Origin: an uncultured Clostridia bacterium | GTDB lineage: Bacteria; Bacillota; Clostridia; Oscillospirales; Oscillospiraceae | Assembly: GCA_945486035.1 (NCBI GenBank) | Contig: CALYTB010000003.1 | Location: 1 to 55,759 of the forward strand | Length of the DNA: 55,759 nt | Direction: 5' to 3' | Part shown: piece after piece, positions 1-55,759 of the stretch | Layout: the number at the start of each line of letters is the position of its first letter | Position numbering within the stretch: position 1 is the stretch's first letter | Translations under genes and position numbers: made by a program | The notes under the pieces: generated by a model | What the model saw: only the letters and a program-made list of their open reading frames with translations | Told to the model about the DNA's origin: nothing | Database searches by the model: none

Positions 1-2
1 TC

Positions 3-521
3 GAACTGTTTCAGGGGCTCCGCCGGGATTTGACAAAGCTGTCCCTGGGAACCTACTTTGCCCAGGCGGCTGAACTGATCTCTCAGGAGGATCTTCCCAA
101 TCCGGAGCTTCAATCCCTGGTCCTGAACTGCCTGTATGCGCTGGATAAGCTGGAGATATCGCAGGAACTAATCAAAGCGGTTTTCGAACTCAGATGCGCC
201 TGCCTGGCTGGTTACACACCGGATTTATATGGCTGCCATGTGTGCGGCAGCCAATCGCCGGATGTATTTGACCTGTCTTCCGGGCACCTGGAATGCAAAA
301 CCTGCCGGTCGCAGCTCTCCATGGGGATTCGGCTCCCTGTGACCCCTGCGCTTCTGGATGCAATGCGGTATATTTGTTTTTGCGAGCCCAAAAAACTTTT
401 TTCATTCCGGGTTGGAACGGATACTCTGAAAATGCTTTCGGATCTGACGGAGGCGTATCTTTTAACGCAGCTGGAACAGGGCTTTTCTACATTGGATTTT
501 TATAAATCGTTACTTATCTAG
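3..521 (+). CDS. recO: DNA repair protein RecO, C-terminal part (5' end outside window)
   Basis: The reading frame is open to the left edge, so this is the 3' part of a longer gene; position 3 is the first full codon and no start is visible. RecO loads RecA onto SSB-coated single-stranded DNA with RecR during gap repair. The helical C-terminal domain is recognisable (FQGLRRDL, then FELRCACLAGYTPDLYGC), followed by a four-cysteine zinc ribbon of form CxxC-x14-CxxC (CHVCG and CKTC). It ends 9 nt before mutS2 on the same strand, suggesting co-transcription. An ORF finder may place a TTG start at 30; that is an artefact of the window edge. Confidence 0.88.
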   Translation, partial: ELFQGLRRDLTKLSLGTYFAQAAELISQEDLPNPELQSLVLNCLYALDKLEISQELIKAVFELRCACLAGYTPDLYGCHVCGSQSPDVFDLSSGHLECKTCRSQLSMGIRLPVTPALLDAMRYICFCEPKKLFSFRVGTDTLKMLSDLTEAYLLTQLEQGFSTLDFYKSLLI

Positions 522-530
522 GAGATCATC

Positions 531-2909
531 ATGTCTGAGCTATATGAAAAATCGTTGTTAAAACTGGAACTGGATCAGGTTTTGTCACGCCTGGCCGAGT
601 GTGCCGGCAGTGAGGGCGGAAAAGAGGCCTGTGTGAAGCTGATGCCTTCGGCTGATCTGGAGGAAGTGGAATTGCTGCTTCGGCAGACGACGGCAGCTTC
701 TGACCTGTGCACCAAAAAAGGAAACCCGATTTTTGGGGATGTAAGCGATGTGTCCGCATCTTTGGAACGGGCAGATCGGGGCGGAAGTTTACAGCCAAAG
801 GAGCTCCTGCGCATTGCGGGGGTCCTGCGCTGCGCAAGAAATATCAAGGGCTATGTGTCGGAGGATGATGCAAAGACCGTCCTGGATGACCTTTTCAAGG
901 CGCTTACTCCCAATAAGTATCTGGAGGATAAAATCTTTGGTGCGATCCTTTCCGAGGAGGAAATTGCCGACAACGCATCTCCCGCTTTGGCGGATATCCG
1001 GCGCCATATGCGTATTCAGTCCGGCAAAATCCGGGACAGCCTGCAGAAGGTGATTTCCTCCCCATCCTACAGCAAGTTCCTTCGTGAACCGATCATTACC
1101 ATTCGCCAGGGTCGGTATGTGGTGCCGGTGAAAAGTGAATGTAAAAATGATGTACCGGGACTTGTCCACGATGTATCCGCAACCGGCTCCACCTATTTTG
1201 TGGAGCCCATGTCCGCGGTAAACGCCAACAACGCGCTCCGGGAGCTGGAGCTGAAGGAGAAGAAGGAGATCGAACGCATCCTGGCGGAACTGTCCAGCGA
1301 TGCTGCCGCTCACGCCGGGGACATCAATCTGGACTATCAGATGCTGGTTCGTCTGGATGTTATCTTTGCGAAAGCCAAGCTTGCCTATCGGATGCGGGCT
1401 TGGGCACCCATTATGAATGACCAAGGGAAGATCGAACTCAGAAATGCCCGCCATCCTCTGATTGATCCGCAGAAAGTTGTCCCAATTACTGTCAGACTGG
1501 GTTCTGACTTTGACACCATGATCATCACCGGGCCCAATACAGGCGGTAAAACCGTCACGCTGAAGACGGTAGGACTGCTGACTTTGATGGCGGAATGCGG
1601 TCTGCATATTCCCGCCGGGGATGGAAGCTGCCTTTCAACCTTTGATGCCATTCTCGCGGACATCGGGGATGAGCAATCCATCGCCCAGAGCCTGTCAACG
1701 TTTTCCAGCCACATGCGGACCATTGTGGATGTGGTGTCTCAGTGCGACAGCCGCACGCTTGTCCTTTTTGACGAGCTTGGCGCCGGCACGGATCCCGCTG
1801 AGGGTGCGGCGCTGGCAATGGCAATTATTGAATTCTGCCGGAAAATGAACAGCAGAGTCGTGGCGACTACCCACTATGCGGAACTGAAGCTCTACGCCAT
1901 GCGTACCAAAGGCGTGATCAACGCCTCCTGCGAATTTGACGTAGAAACCCTCCAGCCCACCTACAAGCTGCTGATCGGCATTCCCGGAAAATCCAATGCC
2001 TTTGCAATTTCCAGGAAGCTTGGCCTTTCTGAGGAGATTTTGAAGGAAGCGGGAGACCTGGTCGGAAAAAGTGACAAGGATTTTGAAGATGTTCTCTCCC
2101 AGCTGGAACAGCAGCGCCAGCAGATGGAGTCCGCCAGAATGGAAGCGGAACGGCTCCGTCAGGAAACCGCAAAGATCAAACAGCAGAGTGAGGAGTACCA
2201 GGAGCAGCTTCGTAAGGAAAAAGAGAAAGCCATGGAGGCCGCCAGGAAGGAAGCACGATCGATTATTGAGGAAGCGCGTGCTGCCGCCAATATTGCCTCC
2301 GAGGAGCTGAAAGCTTTGCGCAAGCAGCTACAGGACAGTGCGGATACAACCGGTATCAATCAGCGCCAGGCAGAGCTCCGGCGAAACTTGAATGAGGTGG
2401 AGGACAAGCTGAGGGCCAAGCAGCCGGAAAAAATCAGACAGGCTCCCAGCAGGGGAATTCTGGTGGGCGATACGGTGGAATTGCTGAAGCTGGGAACGAA
2501 AGCACATGTGATTGCCATTAATAAGGACGGAACCTACCAGCTTCAGGCAGGGATTCTCAAGCTGAATGCCAAGGCAGATGAAATCTATCTGCTGGAGAAT
2601 GAAAATCCCTACAAGGTGAAAGGAGGCCACCCGGCCCATTCCGGACGGGAAATGAAAATGCAGGCCATGTCCTCTGAAATAGATTTGAGAGGCATGGATA
2701 CAGTGGAGGCCGTCTGCGTTATGGAGCGTTATCTGGACGAAGCCATGCGCGGCAATCTTCCGTCGGTACGCATCATTCACGGAAAAGGTACGGGGGCGCT
2801 TCGTTCCGCAGTTCAACAGGCTTTGCGCAAGAATAAGTTTGTGAAAAGCTTCCGTTTGGGGCAATACGGAGAAGGCGAGGACGGGGTTACCATAGCAGAG
2901 TTCCGTTGA
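531..2909 (+). CDS. mutS2: Endonuclease MutS2
   Basis: This 792-residue protein has full MutS2 length. The ABC-type ATPase core carries Walker A G334-PNTGGK-T341 and a downstream FDELGAGTDPAEG signature. A long Glu/Lys/Gln-rich coiled coil (about residues 510-640) follows. The C-terminal Smr nuclease domain runs from about 715 to 792, with IDLRGM at 717-722 and HGKGTG at 750-755. It lacks the mismatch-recognition domain of MutS. Family members act on branched DNA to restrain recombination and, in Bacillus, help rescue collided ribosomes; which role applies here cannot be told. The ATG follows an AGGAGA site. Upstream recO fits a repair operon. Confidence 0.96.
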   Translation: MSELYEKSLLKLELDQVLSRLAECAGSEGGKEACVKLMPSADLEEVELLLRQTTAASDLCTKKGNPIFGDVSDVSASLERADRGGSLQPKELLRIAGVLRCARNIKGYVSEDDAKTVLDDLFKALTPNKYLEDKIFGAILSEEEIADNASPALADIRRHMRIQSGKIRDSLQKVISSPSYSKFLREPIITIRQGRYVVPVKSECKNDVPGLVHDVSATGSTYFVEPMSAVNANNALRELELKEKKEIERILAELSSDAAAHAGDINLDYQMLVRLDVIFAKAKLAYRMRAWAPIMNDQGKIELRNARHPLIDPQKVVPITVRLGSDFDTMIITGPNTGGKTVTLKTVGLLTLMAECGLHIPAGDGSCLSTFDAILADIGDEQSIAQSLSTFSSHMRTIVDVVSQCDSRTLVLFDELGAGTDPAEGAALAMAIIEFCRKMNSRVVATTHYAELKLYAMRTKGVINASCEFDVETLQPTYKLLIGIPGKSNAFAISRKLGLSEEILKEAGDLVGKSDKDFEDVLSQLEQQRQQMESARMEAERLRQETAKIKQQSEEYQEQLRKEKEKAMEAARKEARSIIEEARAAANIASEELKALRKQLQDSADTTGINQRQAELRRNLNEVEDKLRAKQPEKIRQAPSRGILVGDTVELLKLGTKAHVIAINKDGTYQLQAGILKLNAKADEIYLLENENPYKVKGGHPAHSGREMKMQAMSSEIDLRGMDTVEAVCVMERYLDEAMRGNLPSVRIIHGKGTGALRSAVQQALRKNKFVKSFRLGQYGEGEDGVTIAEFR

Positions 2910-2978
2910 TTTCCACCAGTGTATGCGGCAGTGTTTCCCCGGAGCCAACACAGATATGTATGACGGAACGAAAATTTA

Positions 2979-3006
2979 TTGACTTTTTCGGTAAAAATGC
3001 TATGAT
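2979..3006 (+). promoter_or_regulatory. Sigma-A promoter for the HPr-like gene
   Basis: TTGACT (2979-2984) and TATGAT (3001-3006) are separated by 16 bp, about 55 nt upstream of the HPr-like ATG. It lies in the short gap after mutS2, so the HPr-like gene probably has its own transcript. Confidence 0.7.
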
Positions 3007-3060
3007 ATATACAGACCGATCGTATTCCGTAGGGATACGAAAAAAGGGGAGTGTTTGAAA

Positions 3061-3321
3061 ATGTTCAACAAGGAAGTCATTGTCCGCTGCGAATCTGGAC
3101 TGCACAACAAGCAGGCTACATATTTTGTACAGAAGGCGAACGAGTTTGAGAGCAGCATCTGGCTGGAATCCGATTCCCGCAAGATGAATGCGAAGAGCCT
3201 GCTGGGCATCATGTCTCTCGGAATTGTCACCGGTTCCAAGGTAACGCTGAGTGCGATTGGCCCCGATGCAGAGGTCGCAGTTAACGCGCTCGATGCACTG
3301 CTTCAGCGGGATGTGTATTGA
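3061..3321 (+). CDS. HPr-family phosphocarrier-like protein with altered active site
   Basis: This 86-residue protein matches HPr in length and layout. The canonical site is G-(I/L)-H-A-R-P-A; here it reads GLHNKQA at 13-19, so His15 is kept but Arg17 and Pro18 are Lys and Gln. The regulatory serine region (AKSLLGIMSLG, Ser46) is intact. ATG 3061 was chosen over TTG 3055 because the AAAAGGGGAG site is then correctly spaced. HPr carries phosphate from Enzyme I to sugar permeases, and its Ser46-phosphate form acts with CcpA. Loss of Arg17 makes ordinary phosphotransfer uncertain, so a regulatory Crh-like role is possible. No other PTS gene is nearby. A hairpin terminator follows. Confidence 0.85.
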   Translation: MFNKEVIVRCESGLHNKQATYFVQKANEFESSIWLESDSRKMNAKSLLGIMSLGIVTGSKVTLSAIGPDAEVAVNALDALLQRDVY

Positions 3322-3334
3322 TTGAACCGATATT

Positions 3335-3379
3335 AACCGCCTCAATGCCGCTTTCATTGCATTGGGGCGGTTATTTTTT
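3335..3379 (+). terminator. Rho-independent terminator between the HPr-like gene and uvrC
   Basis: A 13-bp stem (3335-3347 with 3360-3372, one G-U pair) is followed by a T-rich run to 3379. The uvrC ATG begins only 11 nt later, so uvrC transcription must read through this hairpin or start close to it. Confidence 0.8.
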
Positions 3380-3389
3380 AGGAGAGTAT

Positions 3390-5210
3390 ATGACCTTTGA
3401 TGAGTTGAAGGAGAAAGCCCTGAGTCTTCCCTACGCCCCCGGGGTGTACATCATGCGGGACAAAACAGACACCGTGATCTACATTGGGAAAGCGAAGAAG
3501 CTCAAAAATAGAGTCAGTCAGTATTTTCAGGATACAGCTTCCCACACACCGAAAACCAGGCTGATGGTCAGTAAAATTCACCATTTCGATGTGATCGTCG
3601 CTGCAAGTGAATTTGAAGCCCTGGTTTTGGAATGCTCATTAATCAAGCGATATTTACCCAAATACAACATTCTTCTGAAGGACGACAAAGGATATCCGTA
3701 TTTACGCCTGAATATGAAAGAGCCCTATCCTGTCATCACAATGGTAAACAAGATTGCTGATGACGGGGCCTCCTATTTCGGACCCTATGGGAGCAGGAGC
3801 ATAACCCATGATCTGCTGGAAACCATTCGTGTGACGCTGAAGCTTCCCGGCTGCAGCAAACAGTTTCCAAGGGATATCGGGAAGGATCGTCCTTGTCTTA
3901 ACTATCATATGAAGCAGTGCGAGGGCTGGTGTCGGGAAGAAAACAGCTGCATCTTATACCGGGAGCGGATGGAGGAAGCGAGGCAGCTTCTCCTGGGAAA
4001 CTACAAAGCGGTTGCGGATCAGCTTAAGGAACAGATGCTCACCCATGCGGACAAGATGGAGTTTGAGCTGGCAGCGGCTGTTCGGGACAGACTTAACGCA
4101 GTGGAAACGTTGGGGAAAAAGCAGCTGGTGACAGCGGGATCGCTCTCCGATACGGATGTGGTCGGATACGCCGAGACAGAGGCGAAAGCGTGCTTCGCGG
4201 TGCTTCATTTCAGTGGAGGAAATCTCCTGGATAAAGAATACGAGGTATTCTCAAAACCGGATGACAAAACGGAGGCGGTTTCCAGCCTGATGAAGCAATT
4301 CTATTTAAGCCGTGGGCTTGCGCCAAAGCTTGTTCTGCTGCCTTTTGAATTGGATGACAGTGATCTGTTTGCCCAGCTTATGGAGCAGAGGTTTGGAAGG
4401 CTTTCAAAGCTCCGGGTCCCCCAGCGGGGGGATAATGTCAGACTTGTGGAACTTGCCAACCGGAATGCCTTCGAAGAGGCAGAGCGGGTGACAGGGAAAG
4501 AAGAGCGCGTCAACGCGACCTTACTGGCTCTGGGGAAAATGCTGTCCATGGAACCGCCCAAAAGGATAGAATCCTTTGATATATCGAATATTTCGGGAAC
4601 GGATATTGTGGCGAGTATGGTGGTTTTCTCCGATGGCAAGCCGAATAAATCGTCATACAAGCGGTTCAAAATTGAGCAGCTTCATAATCAGGATGACTAT
4701 GCCTCTATGCGGCAGGTTGTGACAAGACGCTTTGCGCACTACCTGGAATCGGACAAAGGATTTGAAGAAGCTCCGGATTTACTGCTGATTGACGGAGGCG
4801 TTGTCCATGCAAAGACGGCCCTCCAGGCGCTCCAGGCGCTTCAGCTTTCTTTACCGGTGTTCGGTATGGTGAAGGATGATCGGCATCGTACCAGGGCTCT
4901 GGTGACGCCGGAAGGAGAAGAGATTCGCATCGATGCGAATCAGGCAGTGTTCTCATTCGTCGGCAGTATTCAGGAAGAAACCCATCGATTTGCGATTACC
5001 TATCACAGGCAGCTTCGCAGCAAGCGGCTGCGGTATTCTGAACTGGACGGTATCACCGGAATCGGGGAAAAACGGAAACAGGAGCTACTGCGCCAATTCA
5101 AGTCGATAAAGGCAATCGGACAGGCTACTCTGCCGGAGTTGGAACGCATTCTTCCCAAGGATGCTGCCGCGGCGGTTTATCATCATTTCCATGAAACTGG
5201 GGAAAACTAG
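3390..5210 (+). CDS. uvrC: Excinuclease ABC subunit C
   Basis: UvrC makes both incisions around bulky DNA lesions in nucleotide excision repair with UvrA and UvrB. The 606-residue length is normal. The N-terminal GIY-YIG nuclease is clear (G18-V-Y and Y31-I-G, then Arg41). A UvrB-binding UVR segment lies near 205-240, an RNase H-like half follows (FDISNISGTD, LLIDGG), and helix-hairpin-helix motifs (GITGIGEKRK) end the protein. ATG 3390 fits the AGGAG just upstream; in-frame codons from 3318 lie inside the preceding terminator and were rejected. rsmD follows after 9 nt. Confidence 0.97.
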   Translation: MTFDELKEKALSLPYAPGVYIMRDKTDTVIYIGKAKKLKNRVSQYFQDTASHTPKTRLMVSKIHHFDVIVAASEFEALVLECSLIKRYLPKYNILLKDDKGYPYLRLNMKEPYPVITMVNKIADDGASYFGPYGSRSITHDLLETIRVTLKLPGCSKQFPRDIGKDRPCLNYHMKQCEGWCREENSCILYRERMEEARQLLLGNYKAVADQLKEQMLTHADKMEFELAAAVRDRLNAVETLGKKQLVTAGSLSDTDVVGYAETEAKACFAVLHFSGGNLLDKEYEVFSKPDDKTEAVSSLMKQFYLSRGLAPKLVLLPFELDDSDLFAQLMEQRFGRLSKLRVPQRGDNVRLVELANRNAFEEAERVTGKEERVNATLLALGKMLSMEPPKRIESFDISNISGTDIVASMVVFSDGKPNKSSYKRFKIEQLHNQDDYASMRQVVTRRFAHYLESDKGFEEAPDLLLIDGGVVHAKTALQALQALQLSLPVFGMVKDDRHRTRALVTPEGEEIRIDANQAVFSFVGSIQEETHRFAITYHRQLRSKRLRYSELDGITGIGEKRKQELLRQFKSIKAIGQATLPELERILPKDAAAAVYHHFHETGEN

Positions 5211-5219
5211 GAGGAAGCC

Positions 5220-5762
5220 ATGCGCGTAATTACAGGAAAAGCAAGAGGCATTCAGCTGAAAGCACCGGACGGTCTGAAGACAAGACCCACCGCCGACCGG
5301 GTAAAGGAAGCCCTCTTCAGCATCATTCAGTTTGAGATTGCCGGAGCCCATGTCCTCGATCTGTTTGGTGGAACGGGCCAACTGGGGATAGAAGCATTAA
5401 GCAGAGGAGCATCCGGTGCCGTGTTCGTGGATAAGGGAGAGGAAGCGTGCCAAATCATCCGGGAGAATCTCAAACGTACGGGCTTTGCAAACAATGCTTG
5501 CGTAGTTCGAAGAGATTATTTGGAATATCTGAACCACTGCAATGACCAATTTGGAATCATCTTTTTGGATCCTCCCTATGCGGAAGTATTTTTGGAAAAT
5601 GCACTAAATCGGATAACGGAAATTGACATTTTACAAAGCGGTGGTATAATAATCGCAGAGAGACCTTTCGGAAAAGAACTTACATGGGATTCGGAGAAGC
5701 TCCTCCGATCCAAGGACTACAAGTACGGAAAGACCCTCCTGACAGTATTCAGAAAAAAGTGA
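5220..5762 (+). CDS. rsmD: 16S rRNA (guanine(966)-N(2))-methyltransferase RsmD
   Basis: The 180-residue protein begins with the RsmD signature MRVITGKARG, followed by TRPTADRVKEALF. The SAM-binding glycine motif is LDLFGGTGQLG and the catalytic DPPY motif is D117-P-P-Y120. RsmD methylates N2 of G966 in 16S rRNA during small-subunit maturation. It follows uvrC by 9 nt with an AGGAGG site and precedes coaD by 16 nt; the rsmD-coaD pair is a very common bacterial gene order. Confidence 0.95.
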   Translation: MRVITGKARGIQLKAPDGLKTRPTADRVKEALFSIIQFEIAGAHVLDLFGGTGQLGIEALSRGASGAVFVDKGEEACQIIRENLKRTGFANNACVVRRDYLEYLNHCNDQFGIIFLDPPYAEVFLENALNRITEIDILQSGGIIIAERPFGKELTWDSEKLLRSKDYKYGKTLLTVFRKK

Positions 5763-5778
5763 AAGCGACTGGAATGGT

Positions 5779-6267
5779 ATGAAAATCGCCATATATCCCG
5801 GCAGTTTTGATCCGGTTACCAGCGGTCATCTGAACATTATTCGGCGGGCCGCGAATATTTTTGACAGATTGATCGTTTGTGTCATGGTGAATGCGGGGAA
5901 GAACCCAATGTTCACATTGGAAGAGCGCGTGGAGCTGATACGCCGAGTGACAGGGGACATTCCGAACGTGGAAGTGGATTGTTCAAACGAGCTTTTGGCA
6001 GAATATGCGAAACGGCGTGGTGGCTGTGTTGTTGTAAAGGGGCTTCGTGCCGGTTCTGATTTTGAAAACGAGTTCCAGATGGCATTGATTAATCATAAAA
6101 TCAATCCGGATTTGGATACAATGTTTTTGACGGCAGAAAGCCAGTATATGTATCTGAGCTCCAGTACCGTAAAAGAGCTCGGCAGCTACGGAGTGGATCT
6201 TTCAGATTTTCTTCCGGCAGAGATAATCCCGGATTTTCAGAAGAAAATAGGGAAAAAACCGATTTAG
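5779..6267 (+). CDS. coaD: Phosphopantetheine adenylyltransferase
   Basis: CoaD transfers AMP from ATP to 4'-phosphopantetheine to give dephospho-CoA, the fourth step from pantothenate to CoA. The 162-residue protein has the nucleotidyltransferase motif PGSFDPVTSGH (TxGH at 14-17), Arg-rich substrate segments (KGLRAGSDFENE) and the C-terminal YLSSSTVKE (SSTxVK) motif. The length is typical. It is in an rsmD-coaD-coiled-coil cluster with short gaps and probably one transcript. Confidence 0.96.
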   Translation: MKIAIYPGSFDPVTSGHLNIIRRAANIFDRLIVCVMVNAGKNPMFTLEERVELIRRVTGDIPNVEVDCSNELLAEYAKRRGGCVVVKGLRAGSDFENEFQMALINHKINPDLDTMFLTAESQYMYLSSSTVKELGSYGVDLSDFLPAEIIPDFQKKIGKKPI

Positions 6268-6279
6268 GAGGATATTTAT

Positions 6280-6795
6280 ATGAGTGACAGAAATATTGAA
6301 GATATTATTGGTGCATTGTATGATTTGGTTCAGGATGCCCGTGCCATGCCTCTTGCTGCGGACAAATGCATCCTTGAGCGGGACCGTGTGCTGGACATGC
6401 TGGATGAAATTATCGCGCAGCTCCCTGCGGAATTGAAGCAGTCCAGATCTATTGTGGAATCCAGAAATGAATTAATCAGCCAGGCACGCAGAGAAGCAGA
6501 AACCATGCTCAAGCAGGCGCAGGAACAGGCAAAGCAAATGGTGACCAAGGAAGCAATCTACATGGAGGCAAAGCGCCGCAGCGAGGAATTGGTGAATCAG
6601 ACACAGAATCGTGTTACGCAGCTGCGTAAGGCCGGGAACGAATACATGGATGATGCCCTGAGACGTACAGAGGATACCATCGCCCAGGCTTTGGAAGAGG
6701 TGCGCGAAACACGCATGAGATTCCGTACAGTCACGGAAGCACAGGAGCAGCGTCAGGAACAGAGAAAGCAAGCCAATGTAGATGTCGAGTTATAA
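6280..6795 (+). CDS. Conserved coiled-coil protein downstream of coaD
   Basis: This 171-residue soluble protein has an almost wholly helical, Glu/Gln/Arg/Ala-rich sequence from about residue 55 to the end. No membrane segment or catalytic motif is seen. Proteins of this type next to coaD in Clostridia are often labelled ATPase or ATP-synthase B/E subunit because of low-complexity coiled-coil similarity; nothing here supports an ATPase. A scaffold or DivIVA-like role is possible but is only inference. An AGGAGG site precedes the ATG, coaD is 12 nt upstream, and a terminator ends the cluster. Confidence 0.8.
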   Translation: MSDRNIEDIIGALYDLVQDARAMPLAADKCILERDRVLDMLDEIIAQLPAELKQSRSIVESRNELISQARREAETMLKQAQEQAKQMVTKEAIYMEAKRRSEELVNQTQNRVTQLRKAGNEYMDDALRRTEDTIAQALEEVRETRMRFRTVTEAQEQRQEQRKQANVDVEL

Positions 6796-6821
6796 AGCAC
6801 TTCTGGTATTGCTGTCATAAC

Positions 6822-6862
6822 AGCCGGTGCAGGCCAAAATGGTCTGCATCGGTTCTTTTTTT
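6822..6862 (+). terminator. Rho-independent terminator after the coaD cluster
   Basis: A 12-bp stem with G-U pairs (6824-6835 with 6841-6852) and a 5-nt loop is followed by a run of T to 6862. Confidence 0.8.
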
Positions 6863-6901
6863 CTTTCGTAGAAGTAAAATGTATTGAAAGGGGAGGGGAG
6901 C

Positions 6902-7360
6902 ATGGCAAAACAACAAAAACCATTTTCCGACGGGGGAGAATTGGGAACTGCGTTAGCTTCGGGAGTAGTCGCGAGCATGCTTTCGGCGGTAATTCTGTGT
7001 GGGGTATTGGCATATCTTGTTGCCTCTGAACGAATCTCGGAGAATTCTATTGGATATGGGGTCATGGCAATCCTGTTCGTTTCCTCACTTCTGGGAGGCT
7101 GTATTTCAAAATACCGCGAAAGAAATCGAGGAATTCTGTGCTGTGTCGTATCAGGAATCATGTTTCTTTTCGTGTTGGTTGGTGTTACAGCTTTGTTTTT
7201 TGATGGAGAATTCCGAGGCGTAATCCCTAATACTTCAATGATTTTATGTGGAAGTGCGGTTGCGGCAATCCTATACAAGCCTTCCTTAAGGAAAAGCAGG
7301 GGAGTGCATTCTGGAAAAAGGAGTGGTAAAGTTGTACAAAAAAGGCTGTATGGTAAATGA
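6902..7360 (+). CDS. TIGR04086-type four-helix membrane protein
   Basis: The 152-residue protein has four hydrophobic segments (about 18-40, 48-68, 75-97 and 102-120) and a Lys/Arg-rich C-terminal tail. This layout and the N-terminal region fit the TIGR04086 (YrzE-like) family of Firmicutes membrane proteins, whose function is unknown. ATG 6902 is preceded by AAAGGGGAGGGGAG; a TTG at 6884 would give six extra residues and lacks a spaced ribosome site. It is a single gene between a terminator and a long gap. A short inverted repeat (GGTAAAT/ATTTACC) overlaps its stop codon. Confidence 0.78.
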   Translation: MAKQQKPFSDGGELGTALASGVVASMLSAVILCGVLAYLVASERISENSIGYGVMAILFVSSLLGGCISKYRERNRGILCCVVSGIMFLFVLVGVTALFFDGEFRGVIPNTSMILCGSAVAAILYKPSLRKSRGVHSGKRSGKVVQKRLYGK

Positions 7361-7492
7361 TATTTACCTATTTTCCAATCAATGAAAGCTTTCCTGCATA
7401 ATCCATATTTAGTGCAAAATAGTCAGTTCCAACGCAAGATGTTGTTAAATAGTTGAAAATGATAAAGAATTTTTGAAACGTGTTTTGCTTGG

Positions 7493-7521
7493 TTGACATA
7501 ATATATAAGCATAAATATATG
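7493..7521 (+). promoter_or_regulatory. Orphan sigma-A-like promoter in the gap
   Basis: TTGACA (7493-7498), a 17-bp spacer and TATATG (7516-7521) lie within AT-rich DNA 660 nt upstream of any plus-strand gene. A transcript from here would enter the inverted repeat at 7623-7700. Confidence 0.45.
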
Positions 7522-7622
7522 GCATTATTTACAAAAATAACCGTTTTCGCTAAATACAGCTTGAAATTATACGGAATTTGGAGTATAGTAAACTTGCTGG
7601 AAATATGCAAGACAGTATATTC

Positions 7623-7700
7623 CCGTGCCATGTTCTCCTCCACTTTTTCGCACAGAGCGGTTTTGTACGCCAGGTGGAGAGAGGCGGATTCATGGCACGG
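7623..7700. repeat. Large imperfect inverted repeat
   Basis: Arms CCGTGCCATG (7623-7632) and CATGGCACGG (7691-7700) are perfect 10-bp inverted copies. Inside them CTCCAC (7638-7643) can pair with GTGGAG (7674-7679), giving a two-part stem around a loop of about 30 nt. Just after it comes ATTTTAC. This could be a structured RNA 3' end or a mobile-element terminus. Confidence 0.55.
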
Positions 7701-8180
7701 ATTTTACATCGGACTTCATATACCGGTTGATACGTTTCTTTTACGGCGGTGACTCGCTCTGACTTGCCTGTGATTGTATCCTCAGACATATCCGATTCTT
7801 TGATGCGCAGTTCTTACTGTGTCGATCGTTGGTTCGTCCCGCGCTTGATTGTACTCCTTTTTATGTGCGATTCTTATACGCTCCAAGAATGCTGTTCCTG
7901 TTGAGTGTTGTTTTATTCTTCTTCTCCCTGTGTTTCTTTACAACGTAGATGCTTCCGGAACAATAGGGTGGTTTACTCAACAGTTTTTGCCTGCTGCCGC
8001 TGCATAAGAGGGTTCCTGTAACCTTTATTCTGTGGCATGTCATACTTTCAAATCGGATGCTTTCCGGGACCGGTGGAATTCATCCCCTTTGCAGTATTGA
8101 TATTGGGCATCTTTCTTCAATTACTTCACGTTTTTTTGAGCGTCATTATTTCATAGAAAGGAAAACGGGTATTATCGGAT

Positions 8181-9068
8181 ATGCTGGATCTTATTCAGGC
8201 CTATGAAAACTATCTCTTGCATGTGAAAATGGCATCCTCCAACACGGTTTGCTCCTATATTCGGGATATCCGGCAGTATTCCGATTGGCTTTCCAGGTGT
8301 TCAGGTACTGATCTTGCTGAAGCGAAACAGGAGCAGGTGAGGGATTACCTTACCTTCCTGCAGGAACAGGGGAAATCTGGCTCTACGGCATCCAGAGCTT
8401 TGGCCAGCCTGAAGAATTTTTATGCCTTCCTGGTTTCCTCCGGATTCGTGGAACAATCTCCCGTAGCAGGAGATATCCATGTTCAGAGAGGCGAAAAGAA
8501 GCTGCCCCAGATTCTAACCGGAAAAGAAGTTGAACTGCTTTTGTCTCAGCCCTCTTGCGTCGATGCTAAGGGATATCGGGATAAGGCAATGCTCGAAGTG
8601 ATGTATGCGACCGGAATCCGCGTTTCGGAGCTCATCGAATTGAATGTAGAGGATGTCAATCTGGATCTGGGCGTGATAAAGTGCGGAAGCTCCAAAAAAC
8701 CGCGGATGATTCCTTTGTACCCCGCTGCTTTGCGGGCGCTTGGTACGTATATGAAAGATGTACGCGCCGCAATGGTGGGCGATCCGGCGGATCCCGCACT
8801 GTTTGTGAATGTCAATGGTGTCCGCATGAGTCGGCAGGGCTTTTGGAAGATTCTCAAATTCTACCAGGGGAAGGCGGGAATTGAGAAGGATATTACACCC
8901 CACACGCTCCGGCATAGCTTCGCCGTCCATTTGCTGGAGAACGGAGCGGATCTTGGGTCTCTCCAGGAGCTGATGGGGCATAGTGACATATCCTCGACCC
9001 AGATGTACACACACATGGTCAATCAGAAGCTCAAGTCAGTGTATGAAAAATGCCATCCAAAGGCATAA
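8181..9068 (+). CDS. xerD: Site-specific tyrosine recombinase XerD
   Basis: This 295-residue protein has an N-terminal SAM-like DNA-binding domain (1-100) and a catalytic domain with R147 (ATGIRVSEL), a lysine near 172-173, H241-x-x-R244 (HTLRH), H267 (GHSDISSTQ) and nucleophile Y276. These positions match XerD closely. Xer recombinases resolve chromosome dimers at dif with FtsK. Bacillus RipX/XerD is the nearest functional model. The ribosome site is weak (AAAGGA about 18 nt upstream). pfkA lies convergent downstream, separated by a palindromic hairpin. Confidence 0.88.
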   Translation: MLDLIQAYENYLLHVKMASSNTVCSYIRDIRQYSDWLSRCSGTDLAEAKQEQVRDYLTFLQEQGKSGSTASRALASLKNFYAFLVSSGFVEQSPVAGDIHVQRGEKKLPQILTGKEVELLLSQPSCVDAKGYRDKAMLEVMYATGIRVSELIELNVEDVNLDLGVIKCGSSKKPRMIPLYPAALRALGTYMKDVRAAMVGDPADPALFVNVNGVRMSRQGFWKILKFYQGKAGIEKDITPHTLRHSFAVHLLENGADLGSLQELMGHSDISSTQMYTHMVNQKLKSVYEKCHPKA

Positions 9069-9071
9069 ATA

Positions 9072-9100
9072 ATCGCCGTACTGCATTGCAGTACGGCGAT
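9072..9100. terminator. Bidirectional hairpin between xerD and pfkA
   Basis: A perfect 14-bp inverted repeat (9072-9085 with 9087-9100) sits between the convergent genes. T-tracts are weak on both sides (TTATTTAT on the minus strand), so termination is inferred mainly from position. Confidence 0.6.
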
Positions 9101-9120
9101 GTCCATATCGGGATAGAAGT

Positions 9121-10092
9121 TCAGATTCCGGTCATAGCAGCCAGCACGTCCACTTCCATCTGCTGGATGTTCTTTGTCATGGACAATGCTTCGGCGATAT
9201 CCACGTCAGTAAAACCGCCTTCATGGGTGCAAACAATTCGATTCGTCTTTCCGGCGAGCAGCAGTTCAACAGCAAGATATCCCATTTTGGTGGCGTTCAC
9301 ACGGTCCCGGCCAGTGGGAGAGCCGCCACGCTGAATATGTCCAAGCACGGTAACCCGTGGATCAAGATCAATGGCTTCTTTAATTTGCTTCGCAATATCC
9401 GCAGCGGAGCCGGCACCCTCGGCTACCACAATCATGTAATGGGTAAAGCCGTTAAAACGAGCCTGACGGATCTTTTCGATGACATCCTGCTCAAAATCGA
9501 TGGGCTTTTCGGGAACCAGAACGGCGGTTGCGCCACAGGCGAGGCCAACGTACATCGCCAGGTATCCGGCGTTGCGTCCCATAACTTCCACAACGGAGCA
9601 GCGCTCGTGGGACTGCATGGTATCGCGCAGTTTATCGATGCACTCAATTGCAGTGTTGGCCGCGGTGTCAAAGCCGATACAGTAATTTGTGCAGCTGATA
9701 TCGTTGTCGATGGTCCCCGGAATACCGATTACGTTGATTCCATACTTACTGAGCGCCAATGCACCCCGGAAGGTTCCGTCACCGCCAATCGCGATGATGC
9801 TGTCCAGTCCCAGAAACTTGCAGGTAGATACCGCCTTGCGCTGACCTTCCTCGGTCATAAATTCCTTGCTTCTGGCGGTATAAAGAATTGTACCGCCCCG
9901 ATTGATGGTATGGGCAACGCTCTTTTCGTCCAGACGAACAACGTCTCCTGTGATCAAGCCGTTCCAGCCTCGGCGAATACCGAAACACTCAACGCCATGG
10001 TAGATAGCAGTACGAACAACAGCCCGGACACAAGGGTTCATTCCAGGCGCGTCGCCACCGCTGGTGAGAACGCCGATTCTTTTCACACTCAT
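9121..10092 (-). CDS. pfkA: ATP-dependent 6-phosphofructokinase
   Basis: The 323-residue enzyme phosphorylates fructose 6-phosphate to fructose 1,6-bisphosphate in glycolysis. It shows TSGGDAPGMN (10-19), GGDGT (103-107) and PGTIDND (125-131) with catalytic Asp129. Gly rather than Asp in GGDGT, and Gly rather than Lys before TIDND, point to ATP and not pyrophosphate as donor. ATG 10092 is 6 nt from an AGGAGG site; an ORF-level extension to 10116 was rejected. A good sigma-A promoter lies at 10131-10159. It is divergent from a regulator gene. Confidence 0.96.
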   Translation of the reverse strand: MSVKRIGVLTSGGDAPGMNPCVRAVVRTAIYHGVECFGIRRGWNGLITGDVVRLDEKSVAHTINRGGTILYTARSKEFMTEEGQRKAVSTCKFLGLDSIIAIGGDGTFRGALALSKYGINVIGIPGTIDNDISCTNYCIGFDTAANTAIECIDKLRDTMQSHERCSVVEVMGRNAGYLAMYVGLACGATAVLVPEKPIDFEQDVIEKIRQARFNGFTHYMIVVAEGAGSAADIAKQIKEAIDLDPRVTVLGHIQRGGSPTGRDRVNATKMGYLAVELLLAGKTNRIVCTHEGGFTDVDIAEALSMTKNIQQMEVDVLAAMTGI

Positions 10093-10130
10093 ATGGATCC
10101 TCCTAACAGATTCCAATTTGGGATACTCTT

Positions 10131-10159
10131 ATTTTAGCGTTTTCTGCGATGAATGTAAA
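10131..10159 (-). promoter_or_regulatory. Sigma-A promoter of pfkA
   Basis: On the minus strand TTTACA (10154-10159), a 17-bp spacer and TAAAAT (10131-10136) lie about 40 nt upstream of the pfkA ATG, in the divergent region shared with the XRE-TPR regulator. Confidence 0.72.
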
Positions 10160-10239
10160 GACGCAATTTACAGAAATCTTCGTTTTCAGCCCGGCCAATC
10201 CTCCGGGCCGCTGGAGAAATTTCCGAAAAGAGGGATAGT

Positions 10240-11361
10240 ATGGATACGGTTGCAAATGCCGGAGCTCTGCTCCGAATCTACAGGCTGAAGAAAAACTGGA
10301 GTTTGGAAACACTGTGCAGCGAAATTTGCACTGCATCCTACCTGTCAAAAATTGAGCAGGGAAAGGTGCAGCCAAATCAGGCGCTCCTGAAGGATTTGTT
10401 TTCGAAAATGGAGGTTCCCTGGCAGACCTTTTCCATGGAAGAGGGAAAGGAACTGTGCGAAGAAATCTACGAGCTGGTATTCTCGGATGATGAGCAGGCC
10501 ATCCAGAAGTGTCTGAAGAGTGGGCAGCTGAATCACGAGCCGGCTGAGTTGGGAGCAAGCTTCCTGGATTATTTGGTACTTACCGCATATTGCAGAAGAG
10601 AACCGGAGACATTGCCCAAACAGATGCGCCCACTGCTGGATGCAAGGCAATCCGCCCTGATGCACCTTGCGGAAGGGAGCACCTGGGAAGCGGTTCGGCT
10701 CTATCCATGTGCGCTGACCTGCCTGTATGCAGGTGCCGGGGCCTATGCTGACGGAAAATACACATCCGCCCTCGAGTATTTGGGCAGGAGCTACGACCTC
10801 GCAGCGCAAAGCGGATACGCAAGAATCATGATGAATTGTCAGGTCTTCATCTCAAATTGCTATTCGGATCTGGGCAGTATGGATGATATGCTCCGTCATT
10901 GCCGTATTGCGGATCGCCTGGCGCGCTCCTTAGGGGAAACGGAGATTCTCCGCAGCCTGGAATACAATATTGCGGCAACACGCATGGAAAAAGGGGATTA
11001 CAGTTCCGGCTATTCCTATTTTTCAAGAATTGCGAATCCCACGGTGATGGATCTGCACAAGCTGGCGATTTGCTGTGAAATGCTGGAGAAACGCCAGGAG
11101 GCTTTTGCGGCGGTGAATGCCGCGGAGCAGGCTGCCGAAGGCCTGGAGCGGGAGATGTGCGCGATTGTTCGTTATCGGTTGGAGCACCCGGAATACCTTC
11201 AGGACACTGCCTATGGAAAAATGCTGATGGATACCTTTCTGGCTCTGAAGCAGCAGCGCTCTCTGGGCTATGCCCGATTCCATCTGTACTGGGTGGAGCA
11301 GTGGTGCTGCGCAAACAGGCAGTATCGGATGGTTTATGAGATTATAAAGGATTTTCTTTGA
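10240..11361 (+). CDS. XRE-family regulator with C-terminal TPR-like domain
   Basis: This 373-residue protein has an N-terminal helix-turn-helix of the XRE type (about 7-62: GALLRIYRLKKNWSLETL, then YLSKIEQGK). The rest, about 70-373, is all-helical with paired-helix units (LYAGAGAYADGKYTSALEYL, CYSDLGSMDDML) resembling tetratricopeptide repeats. This is the layout of RRNPP/Rgg-like regulators, many of which bind short signal peptides; no peptide gene could be identified, so that role is inference. It is divergent from pfkA and precedes an MFS transporter by 112 nt, a plausible target. The start ATG follows GAGGGA. Confidence 0.75.
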   Translation: MDTVANAGALLRIYRLKKNWSLETLCSEICTASYLSKIEQGKVQPNQALLKDLFSKMEVPWQTFSMEEGKELCEEIYELVFSDDEQAIQKCLKSGQLNHEPAELGASFLDYLVLTAYCRREPETLPKQMRPLLDARQSALMHLAEGSTWEAVRLYPCALTCLYAGAGAYADGKYTSALEYLGRSYDLAAQSGYARIMMNCQVFISNCYSDLGSMDDMLRHCRIADRLARSLGETEILRSLEYNIAATRMEKGDYSSGYSYFSRIANPTVMDLHKLAICCEMLEKRQEAFAAVNAAEQAAEGLEREMCAIVRYRLEHPEYLQDTAYGKMLMDTFLALKQQRSLGYARFHLYWVEQWCCANRQYRMVYEIIKDFL

Positions 11362-11473
11362 TTTGTCAAAAAAGCGCTGTTAAGCATACGTCCACGGGAT
11401 TAAATGTCCCAATTCTGCTGTCTTTCCTTTTTTAAGCCTAACTGCTACAATTTCAGTACGGAGGCTGATAGGA

Positions 11474-12697
11474 ATGAAGCGAGCAACACTTTGGACCAGA
11501 AACTTTAATCTTTTGATAATCGCCAGTATTTTGGGTGCTGCAGGGGGTATCGCGGGAGGCTACGCTATGGGCTTTCTGGTTTTCGATGAAACCGGAAGTA
11601 CCCTTGCCTCCGGCCTGCTGGTAGCGCTGCGGGTTATTCCCCAATTTCTCCTGCCAATCCTGATCGCTCCTGTGATGGATCGTATCCCCAAAAAGCCATT
11701 TCTGGTATTAGGCGATCTCATTGGCGGAATTTTATATGCTTTCGCGGGGCTGTACTTAAAACGTTATCCTTTTTCTTATTCCGGGTATCTTATGTTTTCT
11801 CTGCTTCTGGCCTGTATCGGAGCAATGGATACGCTGGCGTTTGACAGTATTTTTCCAAAATTGATAACCGATGGCTTTGAGGAGAAGGGCTATTCCATCA
11901 GCGGAATGCTGTATCCGGTGATGAATGTACTGGTAATGCCGGTTGCGGCAGTTTTGCTGGATTCGATCGGTATCGCAAACATTCTGCTCCTGCAGGGAGC
12001 CTGTTCCATATTTGCGGCAGTGCTGGAAAGCGGGATTTCCATCCGGGAAGAACCAAGAATGGATCGGGAAAAGTCCGGTTTTTCTCTTTGGAAGAAGGAT
12101 TTTATCGAAGGATTCCGCTATATAAGAGGGGAGAGGGGGCTGCTGAATATCTTCGGATACATGGCGGCCACCAATGGCATGGCGGCGGGTTTCTCTCCGA
12201 TACTTGTCGCTTTTTTCCGCACCGCACCGGGCTTTTCCGCCGGGATGTATTCCTTTTTCTTTGTGGCGGAATTTATAGGGCGAAGCGTTGGAGGAGTGTT
12301 TCACTACTATGCGAATATTCCCAAGAACAAACGCTTTGGTTTTGCTTTTATGGTATATCTGACATATGAGATAATGGACATGGTACTTCTCTGGCTGCCG
12401 TACCCCATGATGTTGTGCAACCGGGCTGTATGTGGATTTCTGGGAATCAACAGTGCTACGCTACGGGCTGCTGCTATTCAGAGCTATATTCCCGAGGAAT
12501 TCCGGGCAAGAGTCAATGCGTTTGAGGATGGAGTCATCAGCGCGGCTTCCAGTGTCCTGGCACTGCTGGTTGGCGCACTTGGTGAAATCCTCAATTATCA
12601 TCTGACCGTTACGGTTGGTGCGTTCATCTGCTTCGTGGTTTGCTGGTTGACAATCTGGCATAACCGCTGCGAAGTAGGAAAGGTGTACAACCCATAA
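11474..12697 (+). CDS. Major facilitator superfamily transporter
   Basis: The 407-residue protein has about twelve hydrophobic segments and the MFS loop motif after the second helix (APVMDRIPKKPFLVLGD, residues about 58-75). The length and the lack of a large extra domain fit drug/metabolite exporters of the MFS. The substrate cannot be told from sequence. It starts at an ATG with GGAGG upstream, and a TACAAT box at 11446-11451 may be a -10 element. The neighbouring XRE-TPR gene may control it. Confidence 0.82.
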   Translation: MKRATLWTRNFNLLIIASILGAAGGIAGGYAMGFLVFDETGSTLASGLLVALRVIPQFLLPILIAPVMDRIPKKPFLVLGDLIGGILYAFAGLYLKRYPFSYSGYLMFSLLLACIGAMDTLAFDSIFPKLITDGFEEKGYSISGMLYPVMNVLVMPVAAVLLDSIGIANILLLQGACSIFAAVLESGISIREEPRMDREKSGFSLWKKDFIEGFRYIRGERGLLNIFGYMAATNGMAAGFSPILVAFFRTAPGFSAGMYSFFFVAEFIGRSVGGVFHYYANIPKNKRFGFAFMVYLTYEIMDMVLLWLPYPMMLCNRAVCGFLGINSATLRAAAIQSYIPEEFRARVNAFEDGVISAASSVLALLVGALGEILNYHLTVTVGAFICFVVCWLTIWHNRCEVGKVYNP

Positions 12698-12883
12698 TTA
12701 TTTTGAGCCGCCCGGATATCGTGCAGCTCAAAAAGATGTGGCAGCATCATAAACTACTTTTCGAATTGTAGCGGAAAGGATTCGCATAAAACCCTAAAGA
12801 GTAATCACGCACAGTGCCTGTGTGACCAAAAACAGGGAAGGCCGATAATCTTTCTTTTCTGTGGAACACTCTAACAGAAAACG

Positions 12884-12913
12884 AACGCAACAAAATAAAA
12901 ATTTTGTTGCGTT
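12884..12913. repeat. Perfect 13-bp inverted repeat overlapping a -35 box
   Basis: AACGCAACAAAAT (12884-12896), a 4-nt AAAA spacer and its exact reverse complement (12901-12913). The right arm contains the TTGCGT -35 element of the downstream promoter. It may be an operator, a hairpin terminator or a recombinase binding site; the sequence does not decide. Confidence 0.8.
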
Positions 12914-12935
12914 GGAGGCTTTGTTATGCTATAAT
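12907..12935 (+). promoter_or_regulatory. Extended -10 sigma-A promoter for the XerC-like gene
   Basis: TTGCGT (12907-12912), a 17-bp spacer and consensus TATAAT (12930-12935) preceded by TGC, which makes an extended -10. The -35 box is inside the inverted repeat at 12884-12913. Confidence 0.8.
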
Positions 12936-13032
12936 AACTGCTGAGGAACCAGCACAACCCGATTAACGTTCATTGATGAAGTGGTTGTATTGGGTCTAAA
13001 ATTATTGAAAACTCTTTTAGGGAGGCTTTTTT

Positions 13033-14031
13033 ATGCAGCGTTATTCTGACTGTCCGCAGATTCTACGGGAGTTTCTGATTTACCATGAAAACATCAAGGG
13101 CCAGTCTCCGCTAACCATATCGGAGTACTATCTGGACCTGAGGATGTTCCTGCGCTTTTTGAAGCTGATGAGAAATGACATGCCCATTACAACCAAGCTG
13201 GAGGATATCGTCATCAAAGATATCGACTTGGGTTTTCTTAGGGAAATCGAAACATCCGACATATTTGACTTTCTTTCCTACCTTGCCAATGACAGAACGG
13301 TCAACCCGGATTCCCCTTCCCCGGATTATGGGATCTCACCGACCGCACGGGCCCGAAAGCTATCCGCAATCAAATCATTCTACAAATATCTTACCGTCAG
13401 AACCAAGCAATTGGAAGAAAACCCCGTGGCAGATCTGGAATATCCGAAGCTCCGCAAAAGCTTGCCCCGATATCTTACCCTGGAACAGTCCGCGGCCCTT
13501 CTGAAGGCCGTTTCCGGGCAGAATGAAAAAAGAGACTACGCAATTCTGATGCTTTTTCTCAACTGTGGAATCCGGCGAAGTGAGCTGGTGGGGTTGAACC
13601 TTACGGATGTATATGAGGATCGGATTCGGGTTGTGGGCAAAGGCAACAAGGAACGGTTTGTTTATTTCGGTTCCGCCTGCAGAAAAGCAATTGACGCATA
13701 CCTGGAGGAGCGAAATCAGAAGGTATTGACGGACAACCGTGCCCTGTTTGGCTCCAGGGATGGGAACCGAATCAGTGTTACAGCGGTTCACAGGCTGGTG
13801 AAAAAGGCGCTGCTCCAGGCAGGGCTGGATTCCACCCAGTTTTCCGCCCATAAACTGAGGCATACTGCCGCGACGATGATGCTCTCCGGTGGGGTTGACG
13901 TGAAAACAGTTCAGGAGGTTTTAGGCCATGAGAATCTGAACACCACGCAGATATACACCCACATTGAAAATACAGAACTCAAAATTGCTGCCGAGGCAAA
14001 TCCTCTATCCAAGCTTGATTTTTCTGAATAA
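13033..14031 (+). CDS. xerC: Tyrosine recombinase, XerC-like
   Basis: The 332-residue protein has an N-terminal DNA-binding domain and a catalytic domain with R181 (CGIRRSEL), lysines of GKGNKER (203/206), H273-x-x-R276 (HKLRH), H299 (GHENLNTTQ) and nucleophile Y308. It is about 30 residues longer than XerD, with an insert at about 87-103 (DRTVNPDSPSPDYG). Together with xerD 4 kb upstream it may form the XerC/XerD pair for chromosome dimer resolution; a mobile-element integrase is less likely because no excisionase or att-like direct repeat is seen. The ribosome site is GGGAGG with 7-nt spacing. Confidence 0.78.
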   Translation: MQRYSDCPQILREFLIYHENIKGQSPLTISEYYLDLRMFLRFLKLMRNDMPITTKLEDIVIKDIDLGFLREIETSDIFDFLSYLANDRTVNPDSPSPDYGISPTARARKLSAIKSFYKYLTVRTKQLEENPVADLEYPKLRKSLPRYLTLEQSAALLKAVSGQNEKRDYAILMLFLNCGIRRSELVGLNLTDVYEDRIRVVGKGNKERFVYFGSACRKAIDAYLEERNQKVLTDNRALFGSRDGNRISVTAVHRLVKKALLQAGLDSTQFSAHKLRHTAATMMLSGGVDVKTVQEVLGHENLNTTQIYTHIENTELKIAAEANPLSKLDFSE

Positions 14032-14092
14032 ATACGTTAATATTAAGATTACAACCGAAAGTTGCTAAATTTAACAGTTCTAAGGTGATCAT

Positions 14093-14545
14093 ATGTCAAT
14101 CGGCGAACGAATTGCAGAGCTTCGTGAAAAGGAGAATATATCCCAGGGTGAGCTCGCCGATGCGCTTGAGGTCACCCGTCAGGCGGTCAGTAAATGGGAA
14201 AACGATCTGTCTTGTCCGGATACCTTGAATTTGATTCGCCTTGCTGAGGTGCTGGATTCTGATGTGGAGTATCTGGCAACAGGCCGGAAGATGGTTTACC
14301 GCCGTCCGCCGATTGTTCTGAAATCCGTGGAAACCGTTGAAAAAGTAGTGGAAAAACCGGTGATAAAAGTCGTGGAAAAGATCGTCGAGAAACCGACGGT
14401 TCAGTACATTGAAAAACCTGTTATTCAGGAAAAGCCCGTGTATAAAAAGGTGATCCGCACAAAGTATGTGAGGAATCCCCTGGAATACATTCTTTTGGGT
14501 GTTATCTGTTTCCTGATGGGCCTGCTGATCGGATGCTTTCTGTAA
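14093..14545 (+). CDS. Membrane-anchored XRE-family regulator with VEKP-rich linker
   Basis: This 150-residue protein starts with an XRE helix-turn-helix (about 5-60: IAELREKENISQGELADAL, TRQAVSKWE). Residues about 80-125 are a low-complexity linker built from repeated V-x-x-x-VEKP/IEKP units. The C-terminus is a single hydrophobic helix (about 130-149) after a basic stretch. The layout predicts a DNA-binding domain tethered to the inner face of the membrane. The regulon is unknown. It begins 60 nt after the XerC-like gene and is followed by a shared terminator. Confidence 0.75.
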   Translation: MSIGERIAELREKENISQGELADALEVTRQAVSKWENDLSCPDTLNLIRLAEVLDSDVEYLATGRKMVYRRPPIVLKSVETVEKVVEKPVIKVVEKIVEKPTVQYIEKPVIQEKPVYKKVIRTKYVRNPLEYILLGVICFLMGLLIGCFL

Positions 14546-14567
14546 CCCTCTCCCCTTCTAAAAACGT

Positions 14568-14596
14568 AACCCCCTCTGACATCGTCAGAGGGGGTT
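14568..14596. terminator. Bidirectional terminator
   Basis: A perfect 13-bp stem (14568-14580 with 14584-14596, loop ATC) lies between the XRE regulator and the convergent sigma/anti-sigma operon. On the minus strand it is followed by ACGTTTTTAG, so it is strongest for that operon. Confidence 0.85.
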
Positions 14597-14610
14597 CTTC
14601 AGAGTTGTGA

Positions 14611-15750
14611 TCAATGGAAATCTACGGAATAGGGGCCAAAGCATGTGTCACCCCATACATCCTTGATTACCAGCTGCACGCCTTCCATGGATTCTAATTT
14701 TTGATAGGCAAGTGTCTGGCTATAGGAGCCGTCGGAAATCTCTTCTCTCTGGAAGGAGATACCGGGAAGACGCGGTAATTCCTTCCCGTCCGGGCCAACC
14801 AGCCACATGGACAAGTATTCGTATTGGGTGTAGGCTGTACTGTAGGAAATGGTAATATAGACTCCAAGCTCTGTTTCTTCACAGCTGATTTTCCCCATCC
14901 GGATTCCGGTTTCATCACAAACTTTCAAAGGATCGACGATCTCAGCTTCAAATTTGATGGATTCGGTGCTTTTGTTGGTAAGCGTGACATCGAACTCTAC
15001 CCGCTCCGCCAGGGACATTTCCTCCGTTCGGGCAAGGCCGGTGCAATGAATAGATAGTTCGGCTCCCTCGTATGTGTTTTGCCCGCTGATGTAGTAGTAC
15101 AGATTCCCTTCTGCATCAAATTTGAAGAAATACCCCAAGCCCTCTACGCTTCCATCACTGTTATCCAGCCGTACGCCGGCATAAACCAGCTTCGCTGCGT
15201 TCTCCCCATTGCGAAGATCGGTCAATGTTTTTCCGTCTGCAGTTACGACATCTTCATCAAAGGCGATATCCGGAACAAGAATTGTATCACTGTCTAACGG
15301 AGAAATCTTCACGGACACGTAGAGCGAATTCCGGTCAAGAACTGCTTCCGATACAGTATATTTTGCATACTGGTTCCAGAAGGAAACTCCCTCATCACCA
15401 TTGACAGAGGCATCCTGCTCTCCGTCGGACGTCTGGCCGAATTCTGTTCCGGTGGCTTCCGTAGGAATAACAGAGAGCTTCTCGACTGCCTCAGTATCCT
15501 TCAAACCCAGCTCAGAGAGATAGTCTCTCAGCCCAAAGCTGTTCCCGACTGCCATGGCGGTAACCGCCAGCAAAGATGCCAGAACGGCCGCAATCAGCAA
15601 ATTACGGATTACACGTGTGCTTTTCTTTTTCTTCATTTCAGGTTCCTCCTTCGTCAGTGACAGAGGAGGATTTTTTGATCTCATTTCGCTTTCCATCAGA
15701 CGGCTGCTTTCCGCGCCGCCAATTGCCTGAAACAGATGCTCTGCATTCAT
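14611..15750 (-). CDS. Probable membrane-bound anti-sigma factor
   Basis: The 379-residue protein has a short cytoplasmic N-terminus (about 1-47), one transmembrane helix (about 49-68, RNLLIAAVLASLLAVTAMAVG) and a large outer domain rich in beta-strand-like sequence. Its ATG overlaps the TGA of the upstream sigma gene by 4 nt, so translation is coupled. Membrane proteins of this layout (DUF4179-like) are co-encoded with ECF sigma factors in Clostridia and hold them inactive until a signal. No zinc anti-sigma motif (HxxxCxxC) is seen, so the assignment rests on context and topology. Confidence 0.7.
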   Translation of the reverse strand: MNAEHLFQAIGGAESSRLMESEMRSKNPPLSLTKEEPEMKKKKSTRVIRNLLIAAVLASLLAVTAMAVGNSFGLRDYLSELGLKDTEAVEKLSVIPTEATGTEFGQTSDGEQDASVNGDEGVSFWNQYAKYTVSEAVLDRNSLYVSVKISPLDSDTILVPDIAFDEDVVTADGKTLTDLRNGENAAKLVYAGVRLDNSDGSVEGLGYFFKFDAEGNLYYYISGQNTYEGAELSIHCTGLARTEEMSLAERVEFDVTLTNKSTESIKFEAEIVDPLKVCDETGIRMGKISCEETELGVYITISYSTAYTQYEYLSMWLVGPDGKELPRLPGISFQREEISDGSYSQTLAYQKLESMEGVQLVIKDVWGDTCFGPYSVDFH

Positions 15751-16307
15751 ATGGTATATCCCTCCTGAGTCAGATAGGTTTTCAGTTTTCTCCTGGTGCG
15801 AGAGAGCGTGCGCAGGACTGTGGCCGTTTTCATGCCATAACGGTTAGCAATAACCGTGCTTTCCTCCACAAAAAAGTACCTCCGGAGAAAAATGTCCTGC
15901 TCACGGGTTGGGAGCGTATCCAGGAATCCGCGAATCGTCTTCAACAGCTCCTTGGAATTCAGATGATCCTCTACACTGCCGTGATCGGGAATACAATCCT
16001 CCAGCTCGTCCAACACCAGGCACATCTCTCCCCCGCCCCGCTTCTCGGCGGAATACTGCCGCCAGCGGGAGAACGCAAGATTACGGGTGATTTTTGCGAG
16101 GAACATTTTGAAAATGTCAGGGCGCTTGGGCGGAATGGAACCCCACGCTTTCATATATGTATCACTGACAGTTTCTTCCGCATCCTGCTGGTTCTGCAAT
16201 ATGGAATTTGCCAGCGAGAAGCAGTATCCACCGTACTTCCTGTCTGTTTCTTCGATGGCTTGCTCCTTTCTCGCAAAAAACAGATCCAATATTTTCTGAT
16301 CATCCAT
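15747..16307 (-). CDS. ECF-type RNA polymerase sigma factor
   Basis: This 186-residue protein has sigma region 2 (about 15-80: YCFSLANSILQNQQDAEETVSDTYMKAW) and region 4 (about 125-178: LDTLPTREQDIFLRRY, then a helix-turn-helix with TLSRTRRKL). The regions are joined by an acidic linker. It directs polymerase to a small stress or envelope regulon that cannot be named here. An AGGAGGA site precedes ATG 16307, and a 12-bp palindrome (16328-16339) lies about 20 nt upstream. The next gene is its likely anti-sigma factor. Confidence 0.88.
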   Translation of the reverse strand: MDDQKILDLFFARKEQAIEETDRKYGGYCFSLANSILQNQQDAEETVSDTYMKAWGSIPPKRPDIFKMFLAKITRNLAFSRWRQYSAEKRGGGEMCLVLDELEDCIPDHGSVEDHLNSKELLKTIRGFLDTLPTREQDIFLRRYFFVEESTVIANRYGMKTATVLRTLSRTRRKLKTYLTQEGYTI

Positions 16308-16542
16308 AATGTTCCTCCTTTTTCTATGAAAGGCCTTTCTACCCTATAAGACGCAAAAGAAACACAGACCGGACAATTCCTTGAAAAAACCTCCGGAAAA
16401 CCATCGGGCTGCCTGTTTCCGTCGAAGAAGAAGGGAAACATAGCAGCCGGAGGGTAACCCGGAGGATTCACAATAATTAGGGCATTTAACGGCAAGATCT
16501 CTGGCGCTTTATCTGTCAACTTTCGGTTGCTTTTTATATTTT

Positions 16543-16709
16543 TAGGGCAGCGCCGCATAATGAGGCAAGGAGATTCGGTGAGAGATTTTGACACAAGCGA
16601 AAGTATGAAAAATGCGGGAATACTGGATGTATTTCCCATTTTTTGTACTGCACGATTGGGGCAAAAGATCCACCGAAGCCCGCAGTCCCCATTGTGCGGT
16701 GTTGCCTTA
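16543..16709. repeat. Nested palindromic repeat element, copy 1 (MITE-like)
   Basis: Ends are inverted: TAGGGCAGCGCCGCATAATG at 16543 and, read backwards, TAAGGCAACACCGCACAATG from 16709. The core (AGTATGAAAAATG 16602-16614, GGGAATACTGGATGTATTTCCC, CATTTTTTGTACT 16637-16649) forms an inner hairpin. It resembles the copies at 27598 and 42583, most clearly at GGAATACTG-ATGTATTTCC and GCAAAAGAT. Its right end is 4 nt from the radA stop codon. The remaining upstream DNA (16308-16542) holds no visible gene. Confidence 0.75.
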
Positions 16710-16713
16710 GAAA

Positions 16714-18075
16714 CTATAAGGCCGTTTCGATTGCTTCTCTCAGATTCCTGACCCTGTAGACCGATATTCCCAGCGGAATCTCCAGCTTCTCAGATCCGCT
16801 TCTGGGAACAATACATTTCTTGAAACCAAGCCGCGCAGCCTCGCTCAGCCGCTGGTTCAGATGGGAAACGGCCCGGATTTCGCCGGTTAACCCCACCTCC
16901 CCTATTGCTACCAGGTCATCGGCAATGGGAGCATCCCGATAGGAAGATGCCACTGCCAGCGCAACCGGAAGATCCGCTCCCGGTTCGTCCAGTCGCAGAC
17001 CTCCGATGACATTGATATAAGCGTCAAACATACTTAACTTCATGCCCGCACGTTTTTCTGCAACCGCCATCAGCAGCACAGCACGGTTAAAATCAAAGCC
17101 ATCCGCAGCTCTGCGTGGAACGTTGAAGGTGGTTTTGGTGACCAGCGCCTGAACTTCAGCCAATACCGGACGTGTCCCCTCCATCACACAGGCGACACAG
17201 GTTCCGCTGGCTCCTTCCGGACGTCCCTCCAGAAGCATCTGGCTGGGGTTGGGCACTTCCGACAAACCGGTATCCAACATTTCAAATACACCGATTTCAT
17301 TGGTGGAACCAAACCGATTTTTCGCGGCACGCAGAAGCCGGTAAGAGGTGTTGGGGTCCCCCTCAAAGTAGAGCACACAGTCCACCATATGCTCCAGAAC
17401 CTTTGGTCCGGCAATATTTCCGTCCTTGTTGATATGGCCAACCACGAAAACCGTAATCCCCTGGGTCTTGGACAGCTGCATCATAGACATGGTACAGTCC
17501 TTTACCTGGGATACGCTTCCTGGTGAGGATTCATTTTCCTCGTTATACAGAGTCTGAATGGAATCTACGATCAGAATATCCGGTTTCAACTCATTGGCAG
17601 CCTCCATCACATCTGACAGCCTCGTTTCCGACAGGATGAAGAGCTCCTCCGGGGAAACGTGCAGCCTTTCGGCGCGGAGCTTCAACTGACGTTCGCTCTC
17701 CTCGCCGGAAATATACAGAACCCTCCGCTCCTGACACAGCTTCGCGCAAATCTGCAGCAGAAGCGTGGATTTTCCGATCCCCGGGGCGCCCCCTACGAGG
17801 ACCAGAGAACCTGCCACAGCCCCGCCGCCAAGGACCCGATTCAGCTCCCTCATTCCGGTAGAAAAACGGATCTCGCTGTCGCTGGTAACCTCTCGCAACC
17901 GCTGAGGCTTCCGGCTCATGCCAACAGGCGCTGGTTTGGCCCGGCCTGTCGGTGCCGGTTTTTCCGTATGTTCCTCCATGGTGTTGAATGCGCCGCAGCT
18001 TGGGCAACGTCCCATCCATTTGGGCGTTTCATTTCCGCAGTTTGTGCAGAAGAAAACCGTCTTTATCTTTGCCAT
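16714..18075 (-). CDS. radA: DNA repair protein RadA
   Basis: RadA (Sms) is a RecA-like helicase that drives branch migration in recombination. The 453-residue protein has the N-terminal C4 zinc finger (C10, C13, C24, C27), Walker A around G96-APGIGK-S103, the RadA-specific KNRFG motif, and a C-terminal Lon-protease-like domain (GGLRLDEPGADLPVALAVASS). ATG 18075 gives the usual MAKxKT start; ATG 18084 would add three residues and is possible. In Bacillus and Clostridia radA is commonly near disA or clpC, which are not in this window. Confidence 0.95.
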   Translation of the reverse strand: MAKIKTVFFCTNCGNETPKWMGRCPSCGAFNTMEEHTEKPAPTGRAKPAPVGMSRKPQRLREVTSDSEIRFSTGMRELNRVLGGGAVAGSLVLVGGAPGIGKSTLLLQICAKLCQERRVLYISGEESERQLKLRAERLHVSPEELFILSETRLSDVMEAANELKPDILIVDSIQTLYNEENESSPGSVSQVKDCTMSMMQLSKTQGITVFVVGHINKDGNIAGPKVLEHMVDCVLYFEGDPNTSYRLLRAAKNRFGSTNEIGVFEMLDTGLSEVPNPSQMLLEGRPEGASGTCVACVMEGTRPVLAEVQALVTKTTFNVPRRAADGFDFNRAVLLMAVAEKRAGMKLSMFDAYINVIGGLRLDEPGADLPVALAVASSYRDAPIADDLVAIGEVGLTGEIRAVSHLNQRLSEAARLGFKKCIVPRSGSEKLEIPLGISVYRVRNLREAIETAL

Positions 18076-18144
18076 TTTCCTCATTCTTCCTTTGAAATGT
18101 TACTTTCCTGCTGGTGAATATTATAGCAATCAGTTTCCGTGCGG

Positions 18145-18840
18145 TCAAGTATCTGATAGGAAGCTGCTTACCGTTGCCGCGATTACACAGCATAGTTTAC
18201 GCTGATATTCCATGCTTCTGAGCTTGGCTTCCTCAGCTGGGTTGGAAAGGAAGCCGCACTCCACCAGTATTCCGGGACAAGTGATATGCTCCATGAGATA
18301 AACTCCATCGCACCGTTTACACGCTCGCTTACTGTCCTTGTTTAGCGATGCGATCAGTGTACTTTGTAACTGCTTTGCCAGGAATTCACTTCCCTGAGTA
18401 TCCGCGTAAAAAACCTGAGCGCCGCTGTAGCGGTTATCTGAAAAATTATTCTGGTGAATACTTATCAGCATTGCCCGAGGTGTTGTATTGACAATTCTTG
18501 CCCGTTCTTTCAAATCAGACATCTTTTTCTGGGCAATGGTACCTCCTTTTGTATAAACTGAGACATCGCTTGTTCGGATCATCTTGGTTTCTCTTCCCAG
18601 AAGGTGAAACAAATCCTTTAACCTGAGGGTTATTTCCAGATTGATTCCGCTTTCCAGTACGCCGGTACAGGAGGTTGCTCCCCCGTCCTCCCCGCCGTGC
18701 CCCGCATCCAGGACGATACAATACCTTGCTTGGGAAACGTGTTGGGATGAGTAGGCACGAACAGCCTTTTTCCCTCCGAAAACAATACACAGAATTCCCG
18801 CAACCGCCAGACCGCACAGAATAATCCATTTCCGAACCAT
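18145..18840 (-). CDS. cwlD: N-acetylmuramoyl-L-alanine amidase, CwlD-like
   Basis: The 231-residue protein has an N-terminal signal or anchor helix (about 5-22) and an Amidase_3 domain with zinc ligands and catalytic residues H48 (LDAGHGG), E63 (GVLESG), H129 (SIHQNN) and E194 (ILVECGFLSN). Its size and layout fit CwlD, which with PdaA makes muramic-delta-lactam in spore cortex; other single-domain amidases are possible. ATG 18840 sits 6 nt from GAGGTG. It is divergent from the cotJ genes, also sporulation-linked, and 69 nt upstream of radA on the same strand. Confidence 0.82.
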   Translation of the reverse strand: MVRKWIILCGLAVAGILCIVFGGKKAVRAYSSQHVSQARYCIVLDAGHGGEDGGATSCTGVLESGINLEITLRLKDLFHLLGRETKMIRTSDVSVYTKGGTIAQKKMSDLKERARIVNTTPRAMLISIHQNNFSDNRYSGAQVFYADTQGSEFLAKQLQSTLIASLNKDSKRACKRCDGVYLMEHITCPGILVECGFLSNPAEEAKLRSMEYQRKLCCVIAATVSSFLSDT

Positions 18841-18973
18841 GGACAACACCTCATGAGATTCTATGTTTTTGTTCTCCTATGAGAACCGAATTCGAAAAAA
18901 ACGCATAGAATGACGCACAACGACAATACATGCCGTTGTATGTTCACAGCTTCTTTTGAAGGAGGTATGCGCT

Positions 18974-19420
18974 TTGGAGAGAAATCGATCAGAATCTGTC
19001 GGAATGGAGGGACGGCTGCCTGCTATGGCTCCATTGGCCAATCCTTATGTGCCATTCCAAATGGAGAATTCACCACAATACGAGGCCCGAAAGGGGTTGG
19101 TCAGAGGAACGCTTTATCCCGGTCTGGATCTGCCTTTCATGGGTATGGTGAATCAGAATCCGCTTCCAACAACTCCAATGTCAGAGCTGCAGGCACTTGG
19201 CTTTGCGATTCAGGAACTGGCATTATACCTGGACACCCACCGGGATGACCGGGAGGCCCTGGAGCTCTACCGGAACTATCAGCAGATGTACGACAAATGT
19301 CGAAGGGAATGGGGCAAAACCAGGGGCCCCCTGAACCATGGTATGGAATCGGAGTCGGAAAGCTACGACTGGCTGGATGATCCGTGGCCCTGGGAATACT
19401 GTGGGAATAAGGAGGTGTAG
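18974..19420 (+). CDS. Fused CotJA-CotJB spore coat protein
   Basis: The 148-residue product joins two normally separate coat proteins. Residues about 19-57 match CotJA (PLANPYVPFQ, then RGTLYPGLDLPF). Residues about 70-148 match CotJB (IQELALYLDTH, then the C-terminal WLDDPWPWEY). There is no stop or frameshift between them. TTG 18974 is proposed because AAGGAGG lies 8 nt upstream; ATG 19004 is an alternative that would shorten the tail before CotJA. The gene runs into cotJC with a 2-nt gap. CotJ proteins form part of the inner coat, made in the mother cell. Confidence 0.82.
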   Translation: MERNRSESVGMEGRLPAMAPLANPYVPFQMENSPQYEARKGLVRGTLYPGLDLPFMGMVNQNPLPTTPMSELQALGFAIQELALYLDTHRDDREALELYRNYQQMYDKCRREWGKTRGPLNHGMESESESYDWLDDPWPWEYCGNKEV

Positions 19421-19422
19421 CC

Positions 19423-20019
19423 ATGTTTGTATATGATAAGAAGCTTCAGTATCCGGTCAAAATCAGCAAAACAAATCCTCGTCTCGCGTCAATCATCATA
19501 ACCCAGTACGGCGGGCCTGACGGTGAGCTTGGTGCTTCCCTGCGTTATCTTTCTCAGCGGTATTCCATGCCGTTTGACGAGCTGAAAGGGCTTCTGACTG
19601 ATATAGGAACCGAAGAGCTGGGTCACCTGGAAATGATCGGGGCAATTGTCCACCAGCTTACCAGAAACCTCAAAGACTCCCAGCTTCAGGATTCTGCCTT
19701 TGCCCCATATCTGGTAGACCATACCGCTGGAGTATACCCCACATCTGCATCCGGAAGTCCCTGGAACGCCGCCAGCATGGCGGTAAAGGGAGACCCAATG
19801 GCTGATCTGGTGGAGGATTTGGCCGCGGAACAAAAAGCCAGAGTGACTTATGACAATATCCTTCGTCTGAGCGATGATCCAGATGTCAACAATGTTATCA
19901 AATTCCTCCGGGAACGTGAGATTGTCCATTTCCAGCGCTTTGGGGAAGCGGTTCAGCTCCTTCGGGAGAAACTGAACCAGAAAAACGTATACTATATGAA
20001 TCCGGCGGTAGATTTGTAA
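19423..20019 (+). CDS. cotJC: Spore coat protein CotJC, manganese-catalase family
   Basis: The 198-residue protein begins MFVYDKKLQYPV and has the ferritin-like metal ligands of manganese catalases (a Glu in DIGTEELGHLEM, the matching EREIVHFQRF late in the chain). It is shorter than true Mn-catalases, as CotJC normally is. It sits in the spore coat, may remove peroxide, and is translated 2 nt after the CotJA-CotJB fusion with AAGGAGG inside that gene's end. A hairpin terminator follows. Confidence 0.93.
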   Translation: MFVYDKKLQYPVKISKTNPRLASIIITQYGGPDGELGASLRYLSQRYSMPFDELKGLLTDIGTEELGHLEMIGAIVHQLTRNLKDSQLQDSAFAPYLVDHTAGVYPTSASGSPWNAASMAVKGDPMADLVEDLAAEQKARVTYDNILRLSDDPDVNNVIKFLREREIVHFQRFGEAVQLLREKLNQKNVYYMNPAVDL

Positions 20020-20094
20020 TTCCACGCTCTGCATCTTCTTTTCACCTGTCCGTGTAATCCATTTTCCTGATATTTTATCCGACATGAAACGGCA

Positions 20095-20124
20095 AACGCA
20101 CCGGGCAGAATTGCCGGGTGCGTT
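20095..20124. terminator. Hairpin terminator between cotJC and yaaA
   Basis: A 13-bp stem with one mismatch (20095-20107 with 20112-20124) lies between convergent genes and is followed on the plus strand by CGCTCTTTCTT. Confidence 0.7.
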
Positions 20125-20192
20125 CGCTCTTTCTTATTGTGAGAGTATCACAGGCTTTCCGGTGCCTCGAGGAAAACCGGTTCGTTGCAGGA

Positions 20193-20954
20193 TCACTCTC
20201 TATCTGTTTTCGCTGTTTGCAGGAAGGTGAATGTATTTTGATCAGAGTACTTCGAAGCGAATTGATAGCCCAAACCCGAAAAGTCTTTTATTTCCTCCGG
20301 GTCTGTAATCTGATTATTCGCTAAGAAGCGAACCATTTCGCCCCGAGCCATTTTGCACATCGTTCCTTTTTCAATAACTTTGCCGCCTGTTTCCTGGCCG
20401 AACACACAAGTAATGAACCGGATGGATTCCACAAGATGCGCGGACACACAAAGACTGTACTCCCTGGAGGCCAGATTAACGATGCAGCTCGTTTCTGAAA
20501 ACAGTTTATTTGCAATGGAATCACCCCAGAACGCATAGAGATCGCGCTTCCCTTCTGGCCGGAGCTTCGCCTGCATTTCCAAACGGTATGAACTCACGCC
20601 GTCAAAAGGGCGAAGAATCCCGTAGAATCCAGAGAGAATACGAAGACGCTGCTGAATGTATTCCAATTCCAGATCCGAAAAAACTCCAGGAGCCATATAC
20701 TGGTACTGGATTCCCTCGTAAGCAAGAATGGCGGGTGTCAGATGATGATAAAGATCCATTTCCGCCAACCGCTTTGCATTCAACGATGCAATGGCATCGC
20801 TGCATTTCCACAAGCTTTTCAGTTCTGAATAGGACATCCCCCGGAGTGTTCCGAGAAGCGAAACAGTACGAGGCAGAAATACGGGAAGTTCCTGCCAGGA
20901 GAAACTGTCCGTATCCACTTTCATCTTTTTCGCAGGTGAAATGATGATCTTCAT
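20193..20954 (-). CDS. yaaA: Peroxide stress protein YaaA
   Basis: The 253-residue protein shows the YaaA/DUF328 start MKIIISPAKKM and the conserved YDGIQYQ-like (AYEGIQYQYM), LRILSGFYGILRPFD and FWGDSIA blocks. YaaA limits free iron during peroxide stress in E. coli and can bind DNA. Its neighbour on the same strand is a Bcp peroxiredoxin 67 nt upstream, so the two probably form an oxidative-stress unit in this likely anaerobe. Confidence 0.94.
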   Translation of the reverse strand: MKIIISPAKKMKVDTDSFSWQELPVFLPRTVSLLGTLRGMSYSELKSLWKCSDAIASLNAKRLAEMDLYHHLTPAILAYEGIQYQYMAPGVFSDLELEYIQQRLRILSGFYGILRPFDGVSSYRLEMQAKLRPEGKRDLYAFWGDSIANKLFSETSCIVNLASREYSLCVSAHLVESIRFITCVFGQETGGKVIEKGTMCKMARGEMVRFLANNQITDPEEIKDFSGLGYQFASKYSDQNTFTFLQTAKTDRE

Positions 20955-21021
20955 AGAATCTCCAGTTCAATAGGTGTGCAATGATGCTGAGGAAGCGTAG
21001 ACCGAGGAGCGATGTGCAGCT

Positions 21022-21492
21022 TCATTTCCTGGCATCCCCGGTGAGATATGCCAGAATCTCCGCTGCATTGGTATCTGGTTTCACTTTGGGCATTACTTTT
21101 TCAATACAACCGGCTTCATCGATGACATAGGTAGTACGGACAACCCCCATGCTCACCTTCCCGTATTGCTTCTTCTCCTTCCAGACATCATAGGCTTCAA
21201 TTGCATGCCGTTCCGGGTCTGAAAGAAGGATGAAAGGCAACCCGTTTTTCTCAGCGAATCTCTGATGAGAGGCAACGGAATCCTTGCTGATTCCAATCAC
21301 CACTACACCCAAGGCCGCAAATTGCGCATAGTTCTGGGCGAAGGCGCAGGCCTGGCGTGTGCAGCCGGGTGTATTGTCTTTGGGATAGAAATACAGAATC
21401 ACTTTTTTTCCTTGAAAATCTGAAAGGCGGATTACCGCTCCTTCCTGATTCATAAGGGAAAAATCCGGTGCTTTGTCACCAAGTTTCAACAT
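21022..21492 (-). CDS. bcp: Thiol peroxidase of the Bcp/PrxQ type
   Basis: The 156-residue peroxiredoxin reduces hydrogen peroxide and organic peroxides with thioredoxin. The peroxidatic cysteine is C44 in PKDNTPGCT and the resolving cysteine is C49 in GCTRQAC, the spacing of atypical two-cysteine PrxQ/Bcp. Distal Arg is in VVRTTYVID. ATG 21492 has AGGAGG 7 nt upstream; the ORF extension to 21546 lacks support. It sits upstream of yaaA. Confidence 0.94.
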   Translation of the reverse strand: MLKLGDKAPDFSLMNQEGAVIRLSDFQGKKVILYFYPKDNTPGCTRQACAFAQNYAQFAALGVVVIGISKDSVASHQRFAEKNGLPFILLSDPERHAIEAYDVWKEKKQYGKVSMGVVRTTYVIDEAGCIEKVMPKVKPDTNAAEILAYLTGDARK

Positions 21493-21663
21493 AGTTAATT
21501 CCTCCTGTATCCATATAGAAAAATGCCCATAGTCTGTTCCGGTCAAACCGGTTGTTTGATCTCTGCTTCTATCATAGCAGGAAATCCGCGAAATAGCAAA
21601 TGGAACATTTCCTGTTTTCGCATTGTTTACACCGGTTCATTGCCAATGACGTAAAAGAATACC

Positions 21664-21692
21664 TTGCCTTCTGAAGCAGGACTTGATAAAAT
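21664..21692 (+). promoter_or_regulatory. Sigma-A promoter for the GH29 gene
   Basis: TTGCCT (21664-21669), a 17-bp spacer and TAAAAT (21687-21692), 45 nt before the ATG at 21737, which is preceded by GAAAGGAA. Confidence 0.62.
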
Positions 21693-21736
21693 GAAATAGA
21701 GTCAATGCGACTATTACCGAAGAAAGGAATTGCACC

Positions 21737-22945
21737 ATGATTATCAAACCGTATATTCATAGTTTTGAAGAAATGGGCTTTGGAATATTTGTCCATTTTG
21801 GAATTTACAGTGTACTGGGGAAAGGTGAATGGGCCAAATCCTGTCTGAAGATTCCTCATGAATCCTATGAAGCGCTGGCTGGATCCTTCTGTCCAAAGGA
21901 AGGGTGGGCTAAAGAGCTTGCCGCGGCGGCAAAGTCTGCCGGAGCGAAGTATATAACCCTGACCACCCGGCACCATGACGGCTTTTCCCTGTATGACACG
22001 CAGGGACTTTCAGAGTTTGATGCGCCGCACTTCTGCGGTAGAGACCTGATCCGGGAGTTTACCGACGCGTGCCGGGAGTATGGAATTCGTCCCTTCTTCT
22101 ATCATACGCTGGTGGACTGGCATAATCCTGACTATTATTCGGATTTCCCCGCGTATCTGTCCTATCTGCGTTCAGGAGTAAAGCTCCTGTGCACAAATTA
22201 TGGGGCAATCGGCGGGATATGGTTCGATGGAACCTGGGACAAACCGCAAGCGGATTGGGAGGAGGATTCTCTGTACCGCCTGATCCGGACCTACCAGCCG
22301 GAAGCGATGATCATCAACAACACCGGCATGGATGCACGGGGAGCTCTTGGACATCCTGAACTGGACAGCGTAACCTTTGAGCAGGGCAAACCCCATCCCA
22401 TTCATCTGGAGGGATCCCCCAAATATATCGCCAGGGAAATGTGCAGAACCATGAACGATCACTGGGGGTACGCCTCGTCGGACGTGAACTACAAATCTGT
22501 TGGCCAGTTGATTTCCGAATTGGCGGAATGCCGTCGGTACGGTGCAAACTATCTGCTCAATGTGGGTCCCAAAGGCGACGGAACCCTCCGGCTCATTGAC
22601 CGCGGTATTCTGGAAGCCCTGGGACTATGGGTAAACGCCAACGAGGAAGCCATTCGAAAACCAAGACCTACGCAGATATCCATTGCGGAGCATCCCAATG
22701 ATTTTCTTCTCTGCTCTCAAGATGCCATGTATCTCTTTGTGATGCCGGAATCGGTTCAGCCGGATGGCAGCGGCTGCCGCCTGGAACGTTTCCCTCTGCG
22801 CAATCGGATTCAATCCGTCCGTTGGCTGGATAACGGTCAGCCCCTTCCCTATCGCCAGGAGGACGGTATTGCGCAGATTACTGCCCTTCCCTTCGATTAC
22901 GGAACCAGCCTTGTGGTGCGGGTTGCAAAAATAACCCTGCAATAA
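21737..22945 (+). CDS. GH29 alpha-L-fucosidase-like glycoside hydrolase
   Basis: The 402-residue protein has the GH29 barrel start (MGFGIFVHFGIYS), the HHDGFSLYDT block and the nucleophile motif GGIWFDGTW with Asp164. The conserved LLNVGPKGDGTL is present at about 275, and a small beta domain ends the protein (about 325-402). There is no signal peptide, so the enzyme is probably cytoplasmic and acts on imported fucosides. The general acid varies in GH29 and was not assigned. It is a single gene with its own promoter and terminator; no transporter is adjacent. Confidence 0.88.
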   Translation: MIIKPYIHSFEEMGFGIFVHFGIYSVLGKGEWAKSCLKIPHESYEALAGSFCPKEGWAKELAAAAKSAGAKYITLTTRHHDGFSLYDTQGLSEFDAPHFCGRDLIREFTDACREYGIRPFFYHTLVDWHNPDYYSDFPAYLSYLRSGVKLLCTNYGAIGGIWFDGTWDKPQADWEEDSLYRLIRTYQPEAMIINNTGMDARGALGHPELDSVTFEQGKPHPIHLEGSPKYIAREMCRTMNDHWGYASSDVNYKSVGQLISELAECRRYGANYLLNVGPKGDGTLRLIDRGILEALGLWVNANEEAIRKPRPTQISIAEHPNDFLLCSQDAMYLFVMPESVQPDGSGCRLERFPLRNRIQSVRWLDNGQPLPYRQEDGIAQITALPFDYGTSLVVRVAKITLQ

Positions 22946-22950
22946 GGATA

Positions 22951-22984
22951 AAAAAGAGGTACGCAGATACGTACCTCTTTTTTT
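22951..22984. terminator. Bidirectional terminator between GH29 gene and tRNA-Leu
   Basis: A perfect 12-bp stem (22951-22962 with 22971-22982) flanked by A-run and T-run, serving both the plus-strand GH29 gene and the minus-strand tRNA-Leu genes. Confidence 0.88.
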
Positions 22985-23071
22985 GGTGGGCGAGGCGGGA
23001 CTTGAACCCGCACGTCCGCAGTGAACACTAGAACCTGAATCTAGCGAGTCTACCAATTCCACCACTCGCCC
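22984..23071 (-). tRNA. tRNA-Leu (CAG), copy 1
   Basis: The minus strand folds as a type II tRNA: acceptor GGGCGAG/CTCGCCC with encoded CCA, a five-pair anticodon stem CTAGA/TCTAG around TTCAGGT (anticodon CAG), a long variable arm and T-arm with GTTCAAGTC. It is second in a tandem pair with the copy at 23094, differing by one base in the variable-arm loop. Confidence 0.96.
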
Positions 23072-23093
23072 ATATGATCTTGTGAGAAAAAGC

Positions 23094-23181
23094 TGGTGGG
23101 CGAGGCGGGACTTGAACCCGCACGTCCGCAATGAACACTAGAACCTGAATCTAGCGAGTCTACCAATTCCACCACTCGCCC
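23094..23181 (-). tRNA. tRNA-Leu (CAG), copy 2
   Basis: Same cloverleaf and anticodon as the downstream copy, CCA encoded at 23094-23096. It is transcribed first, from the promoter at 23223-23251. The single difference from copy 1 is in the variable-arm loop, which keeps the fold. Confidence 0.96.
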
Positions 23182-23222
23182 ATCTCTTGTCTCCCGCCGG
23201 GCATTCACCCGACCGCTTGAAT

Positions 23223-23251
23223 ATACTACCACGCAAAGCGAAATTTGTCAA
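23223..23251 (-). promoter_or_regulatory. Promoter of the tRNA-Leu pair
   Basis: On the minus strand TTGACA (23246-23251), a 17-bp spacer and TAGTAT (23223-23228), about 42 nt upstream of the first tRNA-Leu. It lies just after the 3' end of the FTR-like gene. Confidence 0.85.
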
Positions 23252-23269
23252 CTGTTTTTTAAATTTTTC

Positions 23270-23464
23270 TCAGTCCTTATAATAGAGCATACAGTGACAG
23301 TACCCTTTATAGTCGGGGTCCGCAATCTGGTCACGGAACTCTTTGCAGATGCACTTATTCTCCTCGGTATGCTCCAGTCTGCAGGGACAATATCCCCCTG
23401 TTTTCTTTAATCCCTCCCGGATCATCCTGACCATTTCCTGATCCTCATTCAGCCGAACTGCCAT
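23270..23464 (-). CDS. Small ferredoxin-thioredoxin reductase catalytic-subunit-like protein
   Basis: The 64-residue protein holds six cysteines in three pairs: C26-P-C28, C38-I-C40 and C56-H-C58. The CPC and terminal CHC pairs resemble the 4Fe-4S and redox disulfide ligands of ferredoxin-thioredoxin reductase beta chain, although the spacing (CPC-x9-CIC-x15-CHC) differs from the classic plant/cyanobacterial form and the protein is much shorter. It may bind an iron-sulfur cluster and pass electrons to thioredoxin-like partners in anaerobes. ATG 23464 has AGGAGG 5 nt upstream. It lies between tRNA-Ser and tRNA-Leu genes on the same strand. Confidence 0.75.
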   Translation of the reverse strand: MAVRLNEDQEMVRMIREGLKKTGGYCPCRLEHTEENKCICKEFRDQIADPDYKGYCHCMLYYKD

Positions 23465-23485
23465 GACAATTCCTCCTTTAGAAAG

Positions 23486-23515
23486 AATCCACCCACCCAC
23501 ACGGGCGGATGGATT
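23486..23515 (-). terminator. Hairpin between tRNA-Ser(UGA) and the FTR-like gene
   Basis: On the minus strand a 13-bp stem with two G-U pairs (23503-23515 with 23486-23498, loop of 4) is followed by CTTTCT. It begins at the last base of the tRNA CCA end and may stop or attenuate read-through into the FTR-like gene. Confidence 0.6.
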
Positions 23516-23603
23516 GGCGGAGAGTGTGAGATTCGAACTCACGGTGCGTTGCCGCATCACCAGTTTTCAAGACTGGCTCCTTAAACCGCTCGGACAACTC
23601 TCC
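23515..23603 (-). tRNA. tRNA-Ser (UGA)
   Basis: The minus strand forms a type II tRNA: acceptor GGAGAG/CTCTCC, G73 and encoded CCA, anticodon stem CCAGT/ACTGG with loop CTTGAAA (anticodon TGA), long variable arm, and T-loop GTTCGAATC. A good promoter is at 23616-23644. Confidence 0.96.
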
Positions 23604-23615
23604 GTATGTGGTCTC

Positions 23616-23644
23616 ACTATATCACTCAAGCCGAAAAAAGTCAA
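23616..23644 (-). promoter_or_regulatory. Promoter of tRNA-Ser(UGA)
   Basis: On the minus strand TTGACT (23639-23644), a 17-bp spacer and TATAGT (23616-23621), 12 nt upstream of the mature tRNA 5' end. Confidence 0.85.
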
Positions 23645-23691
23645 GCGGTTTCCCCGGATCATTCCTTCGCTCAAATTGGGTGTTTTTGGGC

Positions 23692-23720
23692 TTGACAAAG
23701 CTTGCAGCCTATGCTAGAAT
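23692..23720 (+). promoter_or_regulatory. Promoter of tRNA-Ser(GCU)
   Basis: TTGACA (23692-23697), a 17-bp spacer and TAGAAT (23715-23720) preceded by TGC, 33 nt upstream of the tRNA. Confidence 0.88.
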
Positions 23721-23753
23721 ACTTTGGCAATCAAGTGAATAATTCTTTTATTC

Positions 23754-23845
23754 GGAGTGATACCCAAGAGGCCGAAGGGGCTCCCCTGCTAAGGGAGTAG
23801 GCGTCTAAAAAGCGCGCGAGGGTTCAAATCCCTCTCACTCCGCCA
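23754..23845 (+). tRNA. tRNA-Ser (GCU)
   Basis: Type II cloverleaf: acceptor GGAGTGA paired with TCACTCC, G73 and encoded CCA (23843-23845), anticodon stem CTCCC/GGGAG around CTGCTAA (anticodon GCT), long variable arm and T-loop GTTCAAATC. Promoter and terminator are both visible. Confidence 0.96.
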
Positions 23846-23847
23846 CG

Positions 23848-23874
23848 AAAAAGCACGCGTTTGCGTGCTTTTTT
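23848..23874 (+). terminator. Terminator of tRNA-Ser(GCU)
   Basis: AGCACGC (23852-23858) pairs with GCGTGCT (23863-23869), extended by A-T pairs and followed by a T-run. Confidence 0.88.
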
Positions 23875-23987
23875 CAATAATGCATCCTGTATGGATGAAT
23901 CAAACAGGCGAATATCGAACTCCACCCAGCAGCGGGAAGCGTGCGGCGGAAGCTGCCGGCATCCAAATGATTCTGGGAGGTATTACG

Positions 23988-24509
23988 ATGTTGGAAATCG
24001 ATCATATCCTCGCTAAACAGTTTGCATTGGATTATCATTGCAAACCGGAGGATTTCAATAATTCGGATACTCTTGTAACGGAATAATCGTTACATCCCTA
24101 TGCCCGAAAGCGGTCGGAGTATGGTATCCTGTCCATCCTTTCCTAACGTGGGAAGCTGGTCATCCCTTCCGCACCAGAGCTTCAGGCGTGGTGCAATGAA
24201 ACGCTTGCCAAGCGGATTTCTCCGCAATGGTGCTTTGAAGCCGGAAGCTTGATCAGCATTGACAGGAAACTGGCGGAGTATGGCTATAGAATTGACCAGG
24301 CGCACGCTTTCTTCATACCGCACTTCCCTGCTCCGGATGCGAAATATCCCGTAAAGCTGCTCGGGAAGGCTGAGATCGCGCAATTGGAATCGGATGAGCG
24401 AATTGATGAGGCATTCCTCATTAGGCACAGCACTTTCCCATATTGCTTCGCAAGATCTGTCGCTGAGGGCGGGGCTTGTACCGTCTTTTGCCGAACTGAC
24501 GACCTGTAA
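23988..24509 (+). pseudogene. Decayed GNAT-acetyltransferase-like gene
   Basis: ATG 23988 has a GGGAGG site and begins MLEIDHILAKQFALDYHC, which resembles the start of a clostridial GNAT N-acetyltransferase family. The frame is stopped by TAA at 24084 and again at 24144. The same frame then resumes with GKLVIPSAPELQAWCNETL and LAEYGYRIDQAHAFFIPHF, which fit the middle of that family, before a final stop at 24507. The acetyl-CoA-binding C-terminal half is missing, so the gene is both interrupted and truncated. Family assignment is from memory of the N-terminal pattern and is moderate. Confidence 0.62.
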
Positions 24510-24546
24510 GTTATAAGCCCCCTATGCACTTTGCAGAAACTTATGC

Positions 24547-24574
24547 TTGATTTTTGGGCAAAATCCACTACAAT
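24547..24574 (+). promoter_or_regulatory. Promoter of asnA
   Basis: TTGATT (24547-24552), a 16-bp spacer and TACAAT (24569-24574), about 50 nt before the asnA ATG. No T-box or other long leader fits between promoter and start. Confidence 0.65.
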
Positions 24575-24624
24575 AGAACGCGTATCCTGTTGACAGAAAT
24601 TGCAGGCAGAAAGGGACGGAATAT

Positions 24625-25632
24625 ATGAATCAGATTTACATACCCCAGGGCTACCGGCCGACTCTGGACGCTTATGACACCCAGCGGGCCATTGCGTATA
24701 TCAAGACCACCTTCCAGGAGGAATTCTCCTCCGCGCTGAATCTGAAGCGGGTTTCCGCCCCCTTGTTTGTAACGGAAAACTCCGGCCTGAACGATAATCT
24801 GAACGGCTATGAACGCCCGGTCAGTTTTGATATCCCAGCGGTCGGCATGGATGCTCAGGTAGTTCATTCTCTCGCCAAGTGGAAACGCCTGGCTCTGAAG
24901 CAATACCATTTTACGGTTGGAAATGGTCTTTATACCGATATGAACGCCATCCGCAGGGATGAACAATTGGACAATATACACTCTATTTATGTGGATCAGT
25001 GGGACTGGGAGAAGATCATCACCCGGGAAAACCGGAATCTGGATTACCTAAAGCTGATTGTTCGGGCGATTGTGCGCGCAATCTGCGATACCAATGACCG
25101 GCTGCATGTCCGTTTCCCGCAGCTTACCGTGGAACTCTCCCGGGAGGTTAGCTTCATCACCTCCCAGGAACTGGAGGACCTCTACCCTGCCTTCACCCCA
25201 TCCCAGCGTGAGAAGGAATATGTCCGCCAGCACCCAACGGCTTGTATAATGCAGATCGGAGGAAAACTTCGGTCCGGAATCCCCCACGACGGCCGTGCTC
25301 CCGACTATGATGATTGGGATCTGAACTGCGACATCTTTTTCTGGGATGCGGTGCTGGACCGGGCGTTGGAGGTATCCTCCATGGGAATCCGTGTCGATGC
25401 CGATTCTCTGGATCGCCAGCTCCGCCAGTCCGGTCATGACGAGCGCCGGGCCCTCCCCTTCCACAAAATGCTGCTGAATGATGAGCTTCCTCTGACCATT
25501 GGTGGCGGCATCGGACAATCCCGGCTTGCTATGCTGATGATGGGCTGCGCCCACATCGGAGAAGTACAGTCCAGTGTCTGGGATCAGGATACAATCACTG
25601 CCTGCCAGGAAGCCGGCATTCCGCTCCTGTAA
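24625..25632 (+). CDS. asnA: Aspartate--ammonia ligase
   Basis: AsnA makes asparagine from aspartate, ammonia and ATP through an aspartyl-AMP intermediate; it is related to class II aminoacyl-tRNA synthetases. The 335-residue length is normal. Conserved blocks include NLKRVSAPLFV, RPVSFDIP, LHSIYVDQWDWEK and the class II motif 3-like GGGIGQSRLAML near the C-terminus. It has its own promoter and terminator and is a single-gene unit. Confidence 0.97.
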   Translation: MNQIYIPQGYRPTLDAYDTQRAIAYIKTTFQEEFSSALNLKRVSAPLFVTENSGLNDNLNGYERPVSFDIPAVGMDAQVVHSLAKWKRLALKQYHFTVGNGLYTDMNAIRRDEQLDNIHSIYVDQWDWEKIITRENRNLDYLKLIVRAIVRAICDTNDRLHVRFPQLTVELSREVSFITSQELEDLYPAFTPSQREKEYVRQHPTACIMQIGGKLRSGIPHDGRAPDYDDWDLNCDIFFWDAVLDRALEVSSMGIRVDADSLDRQLRQSGHDERRALPFHKMLLNDELPLTIGGGIGQSRLAMLMMGCAHIGEVQSSVWDQDTITACQEAGIPLL

Positions 25633-25638
25633 TCAAAG

Positions 25639-25675
25639 TCTCCTTCCTCCGAAAGACGGGGGAAGGAGATTTTTT
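25639..25675 (+). terminator. Terminator of asnA
   Basis: A 13-bp stem with G-U/G-C pairs (25639-25651 with 25657-25669) and a six-T run. Confidence 0.88.
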
Positions 25676-25676
25676 A

Positions 25677-25705
25677 TTGATTTGAATATATTCTTATGAT
25701 AATAT
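25677..25705 (+). promoter_or_regulatory. Candidate promoter for the zinc-ribbon/TPM pair
   Basis: TTGATT (25677-25682), a 17-bp spacer and TAATAT (25700-25705), about 20 nt before the start codon. Confidence 0.5.
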
Positions 25706-25725
25706 GAAGCCAAGGAGGGATGACC

Positions 25726-26814
25726 GTGGAGAATCCAACCAGCGTAATCGAGTATAAGTGCCCCTGCTGTGGAGCAGGGCTTCAGTTTCGGGGCGAAGCG
25801 CAGCAATTGACCTGCGAATACTGTGATAATTCCTTTGATATTGACACCGTCCGCGCATTCAATGCCAGTGAGCATCAGGAAAACTCGGAAGAATTCCAGT
25901 GGGAACAGACGGCCTCATCCGAGTGGAGCAGTGAGGAACAGGCCGGACTTCATGCATTCCAATGTCCCTCCTGCGGTGCTGAGATCATGACAGAGGAAAC
26001 AACCGCGGCTTCCTTCTGCCCGTTTTGCGATAACCCCACCATTCTGCCGGGCAGGCTTTCCGGCGGGCTGAAGCCTGATGCGATTTTACCCTTCCGCACA
26101 TCCAGGGAAGATGCCAAAGAGGCGTTCCGCAAGCTCTGCAAAGGGAAACCGCTCCTTCCCAGCATGTTTACCCAGCAGCATCGGATTGAGAAGATTACGG
26201 GCATGTATGTTCCATTCTGGCTGTACGATTGCAGCGGAAAATTTGATGCTGATTACAAGGCAACCCGTATCCACACCTGGTCTGACACAAAATACAACTA
26301 TACAAGAACGGAGCACTTTCTTCTGAAGCGGGCAGCCAGAGCCGATTTTGTTGGCATTCCCATGGATGGCTCCAGTAAAATGGAAGACACTTTTATGGAG
26401 TCGATCGAACCCTTTGACTATACTCAGCTTGTGGATTTTGATATGGCTTTTCTCTCGGGTTATCTGGCGGATAAGTATGATGTGCCATCGGAGCAGGGAA
26501 AGCAGCGAATCCGGGAACGGGTAGAAAACGCAATTGACGGCCAGCTGCAGAGTTCTTTCCTTGGTTTCTCAAGTGTGGTTCCCACCTCCCGCCAGCTGAA
26601 AATAGATCACAGCAAAGCAAGATATGTACTGATGCCTGTGTGGATGCTGAATACACGCTATCGTGGAAAGCTGTATACGTTTGCCATGAATGGCCAGACA
26701 GGACGAATGACCGGCTCCTTCCCAATCTGTCCCCGGAAATCCGCGTTTTGGTTTGGCTGTATTTTTGCGGGAGTCACCATCCTGTCCGCACTTATCCAGA
26801 TCATCTTCCGGTAA
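25726..26814 (+). CDS. Zinc-ribbon membrane protein
   Basis: The 362-residue protein has two zinc ribbons: C12/C15 with C30/C33, and C80/C83 with C98/C101. A mixed domain follows, with a conserved YVPFWLYDC block near 165, and a C-terminal transmembrane helix (about 338-358). GTG 25726 is favoured because AAGGAGG lies 7 nt upstream; ATG 25720 would be only 1 nt from it. Related proteins in Clostridia lie beside TPM-domain or SPFH proteins, as here. Function is unknown; the ribbons suggest a protein-binding or metal-sensing adaptor. Confidence 0.75.
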   Translation: MENPTSVIEYKCPCCGAGLQFRGEAQQLTCEYCDNSFDIDTVRAFNASEHQENSEEFQWEQTASSEWSSEEQAGLHAFQCPSCGAEIMTEETTAASFCPFCDNPTILPGRLSGGLKPDAILPFRTSREDAKEAFRKLCKGKPLLPSMFTQQHRIEKITGMYVPFWLYDCSGKFDADYKATRIHTWSDTKYNYTRTEHFLLKRAARADFVGIPMDGSSKMEDTFMESIEPFDYTQLVDFDMAFLSGYLADKYDVPSEQGKQRIRERVENAIDGQLQSSFLGFSSVVPTSRQLKIDHSKARYVLMPVWMLNTRYRGKLYTFAMNGQTGRMTGSFPICPRKSAFWFGCIFAGVTILSALIQIIFR

Positions 26815-26829
26815 AAGGAGGTATGGACT

Positions 26830-27600
26830 ATGAAACGGATGACAACGGTTTTGATACTCCTTCTTTTGCTGCTCTGCATTCCGATGCGTACAGATGCCAG
26901 TACCCCCTTGGTTGTGGATGAAGCGGGACTTCTCACAACTGCCCAGGTTCAACAGCTTGATGCGCTCGCGGAAAGCATTGCTTCTGATAACGGAATGGAC
27001 GTCGCCATTCTGACTGTGAATTCCCTGAACGGGTATTCCGCCCGGACATTTGCGGACGACTATTATGACAGCCATGGCTATCGGTATGACGGGCTTATCC
27101 TGCTGCTTGCGATTCAGGATCGGGAATGGTATATCAGTACCAGCGGAAAAGCAATCGATGCCTTTACAGACTACGGTCTGGAGCAGCTGGAGGAGAAGAT
27201 TGTTCCCTCCTTTTCTTCCGGGGACTTTTTCCGGGGCTTCCATACTTTTTTATCCGAAGCGCAAGAATACATGCAAGCCTATCATTGCGGAAACCCCATT
27301 GACGTTCCGGCAAGAAGCTTTGGCTCCATCCTCACAGTTTCGGTTGTAATCGGTCTTGCATTTGCCGGGATTTCCCTTCTGTGTATGCGCGGGGCAATGA
27401 ACACAAAGCGCAGCCAATACAGCGCCAATGAATATATGAAGGATGGTAGCTTTTCTATGCCTGTGCGTCAGGATATCTTCCTGTACAGCAATGTGAGCAA
27501 AATGAAACGTCCGGAAAACAATGGCTCCGGTAAGGGCGGAAGCAGCGTACACACCAGCTCCAGCGGCAGAAGCCATGGCGGCGGGGGCGGAAAATTCTAA
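26830..27600 (+). CDS. TPM-domain membrane protein
   Basis: The 256-residue protein has a signal peptide (about 1-23), a TPM domain (about 27-150: VVDEAGLLTTAQVQQLD, then YYDSHGYRYDGLILLLA and DREWYISTSG), a transmembrane helix (about 164-184), and a cytoplasmic tail ending in a Ser/Gly-rich HGGGGGKF. Proteins of this layout (YgcG-like) are common and mostly uncharacterised; some TPM domains act as phosphatases or in photosystem repair. It follows the zinc-ribbon gene by 15 nt. Its TAA stop is the first triplet of repeat element copy 2. Confidence 0.83.
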   Translation: MKRMTTVLILLLLLLCIPMRTDASTPLVVDEAGLLTTAQVQQLDALAESIASDNGMDVAILTVNSLNGYSARTFADDYYDSHGYRYDGLILLLAIQDREWYISTSGKAIDAFTDYGLEQLEEKIVPSFSSGDFFRGFHTFLSEAQEYMQAYHCGNPIDVPARSFGSILTVSVVIGLAFAGISLLCMRGAMNTKRSQYSANEYMKDGSFSMPVRQDIFLYSNVSKMKRPENNGSGKGGSSVHTSSSGRSHGGGGGKF

Positions 27601-27765
27601 GGAAGCTCTGATTAATCCGGCAAGAGCTGACAGCGAGAGATTTTGCTTCCTCAGAAAGTTTGGAAAATCGAGGAATACTGTATGTATTTCCGATTTTCCA
27701 AACTGCACTGAGGGAGCAAAAGATCCGCTGCTCAGCCGTAGACGATTTATTCAGAGGTTCCCTAA
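27598..27765. repeat. Nested palindromic repeat element, copy 2 (MITE-like)
   Basis: The left end TAAGGAAGCTCTGATTAAT (27598) is inverted at the right end ATTCAGAGGTTCCCTA (to 27765). The inner arms GTTTGGAAAATCG (27658-27670) and CGATTTTCCAAAC (27691-27703) are a perfect 13-bp pair. Both ends carry TA. The first three bases are also the stop codon of the TPM gene. It is about 168 bp, like copies at 16543 and 42583. Confidence 0.85.
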
Positions 27766-27841
27766 GGAATCGATGGCCCGTAGCTTTGGCAGAGCTTCGG
27801 GCTGCGGGATGAAGACACATACCTCCAAAGGCTGTATGATT

Positions 27842-27882
27842 ACAGGCCAGAGGCGTGACCGACGGGTCATACCTCTGGCCTG
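27842..27882. terminator. Bidirectional hairpin between the TPM region and ispA
   Basis: A near-perfect stem of about 19 bp (27842-27860 with 27864-27882) ends 8 nt from the ispA stop codon. T-tracts are short, so function is inferred from stem strength and convergent position. Confidence 0.72.
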
Positions 27883-27890
27883 TTCAAAAT

Positions 27891-28766
27891 TCAGGATCGT
27901 CTGTCCGTAAGACTTTCTGCCAGTTCGGTCATGAAGCCAGGTTCGTCGAAAGCTTCCAGTCTGCTGACGGCAAAACGGGTATATTTTTTCACAAGCGTTT
28001 CACACTGTTCCAGACCATAGAGCCGGACGAAGGTATTCTTCCCGGCATCCGTCCCGATGCCCTTCCCCATTTCTTCCTGAGAGCCGATGACATCCAGCAT
28101 ATCATCCCGAATCTGGAACGCAAGGCCGAGGGCCCCGGCAAACATTCCTGCCGCCTGGATCTGCTCCTCGGTTCCACCGGCGGCAATGACACCCAATACA
28201 CAGGCGGCGTTGATCAAGGCACCGGTTTTCCGTGTCTGGATATCCGTAACCTCCTGTTCCGAAAGTGTCCGGTCCTGGCTCAGGATGTCCAGCGCCTGAC
28301 CCCCGACCATTCCGAGAGAACCGGCGCACTGGGCCAGAACACTGATAGCATACCCCATTTGTGCCGGATTATCCAGCTGTGCAAAGGATGCTACGGAAAA
28401 AGCATCGGTGAGCAAAGCATCTCCTGCAAGAATCGCCATTCCCTCTCCGTAAACCTTGTGATTTGTAGGACGGCCCCGGCGAAGATCATCGTTATCCATG
28501 GCGGGAAGATCGTCATGAATCAGGCTGTAAGTGTGAATCATCTCCACAGCGGCTGCAAAGGGTGCCGCTTTCTCCCACTGCCCCCCTGCCATCCGGCAGA
28601 ACTCAAAACAGAAGATGGGGCGGAGCCGTTTCCCTCCCGCAAAAAGGCTGTACTCCATGGCATCGAGCAACGGCTTTTGAGGCATATCATGGAACTGTTC
28701 ATAGAAGTCTCTCAGGTATTTTTCCAGATACTGCCTGTACTGCGCGCATCTTTCATCAAGGCTCAT
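27891..28766 (-). CDS. ispA: Farnesyl diphosphate synthase (polyprenyl synthetase)
   Basis: The 291-residue enzyme condenses isopentenyl and dimethylallyl/geranyl diphosphate to farnesyl diphosphate. It shows the first Asp-rich motif DDLPAMDND, the KTGALI block and the second motif IRDDMLD. Length and the YSLFAGGKRLRP block fit bacterial IspA. ATG 28766 lies 8 nt from AGGAGGAA, inside the end of xseB, an 11-nt overlap. nusB-xseA-xseB-ispA is the classic Firmicutes order, though dxs is not in this window. Confidence 0.94.
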   Translation of the reverse strand: MSLDERCAQYRQYLEKYLRDFYEQFHDMPQKPLLDAMEYSLFAGGKRLRPIFCFEFCRMAGGQWEKAAPFAAAVEMIHTYSLIHDDLPAMDNDDLRRGRPTNHKVYGEGMAILAGDALLTDAFSVASFAQLDNPAQMGYAISVLAQCAGSLGMVGGQALDILSQDRTLSEQEVTDIQTRKTGALINAACVLGVIAAGGTEEQIQAAGMFAGALGLAFQIRDDMLDVIGSQEEMGKGIGTDAGKNTFVRLYGLEQCETLVKKYTRFAVSRLEAFDEPGFMTELAESLTDRRS

Positions 28767-28989
28767 CGACAAATTCCTCCTCCACCGGGCTTCCGTCAGC
28801 CGCTGTCATGATTTTATTAACCTGAAGCTGGGCATCATCCAGAAGCTTTCCGCAGCTTCGGACCAAATCGGTGCCCTCCTGAAACAACTTCAGGGACTCC
28901 TCCAGAGGTACATCTCCACGCTCCATTGCCCGAACAATCTGTTCCAGGCGTACCATGGATTCTTCAAATGTTTTTTTTTTTTGATTCAT
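28756..28989 (-). CDS. xseB: Exodeoxyribonuclease VII small subunit
   Basis: The 77-residue helical subunit partners XseA in exonuclease VII, which degrades single-stranded DNA. The conserved FEESMVRLEQIVRAMERGDV and LEESLKLFQEG blocks are clear. Its ATG overlaps the xseA TGA by 4 nt and its end overlaps ispA by 11 nt. Codons 3-7 contain a run of 12 A residues (Lys-Lys-Lys), a place prone to slippage. Confidence 0.94.
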   Translation of the reverse strand: MNQKKKTFEESMVRLEQIVRAMERGDVPLEESLKLFQEGTDLVRSCGKLLDDAQLQVNKIMTAADGSPVEEEFVDEP

Positions 28990-30197
28990 GGGTTGCGCTC
29001 CTCCCTATCCATAACGGTTGCCTGAATTCTTCCATCGCTCAGAAATACGGTTATTCTTTGCCCAAGCTCTACCTGGGATACAGAGCGGAGGAGCTGTCCG
29101 TCCTCTGTCTGTGCCATGGAGTAGCCACGGGTCAGGACTTTTAAAGGACTCATGGCATCCAGCTTCGATATGTTGGCAATATATCGCTGTTTGCTCCTTG
29201 CCAGGGAAGCGTTTTGGGCAGAAAACATGCGGTTTTGCAGAATCAAAAGGTTTTTTCTTCGCTGCTCTATGTAGCCTGTGGGGGATTTCAATGACGGGCT
29301 CTCCGAGAGCACCTTCCAGTGCTGCCTGGAAGACTTGATTTGACGGTTCAGAGCGTTAACCATAGCCACGGAAAAGCTGTCCAACGTTTGCCTCAGTGCT
29401 TCCTGATCCGGTACTGCCAATTCCGCTGCATTGGAAGGGGTCGCGGCACGCAAATCGGCTACGAAATCCGAAATGGTGACATCCGGTTCATGTCCAACGG
29501 CACTGATCACCGGAATGGTCGATTCGAAGATTGCGTAGGCAACGCGTTCATCGTTAAAAGCCCACAAATCTTCAATGGAGCCTCCGCCGCGACCGACAAT
29601 CAGCAAATCCGCAAGCCGGTAATGATTGGCATAGCGGATGGCTGCTGCGATTTCCCCGGGGGCTTCAGCCCCTTGTACGCGAACCGGCAGCAGCCGAACC
29701 TGGGTCAGTGGGTAACGCTTCCGAAGAATCCGCAGCATATCATGGACGGCTGCTCCGGCAGAACTCGTGATGATGCCGATTGTACCGGGGTATCTGGGAA
29801 TGGGCTTTTTATGGGCGGGGTCGAAAAGCCCTTGTTTCGCCAGCTTGCTTTTCAGCTGTTCGAATGCGGCATACAGATCTCCGATTCCGTCCATGGCAAG
29901 CGCCGTACAGGTAAGCTGATAAACCCCATCCCGGGGATAGACGGAAACCCTTCCCATGGCGATGATCTTCATACCGTTTTCCGGACGGAAGCGAAGGCGC
30001 TGGGCGCTGCTCTTAAACAGAACACATTTGAGCGCTCCTCCTTCATCCTTCATCGTAAAATAGTGATGTCCGGATGGGTACTGTTTATAATTGCTGATCT
30101 CCCCACGAACGGCGACACCGCTGAGAAATGGATCTGCATCCATTCTGGTTTTGATATAGTCGTTGAGCTGGGTAACGGATAGAACCTGGCGGGCCAT
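28986..30197 (-). CDS. xseA: Exodeoxyribonuclease VII large subunit
   Basis: The 403-residue subunit has an N-terminal OB fold (about 5-100: VRGEISNYKQYPSGHHYFTMKD), the catalytic domain (about 115-320: GTIGIITSSAGAAVHD, GRGGGSIEDLWAFNDE, VGHEPDVTISDFVADLRAATPSNAAE), and a C-terminal coiled coil ending with VLTRGYSM. ATG 30197 has a GGAGGGA site; the 25-codon extension upstream overlaps the preceding gene and was rejected. It starts 1 nt after the TsaD paralogue. Confidence 0.96.
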   Translation of the reverse strand: MARQVLSVTQLNDYIKTRMDADPFLSGVAVRGEISNYKQYPSGHHYFTMKDEGGALKCVLFKSSAQRLRFRPENGMKIIAMGRVSVYPRDGVYQLTCTALAMDGIGDLYAAFEQLKSKLAKQGLFDPAHKKPIPRYPGTIGIITSSAGAAVHDMLRILRKRYPLTQVRLLPVRVQGAEAPGEIAAAIRYANHYRLADLLIVGRGGGSIEDLWAFNDERVAYAIFESTIPVISAVGHEPDVTISDFVADLRAATPSNAAELAVPDQEALRQTLDSFSVAMVNALNRQIKSSRQHWKVLSESPSLKSPTGYIEQRRKNLLILQNRMFSAQNASLARSKQRYIANISKLDAMSPLKVLTRGYSMAQTEDGQLLRSVSQVELGQRITVFLSDGRIQATVMDREERNP

Positions 30198-30198
30198 A

Positions 30199-31122
30199 TT
30201 ATCCCTCCTGCATTCTGTACGCCAACACGGCAACACCCATGGCATTGTCTGTGGAATATTGCGGCTGGGCAAAAACCGGCTGAAGCGGCGATAAAGCCTG
30301 TCTCAACATGGAATTGGAGGCAACACCGCCGGAAAAAACAACCCGAAGCCCCGGGTATTCACGCAGTGCCTGCTCCGTTGCCTGGAAAACAGCTCCGGAT
30401 ATACACCGCAGCGCAAAGGCGGCTGTTTCCGCATCCTGTCCGTGGGAAGCGTGATACTGCTGAACCTTATTCTGGATCCCGGACAACGAAAACGAAGCAT
30501 CCGCGCACTTCACCTTGAAGCAGTCTTTTCTTTTCGCTTCCGTGCTTAACTGATCCAGGTGTTTCCCGGAGGGAAACGGTAGACCGAGAAGCTGCCCAGT
30601 CCTGTCAATCAGCTGCCCGGCGGAGATATCCGTAGTGCCGCCGATGCGGGTACACTTTACATTTCTCCCATCCGGTTCCACCAACAAAAGCTCCGTCGTA
30701 CCACCGGAGAGGTGCCATGCCAGGTGAGGCTGGTCCATAAGATCCATAGCCCCCGCGCTCCATAAGGAAGCAGCCACGTGACCCTGCTGGTGGGAAACCT
30801 CTACCAGGGGAACCCCCAGCGCATCCGACAACAGCTTTGCATGGGTGTATCCCACCAGAAAGCAGGGCATATAGCTCCCCTCCACTGCCCGCGGACGGGT
30901 ACTCACCCCTACTGCCCGGATTTCATCACGGGGCCAATGGGAAAATAGCCTGCCGGAAAGCTCCGGCAGGCTTTTGATATGGGCAAACACCGCGTCTGAT
31001 TGGCGCAGTCCAAGTTCTCCCTGCTTCACGGGAAGAAGCTGGGAGCAATTAACCCCATCTGTGCCGTCAAAGCAGGCCACAGAGGTGGTATAATTGCTGG
31101 TGTCAATTCCGATTACGCTCAT
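30199..31122 (-). CDS. TsaD/Kae1-family paralogue (M22 peptidase-like)
   Basis: The 307-residue ASKHA-fold protein keeps the metal-binding histidines H111 and H115 (SHQQGH) and Asp292 (STDNAMG) of TsaD, plus the phosphate loops GIDTSNYTTSVA, LSGGTTELLL and FSGGVASN. It is shorter than true TsaD (about 340) and diverges elsewhere, so it is probably a paralogue and not the t6A enzyme itself. Its position between nusB and xseA is where Bacillus has folD. ATG overlaps the nusB TGA by 4 nt, giving tight coupling. Confidence 0.82.
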   Translation of the reverse strand: MSVIGIDTSNYTTSVACFDGTDGVNCSQLLPVKQGELGLRQSDAVFAHIKSLPELSGRLFSHWPRDEIRAVGVSTRPRAVEGSYMPCFLVGYTHAKLLSDALGVPLVEVSHQQGHVAASLWSAGAMDLMDQPHLAWHLSGGTTELLLVEPDGRNVKCTRIGGTTDISAGQLIDRTGQLLGLPFPSGKHLDQLSTEAKRKDCFKVKCADASFSLSGIQNKVQQYHASHGQDAETAAFALRCISGAVFQATEQALREYPGLRVVFSGGVASNSMLRQALSPLQPVFAQPQYSTDNAMGVAVLAYRMQEG

Positions 31123-31586
31123 TTTGTTTCCTCGGCCTGCGGTGCCTCCAGTGCCCGGGCAAAGGAACCCAGAATACCGTTTACAAACGCACCGGTATCA
31201 TCGCCGTCGTATTTCTTCGCAAGCCTGACCGCTTCGGAAATCGCTACCCCGGTGGGGACATCCTCCACATAAAGAATCTCATAGATCGCCAGCTGCATCA
31301 CGCACCGGGTCAGTCTGGAAATGCGGGAAACATCCCATCCAATCGCGAATTTCTGAATCTGACCGTTCAGGTCCTCGCTGCGATTGGCTACCCCGGATAC
31401 AACGCTGTCGATGTAGCGCAGCTGTGCTCTGCTGGGTCTGTCGGAATACACCTCATTTTCCCCGGAGAGCTTTTCGTAATACTCCTTGTCCAGGCGGGCA
31501 GAGACCACCCGCTCAGGCTCCTCGCCGGTGAATTCACGGGCATAAATCAGATGTACGGCCAGTTCTCTGGCATTTCCTCTTGTCAT
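31119..31586 (-). CDS. nusB: Transcription antitermination protein NusB
   Basis: The 155-residue helical protein matches NusB length and key blocks (RELAVHLIYARE, YIDSVVSGVANRSEDLN, MQLAIYEILYVEDVPTGVAISEAVRLAKKYD, FVNGILG). With NusE it binds boxA RNA and supports antitermination in rRNA operons. ATG 31586 is preceded by AAGGA at 8 nt. It follows yqhY by 11 nt. Confidence 0.95.
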   Translation of the reverse strand: MTRGNARELAVHLIYAREFTGEEPERVVSARLDKEYYEKLSGENEVYSDRPSRAQLRYIDSVVSGVANRSEDLNGQIQKFAIGWDVSRISRLTRCVMQLAIYEILYVEDVPTGVAISEAVRLAKKYDGDDTGAFVNGILGSFARALEAPQAEETK

Positions 31587-31597
31587 ACCGTCAATCC

Positions 31598-31963
31598 TTA
31601 CTGGCGAACGATCCCGCACACATTCACATTCACGGCAGTCACCTTAACCCCGGTCATGGATTCCACAGCGGCGGAAACCGCGTTCTGAACAGCCTCAGCA
31701 ACCTCCACCACACTGTGATCGTACTTGATTACCACATTGCAGCTGATGGTGAGAGAATTGTCCTCAGCGATGAGGATCTTCATTCCCTTTCCCCAATTCT
31801 TTCCAATGAGCTCAGCGATATCCGCGCCGGGCTTTGTGCTCAAAGACGCGACACCTTCAACCTCCACCAGAGCATGCTCCACAATACTGGCAACAACATC
31901 TTCAGAAATCATCACATTGCCATTTTCCTGGATTTGTGTGATGTATTGTTTAAACTCAGCCAT
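31598..31963 (-). CDS. yqhY: Asp23/Gls24-family protein YqhY
   Basis: This 121-residue protein matches the Asp23 (DUF322) family: ISEDVVASIVEHALVEVEGVASL and TISCNVVIKYDHSVVEVAEAVQ, with C-terminal VTAVNVNVCGIV. In Bacillus, YqhY lies beside accBC and nusB and modulates acetyl-CoA carboxylase; here accB and accC are absent from the neighbourhood. ATG 31963 follows GGAGGT. It heads the yqhY-nusB-tsaD-like-xseA-xseB-ispA operon, driven from the promoter at 32017-32044. Confidence 0.9.
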   Translation of the reverse strand: MAEFKQYITQIQENGNVMISEDVVASIVEHALVEVEGVASLSTKPGADIAELIGKNWGKGMKILIAEDNSLTISCNVVIKYDHSVVEVAEAVQNAVSAAVESMTGVKVTAVNVNVCGIVRQ

Positions 31964-31983
31964 AAGGAAACCTCCAAATTCAT

Positions 31984-32005
31984 TGTCCTGTCTGCGGGCA
32001 GGACA
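31984..32005 (-). promoter_or_regulatory. Hairpin in the yqhY leader
   Basis: TGTCCTG (31984-31990) pairs with CAGGACA (31999-32005) across 8 nt. It lies just downstream of the promoter, between transcription start and ribosome site, so it could be an operator or a leader hairpin. Confidence 0.5.
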
Positions 32006-32016
32006 TACTTTCGTAT

Positions 32017-32044
32017 ATTGTACCACAAATCCAGGAAAATACAA
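32017..32044 (-). promoter_or_regulatory. Sigma-A promoter of the yqhY-ispA operon
   Basis: On the minus strand TTGTAT (32039-32044), a 16-bp spacer and TACAAT (32017-32022), 54 nt upstream of the yqhY ATG. It separates this housekeeping operon from the sporulation operon just upstream. Confidence 0.72.
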
Positions 32045-32086
32045 CTGTTTTCTGTCATTCCGAATGAGAAAACCGGAATCCGCTTT

Positions 32087-32644
32087 CTACTGAACCTCTA
32101 CCACCCGGATTGTGTCCAGCGTATATTCGGATTGGGACATAATAATGTCCGCAATCACCGCCACATCCGCCTGCTGCAGTCCTCCCTCCGGTGCCGCAAC
32201 CGCAACCGATATACCTTCCGGTGACATGTACGCAACGCAATCAGCATATCCCTTCGCGATGATCAGGCTCTCAATCTGCGCTTCGCTGAGGGCGGTCTGA
32301 ACGATATCTTCCAGGTCCATCGCTGATTCGGCCGCTTTTCCCGTATCGCTGTAAGCCATCGCTTCCTGAAGCAGATTCACCGCGCCGTCCCGGGCCTGCT
32401 GACGGGACAGGCGGACTGCTGAGAAATAGTCCGATGCAGTCGTAGCCGGGTCCTCCCCTGCCGCAATCGCAGCCATATCGCCGCTCAATACCAGAGCATC
32501 ATCGGACATCACTTTTTCGGCATCCACGGTATCTGTCAGATTAACAGCTATGTTTTCCTCCGTATACATCCAGTTCAGATAGATTCCCGCGCAAACCGTT
32601 ACCAGAATTGCCGCTGCAACCAGATTCTTCTTCCATACTTTCAT
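32087..32644 (-). CDS. spoIIIAH: Stage III sporulation protein AH
   Basis: The 185-residue protein has one N-terminal membrane helix (about 6-26) and an extracellular YscJ/FliF-like ring domain. SpoIIIAH in the mother-cell membrane binds SpoIIQ in the forespore membrane to form the feeding channel. The conserved C-terminal segment ESLIIAKGYADCVAYMSPEGISV is present. ATG 32644 follows GGAGGTATC; ATG 32662 would overlap spoIIIAG but lacks a ribosome site. It is the last gene of the operon. Confidence 0.93.
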   Translation of the reverse strand: MKVWKKNLVAAAILVTVCAGIYLNWMYTEENIAVNLTDTVDAEKVMSDDALVLSGDMAAIAAGEDPATTASDYFSAVRLSRQQARDGAVNLLQEAMAYSDTGKAAESAMDLEDIVQTALSEAQIESLIIAKGYADCVAYMSPEGISVAVAAPEGGLQQADVAVIADIIMSQSEYTLDTIRVVEVQ

Positions 32645-32658
32645 AAAGATACCTCCAC

Positions 32659-33159
32659 TCATTTCATTTTCATTACAGAAATTCTGTCTGTTGTCAAGCC
32701 GGTTGCGTTGGAAACCGCTTCCATAAGGGCAAGCTTTACAGATGCGCTGTCCGCCCCCTGACAGAGAATGATCGCACCAAGGTATTTGGGTGGATTGATC
32801 TGTTTAATCAGTCCTGATTGATTTCTCCCGGAATCCGACAGAATAACCGTATCCCTCTGGTAAGCATCCTGCGACCGTTCTTCCTCGTCTGTCTGGTATT
32901 GAATTTCCTTTCCCTCCGCCTCAGATAATAAGACACGAACCTTTCCTGCTCCCTGAACCTGGCTGAGAATTTCCTCCAGCTTCTCCTGTAGCGTAACCTC
33001 CGAGATAACTTCCTGCTCCTGGGGCACCGCCTCTTCCTTTTTTTCGGAACCGCCCTGGGGCAAAAGCATAAATACAATCCCAAGCGCAAGCACCAGGAGC
33101 ACATAGCGGTATTCTTTCAGCCAGAGGACTGCCTTTCCACGAAATGTTATCCAGTCCAT
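32659..33159 (-). CDS. spoIIIAG: Stage III sporulation protein AG
   Basis: The 166-residue protein has one membrane helix (about 17-35) and a ring-forming domain containing the AG block VQGAGKVRVLLSEAEGKE and a C-terminal YLGAIILCQGADS. It forms a large ring in the outer forespore membrane. A Glu-rich stretch near 39-60 links the two parts. Its start overlaps spoIIIAF by 13 nt. Confidence 0.94.
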   Translation of the reverse strand: MDWITFRGKAVLWLKEYRYVLLVLALGIVFMLLPQGGSEKKEEAVPQEQEVISEVTLQEKLEEILSQVQGAGKVRVLLSEAEGKEIQYQTDEEERSQDAYQRDTVILSDSGRNQSGLIKQINPPKYLGAIILCQGADSASVKLALMEAVSNATGLTTDRISVMKMK

Positions 33160-33620
33160 ATCTGATTCTCCTTTGGTATTCCAAGGTCTTTTTCCAGGTA
33201 AGCTTCCATCTTCTGTCTGGCATATTCCGATAGCTGACCGGTGATCCGAACGCTCTCGGGAATTGGGATGGCTCCCTCGCTCAGATAGACCTCCACATCC
33301 AGGTTCAGGTCCAACTCATTGGCTTTGTCCAAGATATATGCCCGTGTCTGTTCTTTTATGATCTCCGCTATGGAATTCCTGGCGTACAGCTCCCCTTCTT
33401 GGGCCATATCAGAGCCTGATGGATATTCCGGCTTCGAATTGTCAGGAAGTGACATTAGCTCCAGTTTTCCGATCGGATTCAGGAAGGTAAAGGCAAGGAT
33501 GAATCCACACAGCAGCTTTACCAAAGCATGCATACCTCCCTTTTTTAACATTGTGTTCAGAACTCCGCAGACAATGGCAGCGGCGGTGACGGAAATAACA
33601 TACTGTTTGATGCTCTCCAT
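33147..33620 (-). CDS. spoIIIAF: Stage III sporulation protein AF
   Basis: The 157-residue protein has two N-terminal membrane helices (about 7-25 and 33-50) and a soluble domain with the ring-building fold expected for AF. ATG 33620 was chosen because it overlaps the spoIIIAE stop (TAATG) and follows GAGGGGTGG; the longer frame to 33671 lies inside spoIIIAE. Conserved start MESIKQYV fits the family. Confidence 0.9.
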   Translation of the reverse strand: MESIKQYVISVTAAAIVCGVLNTMLKKGGMHALVKLLCGFILAFTFLNPIGKLELMSLPDNSKPEYPSGSDMAQEGELYARNSIAEIIKEQTRAYILDKANELDLNLDVEVYLSEGAIPIPESVRITGQLSEYARQKMEAYLEKDLGIPKENQIWTG

Positions 33621-34657
33621 TACACCACCCCTCTGAGATAACAGACAATACTGATAAGCAAGAGAAGACATACAGATCCCGTCATGGCAAGCAGCAGCCC
33701 CATGGCAGATGAAAAATCACCGATCAGTTCTGTAATCGGTTTTGATCCAAAAATCGCGCATACGGCCCCTGTTGCCTTCAGAAGAAGATAATGGCAGCCA
33801 ATTTTCAGAAACGGATCGATACATATTGCTATCACGGCGAAGAAGCCATACAGCCCCGCGGCGTTTTTTGCCATTGCCACACTGACCATAACGGACTCTG
33901 AAGCATCGGAGAGAATCCCGCCAACAATGGGAACCGCAGAGGAAATCACTGCCTTCGTCACTTTTGCCGCCGCACTGTCCGCTGTTCCGCTGATGACACC
34001 GGTCAATCCCATATAGGTGGTAAATACAGTAAGAACCGTTTTCAGAAACCATCCTATCACATCCTTCATCAGGTTGCGGAACTGCTTGAGCATATCCTCC
34101 CCGGTTGCGCCGGATGCAACGGCAAGGGCGAGAAATAAATAGATCATGGGAACCAATATTTTTGCAAGAAAGCTGCTTACCAAAGAAATGACTGCCATGG
34201 TAGCCGCATACAAAGCAGCGGAAGTCCCCACCGCGCCCTGAGCGGCAAGCGCAGCTGTCATCACCGGAATCAACAGCTTCCCATACTGCACCATTTCCAG
34301 AATGGTATCCGAGCCCAGCCGAACCATGGAATTTGTGCTGAGTAAAAGTGTGGCCGCAATGGAAGCGCATCCCGCGATATTACACACATTTTTCTGTGCT
34401 CCTGAAAAGGATTGGACTACGGACACAACCATCACTGCCGCGATTACGGCCAGACAGACCCGGGAGGCCTCATACAGGTCCGGACGAATCTGCGGGATCA
34501 CGTCCTGCAGGATCATCCGGATTCCCTCGCCCAGGGAACTGGCCTCAGGCATGAACGCTCTTCCGGAAGCCGGAACCTCCGGTGCCCCGAACGCAGCGGA
34601 TATCGCGGATACCGATATTTGCGGCGGGACTGCTGTAAGGAATGAACCGATTCTCAT
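33620..34657 (-). CDS. spoIIIAE: Stage III sporulation protein AE
   Basis: The 345-residue polytopic membrane protein has a soluble N-terminal part and about seven to eight hydrophobic segments from about residue 65 on, with the conserved GLTGVISGTADSAAAKVTKA and VPIVGGILSDASE blocks. It is part of the mother-cell side of the feeding tube. ATG 34657 overlaps the spoIIIAD TGA (ATGA) and has AGGAGC upstream; 21 extra codons to 34720 were rejected. Confidence 0.93.
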   Translation of the reverse strand: MRIGSFLTAVPPQISVSAISAAFGAPEVPASGRAFMPEASSLGEGIRMILQDVIPQIRPDLYEASRVCLAVIAAVMVVSVVQSFSGAQKNVCNIAGCASIAATLLLSTNSMVRLGSDTILEMVQYGKLLIPVMTAALAAQGAVGTSAALYAATMAVISLVSSFLAKILVPMIYLFLALAVASGATGEDMLKQFRNLMKDVIGWFLKTVLTVFTTYMGLTGVISGTADSAAAKVTKAVISSAVPIVGGILSDASESVMVSVAMAKNAAGLYGFFAVIAICIDPFLKIGCHYLLLKATGAVCAIFGSKPITELIGDFSSAMGLLLAMTGSVCLLLLISIVCYLRGVV

Positions 34658-35049
34658 AGCGCTCCTAAAATCGTTTGAATCAAATCCATCAGTGCCTGAA
34701 ATACCGGAATGGATAACCACAGGATCACAACAGATCCCACAAGCTGTATCATTTTAGCAAGACCCGCATTACCGCCGTCACTGCAAACCACCGAGGCAAT
34801 TTCCGATACCAGCCCGATTCCAACTGCCTTCAGCAGGATTTCCAGCATGTCGCTGCGCAAGTTCCCCAGGTCCTCAAGCGCACGAAGGAAACGAATAATT
34901 GGGGTGAAATAGGCAGCTGTGATTCCACAGATCAGGATACACCCGGAGACCGACAGCACCATCGTGAACATCTTGTCCTGCTTGCCAGCCAAAAAACCCA
35001 GAATCACGGTCAGCAGGGAAACCGAGATTGCTTTCCAAAACAGTTCCAT
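34654..35049 (-). CDS. spoIIIAD: Stage III sporulation protein AD
   Basis: The 131-residue protein has four hydrophobic helices, as in SpoIIIAD of other spore formers, with the SDMLEILLKAVGIGLVSEIA block. ATG 35049 overlaps the spoIIIAC stop by 1 nt (TGATG). With AC it forms the small membrane module of the channel. Confidence 0.92.
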   Translation of the reverse strand: MELFWKAISVSLLTVILGFLAGKQDKMFTMVLSVSGCILICGITAAYFTPIIRFLRALEDLGNLRSDMLEILLKAVGIGLVSEIASVVCSDGGNAGLAKMIQLVGSVVILWLSIPVFQALMDLIQTILGAL

Positions 35050-35243
35050 CAGAAATCAAACAGCGTTTTTACCATGTCAAATAATTCCGCAATCTGCGGA
35101 GCAAGCATCATCAAAACGACAACAAGCCCGGCAATGCTTGTCAGAGTTGCCTGCTCCTCTCTTCCTGAGCGAGACAGAACCTGATTCAGAATGGACACGA
35201 CTATTCCGATTGCGGCAATTTTGAAAACAAGATCAATTTCCAT
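35049..35243 (-). CDS. spoIIIAC: Stage III sporulation protein AC
   Basis: This 64-residue protein has two membrane helices around a short polar loop (LSRSGREEQATL), matching SpoIIIAC in length and sequence (MEIDLVFKIAAIGI). ATG 35243 starts 2 nt after spoIIIAB. The longer frame to 35354 is inside spoIIIAB. Confidence 0.92.
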   Translation of the reverse strand: MEIDLVFKIAAIGIVVSILNQVLSRSGREEQATLTSIAGLVVVLMMLAPQIAELFDMVKTLFDF

Positions 35244-35245
35244 AG

Positions 35246-35758
35246 TCAAGCAAACAGAATCGCAAGAGCCGCACCGGCACACAGGCCGAGGGTTTTGTAG
35301 CACCGTAAGCGTTCGCTCCGATTTATATTCAAAGCATCCAATTCCAGGATACACTGTTTTCGAACTGCTTCCAGACCTCTTAGTTGACCCGGGAGATCAA
35401 ATTGTCCCAGGGATTTCCCCAACTGCGACAGAATGATGCGCAGCTGTTTGTAGGTGATGGCTTCGTTGGAAATAACACACGCCATGCAGCTTGCCGCATC
35501 CGGCATTACTCTCCTCTCCAACTCCTGCGCCAGAGAGAGGAAAACCTTTCTGAGCATCCCTCCTGTATCCTGCGCCGCTCCCCGGCACAGCTCCGGGAGC
35601 GGCGTAAGCCGGTATTGCAGTTCACACTCCATACGATCCAATGCCCGTACCAGATCGGACAGTGCCCGTTCGCGTTTTCGGTATCTGGTACAGAGCGAAA
35701 AACCATACCCACCGCATCCTGCCACAATCAGGATGGCACCCAGTAGTTTTAATTCCAT
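35246..35758 (-). CDS. spoIIIAB: Stage III sporulation protein AB
   Basis: The 170-residue protein has hydrophobic helices at both ends (about 4-22 and 152-169) around a helical soluble domain resembling type II secretion F/GspF-like units. AB probably links the AA ATPase to the membrane parts. It overlaps spoIIIAA by 10 nt. Confidence 0.92.
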   Translation of the reverse strand: MELKLLGAILIVAGCGGYGFSLCTRYRKRERALSDLVRALDRMECELQYRLTPLPELCRGAAQDTGGMLRKVFLSLAQELERRVMPDAASCMACVISNEAITYKQLRIILSQLGKSLGQFDLPGQLRGLEAVRKQCILELDALNINRSERLRCYKTLGLCAGAALAILFA

Positions 35759-36582
35759 TTGTGCATCCTTTCCACCCTGTAGGATTTATCTGATTTCAGA
35801 ATGATTAGCTCCTCAAAAACATGATTGTCAAGGATTTTTTTGTATACAGGCCGGGAACGGAATTCCTCCAGAGAGCCTGCGTGTGCAGTTGCCAACAGCT
35901 TGACCCCGCACCCTTGTGCCTGCAGGAGCGCACAGCAGTCCTCTTCGGCTGTGATCTCGTCAACAGCAATCCATTCAGGGCCCATGGTTCTGAGCACCAT
36001 TTCAACGCCGCTTGCCTTGGGCGCGCCGGTCAGCACGTCCATTCGGAGGCCTCTTACAAATCCGGTCGGGAATAGTTCCCCTCGCTCATCAACCACCGCA
36101 ACCGTGTGTTTTTCCGATATCTGACGTGCCGCATCCCGCAAGAGCGTGGTTTTCCCCGATCCCGGAGCTCCAAGAATCATGATCGAGCCCGATAAACTGG
36201 TGTTCGTGTCCCAGATGCCAAGATAATCCCGGGCAACCCGAATACAGAGGCTCGTTGCATTGCGGATCCCGGTAATTTCATTCCCCTTCCGAACAACCTC
36301 TCCGCAAAGACCGATTCTGTGGCCCCCTGCCACCGTCAAATAGCCCTGGGATACAGAAGCGGCAGCCCAGGGAGAGTACCTGCTTGCGGCATTTACACAG
36401 AAAGACAAATCATTTACGGTGACTTTTTCCTGCAGCCTGCGAATCCCGCTTCCACATACCAGTTCCGGGGAATCATTGACGCGAAGCCTTAATTCCTGCA
36501 TGGTATCCCGACCAAGCCTGTCCACTTCTCCGGCAATTCTCTTGGGGAGGATATCCAGGAGCTCGTTCCACGCACACTTCAT
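35749..36582 (-). CDS. spoIIIAA: Stage III sporulation protein AA (secretion-type ATPase)
   Basis: The 277-residue ATPase resembles type II/IV secretion motors and is thought to power the mother cell-to-forespore channel. Walker A is G138-APGSGK-T145, and the Walker B region is PEWIAVDEITAEED. ATG 36582 is 8 nt from AGGAG; ATG 36588 and GTG 36591 are too close. It is the first gene of AA-AH. The region upstream (36583-36640) should hold a sigma-E promoter; CATAGTCT near 36600 is a partial -10 match only. Confidence 0.95.
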   Translation of the reverse strand: MKCAWNELLDILPKRIAGEVDRLGRDTMQELRLRVNDSPELVCGSGIRRLQEKVTVNDLSFCVNAASRYSPWAAASVSQGYLTVAGGHRIGLCGEVVRKGNEITGIRNATSLCIRVARDYLGIWDTNTSLSGSIMILGAPGSGKTTLLRDAARQISEKHTVAVVDERGELFPTGFVRGLRMDVLTGAPKASGVEMVLRTMGPEWIAVDEITAEEDCCALLQAQGCGVKLLATAHAGSLEEFRSRPVYKKILDNHVFEELIILKSDKSYRVERMHKWN

Positions 36583-36640
36583 CTGCATCACTCCTGCATA
36601 AGACTATGCGCCCGGATGCGGTCCATGCACCCAGGCACGT

Positions 36641-36672
36641 AAAAAATTGGGCAGCCAAACGGCTGCCCAAAA
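36641..36672 (-). terminator. Terminator between the ECF transporter gene and spoIIIAA
   Basis: On the minus strand a perfect 10-bp GC-rich stem (36661-36670 with 36647-36656, loop of 4) is followed by six T. It separates the vegetative upstream gene from the sporulation operon. Confidence 0.92.
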
Positions 36673-36676
36673 TCCA

Positions 36677-37276
36677 TTAATGTACGAATTTACGTCTTAC
36701 AATCGTAACGATGCGGTAGATTGCGGGGGAAAGAATCATATTTACAAAGAATTCAACCAGGAAATTGACACCCGCGCAGCCAATCACCAGAAATACCACA
36801 ACAGAGTCTGCTCCGAAAGTTGCCAGATTTGCTTCCAGCGTACCGCGTACCAGAGTCAGACCGCCAAGGATGAACAGGCCGGTATTGAGGATTGGCGCCG
36901 TAGCGGCGGCTGCAACAGATGCCCAGAAGGAGCTTGCCTTTACAAACAGCTTGTATACCATTCCCGCGCCCCAGCCGGCGGCGGCGCCTTTCCCGAGGCA
37001 AATAATAGCAGTGAATACAGGGTGCGCCTGGAACAGCATATTGGTAAAAACGTCCTGACCGCTGATTCCGTAAATCAGAACAACCAAGCCAAAAGCAAAA
37101 CCGAGAAATGCGCCGGCTGCCGGTCCCAGGATAAGGGCCCCGACAACAATCGGCACCAGGACAACACTGAACGAAGTCGCGCCAACCTTGATGCTTCCCA
37201 GGAAGCACTGCAGGACGACGACGACTGCCAACAGAATTGCCAGCTGTACCATGCGTGTGATGTTTTTGTTTTTCAT
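36677..37276 (-). CDS. ECF transporter S component, substrate unknown
   Basis: The 199-residue membrane protein has about six hydrophobic helices and the layout of energy-coupling-factor S components (ECF_trnsprt family, start MKNKNITRMVQLAILLAVV). S components bind a vitamin or related nutrient and use a shared EcfAAT module, not encoded here. No riboswitch is seen in the short leader, so the substrate cannot be inferred. It has an AAGGAGG site, its own terminator, and follows ftsK by 77 nt. Confidence 0.85.
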   Translation of the reverse strand: MKNKNITRMVQLAILLAVVVVLQCFLGSIKVGATSFSVVLVPIVVGALILGPAAGAFLGFAFGLVVLIYGISGQDVFTNMLFQAHPVFTAIICLGKGAAAGWGAGMVYKLFVKASSFWASVAAAATAPILNTGLFILGGLTLVRGTLEANLATFGADSVVVFLVIGCAGVNFLVEFFVNMILSPAIYRIVTIVRRKFVH

Positions 37277-37333
37277 AAGAATCCTCCTTGCTGTCCCTCC
37301 GACCTATCGGATGGGATGCATAAATATATCTAC

Positions 37334-37348
37334 AGCGGTTTTACCGCT
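37334..37348 (-). terminator. Short hairpin after ftsK
   Basis: AGCGGT (37334-37339) pairs with ACCGCT (37343-37348). On the minus strand it is followed by GTAGATATATTTAT, a weak T-rich tract, so termination may be partial. Confidence 0.5.
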
Positions 37349-37353
37349 ACAGA

Positions 37354-40071
37354 TCAGTCCAGCTCCTCTGGCACCGGGCCGAAGTCCTCCTCCAAATCGT
37401 CAAAATCCATTTGCGTTCCCTGCCCGGAGCGCATGGCCTGCCATTGCTCTTTGGTAAGCAGGATGGCTCTTGGTTTACTGCCCTGGAAGGGTCCAACAAT
37501 GCCCTTTTCTTCCATTTCATCCACAATCCGGGCCGCACGGGCATAGCCCAGCTTCAGACGCCGCTGAAGCATGGAAACAGAAGCCTGTCCTGTTTCCAGA
37601 ATCACATCCACGGCTGCAGGCAGCATCTGGTCCCCCTCCAGTTCCTCCTGATTGGGTTCCGGTTCCGCTGCTCCGGGCTTTGTTTTCCCGGATTGCTGAG
37701 CCTTCCGTTCGATTTCCTCCAGGACCTCCTCGTTATAGTCAGAGGTGTAGTTCTGCTTTACATAGCTGGCAACCGCTTCCACTTCCCCGTCTGTTACGAA
37801 GCAGCCCTGAACACGCAGTGGCTTTCCGCTGCCGATGGGAGCATAGAGCATGTCACCTTTTCCAACCAGCTTTTCCGCGCCCTGGGTATCCAGGATAATT
37901 CTGGACTCCATGGCGGAAGCAACGCTGAAGGCGATTCGGGAGGGAATATTTGCTTTCATCAGGCCCGTGATTACATCTGCGGAAGGACGTTGGGTTGCGA
38001 TAATCAGGTGCATTCCGGAGGCTCGGCCCATCTGCGCGATGCGGCAGATGGAATCCTCCACTTCCTTCGCGGCGACCAGCATCAGATCGGCCAGCTCATC
38101 GATAATGATGACAACCTGAGGGAGCTTCTGGCCATCTTCCGCGGAAACAATGCTGTTGTAGGATTCCAAATCCCGCACACCGGCATCGGACATCAACTTA
38201 TACCTGCGCAGCATCTCCGTAACGGCCCATTGCAAGGAACCTGCAGCCTTCTTGGGGTCGGTTACTACGGGAATCAGCAGATGGGGAATTCCGTTGTAGA
38301 TACCCAACTCCACCATTTTGGGATCCACCATAATGAGCTTGACATCTTCCGGGGAAGCCTTGTAGAGCAAGCTGATAATGATGGAATTCATACAAACGGA
38401 TTTACCGGAACCGGTAGTACCCGCAATGAGCATGTGGGGCATCTTTGCGATATTGCCCACGATACAAGTACCCCCGATATCCTTGCCCACCGCAAAGGAG
38501 GACTTGGAACGGGACTGGGCAAATGTGTTGGAGTCAATTACCTCCCGCAGGGTTACGGTGGTTACACTGCGGTTCGGGACCTCGATTCCCACAATGGAAA
38601 TCTTTCCGGGAACAGCCGCAATCCGAACACCGGAAGCGCCAAGACTCAAAGCAATATCATCCGCACACCCGGTCAGCTTATTCAGGCGGACACCCTTATC
38701 CAGCTCCACTTCATAACGGGTTACGCTGGGGCCCCGGGTAACGTTGATGATATGCGCGTCAATTTTAAAACTTGCCAGAGTTTCATTGAGCCGGCGGGAG
38801 TTCTCCCGCATTTCATCCGTACCATCCGCAGTCCCCCGGACAGGCTTCTTCAGCAAATCCATGGGTGGGAAGCAATACTCTGTCTTGCCGGATGCTTGAG
38901 ATTGAGCGATCTCCTCGGCAACCTGGACGGCGGATTCCGCCGCTTCCTGGGAGGTAACCTTTCCGGGCTTCTGCTCTGGCTGCTTGGCAGCAGGAGGCTT
39001 CAACGGTTTGGATTCCGGAGCGCCCTCGTCGGATTTCTGAGCGGCATTCTTCTTTGGTGACACGATTGCGGGAGTATCCATCTGAAGCTCCGGCATTTTC
39101 TTAGGTACGGCTTCCAGTTTCACCGGTGCCGCCGGAATGGGCTTTGCTTCAACAATGGATGCATCCGGTTCGTTCTGCCATCTGCGCTCCGTGGCTGCTC
39201 CCACCGGGGAATTGATGTCCAATTCTACCTGGCTGAGGAAGCCTTCTGACCGATTCGGTGCCGCAGTAGGCTCAGGCTGGTTTTTCTGGACGGAAGAAAC
39301 CTCCGTTGTCAACATAAGCTCCTGTTGCCTCGCGGCTTCAAGCTTTTGACGTTTTTGCCGTTTGTGCTCGATCTGCTTATTCGCGATATGATTCACCACA
39401 ACCGCGGCAGGTTCGATATACTCCTGCTGCTCCTCCTCTTCCCAGTCATCTCTCGGCCGGTTGGCAATCGCGCGAATAATACTGGGAATGGTAATCTGCA
39501 TCGCACCCAGTAAAAAGATCACCGCAGCCAGGCCGCACAGGATGAAGGATATCACCTTCCCGCAAGCCCACTGCAGCAGCATTGCGAATCCGCCGCACAG
39601 CACACCGCCGGTAAAACCCTCTCCGCCGCCGAGATAAAGATCTTTCAAAACAGCGAAACCTTCCGACAAAGGATAGGTTTGGACCGCAAGATGATAGATG
39701 CTTCCGCACAGGAAAACGAACGCAAGCGCACACCCGCTTCGCATAGCGGTGTTGGTTTTCCTTCCGAATGTATGAATGATAAACAGGTACAGCAACGCGG
39801 GAATGAAAAAATAGAACCCCGCCTGTCCGATCAAACCAAGGATAACCGATTGAATTGCCTTCAGCAGGAAACCATCTGGATTAATGCTGATTACAAGAAA
39901 CAGTACAAACAGCGCAGCGCTTACCAGTGCGGCAATGATGTTGAAGGGGACACTTTCCTTCTCCTGCGACTGCTTCCTGTTCCCGGAGGAAGTTCCCTTC
40001 TTGGGGGATGCTTTTTTCTTCGCATCTGTTACCGCGCGATCCGCACGGCTTTGACGATTCTTTTGTGCCAT
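37354..40071 (-). CDS. ftsK: DNA translocase FtsK/SpoIIIE
   Basis: The 905-residue protein has four N-terminal membrane helices (about 45-205), a long charged Pro/Gln/Lys linker (about 215-420), the motor domain with Walker A G551-TTGSGK-S558 and Walker B VVIIIDELADLM, and a C-terminal winged-helix gamma domain (about 835-885) that reads KOPS/SRS sequences. It pumps DNA through the closing septum and, in sporulation, into the forespore. The neighbouring ClpP-like TepA matches the Bacillus tepA-spoIIIE order, so SpoIIIE function is likely. ATG 40071 is 5 nt from AGGAGG. Confidence 0.96.
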   Translation of the reverse strand: MAQKNRQSRADRAVTDAKKKASPKKGTSSGNRKQSQEKESVPFNIIAALVSAALFVLFLVISINPDGFLLKAIQSVILGLIGQAGFYFFIPALLYLFIIHTFGRKTNTAMRSGCALAFVFLCGSIYHLAVQTYPLSEGFAVLKDLYLGGGEGFTGGVLCGGFAMLLQWACGKVISFILCGLAAVIFLLGAMQITIPSIIRAIANRPRDDWEEEEQQEYIEPAAVVVNHIANKQIEHKRQKRQKLEAARQQELMLTTEVSSVQKNQPEPTAAPNRSEGFLSQVELDINSPVGAATERRWQNEPDASIVEAKPIPAAPVKLEAVPKKMPELQMDTPAIVSPKKNAAQKSDEGAPESKPLKPPAAKQPEQKPGKVTSQEAAESAVQVAEEIAQSQASGKTEYCFPPMDLLKKPVRGTADGTDEMRENSRRLNETLASFKIDAHIINVTRGPSVTRYEVELDKGVRLNKLTGCADDIALSLGASGVRIAAVPGKISIVGIEVPNRSVTTVTLREVIDSNTFAQSRSKSSFAVGKDIGGTCIVGNIAKMPHMLIAGTTGSGKSVCMNSIIISLLYKASPEDVKLIMVDPKMVELGIYNGIPHLLIPVVTDPKKAAGSLQWAVTEMLRRYKLMSDAGVRDLESYNSIVSAEDGQKLPQVVIIIDELADLMLVAAKEVEDSICRIAQMGRASGMHLIIATQRPSADVITGLMKANIPSRIAFSVASAMESRIILDTQGAEKLVGKGDMLYAPIGSGKPLRVQGCFVTDGEVEAVASYVKQNYTSDYNEEVLEEIERKAQQSGKTKPGAAEPEPNQEELEGDQMLPAAVDVILETGQASVSMLQRRLKLGYARAARIVDEMEEKGIVGPFQGSKPRAILLTKEQWQAMRSGQGTQMDFDDLEEDFGPVPEELD

Positions 40072-40085
40072 CACAGCCTCCTAAC

Positions 40086-40922
40086 TCAAGCCAAGAGATT
40101 CATGATAAATGTAAACAATGCCAACCCCCAGCAGTAGTAAGCAAAGCAGGAATAACCCGTGTCGGAGGCAAGTCCCCGCATGACCTTGATACCCAGGGTT
40201 GCGGTGCCGAAAGCTGCCACAGCTGCCAATATGTAGCTGACAAACATGGAAAAGCTGAGCATACCAATCCCGGAAGAAACCAGCCCAAGCAGATCATAGA
40301 TCACGAATCCAATGCACACCGAAATATCCATCATCAGGGTCATATCCAGCGCATAGCTTCGCTCAACCCCGCACACGGACCCCACAGAAACCGCTGCGCC
40401 CACACCGGAAAATCCGGGAATCACGGAAAGGGTACCGGACAGTCCCATGGCAAACCCTTCCACCCGGGACAGCGTGCGGGAATCCCGGTTGCTCCCGGGA
40501 AGAAACTGCGGAATATACAGAATCAGTCCGTTAACAAACAACAGCAAAGCCACAACCAGCATGCTGCTGACCAGCCCGGAAATTCTCCGATAGAAGATAA
40601 ATACAAGTACAACGGGAATCAGCATGGTTTGAAGCATCCGAAAATCCATGAGACTCTTGGTATCCAGGGGCCGCTTGCGGCGTGATTTTGGAATCCGGGC
40701 CAGACGTCTGGCCCGCGCAATCCGAACAATGTTCGTCTGACATCCCACATACAGAGCGGCAAGCACCGCAAGATCAATCAGAAAGCCAAGGAGCTCCGGT
40801 TCACGGTTTTCTCCAAAAATTTTCAAAATCAGGAGACGATGCGCGTGGGACGAAACAGGCAGAATTTCGGTGATGCCGGAAATCAATCCATAGAATAAGG
40901 TTTTCAACAAGCTCATATCCAT
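40086..40922 (-). CDS. uppP: Divergent undecaprenyl-diphosphatase (UppP/BacA family)
   Basis: The 278-residue membrane protein belongs to the UppP/BacA family, which removes a phosphate from undecaprenyl diphosphate for reuse in wall synthesis. The first motif is GITEILPVSSHAH (E19, H28). The second is PGFSGVG at 169-175, where the family normally has PGxSRSG, so the catalytic Arg is missing. A basic loop (about 69-87) is unusual. ATG 40922 follows AGGTGG. Given the changed motif, it may be inactive or act on another lipid phosphate. ftsK follows after 14 nt. Confidence 0.78.
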   Translation of the reverse strand: MDMSLLKTLFYGLISGITEILPVSSHAHRLLILKIFGENREPELLGFLIDLAVLAALYVGCQTNIVRIARARRLARIPKSRRKRPLDTKSLMDFRMLQTMLIPVVLVFIFYRRISGLVSSMLVVALLLFVNGLILYIPQFLPGSNRDSRTLSRVEGFAMGLSGTLSVIPGFSGVGAAVSVGSVCGVERSYALDMTLMMDISVCIGFVIYDLLGLVSSGIGMLSFSMFVSYILAAVAAFGTATLGIKVMRGLASDTGYSCFAYYCWGLALFTFIMNLLA

Positions 40923-41001
40923 TTTTTGTCCACCTGTTCCCAAAGTTTTACACCATATGATACCACATTTTACATTGGATTTCCAGTGCCGAAACGGAAA
41001 A

Positions 41002-41694
41002 TTATTGTGAATGCTGTGTTTGCTTTTTGATCATTCTGTGAAGAGCGGCCAAAGCATCGCTCAATCCTCCCAATTTGTCAATCAGGCCGGAGGCAACAGC
41101 TTCCTTTCCGTAGAGAATCGTTCCCACATCCGTTGCAATCTCCCCGGTTGCCATCATATAGTGTTCAAAATCAGTTCTGCTGATCTTTGAATTTGCCGTG
41201 ACAAAGTCCGCAATCTGCTCCTGAATCCGCTGAAAATACCGGTATGTCTGCGGCGCTCCCACAACCAGTCCCGTCATACGCACCGGATGGACCGTCATAC
41301 TGGCCGTGGGGGTAATAAAGGATTTCTTCGTACAGACTGCCAACGGAATTCCGATGGAGTGGCCGCCTCCAAGTACCAGGGAAACCGTTGGTTTTTTCAT
41401 TCCGGCAATCATCTCTGCGATGGCCAGCCCTGCCTCAATATCCCCTCCGACCGTATTAAGCAGCAGCAAAAGCCCGTCAATCTCTTCACTTTCTTCTATT
41501 CCAGCCAAAAGCGGAAGAACATGCTCATATTTTGTAGTCTTTACCGTATCCGGGGCGACCTGATGTCCCTCCACCTGTCCGATGATGGTAAGGGTGTAGA
41601 TGTTCCCTTTGTTTGATTTCGTAATGTCGGAGCCAAGTTCCTGAATCCGATCCAGCTGCTGATTCTTTGAATCCATGTTTGTTTTCGTGTTCAT
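41002..41694 (-). CDS. ClpP-like serine protease TepA
   Basis: The 230-residue protein is a ClpP-fold protease. Likely nucleophile is Ser113 in GGGHSIGIP, where ClpP has GMAAS, and His136 in TVHPV. The oxyanion/strand segment LLLLNTVGGDIEAGLAIAE is typical of the TepA/YmfB group, which in Bacillus lies next to spoIIIE as here. TepA degrades spore SASP or helps translocation, depending on report. ATG 41694 has AGGAGG 7 nt upstream. It is divergent from ybaK. Confidence 0.85.
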   Translation of the reverse strand: MNTKTNMDSKNQQLDRIQELGSDITKSNKGNIYTLTIIGQVEGHQVAPDTVKTTKYEHVLPLLAGIEESEEIDGLLLLLNTVGGDIEAGLAIAEMIAGMKKPTVSLVLGGGHSIGIPLAVCTKKSFITPTASMTVHPVRMTGLVVGAPQTYRYFQRIQEQIADFVTANSKISRTDFEHYMMATGEIATDVGTILYGKEAVASGLIDKLGGLSDALAALHRMIKKQTQHSQ

Positions 41695-41747
41695 ACGACT
41701 ACCTCCTGTTTTCTTAGGATATCCGATTAATTTCTGTAGATTCACTC

Positions 41748-41776
41748 TTGCGGAAAAAAAGCATTTGTCGTATAAT
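41748..41776 (+). promoter_or_regulatory. Sigma-A promoter of ybaK
   Basis: TTGCGG (41748-41753), a 17-bp spacer and consensus TATAAT (41771-41776), only 15 nt upstream of the ATG, so the leader is very short. Confidence 0.78.
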
Positions 41777-41791
41777 AGGCAGGGTGATTAT

Positions 41792-42265
41792 ATGGCAGCA
41801 AAAACAAACGCCGTCCGCATTCTCCAGCAGGCGGGCATTTCCTGTAGAGAGGCGTTCTACGAATTTGACGAAAAAGATCTCAGCGGGATACACGCCGCCG
41901 AAGCGCTTGGAATCCCCGCCGAACAGGTTTTCAAAACCCTGGTAGCCAGAGGCGAGCGAACCGGAATCAACGTGTTCTGCATACCGGTTTGCTGTGAGCT
42001 GGACCTAAGGAAAGCCGCGAAAGCCGCCGGGGATAAGAACATGGAGCTCGTCGCCGTAAAAGAGCTGCTTCCTCTCACCGGCTACATCCGGGGTGGCTGC
42101 AGTCCGGTTGGTATGCGCAAGCGATACCCTACTTTTATGGATGAAACCTGTGAGCTCTGGGATGAGATTGCGGTTTCCGCCGGCGAGCGCGGACATCAGG
42201 TGCTTGTTGCTCCGCTGGCTCTGGCCGAGCTGGTTCACGCATCCCTGGTTGATATTATCATGTAA
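41792..42265 (+). CDS. ybaK: Cys-tRNA(Pro)/Cys-tRNA(Cys) deacylase YbaK
   Basis: The 157-residue protein is of the YbaK/EbsC trans-editing family, which hydrolyses Cys mischarged on tRNA-Pro. Conserved blocks: FKTLVARGERTG, KAAKAAGDKNMELVAVKELLPLTGYIRGGCSPVG with the catalytic-region Lys and the GGCSP loop. ATG 41792 matches the MAxKTNAxRIL start typical of Firmicutes YbaK. It precedes the TSCPD gene by 24 nt. Confidence 0.93.
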   Translation: MAAKTNAVRILQQAGISCREAFYEFDEKDLSGIHAAEALGIPAEQVFKTLVARGERTGINVFCIPVCCELDLRKAAKAAGDKNMELVAVKELLPLTGYIRGGCSPVGMRKRYPTFMDETCELWDEIAVSAGERGHQVLVAPLALAELVHASLVDIIM

Positions 42266-42289
42266 AATAAGCAGAAAGGAAACAAAGCT

Positions 42290-42538
42290 ATGCACTACGA
42301 ATACAAAACCAAAGGAACCTGCTCCCAGATGATTTTCTTTGATGTGGAGGATGGAAAGGTTCACAATGTTCAGTTCCTGGGCGGCTGCAACGGTAATCTG
42401 AAAGGCATCGGCGCTCTTGTGGAGGGAATGCGTGTGGAGGAAGTCATTTCCAGAGTGGAAGGCATCCGCTGCGGCATGAAGTCCACCTCCTGTCCCGATC
42501 AGCTGGCCCGTGCTCTCAAGGAAGCCAGCAATACCTGA
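42290..42538 (+). CDS. TIGR03905-type TSCPD-domain protein
   Basis: The 82-residue protein contains the sequence TSCPDQLARAL near the C-terminus and GTCSQMIFFD near the start, matching the TIGR03905/TSCPD-domain family. The conserved cysteines (C11, C33, C61, C68) may bind metal. Similar domains occur at the C-terminus of some ribonucleotide reductases. Function is unknown. It is the second gene of a ybaK unit and is followed by a terminator and repeat element copy 3. Confidence 0.88.
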   Translation: MHYEYKTKGTCSQMIFFDVEDGKVHNVQFLGGCNGNLKGIGALVEGMRVEEVISRVEGIRCGMKSTSCPDQLARALKEASNT

Positions 42539-42547
42539 TGAATCAGT

Positions 42548-42582
42548 GGCCGTTTCACCGTGATCGTGAGACGGCCTCTTTT
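42548..42582 (+). terminator. Terminator of the ybaK unit
   Basis: GGCCGTTTCAC (42548-42558) pairs with GTGAGACGGCC (42566-42576), followed by TCTTTTC. Repeat element copy 3 starts immediately after. Confidence 0.82.
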
Positions 42583-42750
42583 CTAGGGAAGCTCTGATAA
42601 ATCGGCAAGAACTGACGGCAGAAGATTTAACTTCATTCGAAAGTTTGAAAAACGGAGGAATACTGTATGTATTTCCCACTTTTCAAACTGCAGGTCTGGA
42701 GCAAAAGATTCGCCGATCAGCCGCAGACGAATGAATCAGAGGTTCCCTAG
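42583..42750. repeat. Nested palindromic repeat element, copy 3 (MITE-like)
   Basis: The termini CTAGGGAAGCTCTGATAAAT and ATGAATCAGAGGTTCCCTAG are inverted. Inner arms GTTTGAAAA (42643-42651) and TTTTCAAAC (42680-42688) flank GGAATACTGTATGTATTTCC. Length is about 168 bp. It resembles copies at 16543 and 27598 over most of its length. The TA at each end would suit insertion of a TA-targeting transposon derivative. No transposase is encoded. Confidence 0.87.
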
Positions 42751-42814
42751 CAACCGGGACTTTTCGCCGGACTTGGAATGCACTGTCATGGATGGACCAG
42801 GAGGAGGAAACACA

Positions 42815-45154
42815 ATGATTGGAATATGCGATCAATGGGAATTTGTACGAAGCTGGGAGCCTGGGTTCGCTTTTGGAGAAGGCGTTGGCGAGCAGGTGCG
42901 ACTGCCTCATACAGCCTGTGAAATGCCGCTTCACTGCTGTGATTCCGATGACTACCAGATGATATGCGGATACCGCAGAAAACTGGATCTGGGGAAAGAG
43001 CTGACCGGCAAACGGCTTTTCCTGCAGTTTGATGGCGCGGCGCATATCGCAAAGGTTTACATGAACGGCAAGATGCTGGCTGAACATCGCTGCGGCTACA
43101 CCGCTTTCCGTGTTGAGATTACAAATCACGTTAACCTCGGCGGTGAGAATCTGGTGGCTGTGGAGCTTGATACAACCGAAAACGGGCAGGTTCCGCCCTT
43201 TGGCTTTGTGATCGATTATCTAACCTATGGCGGCCTCTATCGGGAAGTTTGGCTGGATATCCGGGAAGAAAGCTGTCTTTCCGACGTTTTTATCTATACT
43301 CCTACACTTTCCAGTCTGAAACTCTCCGCAGCTGTGGAGAATCCGCGGGACTGCACTTTGGAAGCAACCGTAACCAAAGGCAGCCGAACGTTGGCCCGGG
43401 CTACCTTCGCTCCCGATGAACAACCAATCATCCAATGTCCGGGGGTTAAAAGCTGGAGCCCCGAACATCCCATCCGGTATGCCTGTTGTGTTAAGCTTCT
43501 CCGGGGCTCTCGTGTTGTGGATCAAAAAGAGATTCTTTTCGGTTTCCGCACAGCCCAGTTTCGATCCGACGGATTCTATCTTAACGGAGAGAAAACCTTC
43601 CTCAGAGGCTTAAACAGGCATCAGTGTTATCCCTATATCGGCTATGCAGCCCCCGAAAGCTTACAACGGGAGGACGCGCGCATTCTGAAGGAAGAGCTGT
43701 GCTGCAACGCGGTGCGTACTTCCCACTACCCCCAGAGCCATCATTTCCTTGACGAGTGTGACCGTATCGGGTTGTTGGTCTTTACAGAAATCCCAGGCTG
43801 GCAGCATATCGGCAACGAAGGATGGATCGATCAGGCTGTGGAAAATGTCAAGGAAATGGTTACACAGTACCGAAATCACCCCAGCATCATTCTCTGGGGA
43901 GTACGGATTAACGAAAGCCAGGATCACGACGAATTCTACAGCCGGGCGAATCAGGCAGCCAAAGCGCTGGATCCCAGCAGAGCAACCTCAGGTGTCAGAG
44001 CGTTTAAGAAGAGCAGCCTTTTGGAAGATGTTTACGCCTTCAATGATTTTTCCCACTCCGGAAACAACCCGGGAGTGCTTCCCAAAAAGCGGGTAACGCC
44101 TGACACGGGGAAAGCACTGCTGATAACCGAACACACGGGACACATGTTCCCCACGAAATCCTTTGATACCTGGAGCCGCCGTCAGGAACACGCCCTGCGG
44201 CACATGCGGGTTCTGAACGACGCAATGGCAGACGGGGATCATGCCGGCTGCATTGGCTGGTGTATGTTTGATTATCCCACCCATAAGGATTTTGGTTCCG
44301 GGGATCGGGTGTGTTACCACGGTGTGATGGATGCGTTCCGCAACCCAAAGCTTGCCGCCTATGCCTACGCCAGCCAGGGTGAAACCCATCCGGTGTTGGC
44401 GGTAGGGACCTGCATGGATATAGGAGATTATCCCGCTGGAATTGTAGGAGACGTATTTGTCTTTTCCAACGCGGACAGTGTCAAATTATACAAAGGTGAT
44501 GAATACGTCACAACGCTTTCCCCCGGCCCTTACGCTGCACTACCCCACGGTCCTATGCAAATGGACGATACAATCGGATGCCTTCTGCAAAAGCAGGAAG
44601 GCTATGATCCGAAAAAGTCCGACTTGGTCAAGGCATGTCTGGTTGCGATCCAGAAGCGGGGGGTGGATGGACTTACTCCCGCGGATATGACTAAAATGGG
44701 ATACGCGATGATAAAGTACGGTCTTAAATACGCGGATGCGATTACGCTCTACGGAAAATATGTTGGGAACTGGGGCAGCAGTGCAACCGTTTGGCGACTG
44801 GAGGGAGAAAAGGACGGAAAAGTCGTGTCAAAAGTGGTTTGCAGTCCAAGCGCGAAGCTCCATCTGGAGGCGACTGTGAGTTCCCAGATTCTTCGCGAGA
44901 AGGTGACATATGATATGGCAGCGGTCCGTATTCGGATTCTCGATGAAAACGGAAATCTAGCTCCCTATGCGATGCTTCCGGTAACACTGTCCCTGCACGG
45001 CCCTGCGGAGCTGGTGGGTCCGACGGCCGTCTGCGCCGAAGGCGGAATGACCGGAACCTACGTAAAAACCGCCGGTGTGACCGGTGATGCGGTTCTTACA
45101 ATTACCACAGCCCAAACCGAAGCCATAACGATCCATTTCACGATGGAAGCATAA
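42815..45154 (+). CDS. Glycoside hydrolase family 2 protein
   Basis: The 779-residue enzyme has the GH2 layout: N-terminal jelly-roll sugar-binding domain (about 1-160), Ig-like domain (about 165-255), TIM barrel (about 258-540) and a C-terminal Ig-like region. Catalytic residues are predicted as acid/base N366-E367 (VRINESQ) and nucleophile E439 (ITEHTGH). The LRGLNRHQCYP and NAVRTSHYPQSHHFLD blocks are typical. There is no signal peptide. Beta-galactosidase or beta-glucuronidase activity cannot be separated by eye. ATG 42815 has AGGAGGAGGAAAC upstream; the ORF extension to 42731 begins inside the repeat and was rejected. Confidence 0.88.
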   Translation: MIGICDQWEFVRSWEPGFAFGEGVGEQVRLPHTACEMPLHCCDSDDYQMICGYRRKLDLGKELTGKRLFLQFDGAAHIAKVYMNGKMLAEHRCGYTAFRVEITNHVNLGGENLVAVELDTTENGQVPPFGFVIDYLTYGGLYREVWLDIREESCLSDVFIYTPTLSSLKLSAAVENPRDCTLEATVTKGSRTLARATFAPDEQPIIQCPGVKSWSPEHPIRYACCVKLLRGSRVVDQKEILFGFRTAQFRSDGFYLNGEKTFLRGLNRHQCYPYIGYAAPESLQREDARILKEELCCNAVRTSHYPQSHHFLDECDRIGLLVFTEIPGWQHIGNEGWIDQAVENVKEMVTQYRNHPSIILWGVRINESQDHDEFYSRANQAAKALDPSRATSGVRAFKKSSLLEDVYAFNDFSHSGNNPGVLPKKRVTPDTGKALLITEHTGHMFPTKSFDTWSRRQEHALRHMRVLNDAMADGDHAGCIGWCMFDYPTHKDFGSGDRVCYHGVMDAFRNPKLAAYAYASQGETHPVLAVGTCMDIGDYPAGIVGDVFVFSNADSVKLYKGDEYVTTLSPGPYAALPHGPMQMDDTIGCLLQKQEGYDPKKSDLVKACLVAIQKRGVDGLTPADMTKMGYAMIKYGLKYADAITLYGKYVGNWGSSATVWRLEGEKDGKVVSKVVCSPSAKLHLEATVSSQILREKVTYDMAAVRIRILDENGNLAPYAMLPVTLSLHGPAELVGPTAVCAEGGMTGTYVKTAGVTGDAVLTITTAQTEAITIHFTMEA

Positions 45155-45175
45155 GGAATCCATCCATAGAAAAAC

Positions 45176-45210
45176 GCCCCGTTTTTGCAAGTCGAATGCA
45201 AAAACGGGGC
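45176..45210. terminator. Bidirectional terminator between the GH2 gene and engB
   Basis: A perfect 14-bp stem (45176-45189 with 45197-45210) with A-run and T-run on its two sides serves both convergent genes. Confidence 0.93.
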
Positions 45211-45218
45211 ATTTTGTC

Positions 45219-45806
45219 TTATTGGGGCTCGGCGGTGAAAAGGATCTTCTTTACAAGAGCATCCTTTCCGTCCCCTTTTTCCGCTGAGAAAGGAATGATT
45301 TCAATATCATCCGGCAGTTCCAAATCCCTTCGGATGATCTCCAGATTGGGCTTCAGTTCGCTTTTCTTCAGTTTATCCATTTTGTTCGCAACCACAACAA
45401 AGGGGCATTCGGAATCCAGGAACCATCTGGCCATGGTGATATCATTATTCGTCGGAGGATGCCGGTAATCCACAATCAGAACACCCAGATCAATTCTACC
45501 TGCCGCAAAATACGTCTCCATCAGCTTTCCCCAGCGTTCTTTCTCGCTCTGGGAAACCTTCGCGAAGCCATAGCCGGGCAAATCCACGAAATAGCACTTC
45601 CGGTCTATGACAAAATAGTTCACGTGGATTGTTTTCCCTGGCTTATCCCCTACTCTGGCGAGATTCTTCCGCTGGAGCAGTCGGTTGATTACGGAGGACT
45701 TCCCAACATTTGACTTGCCGGCAAAGGCGATTTCCGGCAGGCGATTTTTGGGAAAATCCTTGTCAGAAGCAGCGGAAATCAGAAATTCCACATTTTGAAA
45801 ATTCAT
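45219..45806 (-). CDS. engB: Ribosome biogenesis GTPase EngB (YsxC)
   Basis: The 195-residue GTPase assists 50S subunit assembly. Motifs: P-loop G30-KSNVGK-S37, G3 DLPGYG (75-80), G4 NKMD (141-144) and the switch region KPGKTI. It follows lon by 10 nt, the classic Firmicutes clpX-lon-engB order. Confidence 0.96.
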   Translation of the reverse strand: MNFQNVEFLISAASDKDFPKNRLPEIAFAGKSNVGKSSVINRLLQRKNLARVGDKPGKTIHVNYFVIDRKCYFVDLPGYGFAKVSQSEKERWGKLMETYFAAGRIDLGVLIVDYRHPPTNNDITMARWFLDSECPFVVVANKMDKLKKSELKPNLEIIRRDLELPDDIEIIPFSAEKGDGKDALVKKILFTAEPQ

Positions 45807-45816
45807 CCTTCTGCCC

Positions 45817-48219
45817 TCACTGCCTCAGCCCGGGCTTGCGAGCCTTACACTTTACTTCCTCCGGAAGGTCCTTGTAAAGTGCCGGCGAAAACTCCCCCTG
45901 GCGGTTCAGTGCCGCACTAAGAACGGAATCCACGCTCTGACAGCAGATAAAATTCAACTGCTTGCGTACACTCTGATCGATTTCCTCCAGATCGCGTTCA
46001 TTATCCTTCGGGATCAGCACAGTGGTGATACCATGCCGAAGAGCCGCCATGGTTTTCTCCTTCAAGCCGCCGATTCTCAGTACCCGTCCCCGAATGGAGA
46101 TTTCTCCAGTCATAGCCACATCCCTTCGGACGGATACGCCTGTCAGCGCGGAAACCAAAGCCGTACATACCGTAACACCGGCAGAGGGACCGTCCTTCGG
46201 AACCGCCCCCTCCGGGAAATGAACATGGATATCCTTCGATTTATAAAAGTCAGCGGGGACTCCCAGCTTCTGGGAATTTGCGCGAATATAGCTCATGGCG
46301 GCATGGACGGACTCCTTCATCACGTCGCCCAGATTTCCGGTCAGCTCCAGCTTCCCGGAACCGTCCATTACATTCACTTCCACCTCAAGGGTTTCTCCGC
46401 CCACGGAAGTCCAGGCAAGCCCCGTAACCAATCCCACCTGATCAGTGCAAGGGAGCCTGTCCGGGAGGTATTTCCGCACACCCAGGAAGCCTTCCAGATT
46501 TCCGCCGGTTACCGAAATGCGCTTCGGTGCCTCCTCAGAAAGAAGCTGCATATCCGCTTTTCTGCAGATTTCTCCGAAACAGCGCTCCAGACTACGGACA
46601 CCGGATTCCCGGGTGTAGCAGGAAATGATCTCCCGGACGGCATCCTCGGAAATCCGCAGCTGAGATTTCTTCAATCCGTGTTTTTCCATCTGCTTGGGGA
46701 TCAGGTGGTTTTTGGCGATCATCACCTTCTCCTCATCCGTGTAGGATCCCAGTTCAATTACTTCCATTCTGTCGAGCAAGGGTCTCGGCACCGTATCCAG
46801 CGTATTGGCAGTTGTGATAAACATCACATCCGAAAGATCAACGGGAATTTCCAGATAATGATCCCGGTATGTTCGGTTTTGTTCTCCGTCCAGTACTTCC
46901 AGCAGCGCGGCGCTGGGATCCCCCCGATAGTCGGCCCCCATTTTATCCACCTCATCCAGCAGCAGCACGGGGTTTGCGCTCCCGGCCTGAATGAGCGCGG
47001 AGATGATCCTTCCAGGCATTGCCCCCACATAAGTTTTGCGGTGGCCCCGAATATCCGCCTCGTCATGGACACCGCCAAGGGAGATTCTGGCCAGCTTCCG
47101 GTTCAGGCTCCTGGCAATGGAATAGGCAATGGAGGTTTTTCCCACGCCCGGAGGGCCAACCAGGCAGAGAATCTGGGGAGGCATGGAAGGCGCCATTTGC
47201 CTTACGGCCAGCGTTTCCAGAATACGCTCTTTCACCTTCTCCAGGCCAAAATGATCTTTGTCGAGGATCTTTCTTGCGGATGCAACATCAATTCGCTCTT
47301 TGGTTTTTACATTCCAGGGAAGCTCCAGCACCGTGTCCAGGTAGTTGCGCAGAACAGCTCCCTCGGAAGAACCAAAGGGCTGCTTTCTGAGCCGTTCCAC
47401 ATCCTTCAGAAGCTTTTTCTCCTGTTCCTGGTCCAGCTTCAGGGCACGGATTTTCTGCTCATACTCACCAAACTCTGCCTCTTCATCTGCCTCACCCAGC
47501 TCCTCACGGATGACCTTCATTTGCTCACGCAGATAATAATCCTTTTGGTTCTGATCGATGGCAGCGCGGGTTTTCTCCTGAATCTCAGACTCCAGGCGAA
47601 GCATTTCCACTTCCTGCCGCAGAAGCTTCACCGCCATTTCCAGACGTCGGGTGGGATTGAGCTGACAGAGCATTTTCGCCTTTTCAGCAAAATCAATACC
47701 GGAATTCTGAGCAATGGAATCCGCCAGGAACCCATTGTCATTGCTGGTCAGCATCCGCAGCTGGACAGTCTGAGCGGGATGCTCCGAAGCGTCACAGTAC
47801 ATCCCATACAGTCCGTTTGCTTCCCGCCGCAGGGCGCGGCTGTGAATCGTGTCCTGTGAATCCTGAGATGCTACCGATTCAATCATCCCACAGAGGAACG
47901 GCTCTGTTTGGGTCACCTCGGTGATCCTGGCGCGGTTCATCCCGGTTACCAAAACCCGAAGGTTTTCTCCCTGGGATTTGAGCACCTGCTTAACGGTGGC
48001 GACGGTTCCGATGGGATACAGGTCGGAATATCCGGGATCGTCCACCATAAGATCCTTCTGCGGAATCAATAGAATGAGCTGATCCTGCTTCATGGCAGCT
48101 TCCAAAGCCAGTACGGATTTCATCCTGCCAACATCAAAATGAACGGTCTGATCAGGAAAAACCGCCAGACCCCGAAGGGCAAGAATCGGTAGTTTCCCTG
48201 CATAGAGTGGTTCGGTCAA
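45817..48219 (-). CDS. lon: ATP-dependent Lon protease
   Basis: The 800-residue protease degrades misfolded and regulatory proteins. It has the N-terminal LON domain ([15 protein letters not shown]), a AAA+ module (GPPGVGKTS) and the serine-lysine protease domain with Ser679 (DGPSAG) and Lys720 (GGLKEK). TTG 48219 is favoured: AAGGAGG lies 9 nt upstream, whereas the in-frame GTG 48228 directly abuts that site. A 180-nt leader with two CCCATGGG palindromes separates it from the clpX terminator, so lon probably has its own promoter. Confidence 0.95.
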
Positions 48220-48245
48220 GGGTATCACCCTCCTTCTGGTGAAAT

Positions 48246-48296
48246 CCCATGGGTTGAGCGGTGCACCAAACGGAATGATCGCCGATGTCCCATGGG
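48246..48296 (-). promoter_or_regulatory. Paired CCCATGGG palindromes in the lon leader
   Basis: Two copies of CCCATGGG, at 48246-48253 and 48289-48296 (43 bp apart, roughly four helical turns), lie upstream of the lon start. No CIRCE or CtsR box was seen. They may form an operator for a dimeric repressor, but the word is short and this is weak. Confidence 0.35.
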
Positions 48297-48379
48297 GTAT
48301 GCGCTCCCACCGGCTGCAGCGTCCGGGTGGGGTAGTTTCTTTGATATTTCTCCAAAGTGCGATTTCTCAAGAAATGCGG

Positions 48380-48408
48380 AAAAGGGAGTAGTATTCTACC
48401 CCCTTTTG
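48380..48408 (-). terminator. Terminator of clpX
   Basis: A 12-bp stem with one G-U pair (48380-48391 with 48396-48407) starts 2 nt after the clpX stop, with TTTTCC following on the minus strand. Confidence 0.8.
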
Positions 48409-48409
48409 T

Positions 48410-49669
48410 TTATCTTTTTCCGCAGAGCTTTTCTCTGGGATGGGCAGGATCCCGTACTACCGTAGACTCGGCGCCCTCGATGCATTCAGGGGTGATGATC
48501 ACCTTTTTAATGGATAGATCCGAGGGAATCAGATACATGATCCTCGTCATGACCTTCTCCATAATCGCCCGCAAGCCTCTCGCGCCAATTTGACGCTCAA
48601 TTGCCTTCTGCGCGATAAGCTTCATGGCCTCCGGCTGAATCTCCAAAGCCACACCGTCCATCTCCAAAAGCTTCTGGTACTGCTTGGTCAGGGCATTTTT
48701 GGGTTCCGAAAGAATACGGACCAAATCCTCCTGGCTCAGGCTTTGCAGACAGGTGATCACCGGCATACGGCCAACCAATTCCGGAATAATCCCGAATTTC
48801 AGGAGATCGTGCGGTTCCACCTGAGCCAGAAGCTTGCCCACATCCCGCTTCTTTTTGCTCTCTACCGGAGAATCAAAGCCGATGGCGGATCGGTCTGTTC
48901 TGCTCTCGATGATCTTATCCAAGCCATCAAAAGCGCCGCCGCAGATGAACAGGATATTGGTTGTGTCCACAGGGATTGTTTCCTGCTGCGGATGCTTCCG
49001 TCCTCCCTGGGGGGGAACATTGGAAACCGTTCCTTCCAGAATCTTCAGCAGTGCCTGCTGGACACCCTCACCGGAAACATCCCTGGTGATGGAGGTATTC
49101 TCGCTCTTGCGGGCGATTTTGTCCATCTCATCGATGTAGATAATTCCTCTTTGTGCCAGTTCCACATCAAAATCCGCTGCCTGGAGCAGACGTACAAGAA
49201 TGTTCTCTACGTCATCGCCCACATAGCCCGCTTCCGTCAGGGTGGTAGCGTCCGCAATGGCAAAGGGGACATTCAAAATCTTCGCAAGCGTTTGAGCAAA
49301 CAGAGTTTTCCCGGATCCGGTCGGACCGATCAGGAGAATGTTGCTCTTCTGAAGTTCCACTTCGGAATCGGCCCCAAAATAGATACGCTTATAATGGTTG
49401 TATACCGCAACGGAAAGGGCAATCTTCGCGTCGTCCTGTCCAACAATGTAGTTGTCCATGAAGGACTTCATTTCCACAGGTGTGGGCAGCTGATCCGGAG
49501 AATGAAAGCTGCCCTTTCCTGTATCAATCTCATCCCGCAGCAGCTCACTGCATGCCTGAACGCAGTCACTGCAGATATACACCCCAGGACCGGCAATCAG
49601 CCTCGAAGCCTGGCTCTCACGTTTTCCGCAAAAGCTGCAGCGAATCGGCTGCTCACTGTTTCTTGCCAT
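48410..49669 (-). CDS. clpX: ClpX ATPase subunit
   Basis: The 419-residue AAA+ unfoldase feeds substrates to ClpP. The N-terminal zinc domain has C11, C14, C33 and C36; Walker A is G115-PTGSGK-T122; sensor and pore loops ([21 protein letters not shown]) are present, and the IGF-type loop for ClpP docking is at [14 protein letters not shown]. It follows clpP by 50 nt with a weak site; a TATAAT box in that gap may give it separate expression. Confidence 0.97.
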
Positions 49670-49694
49670 GAACCCGGTACCGCCTTTCTACGCA

Positions 49695-49703
49695 ATTATA
49701 GCA
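49695..49703 (-). promoter_or_regulatory. Possible extended -10 promoter for clpX
   Basis: TATAAT (49695-49700 on the minus strand) is preceded by TGC, an extended -10. No good -35 is visible. It is next to a small GCAGC/GCTGC hairpin between clpP and clpX. Confidence 0.4.
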
Positions 49704-49719
49704 GCCCTATGCTGCCGGA

Positions 49720-50301
49720 TTAGTGGTGTTCCAACACCCGGTCAATCAGCCCGAAGGCCTTGGCTTCCTCAGCGCTCATAAAATTATCGCGCTCACAGGC
49801 AGCGGTAACCTCTTCCACGCTTTTACCGGTGTTTTCAGCCAGAATACGGTTCATTCGGCCCTTGATTGTCTCCAGGCGGCGCAGATGAATTGCCATATCC
49901 GTGATTTGTCCCTGGGTACCGGCAGAAGGCTGATGGATCATGATTTCGGAGTTGGGAAGTGCCATCCGCTTTCCCTTTGCACCGGCGCTCAGAAGAAAGG
50001 CTCCCATGGAAGCAGCCATACCGACGCAGATGGTTGCCACATCGCACTTAATGTACTGCATGGTATCATAAATGGCCATTCCAGCTGTAACGCTTCCCCC
50101 GGGGCTGTTAATATAGAACTGAATATCCTTGTCAGGGTCCTGTGCCTCCAGGTACAGCAGCTGTGCCACCACCAGCGAAGCGGTGGTATCATTCACTTCC
50201 TCCGACAGGAAAATGATGCGATCATTCAGCAGACGGGAAAAAATGTCATAGCTGCGCTCTCCGCGGCTGGTCTGCTCCACAACATAGGGTACTAAACTCA
50301 T
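49720..50301 (-). CDS. clpP: ATP-dependent Clp protease proteolytic subunit
   Basis: The 193-residue serine protease forms the ClpXP chamber. The catalytic triad is S98 (GMAASMG), H123 (MIHQPSAG) and D172 (ERDNFMS). ATG 50301 is 8 nt from AGGAG; the longer frame to 50340 overlaps the tig-clpP gap and was rejected. It is in the tig-clpP-clpX order. Confidence 0.97.
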
Positions 50302-50352
50302 GGTGATGTCTCCTTTCAGGGTTTGAAACATTCTAACCATTCGCGCGGCAGG

Positions 50353-51654
50353 TTATTCCTCAGTGCTCTCCTGGGACTTGGGCGCAACGGCAACGGCGTT
50401 ATCCACGATGACCTTGATGGCCTTGCGGGTGGTCAGGCCGGACTTGATCTCCTCCACGGGAACCATTTCCTTGACCTTCGCCAGCTCCAGCTGATAATTC
50501 GTGGCCAGCTCCTGATATTCGGCTTCGATCTCCTCGTCGGTTGCGGAGATTCCCTCCACTTCCACGATCTTCTCCAGCATCACATTGACCTTCGCCTGCT
50601 TTTCGGCGGTGGGACGGAAGGCGTTGCGCATGGTGGATACATCGCCGCCCATCATCTTGGCATACTGATCCATGGAATAGCCGCTCATCTGCAGCTGATA
50701 GGCAAAACGCTCCATCTGGTTATCCAGTTCCGCTTCCACCAGACCCTTCGGCATATCCACGGTGACATTCTCAGCCGCTTTGTCTACAGCAGCCTGCTCA
50801 AAGGCGGAATCCACCTGCTTCTGGGCCTTCTCCAGAGCCTTGGCACGGATATCGTTCTTCAGCTCCTCCAGGGTGTCAAACTCGGACACATCCTTGGCAA
50901 ACTCGTCATCCTGGGCAGGAACATTGGTAACAGTGACCTTGTTCAGCTTCACATGGAACACAACAGCCTTACCGGCCAGTTCCTTGTGGTAATCCTCAGG
51001 GAAGGTGATGTCGATGTCCTTCTCCTCACCGGCATTCATGCCGACAATCTGCTCTTCGAAGCCGGGAACAAACTGACCGCTGCCCAGCTTCAGGTCAAAG
51101 CTGTCGCCCTTTCCGCCGTCAAAGGGTACACCGTTGTCGAAGCCTTCGAAATCGATGTTCGCGGTATCCCCCATCTGGGCGGCTCTGTCCACAGTTTCGG
51201 TGGAAGCAACATTCTCGGCCATACGGTCCAGCTCAGCCTGAACCTGGGCATCGGAAACGGAAACCTCCGCCTTTTCAACCTCCAGGCCCTTGTAGTTGCC
51301 CAGGGTGACCTCGGGATAAACCTCGGTGGTGAGGGTCAGGGTGACAAGATTCTCCTCGCTGATCTGCATGTCGGTCAGGTTGGGACGACCAACTGCCTTG
51401 ATGCCCTGATCCACAACGGCAAACTGATAAACCTGGGGGAAAATCTCTTCCAGGCCGTCTTCGTAGAAGACATGCGCACCGTACATGCTCTCGATCATCT
51501 TTCTGGGAGCCTTGCCCTTCCGGAAACCGGGGATCATGATATTCTTGCGCGCCTTCATGTAGGCCTTGTTGACACCGGACTCCATCAGTTCCTTGTCGAT
51601 CTCCACCACGATGGTGGTTTCATTGCCTTTTCTTTCGGTGCTCTTAACGTTCAT
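50353..51654 (-). CDS. tig: Trigger factor
   Basis: The 433-residue ribosome-bound chaperone has an N-terminal ribosome-docking domain with the signature GFRKGKAPRKMIE (about 45-57), a FKBP-type prolyl isomerase domain (about 160-245) and a long helical C-terminal arm. It binds nascent chains at the exit tunnel. AGGAGGA precedes the ATG and a good promoter is at 51724-51752. clpP and clpX are downstream. Confidence 0.97.
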   Translation of the reverse strand: MNVKSTERKGNETTIVVEIDKELMESGVNKAYMKARKNIMIPGFRKGKAPRKMIESMYGAHVFYEDGLEEIFPQVYQFAVVDQGIKAVGRPNLTDMQISEENLVTLTLTTEVYPEVTLGNYKGLEVEKAEVSVSDAQVQAELDRMAENVASTETVDRAAQMGDTANIDFEGFDNGVPFDGGKGDSFDLKLGSGQFVPGFEEQIVGMNAGEEKDIDITFPEDYHKELAGKAVVFHVKLNKVTVTNVPAQDDEFAKDVSEFDTLEELKNDIRAKALEKAQKQVDSAFEQAAVDKAAENVTVDMPKGLVEAELDNQMERFAYQLQMSGYSMDQYAKMMGGDVSTMRNAFRPTAEKQAKVNVMLEKIVEVEGISATDEEIEAEYQELATNYQLELAKVKEMVPVEEIKSGLTTRKAIKVIVDNAVAVAPKSQESTEE

Positions 51655-51723
51655 GGTTACTAATCCTCCTAAATTGGTCCGCGTAGCAAGACCATTTTAT
51701 ATATATTTGTATACAGCCGATAT

Positions 51724-51752
51724 ATTCTATCAAAAAAAGTCAAAAATGTCCA
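51724..51752 (-). promoter_or_regulatory. Sigma-A promoter of tig
   Basis: On the minus strand TGGACA (51747-51752), a 17-bp spacer and TAGAAT (51724-51729), 69 nt upstream of the tig ATG. Confidence 0.72.
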
Positions 51753-51771
51753 CACTTTTCTGAAAAAAGTT

Positions 51772-52461
51772 TTATGAAAATACCGTGTATGGCCGGAAAT
51801 CAAGATAGTCCGCGGAAACAAGCCTGAAATCCACACCGTTCCACAGTCCCTCCATGGCCAGTCGGTGACTTCCTCCATGCAAATGCCCATAGAAACAGCG
51901 GCGAACCTGGTATTTTTCCAGAAGCGCGAGAATCTCGGTGCATTCATATCCTTTGTACCTGGGAGGGTAATGCAGGAACACAAGCTTCGGCTTTTCCCCG
52001 GCTGCTTTCAGCGAGGCCTCCAGACGAATCAGTTCCCTCTTAAAGACCTTTTCATCATGCTGCCCGCTTCGCTCCTCCTCAAAAAACCAGCCTCGTGTAC
52101 CGCAAATCGCATAGGGTCCGTAATCGAAGGAATTGTTATTCAGAAGGAACATGTTTTCAAATCCATACTCCGAACAGAATTTCTGAAACTTCGCCGCAGT
52201 GGACCACCAATAGTCATGATTGCCTTTCAGGATTATTTTTCGTCCCGGAATCTCATTGATCCATGCGAAATCCGCTCGGGAAGACGGCAAATCCAGAGCC
52301 CAACTCAGATCCCCCAGCAAGACGGTGGTATCCTCCGGCGTGATATGCCGGAAGCCCTGGCTGAGCTTATCCATATATCCGATCCATCCGCCGCCAAAAA
52401 CGTCCATCGGTTTTTGTGCCGCCAGGCTAAGGTGCAGATCGCCAATGGCGTATAGCGCCAT
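51772..52461 (-). CDS. Calcineurin-like metallophosphoesterase
   Basis: The 229-residue protein has all metallophosphoesterase motifs: D8-L-H10, GDLSWA, GNHDYWW, and FYGHLHGG. The two-metal site is complete, so phosphoester hydrolysis is likely; the substrate is unknown. Similar stand-alone proteins in Clostridia are annotated only by family. It follows the threonine-synthase-like gene by 44 nt and lies upstream of the tig promoter. Confidence 0.88.
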   Translation of the reverse strand: MALYAIGDLHLSLAAQKPMDVFGGGWIGYMDKLSQGFRHITPEDTTVLLGDLSWALDLPSSRADFAWINEIPGRKIILKGNHDYWWSTAAKFQKFCSEYGFENMFLLNNNSFDYGPYAICGTRGWFFEEERSGQHDEKVFKRELIRLEASLKAAGEKPKLVFLHYPPRYKGYECTEILALLEKYQVRRCFYGHLHGGSHRLAMEGLWNGVDFRLVSADYLDFRPYTVFS

Positions 52462-52505
52462 AACACTCCCCCTCTCTCACGATCTTTGGAATCGAAAAGC
52501 TTTCA

Positions 52506-53537
52506 TCAGTGTTTTTCGGGATTCCTTTGAGAAATCTTCATAGCCCTTGCAGCTGCTTCCTCGACCGGAAACGGATTTCGTTCCGCAAGAACCAGTCCAC
52601 ATCGGGTTTCTCCCGTGCGCACCCGATAGTCCAGCAGGCCGGCATAGGCAATCGCGGAACCCGGAGAAAGCAGATAGGAATTCGTCGCGTAGACACTTGG
52701 GATGGTCGACAGCATTCTATCCTCGCTGATTACACTGACATGCATTCCTTTTCTGATTCTTTGCAGGGCTGATTCTCTGGGGCAGTATACCTTTCCCATC
52801 CTCCAGGCTTCCACAAATCGAAGCGCCTCTTCTTCCCCGCAGGCAGAGGAAATCAGGCATTCCAGGCCCTCCGGAAGGGCCGAGTCTGTCTCTGGGGCAG
52901 CCGTGCAGGCACTCAACGCATCCGTTCGAAGCTGTCCGTGATAGATGAGCTCCCACACAGCGCTGTTTTCACTGCAGCAGCAAACGATATTTCCAATCGG
53001 CAGCCCCCAGGCCCTTGCGTACCATGCGCTCATGGGAGCCGAAAAATCCCCGGAAGCCACGGAAATATCAAAGCTTCTGTCGGCATTCAAGCTTCCGCAC
53101 CTGACAAGCTCTCCGTAGATTCCGAATAAAACCGCAATTCTGACACCGGTTTCCAGCCATTTTCCGGGCTGTGCAGAGGAATCTCCATCTGCCCGAAGGA
53201 GCCCGGAAAGACTTCGAACCATCCTGGAAAACGCTTTCCCGGAGCTGTGCCAGCACTCCCCCATCACAATGCGATGGCTCATCGGTTCCAGACGAACCGG
53301 ATGCGGTCCAACACAATAATCCAAGTCAGAATCCGACACCCTGGAATGAAAAAGGTAATTCAGAATCCTGGCCGTGCATTGGTTAAAGTCCAATTCCGCC
53401 AGCGCATCGATTTCCTCAGGAGAAAAAGGATTCACCCGGAAGGGAATATACAACCCCCCATCCGGCCCCCGCTGCTGCTGAATCGCGCGCTGGGCAGTAA
53501 AACTGTCACGGTGATTACGGGTGGTTACATACAGCAC
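52506..53537 (-). CDS. Threonine-synthase-like protein lacking the PLP lysine
   Basis: The 343-residue protein aligns with threonine synthase at both ends: TTRNHRDSFTAQRAI and GPDGGLYIP at the start, and later SGDFSAPMSAWYARAWGLPIG (about 162-182), equal to the usual GNFGN..AxxMGLPI block. The catalytic FKD region is replaced by AFSR (102-105), with Ser at the lysine position, and about 100 residues carrying the SGDTG motif are missing (family length about 490). The frame is intact. It is unlikely to make threonine; a regulatory or structural role is possible. The GTG start overlaps the dipeptidase end by 23 nt. Confidence 0.75.
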   Translation of the reverse strand: MLYVTTRNHRDSFTAQRAIQQQRGPDGGLYIPFRVNPFSPEEIDALAELDFNQCTARILNYLFHSRVSDSDLDYCVGPHPVRLEPMSHRIVMGECWHSSGKAFSRMVRSLSGLLRADGDSSAQPGKWLETGVRIAVLFGIYGELVRCGSLNADRSFDISVASGDFSAPMSAWYARAWGLPIGNIVCCCSENSAVWELIYHGQLRTDALSACTAAPETDSALPEGLECLISSACGEEEALRFVEAWRMGKVYCPRESALQRIRKGMHVSVISEDRMLSTIPSVYATNSYLLSPGSAIAYAGLLDYRVRTGETRCGLVLAERNPFPVEEAAARAMKISQRNPEKH

Positions 53538-54477
53538 GTTCCATCACTCCAAAGGCATTATCCCAGAAAATTTTCTCCACTGTTTGGTGATCGACTCCCC
53601 GTGCCAGGAGTCTTTCGGCCATGGCTGGATAGCTTTGAACGCCGTCAAAGCCCTCCGGCATGGCCTCACAGCCGTCCAGGTCGCCACCCAGGGCGATATG
53701 AGAACCCTGCGGGTCCAACTCCAGGAAATGAAGGATATGGTCGCAAACGGTATCCAGAGTTGGCTGCTCTCCTACGAAGACATCACACTGGTTGAAACCG
53801 GCAACACCGCCGCAGTCACAGATTGCGCGGAACATATCATCTGTCAGATTGCGGCTCACTCCACAGATGGAGCGGCTGTTGGAATGGGTCGCGATAACCG
53901 GCGCCTGGGTAATCTTCATGATATCCCAGAAAGCCTCGTCGCTGATGTGACTGACATCCACAAGCATACCAAGACGCTGAGCTTCTCGCACGTATTCCCG
54001 GCCGATATCGGTAAGACCTCCGCCGGTCACATGGGAACCTGTCAGCGGATTCTTCTCATTCCAGCCCAGGGACGTAATCCGAAATCCAATCTGATACAGA
54101 TCCTCCAAAAGTGCGGGGTCAAATCCAAATCCGGCAGTTCCCTCAATGGTCAAAACCGCGGACATCATTCCGGCCTCAAAATTCTGCGCAATATCTTCCG
54201 GGCAGTAGGCCAGCCGGATCAGATCCTGGTTTCTGTCCAGCTCCCGCTGGATGGTGGCCAGCTCCCGTTCAAACACGACAACCGGAGAAACCTGGTTCCA
54301 CTCCTGAAAGCCAGGCGTTGTAAAACAGGCAAAGCACTGACAATACCCAGGCAGTTTCGAAGCCCTTTCCAGGTCAATATGCAGCTGGTTGCTCCGCAGG
54401 CTTCCCGCTTGGTTCAAATCTTTTCCCAGGAGGGCCAGTGCGGTATCGCAGTGAAGGTCAAAAACAGGAAAACTCAT
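53515..54477 (-). CDS. Membrane dipeptidase (M19, renal dipeptidase family)
   Basis: The 320-residue zinc dipeptidase has the metal motifs H9-x-D11 (FDLHCD), Glu in TIEGTAG, and histidines in VDVSHIS and THSNSRS. It lacks a signal peptide and so is probably cytoplasmic, splitting dipeptides. Its ATG is at 54477, overlapping the yraN stop by 4 nt; its end overlaps the next gene by 23 nt. The nearby genes are not related in function. Confidence 0.9.
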   Translation of the reverse strand: MSFPVFDLHCDTALALLGKDLNQAGSLRSNQLHIDLERASKLPGYCQCFACFTTPGFQEWNQVSPVVVFERELATIQRELDRNQDLIRLAYCPEDIAQNFEAGMMSAVLTIEGTAGFGFDPALLEDLYQIGFRITSLGWNEKNPLTGSHVTGGGLTDIGREYVREAQRLGMLVDVSHISDEAFWDIMKITQAPVIATHSNSRSICGVSRNLTDDMFRAICDCGGVAGFNQCDVFVGEQPTLDTVCDHILHFLELDPQGSHIALGGDLDGCEAMPEGFDGVQSYPAMAERLLARGVDHQTVEKIFWDNAFGVMERAVCNHP

Positions 54478-54839
54478 TGAAATGCATCCTCCATATGTCG
54501 AATTACCGGATGGGCTGTGGATGTTCCTTCCGGAGCGTAAATCTCAATCACATCGAACCGGGGTTGCAGATGCGTTGGATTCTGAGCAAGGTACATTGCC
54601 GCGGTGTTTCGTAGTCTGGATTGCTTGCGGCAATCCACATACTCCCCAGCTTCCGCGAAACGGGCGGACTTACGCAGCTTCACTTCCACAAAAACCAGAA
54701 ACCGCTTGTTTTGTACAATCAGATCAATTTCCCCGAAACGGCAGCGAAAGCCGGAAGCCACAATTTCGTAGCGTTTCTTCCTCAAATACTCCGCGGCCAG
54801 GGCCTCACCCCAAGCGCCCGAAAGATTACTTGCCTTCAT
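54474..54839 (-). CDS. yraN: YraN family (UPF0102) nuclease-like protein
   Basis: The 121-residue protein has the restriction-endonuclease-like core with GEIDLIVQN (D39) and FVEVKLRKS (E52, K54). UPF0102 proteins follow rnhB in very many genomes, as here. Function is unproven; a role in DNA processing is assumed. Its ATG overlaps the rnhB end by 14 nt. Confidence 0.93.
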   Translation of the reverse strand: MKASNLSGAWGEALAAEYLRKKRYEIVASGFRCRFGEIDLIVQNKRFLVFVEVKLRKSARFAEAGEYVDCRKQSRLRNTAAMYLAQNPTHLQPRFDVIEIYAPEGTSTAHPVIRHMEDAFQ

Positions 54840-55440
54840 AGAACTTCTTCAGGAAGGTTTGCCGGTGAAGCGGGCACGGACCATATTTCTCCAGCGCCTC
54901 ATAATGCGCCTTGGTTCCATAGCCTTTATGCACGTCGAAACCGTATTGCGGGTATTGCTTTGCGGCCTCAAGCATCAGATCATCCCGACTCACCTTCGCC
55001 AGGATGGAAGCCGCGGCGATATTGGCACTGAGGCTATCGCCCTTGACCACGGTTTTAACAGGAATTCCAAAGTCCTTTTCCCGGTTACCGTCAATAAGCG
55101 TCAAATCCGGTTTGACGGAAAGCTGACTCAGGGCCCGTTCCATTGCGAGAAAGGTTGCCTGAAGGATATTGATTTCATCAATTTCTTTTTCAGATGCAAA
55201 TCCGATCCCATAGGAAACAGCCTTCTGCTGAATCTGGGGAAACAGTTCCCGTCTGCGTTTGTCGGATAATTTTTTACTGTCGGTCAATCCTGGAAGCTCC
55301 AGGTGTGCAGGAAGAATGACAGCCGCAGCACACACTGGGCCCGCCAAAGGCCCTCTGCCGGCTTCGTCCACACCGCAAATCACTTGAAGCCGCTCTTCGA
55401 AAAGCGCATCTTCGATTTCCCACATAGTCATGGCACTCAT
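54826..55440 (-). CDS. rnhB: Ribonuclease HII
   Basis: The 204-residue enzyme removes ribonucleotides and RNA primers from DNA. It has VDEAGRGPLAGPV with D25 and E26, the third acidic residue in LIDGN, and GYGTKAHYEAL near the end. Its ATG overlaps the rbgA stop (ATGA). The gene order rbgA-rnhB-yraN is conserved in Firmicutes. Confidence 0.96.
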   Translation of the reverse strand: MSAMTMWEIEDALFEERLQVICGVDEAGRGPLAGPVCAAAVILPAHLELPGLTDSKKLSDKRRRELFPQIQQKAVSYGIGFASEKEIDEINILQATFLAMERALSQLSVKPDLTLIDGNREKDFGIPVKTVVKGDSLSANIAAASILAKVSRDDLMLEAAKQYPQYGFDVHKGYGTKAHYEALEKYGPCPLHRQTFLKKFYEGK

Positions 55441-55759
55441 CGCATTTCCTCCGGAATCTCTAAGGTAAATCTTCCCAGTTTTCCGCTTCGGAATTCATCA
55501 ATCAAAACTTTTGCCATTCGCTCGGTATGAATTTCGCCTCTTGCCAGGAGGAAGCCCCGATTTTTCCCCGCCTGCTCCAGGAGCTGATATCCGGGGGTTC
55601 CCGGTTCGGCTTCCACTTTGTACCTGTCTGCCAATGCAGCGGGATAGTATTTGTGAAGCAGCTCCATCAGCCTGCAAGCCAGCTCCTCCAAATCAATAAC
55701 CCCTTCTTTTACAGCTCCGGTATAGGCCAGTTTCAAGCCAACCTCCGGGTCCTCAAATT
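55437..55759 (-). CDS. rbgA: Ribosome biogenesis GTPase RbgA (YlqF), C-terminal part
   Basis: The frame is open to the right edge (FEDPEVGLKLAYTGAV), so the GTPase domain lies outside the window. The visible part matches the RbgA C-terminal ANTAR-like domain: KYYPAALADRYKV, RGFLLARGEIHTERMAKVLIDEFRSGKLGRFTLE. RbgA helps assemble the 50S subunit. It is followed by rnhB with a 4-nt overlap. Confidence 0.9.
   Translation of the reverse strand, partial: FEDPEVGLKLAYTGAVKEGVIDLEELACRLMELLHKYYPAALADRYKVEAEPGTPGYQLLEQAGKNRGFLLARGEIHTERMAKVLIDEFRSGKLGRFTLEIPEEMR

Follow-up and report, generated by a model that had tools for sequence, protein, structure and literature searches.

Bacterial MITEs of long palindromic form, such as Correia, ERIC and RUP, are short, gene-less, multi-copy and foldable. 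To our knowledge, each of these families is confined to a genus or family and carries one type of end, and MITEs in general are commonly regarded as short-lived remnants of a single IS. Integron attC sites provide a second point of reference, given their variable arms, conserved unpaired bases and preference for one strand. The third is the IS5 family, for which PMC10359306 gives YTAR as the motif of the target duplication.

Here we describe a family of elements of ~160 bp, with terminal stems and no transposase gene, that is present in three copies on a stretch of 55,759 nucleotides (the window). This window corresponds to contig C3 of an assembly of 2.46 Mb in 273 contigs that is 78% complete (G000, the element's own genome). 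Its features are as follows, the coordinates of whole copies including the target duplications and the bit scores being those of a covariance model, R2.

16542..16710, plus strand: copy 1, TTAG/TTAG duplications, type-B ends (GGCAGCGCCGCATAAT); 149.7 bits
27597..27765, plus strand: copy 2, CTAA/CTAA duplications, type-A ends; 164.1 bits
42583..42750, plus strand: copy 3, CTAG/CTAG duplications, element of 160 bp, type-A ends (GGAAGCTCTGAT); 128.3 bits, E 5.5e-29
42548..42576, plus strand: intrinsic-terminator-like hairpin with a T-rich tail directly before copy 3, belonging to the target site and not to the element
42583..42586, no strand: left target duplication of copy 3, CTAG
42587..42606, plus strand: left terminal inverted repeat of copy 3, the 5' side of the terminal stem (inner limit approximate)
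42611..42721, plus strand: structured core of copy 3, about R2 positions 26-136 (boundaries approximate), recurring with other ends in other families
42727..42746, plus strand: right terminal inverted repeat of copy 3, the 3' side of the terminal stem (inner limit approximate)
42747..42750, no strand: right target duplication of copy 3, CTAG

The element proper, as matched by covariance model, lies 4 bp inside these limits, at 16546-16706, 27601-27761 and 42587-42746. These matches agree to within 1-2 bp with the copies, sizes and blocks described in an earlier, sequence-only reading of the window, and the GGAATACTG-ATGTATTTCC and GCAAAAGAT blocks that it named occur in all three copies. The terminal repeat that it took to be common to the three is shared by copies 2 and 3 (GGAAGCTCTGAT) but not by copy 1 (GGCAGCGCCGCATAAT), and the TA that it saw at both ends is present in every copy but forms just the central two bases of a direct repeat of 4 bp (TTAG, CTAA or CTAG). 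Over 152 nt, copies 1 and 3 are 63% and 80% identical, respectively, to copy 2; given these identities and the matches of all three to R2 at E <= 5.5e-29, their resemblance is not due to chance, with the provisos that R2 includes copy 3 and near relatives of copies 1 and 2 among its 44 sequences and that the E-values of R2, and of a second model, R1, are rough. The left duplication of copy 2 contains the TAA stop codon of the open reading frame at 26830-27600. A search of the window against Rfam 15 returned four tRNAs only; two tRNA stretches of 90 bp (22984-23183, minus strand) are 99% identical and lie 110 bp apart, start to start.

We think it likely that these elements are MITEs that are moved in trans by transposases of the IS5 family and that carry an old module selected to fold as a single strand. 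The fold and its spread had not been anticipated in the sequence-only reading. The interior of the element is one long imperfect hairpin with variable arms and conserved internal loops, and copy 3 folds as a single long hairpin at -66.8 kcal/mol (z -7.6; 0 of 200 shuffles as good). The main set, drawn from a single family, comprised 77 of 79 copies, reduced to 44 by dereplication at 88%. In it, 93.9% of cells are paired, compared with 75.1% for shuffled and at most 50.6% for slid partners; both sides have changed in 46 of 54 pairs, and covariation scores 0.506 versus 0.156, values inflated by relatedness within one family and by collection with a fold model. As a replicate, we took 45 of 55 cores of genomes sampled at the level of order and class (44 belonging to other families and one, L332, to the window's), which were found with the model and then realigned without it (MAFFT). 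The result was similar, with 88.5% of cells paired versus 63.1% when shuffled (no more than 65.0 in any of 200 shuffles) and changes on both sides in 32 of 35 pairs, although this set, too, was collected with a fold model and its related rows inflate covariation.

Which strand folds? Because G-U on one strand is A-C on the other, strand symmetry predicts a ratio of 1:1. The observed numbers are 97 G-U versus 31 A-C in the main set (77:40 for pairs derived from the minus strand) and 76:26 in the replicate (34:18 for minus-derived pairs), and, by RNA energies, the more stable fold is that of the plus strand in 44/44 and 42/45 sequences, respectively. The covariation, the wobble asymmetry and the folding energies are most simply explained by selection for a folded form of one strand. 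Conservation is highest in the apical stem, GGAATAC...GTATTTC, which holds a G-U pair conserved in 38 of 44 copies, the strings GGCAAG, GAGATTTTG and GCAAAAGAT, and, further out, AAGGC; the internal loops are rich in purines. Some copies depart from full length: four deletion derivatives in genome G018, of 37 and 65 bp (L261:5232, L262:6674, L263:7677 and L264:10311), keep the terminal stem, two of them with exact 4-bp duplications, and a 180-bp copy (L254:9137) has its apical part apparently duplicated.

The core is far more widespread than the three copies of the window. The counts that follow all include the element's own genome, genomes recur between surveys, and copy numbers and presence are lower bounds since 7-46 candidates were scored per genome. 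The R1 model matched 54 of 61 genomes of the genus and 45 of 120 of the family (44 of 106 genera). With R2, built from 44 dereplicated copies, matches were obtained in 83 of 295 genomes of the order (50 of 148 genera), in 63 of 391 of the class (44 of 223 genera) and, at 1e-5, in 5 of 348 of the phylum, two of which lie outside the class. These two phylum-level genomes, G1371 and G1379, are the only ones with outside-class matches at 1e-5, and one of them has seven. No match was found among the plasmids and phages searched with copy 3; the sole viral pattern match (L097) was rejected as an element after its sequence was read, and it has no R1 match at 1e-6. Many of the far matches span R2 positions 26-136 alone, which define a core of ~110 nt, and in G633, G417, G459 and other genomes this core lies within repeats of ~275 bp that have different ends (GGGCGTGC...). 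At 5 of 55 loci (L345, L347, L353, L356 and L372), a second core adjoins the first in inverted orientation, the paired cores being 57-68% identical in global alignment.

What might such a core do? In our reading, the interior is an ancient module: its imperfect hairpin, with the conserved loops and the apical stem GGAATAC/GTATTTC, is found with differing terminal repeats across the class and has been maintained by selection for the folding of one particular strand. A conserved factor would recognize the folded core, either in read-through RNA or in exposed single-stranded DNA, and would help a gene-less element to reach a transposase made elsewhere. That the core acts for the element itself in this manner, easing access to the transposase, is a proposal that we put forward tentatively.

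It is plausible, if far from assured, that the core would serve the element in trans as an RNA that might, for instance, recruit nascent transposase, in analogy to SINE RNAs, which recruit their partner's machinery. Covariation that includes wobble pairs, the conserved apical G-U and the purine-rich internal loops all speak for RNA. Against it, no promoter-like site was found around copy 3, such sites are not in excess inside the 78 copies scanned, and the terminator directly before copy 3 implies that read-through RNA of that strand would be scarce there. Could the core instead act as folded single-stranded DNA? By analogy with attC sites, one strand would fold when exposed, the terminal stem would present the transposon end as a duplex and the unpaired bases would set the strand. 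We hold this to be possible but somewhat doubtful. The variable arms, conserved unpaired bases and preferred strand fit it, as does the lack of a promoter excess, and in the five elements of the ~275-bp type with inverted cores, the plus strand of each core runs outward to an end. On the other hand, the apical stem is among the most conserved parts even though it is far from the ends, no IS with the core as a part of it was found among 58 transposase loci scanned, and the duplications described below fit ordinary DDE transposition of double-stranded DNA. We draw nothing from orientation, since the gene calls are crude: relative to the gene on the left, 39 of 78 copies are plus, 33 minus and 6 unknown, and a scan of 100 elements was mostly minus (47 versus 23). 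Taken one step further, the ~110-nt core would be an old, selfish, strand-specific folded module that spreads through the Clostridia by acquiring the ends of any transposon available, as the several types of terminal repeat, the single or inverted double cores and, in some families, the location inside terminator loops might suggest, and that captures, as RNA or single-stranded DNA, a transposase made elsewhere. We regard this extended version as unlikely; if it were true, the core would be a bacterial counterpart of SINEs, one that rides on DNA transposons.

Quasi-palindromes are known to be corrected by template switching. Is it possible that this is an ordinary MITE with an unselected fold, in which template switching during replication corrects one arm of the hairpin from its partner and thereby imitates covariation? 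That the hairpin is unstable is indeed suggested by deletion derivatives as short as 37 bp. Yet the internal loops remain mismatched and conserved instead of being corrected, a strand-neutral correction predicts neither the excess of G-U over A-C nor plus-strand folding in 44 of 44 copies, and the core and its length recur across the class. We therefore judge this account improbable and return to a fold that is selected on one strand.

Within its own genome, the element is abundant. BLAST gave 20 matches, 18 of which were used to build the R1 covariance model. R1 in turn gave 60 matches at E <= 0.001, which reduce to 33 distinct places, including 29 of full length, because the inverted form scores on both strands; with 150 of 753 candidates scored, 33 is a lower bound. 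Together with a half copy found by BLAST (L020), the genome thus holds at least 34 copies, and the expectation from the window that there would be many is confirmed. Exact 4-bp duplications flank 22 of the 28 full-length copies tested, and three pairs of copies are 100% identical at different loci, e.g., L042 (CTAG) versus L043 (CAAG).

Empty sites in relatives were found at both of the sites tested. The copy at G000:C7:29391-29559 (L035) interrupts a gene whose product, judged by eye from the sequence, resembles a MOSC-domain protein. When the flanks of this copy were joined into a 316-base query, matches came from 11 of 121 genus genomes, including the own genome, which matches in two pieces (1-162 and 157-316). 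Eight of the 10 relatives (G008, G052, G378, G414, G370, G058, G384 and G362) match across the junction, the 91 surrounding bases being gapless, and the matches of the other two are short and stop before it. The corresponding query for the site of copy 3 matched 85 of 136 genomes, mostly in the left gene only; contig C1 of G031 matches across the junction at 72% identity without the 160 bp, a weaker case because the spacer has diverged. Many copies, target duplications and empty sites support the non-autonomous, MITE-like nature first read from the window, and we conclude that this is a true MITE family. These data also bear on a host-domesticated regulatory element or noncoding RNA gene. Structure conservation this deep is typical of noncoding RNA, but presence varies among relatives at the two sites tested, one copy splits a gene, near-identical copies sit at unrelated sites, and neither the window nor six element loci matched an Rfam family at gathering score. 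We consider domestication very improbable. The six loci gave three matches to Rfam 15, all below the gathering score; the best, mir-992, an animal microRNA hairpin (38.4 bits against a gathering score of 79; E 6.8e-5), is taken as mere hairpin likeness.

The MITE nature of the family leads to the question of its transposase, to which the target duplications provide an entry. They were studied in 78 of 79 copies from the own genome, genus and family (one copy without ends was dropped, and that of L085 is only 86 bp). Immediately outside the ends, 44 of the 78 have an exact 4-bp direct repeat, whereas shuffled partners give a mean of 6.8 and a maximum of 16; the other 34 have none. The motif YTAR accounts for 35 of the 44 (TTAA in 14, TTAG in 12, CTAA in 6 and CTAG in 3), and the remaining nine are CAAG (three times), TGAG, CTTT, CTAT, TCAA, TTTA and TCTA, several of which lack TA. 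A scan of named genomes gave exact 4-bp repeats in 49 of 100 elements (34 of the 49 YTAR), some of which arise by chance since ends were sought within 5-6 bases and without a control. Across 48 far copies, almost none of which belong to the window's family, the terminal repeats differ, and only eight have an exact 4-bp repeat at the model ends (TTAA five times, TAAA, TCAA and TTTA); the true ends of the far copies may lie elsewhere.

As for the choice of target, a strong hairpin is present in 15.4% of the 78 left flanks versus 1.5% of random windows. A preference of the window-family copies for terminators was considered but dropped, as no excess is left in a comparison with windows downstream of stop codons (8 and 9 of 100 versus 27 of 389). 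Separately, the joined 28+28-base flanks of longer core-bearing elements, whose ends were set by hand, outfold every one of 50 controls in 6 of 11 examined, and these six sit in the loops of intrinsic-terminator-like hairpins (L338, L339, L345, L347, L349 and L353, in G633, G417, G459, G534 and G527).

Both end types of the element are also present on IS5-family elements of relatives that have an IS5_4 transposase and 4-bp duplications:

L098: type-B IS, 1133 bp, TTAG/TTAG, with a 325-aa transposase ORF
L099: type-B IS, 1150 bp, CTAA/CTAA
L100: type-B IS, 1132 bp, no exact duplication
L266 and L267: type-B ISs, no exact duplication
L269: type-A IS, 1217 bp, CTAT/CTAT
L271: type-A IS, 1217 bp, TTAG/TTAG
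L273: type-A IS, inexact duplication

The transposase domains of L098-L100 match NF033581 at 205-218 bits (cut-off of 140), and among 300 family genomes this profile matched 89, 15 of them above the cut-off. These ends were not detected when 29 PF01609 loci were scanned for inverted repeats in general; a scan by the element's own ends was positive at three of the 29 (L098-L100), and fitting ends were present at 5 of the 19 NF033581 loci scanned (L266-L284, out of 30). Genomes G001 and G051 carry many copies of the element alongside an IS of this type. Thus, a full IS with the same terminal repeat exists in relatives, and in the own assembly, 78% complete, no intact partner was found. The absence of a transposase from the window, as first read, holds for PF01609 and NF033581, the two profiles checked, which have 2 and 3 matches, respectively, in the own genome, all on other contigs; a truncated IS5_4-like ORF lies on G000:C237 (L284:1501-2118), with matching ends absent. 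The element shares with the type-B ISs the terminal 15-19 bp and nothing beyond; because the ends alone are in common, it is no simple internal deletion of the ISs compared. The two ends of Escherichia coli IS5A agree with type A at 11-13 of 18 positions, depending on the variant, and with type B at 9-10 of 18; the IS5A copy used in this comparison lacks matching 4-bp flanks (TTAT and GGAG).

We propose that DDE transposases of the IS5 family (IS5_4, NF033581) would recognize the ends of the ~160-bp MITE and that a transposase made by an IS would mobilize it in trans, duplicating a 4-bp, mostly YTAR, target. The TA-targeting, IS630/Tc1-like enzyme suggested by the sequence-only reading is not supported by the length of the duplications: TA is found at both ends of every window copy, and a 2-bp match at that offset occurs in 54 of 78, but the 2-bp match sits inside longer matches of 4 bp (44 of 78, nine not YTAR) and the same ends sit on IS5-family elements, so that a MITE of the IS630/Tc1 type with a TA duplication is extremely unlikely.

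Several further searches addressed how the element and transposase genes are arranged. The core matched at 2 of the 58 transposase loci scanned (L115 and L280), and no IS with an internal core was found among the 58; L115 holds a copy beside a transposase fragment, at L115:1885-2045 (G052:C192), where it abuts the PF01609 fragment as though inserted there. Across 360 kb searched in G001 and G018, a mate is missing for five left ends that have no more than one mismatch, L245:18292 among them, and four mateless left ends that were read (L246/L247, L254, L255 and L258) are truncated copies. A search for composite transposons covered six of seven stretches with paired copies a few kb apart and nine proteins between the copies, none of which is a transposase; three have a Pfam match (a rhamnosidase and two MatE). 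On contigs C95, C11, C12, C32 and C41 of G031, neighboring copies run minus then plus, with no plus-then-minus pair among the matches listed, and the genes between the copy pairs examined look ordinary wherever Pfam gives them a name.

This family makes it possible to test how an element without genes gains access to a transposase, given that such an enzyme tends to act on its own copy. There is also a practical warning: searches for structured RNAs will pick up mobile elements, and the R2 model finds these. We found no description of the family in the open-access literature searched; publication elsewhere is possible.

Compared with the systems outlined at the start, the element is like the IS5 subgroup of the IS5 family (E. 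coli IS5A; NF033581) in its 4-bp YTAR motif (PMC10359306), in its type-A ends (11-13 of 18 versus IS5A) and in that IS5_4 elements of relatives bear its ends. It differs in being a MITE without a transposase gene, with the ends alone in common and unrelated interiors. It shares strong covariation and strand preference with the structured RNAs of Rfam but, in contrast to them, is mobile and generates target duplications. Like attC sites, it has variable arms, conserved unpaired bases and a preferred strand; in contrast to them, it has direct duplications of the DDE type. In contrast to Correia, ERIC and RUP, the present family has a single core that spans a class and carries several types of end. 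Because compensating changes keep the fold class-wide while the ends differ, the interior matters to the element. As a MITE, the family adds a new member to a familiar kind, from which it is set apart by a structured, strand-specific core that spans the class and occurs with differing ends.
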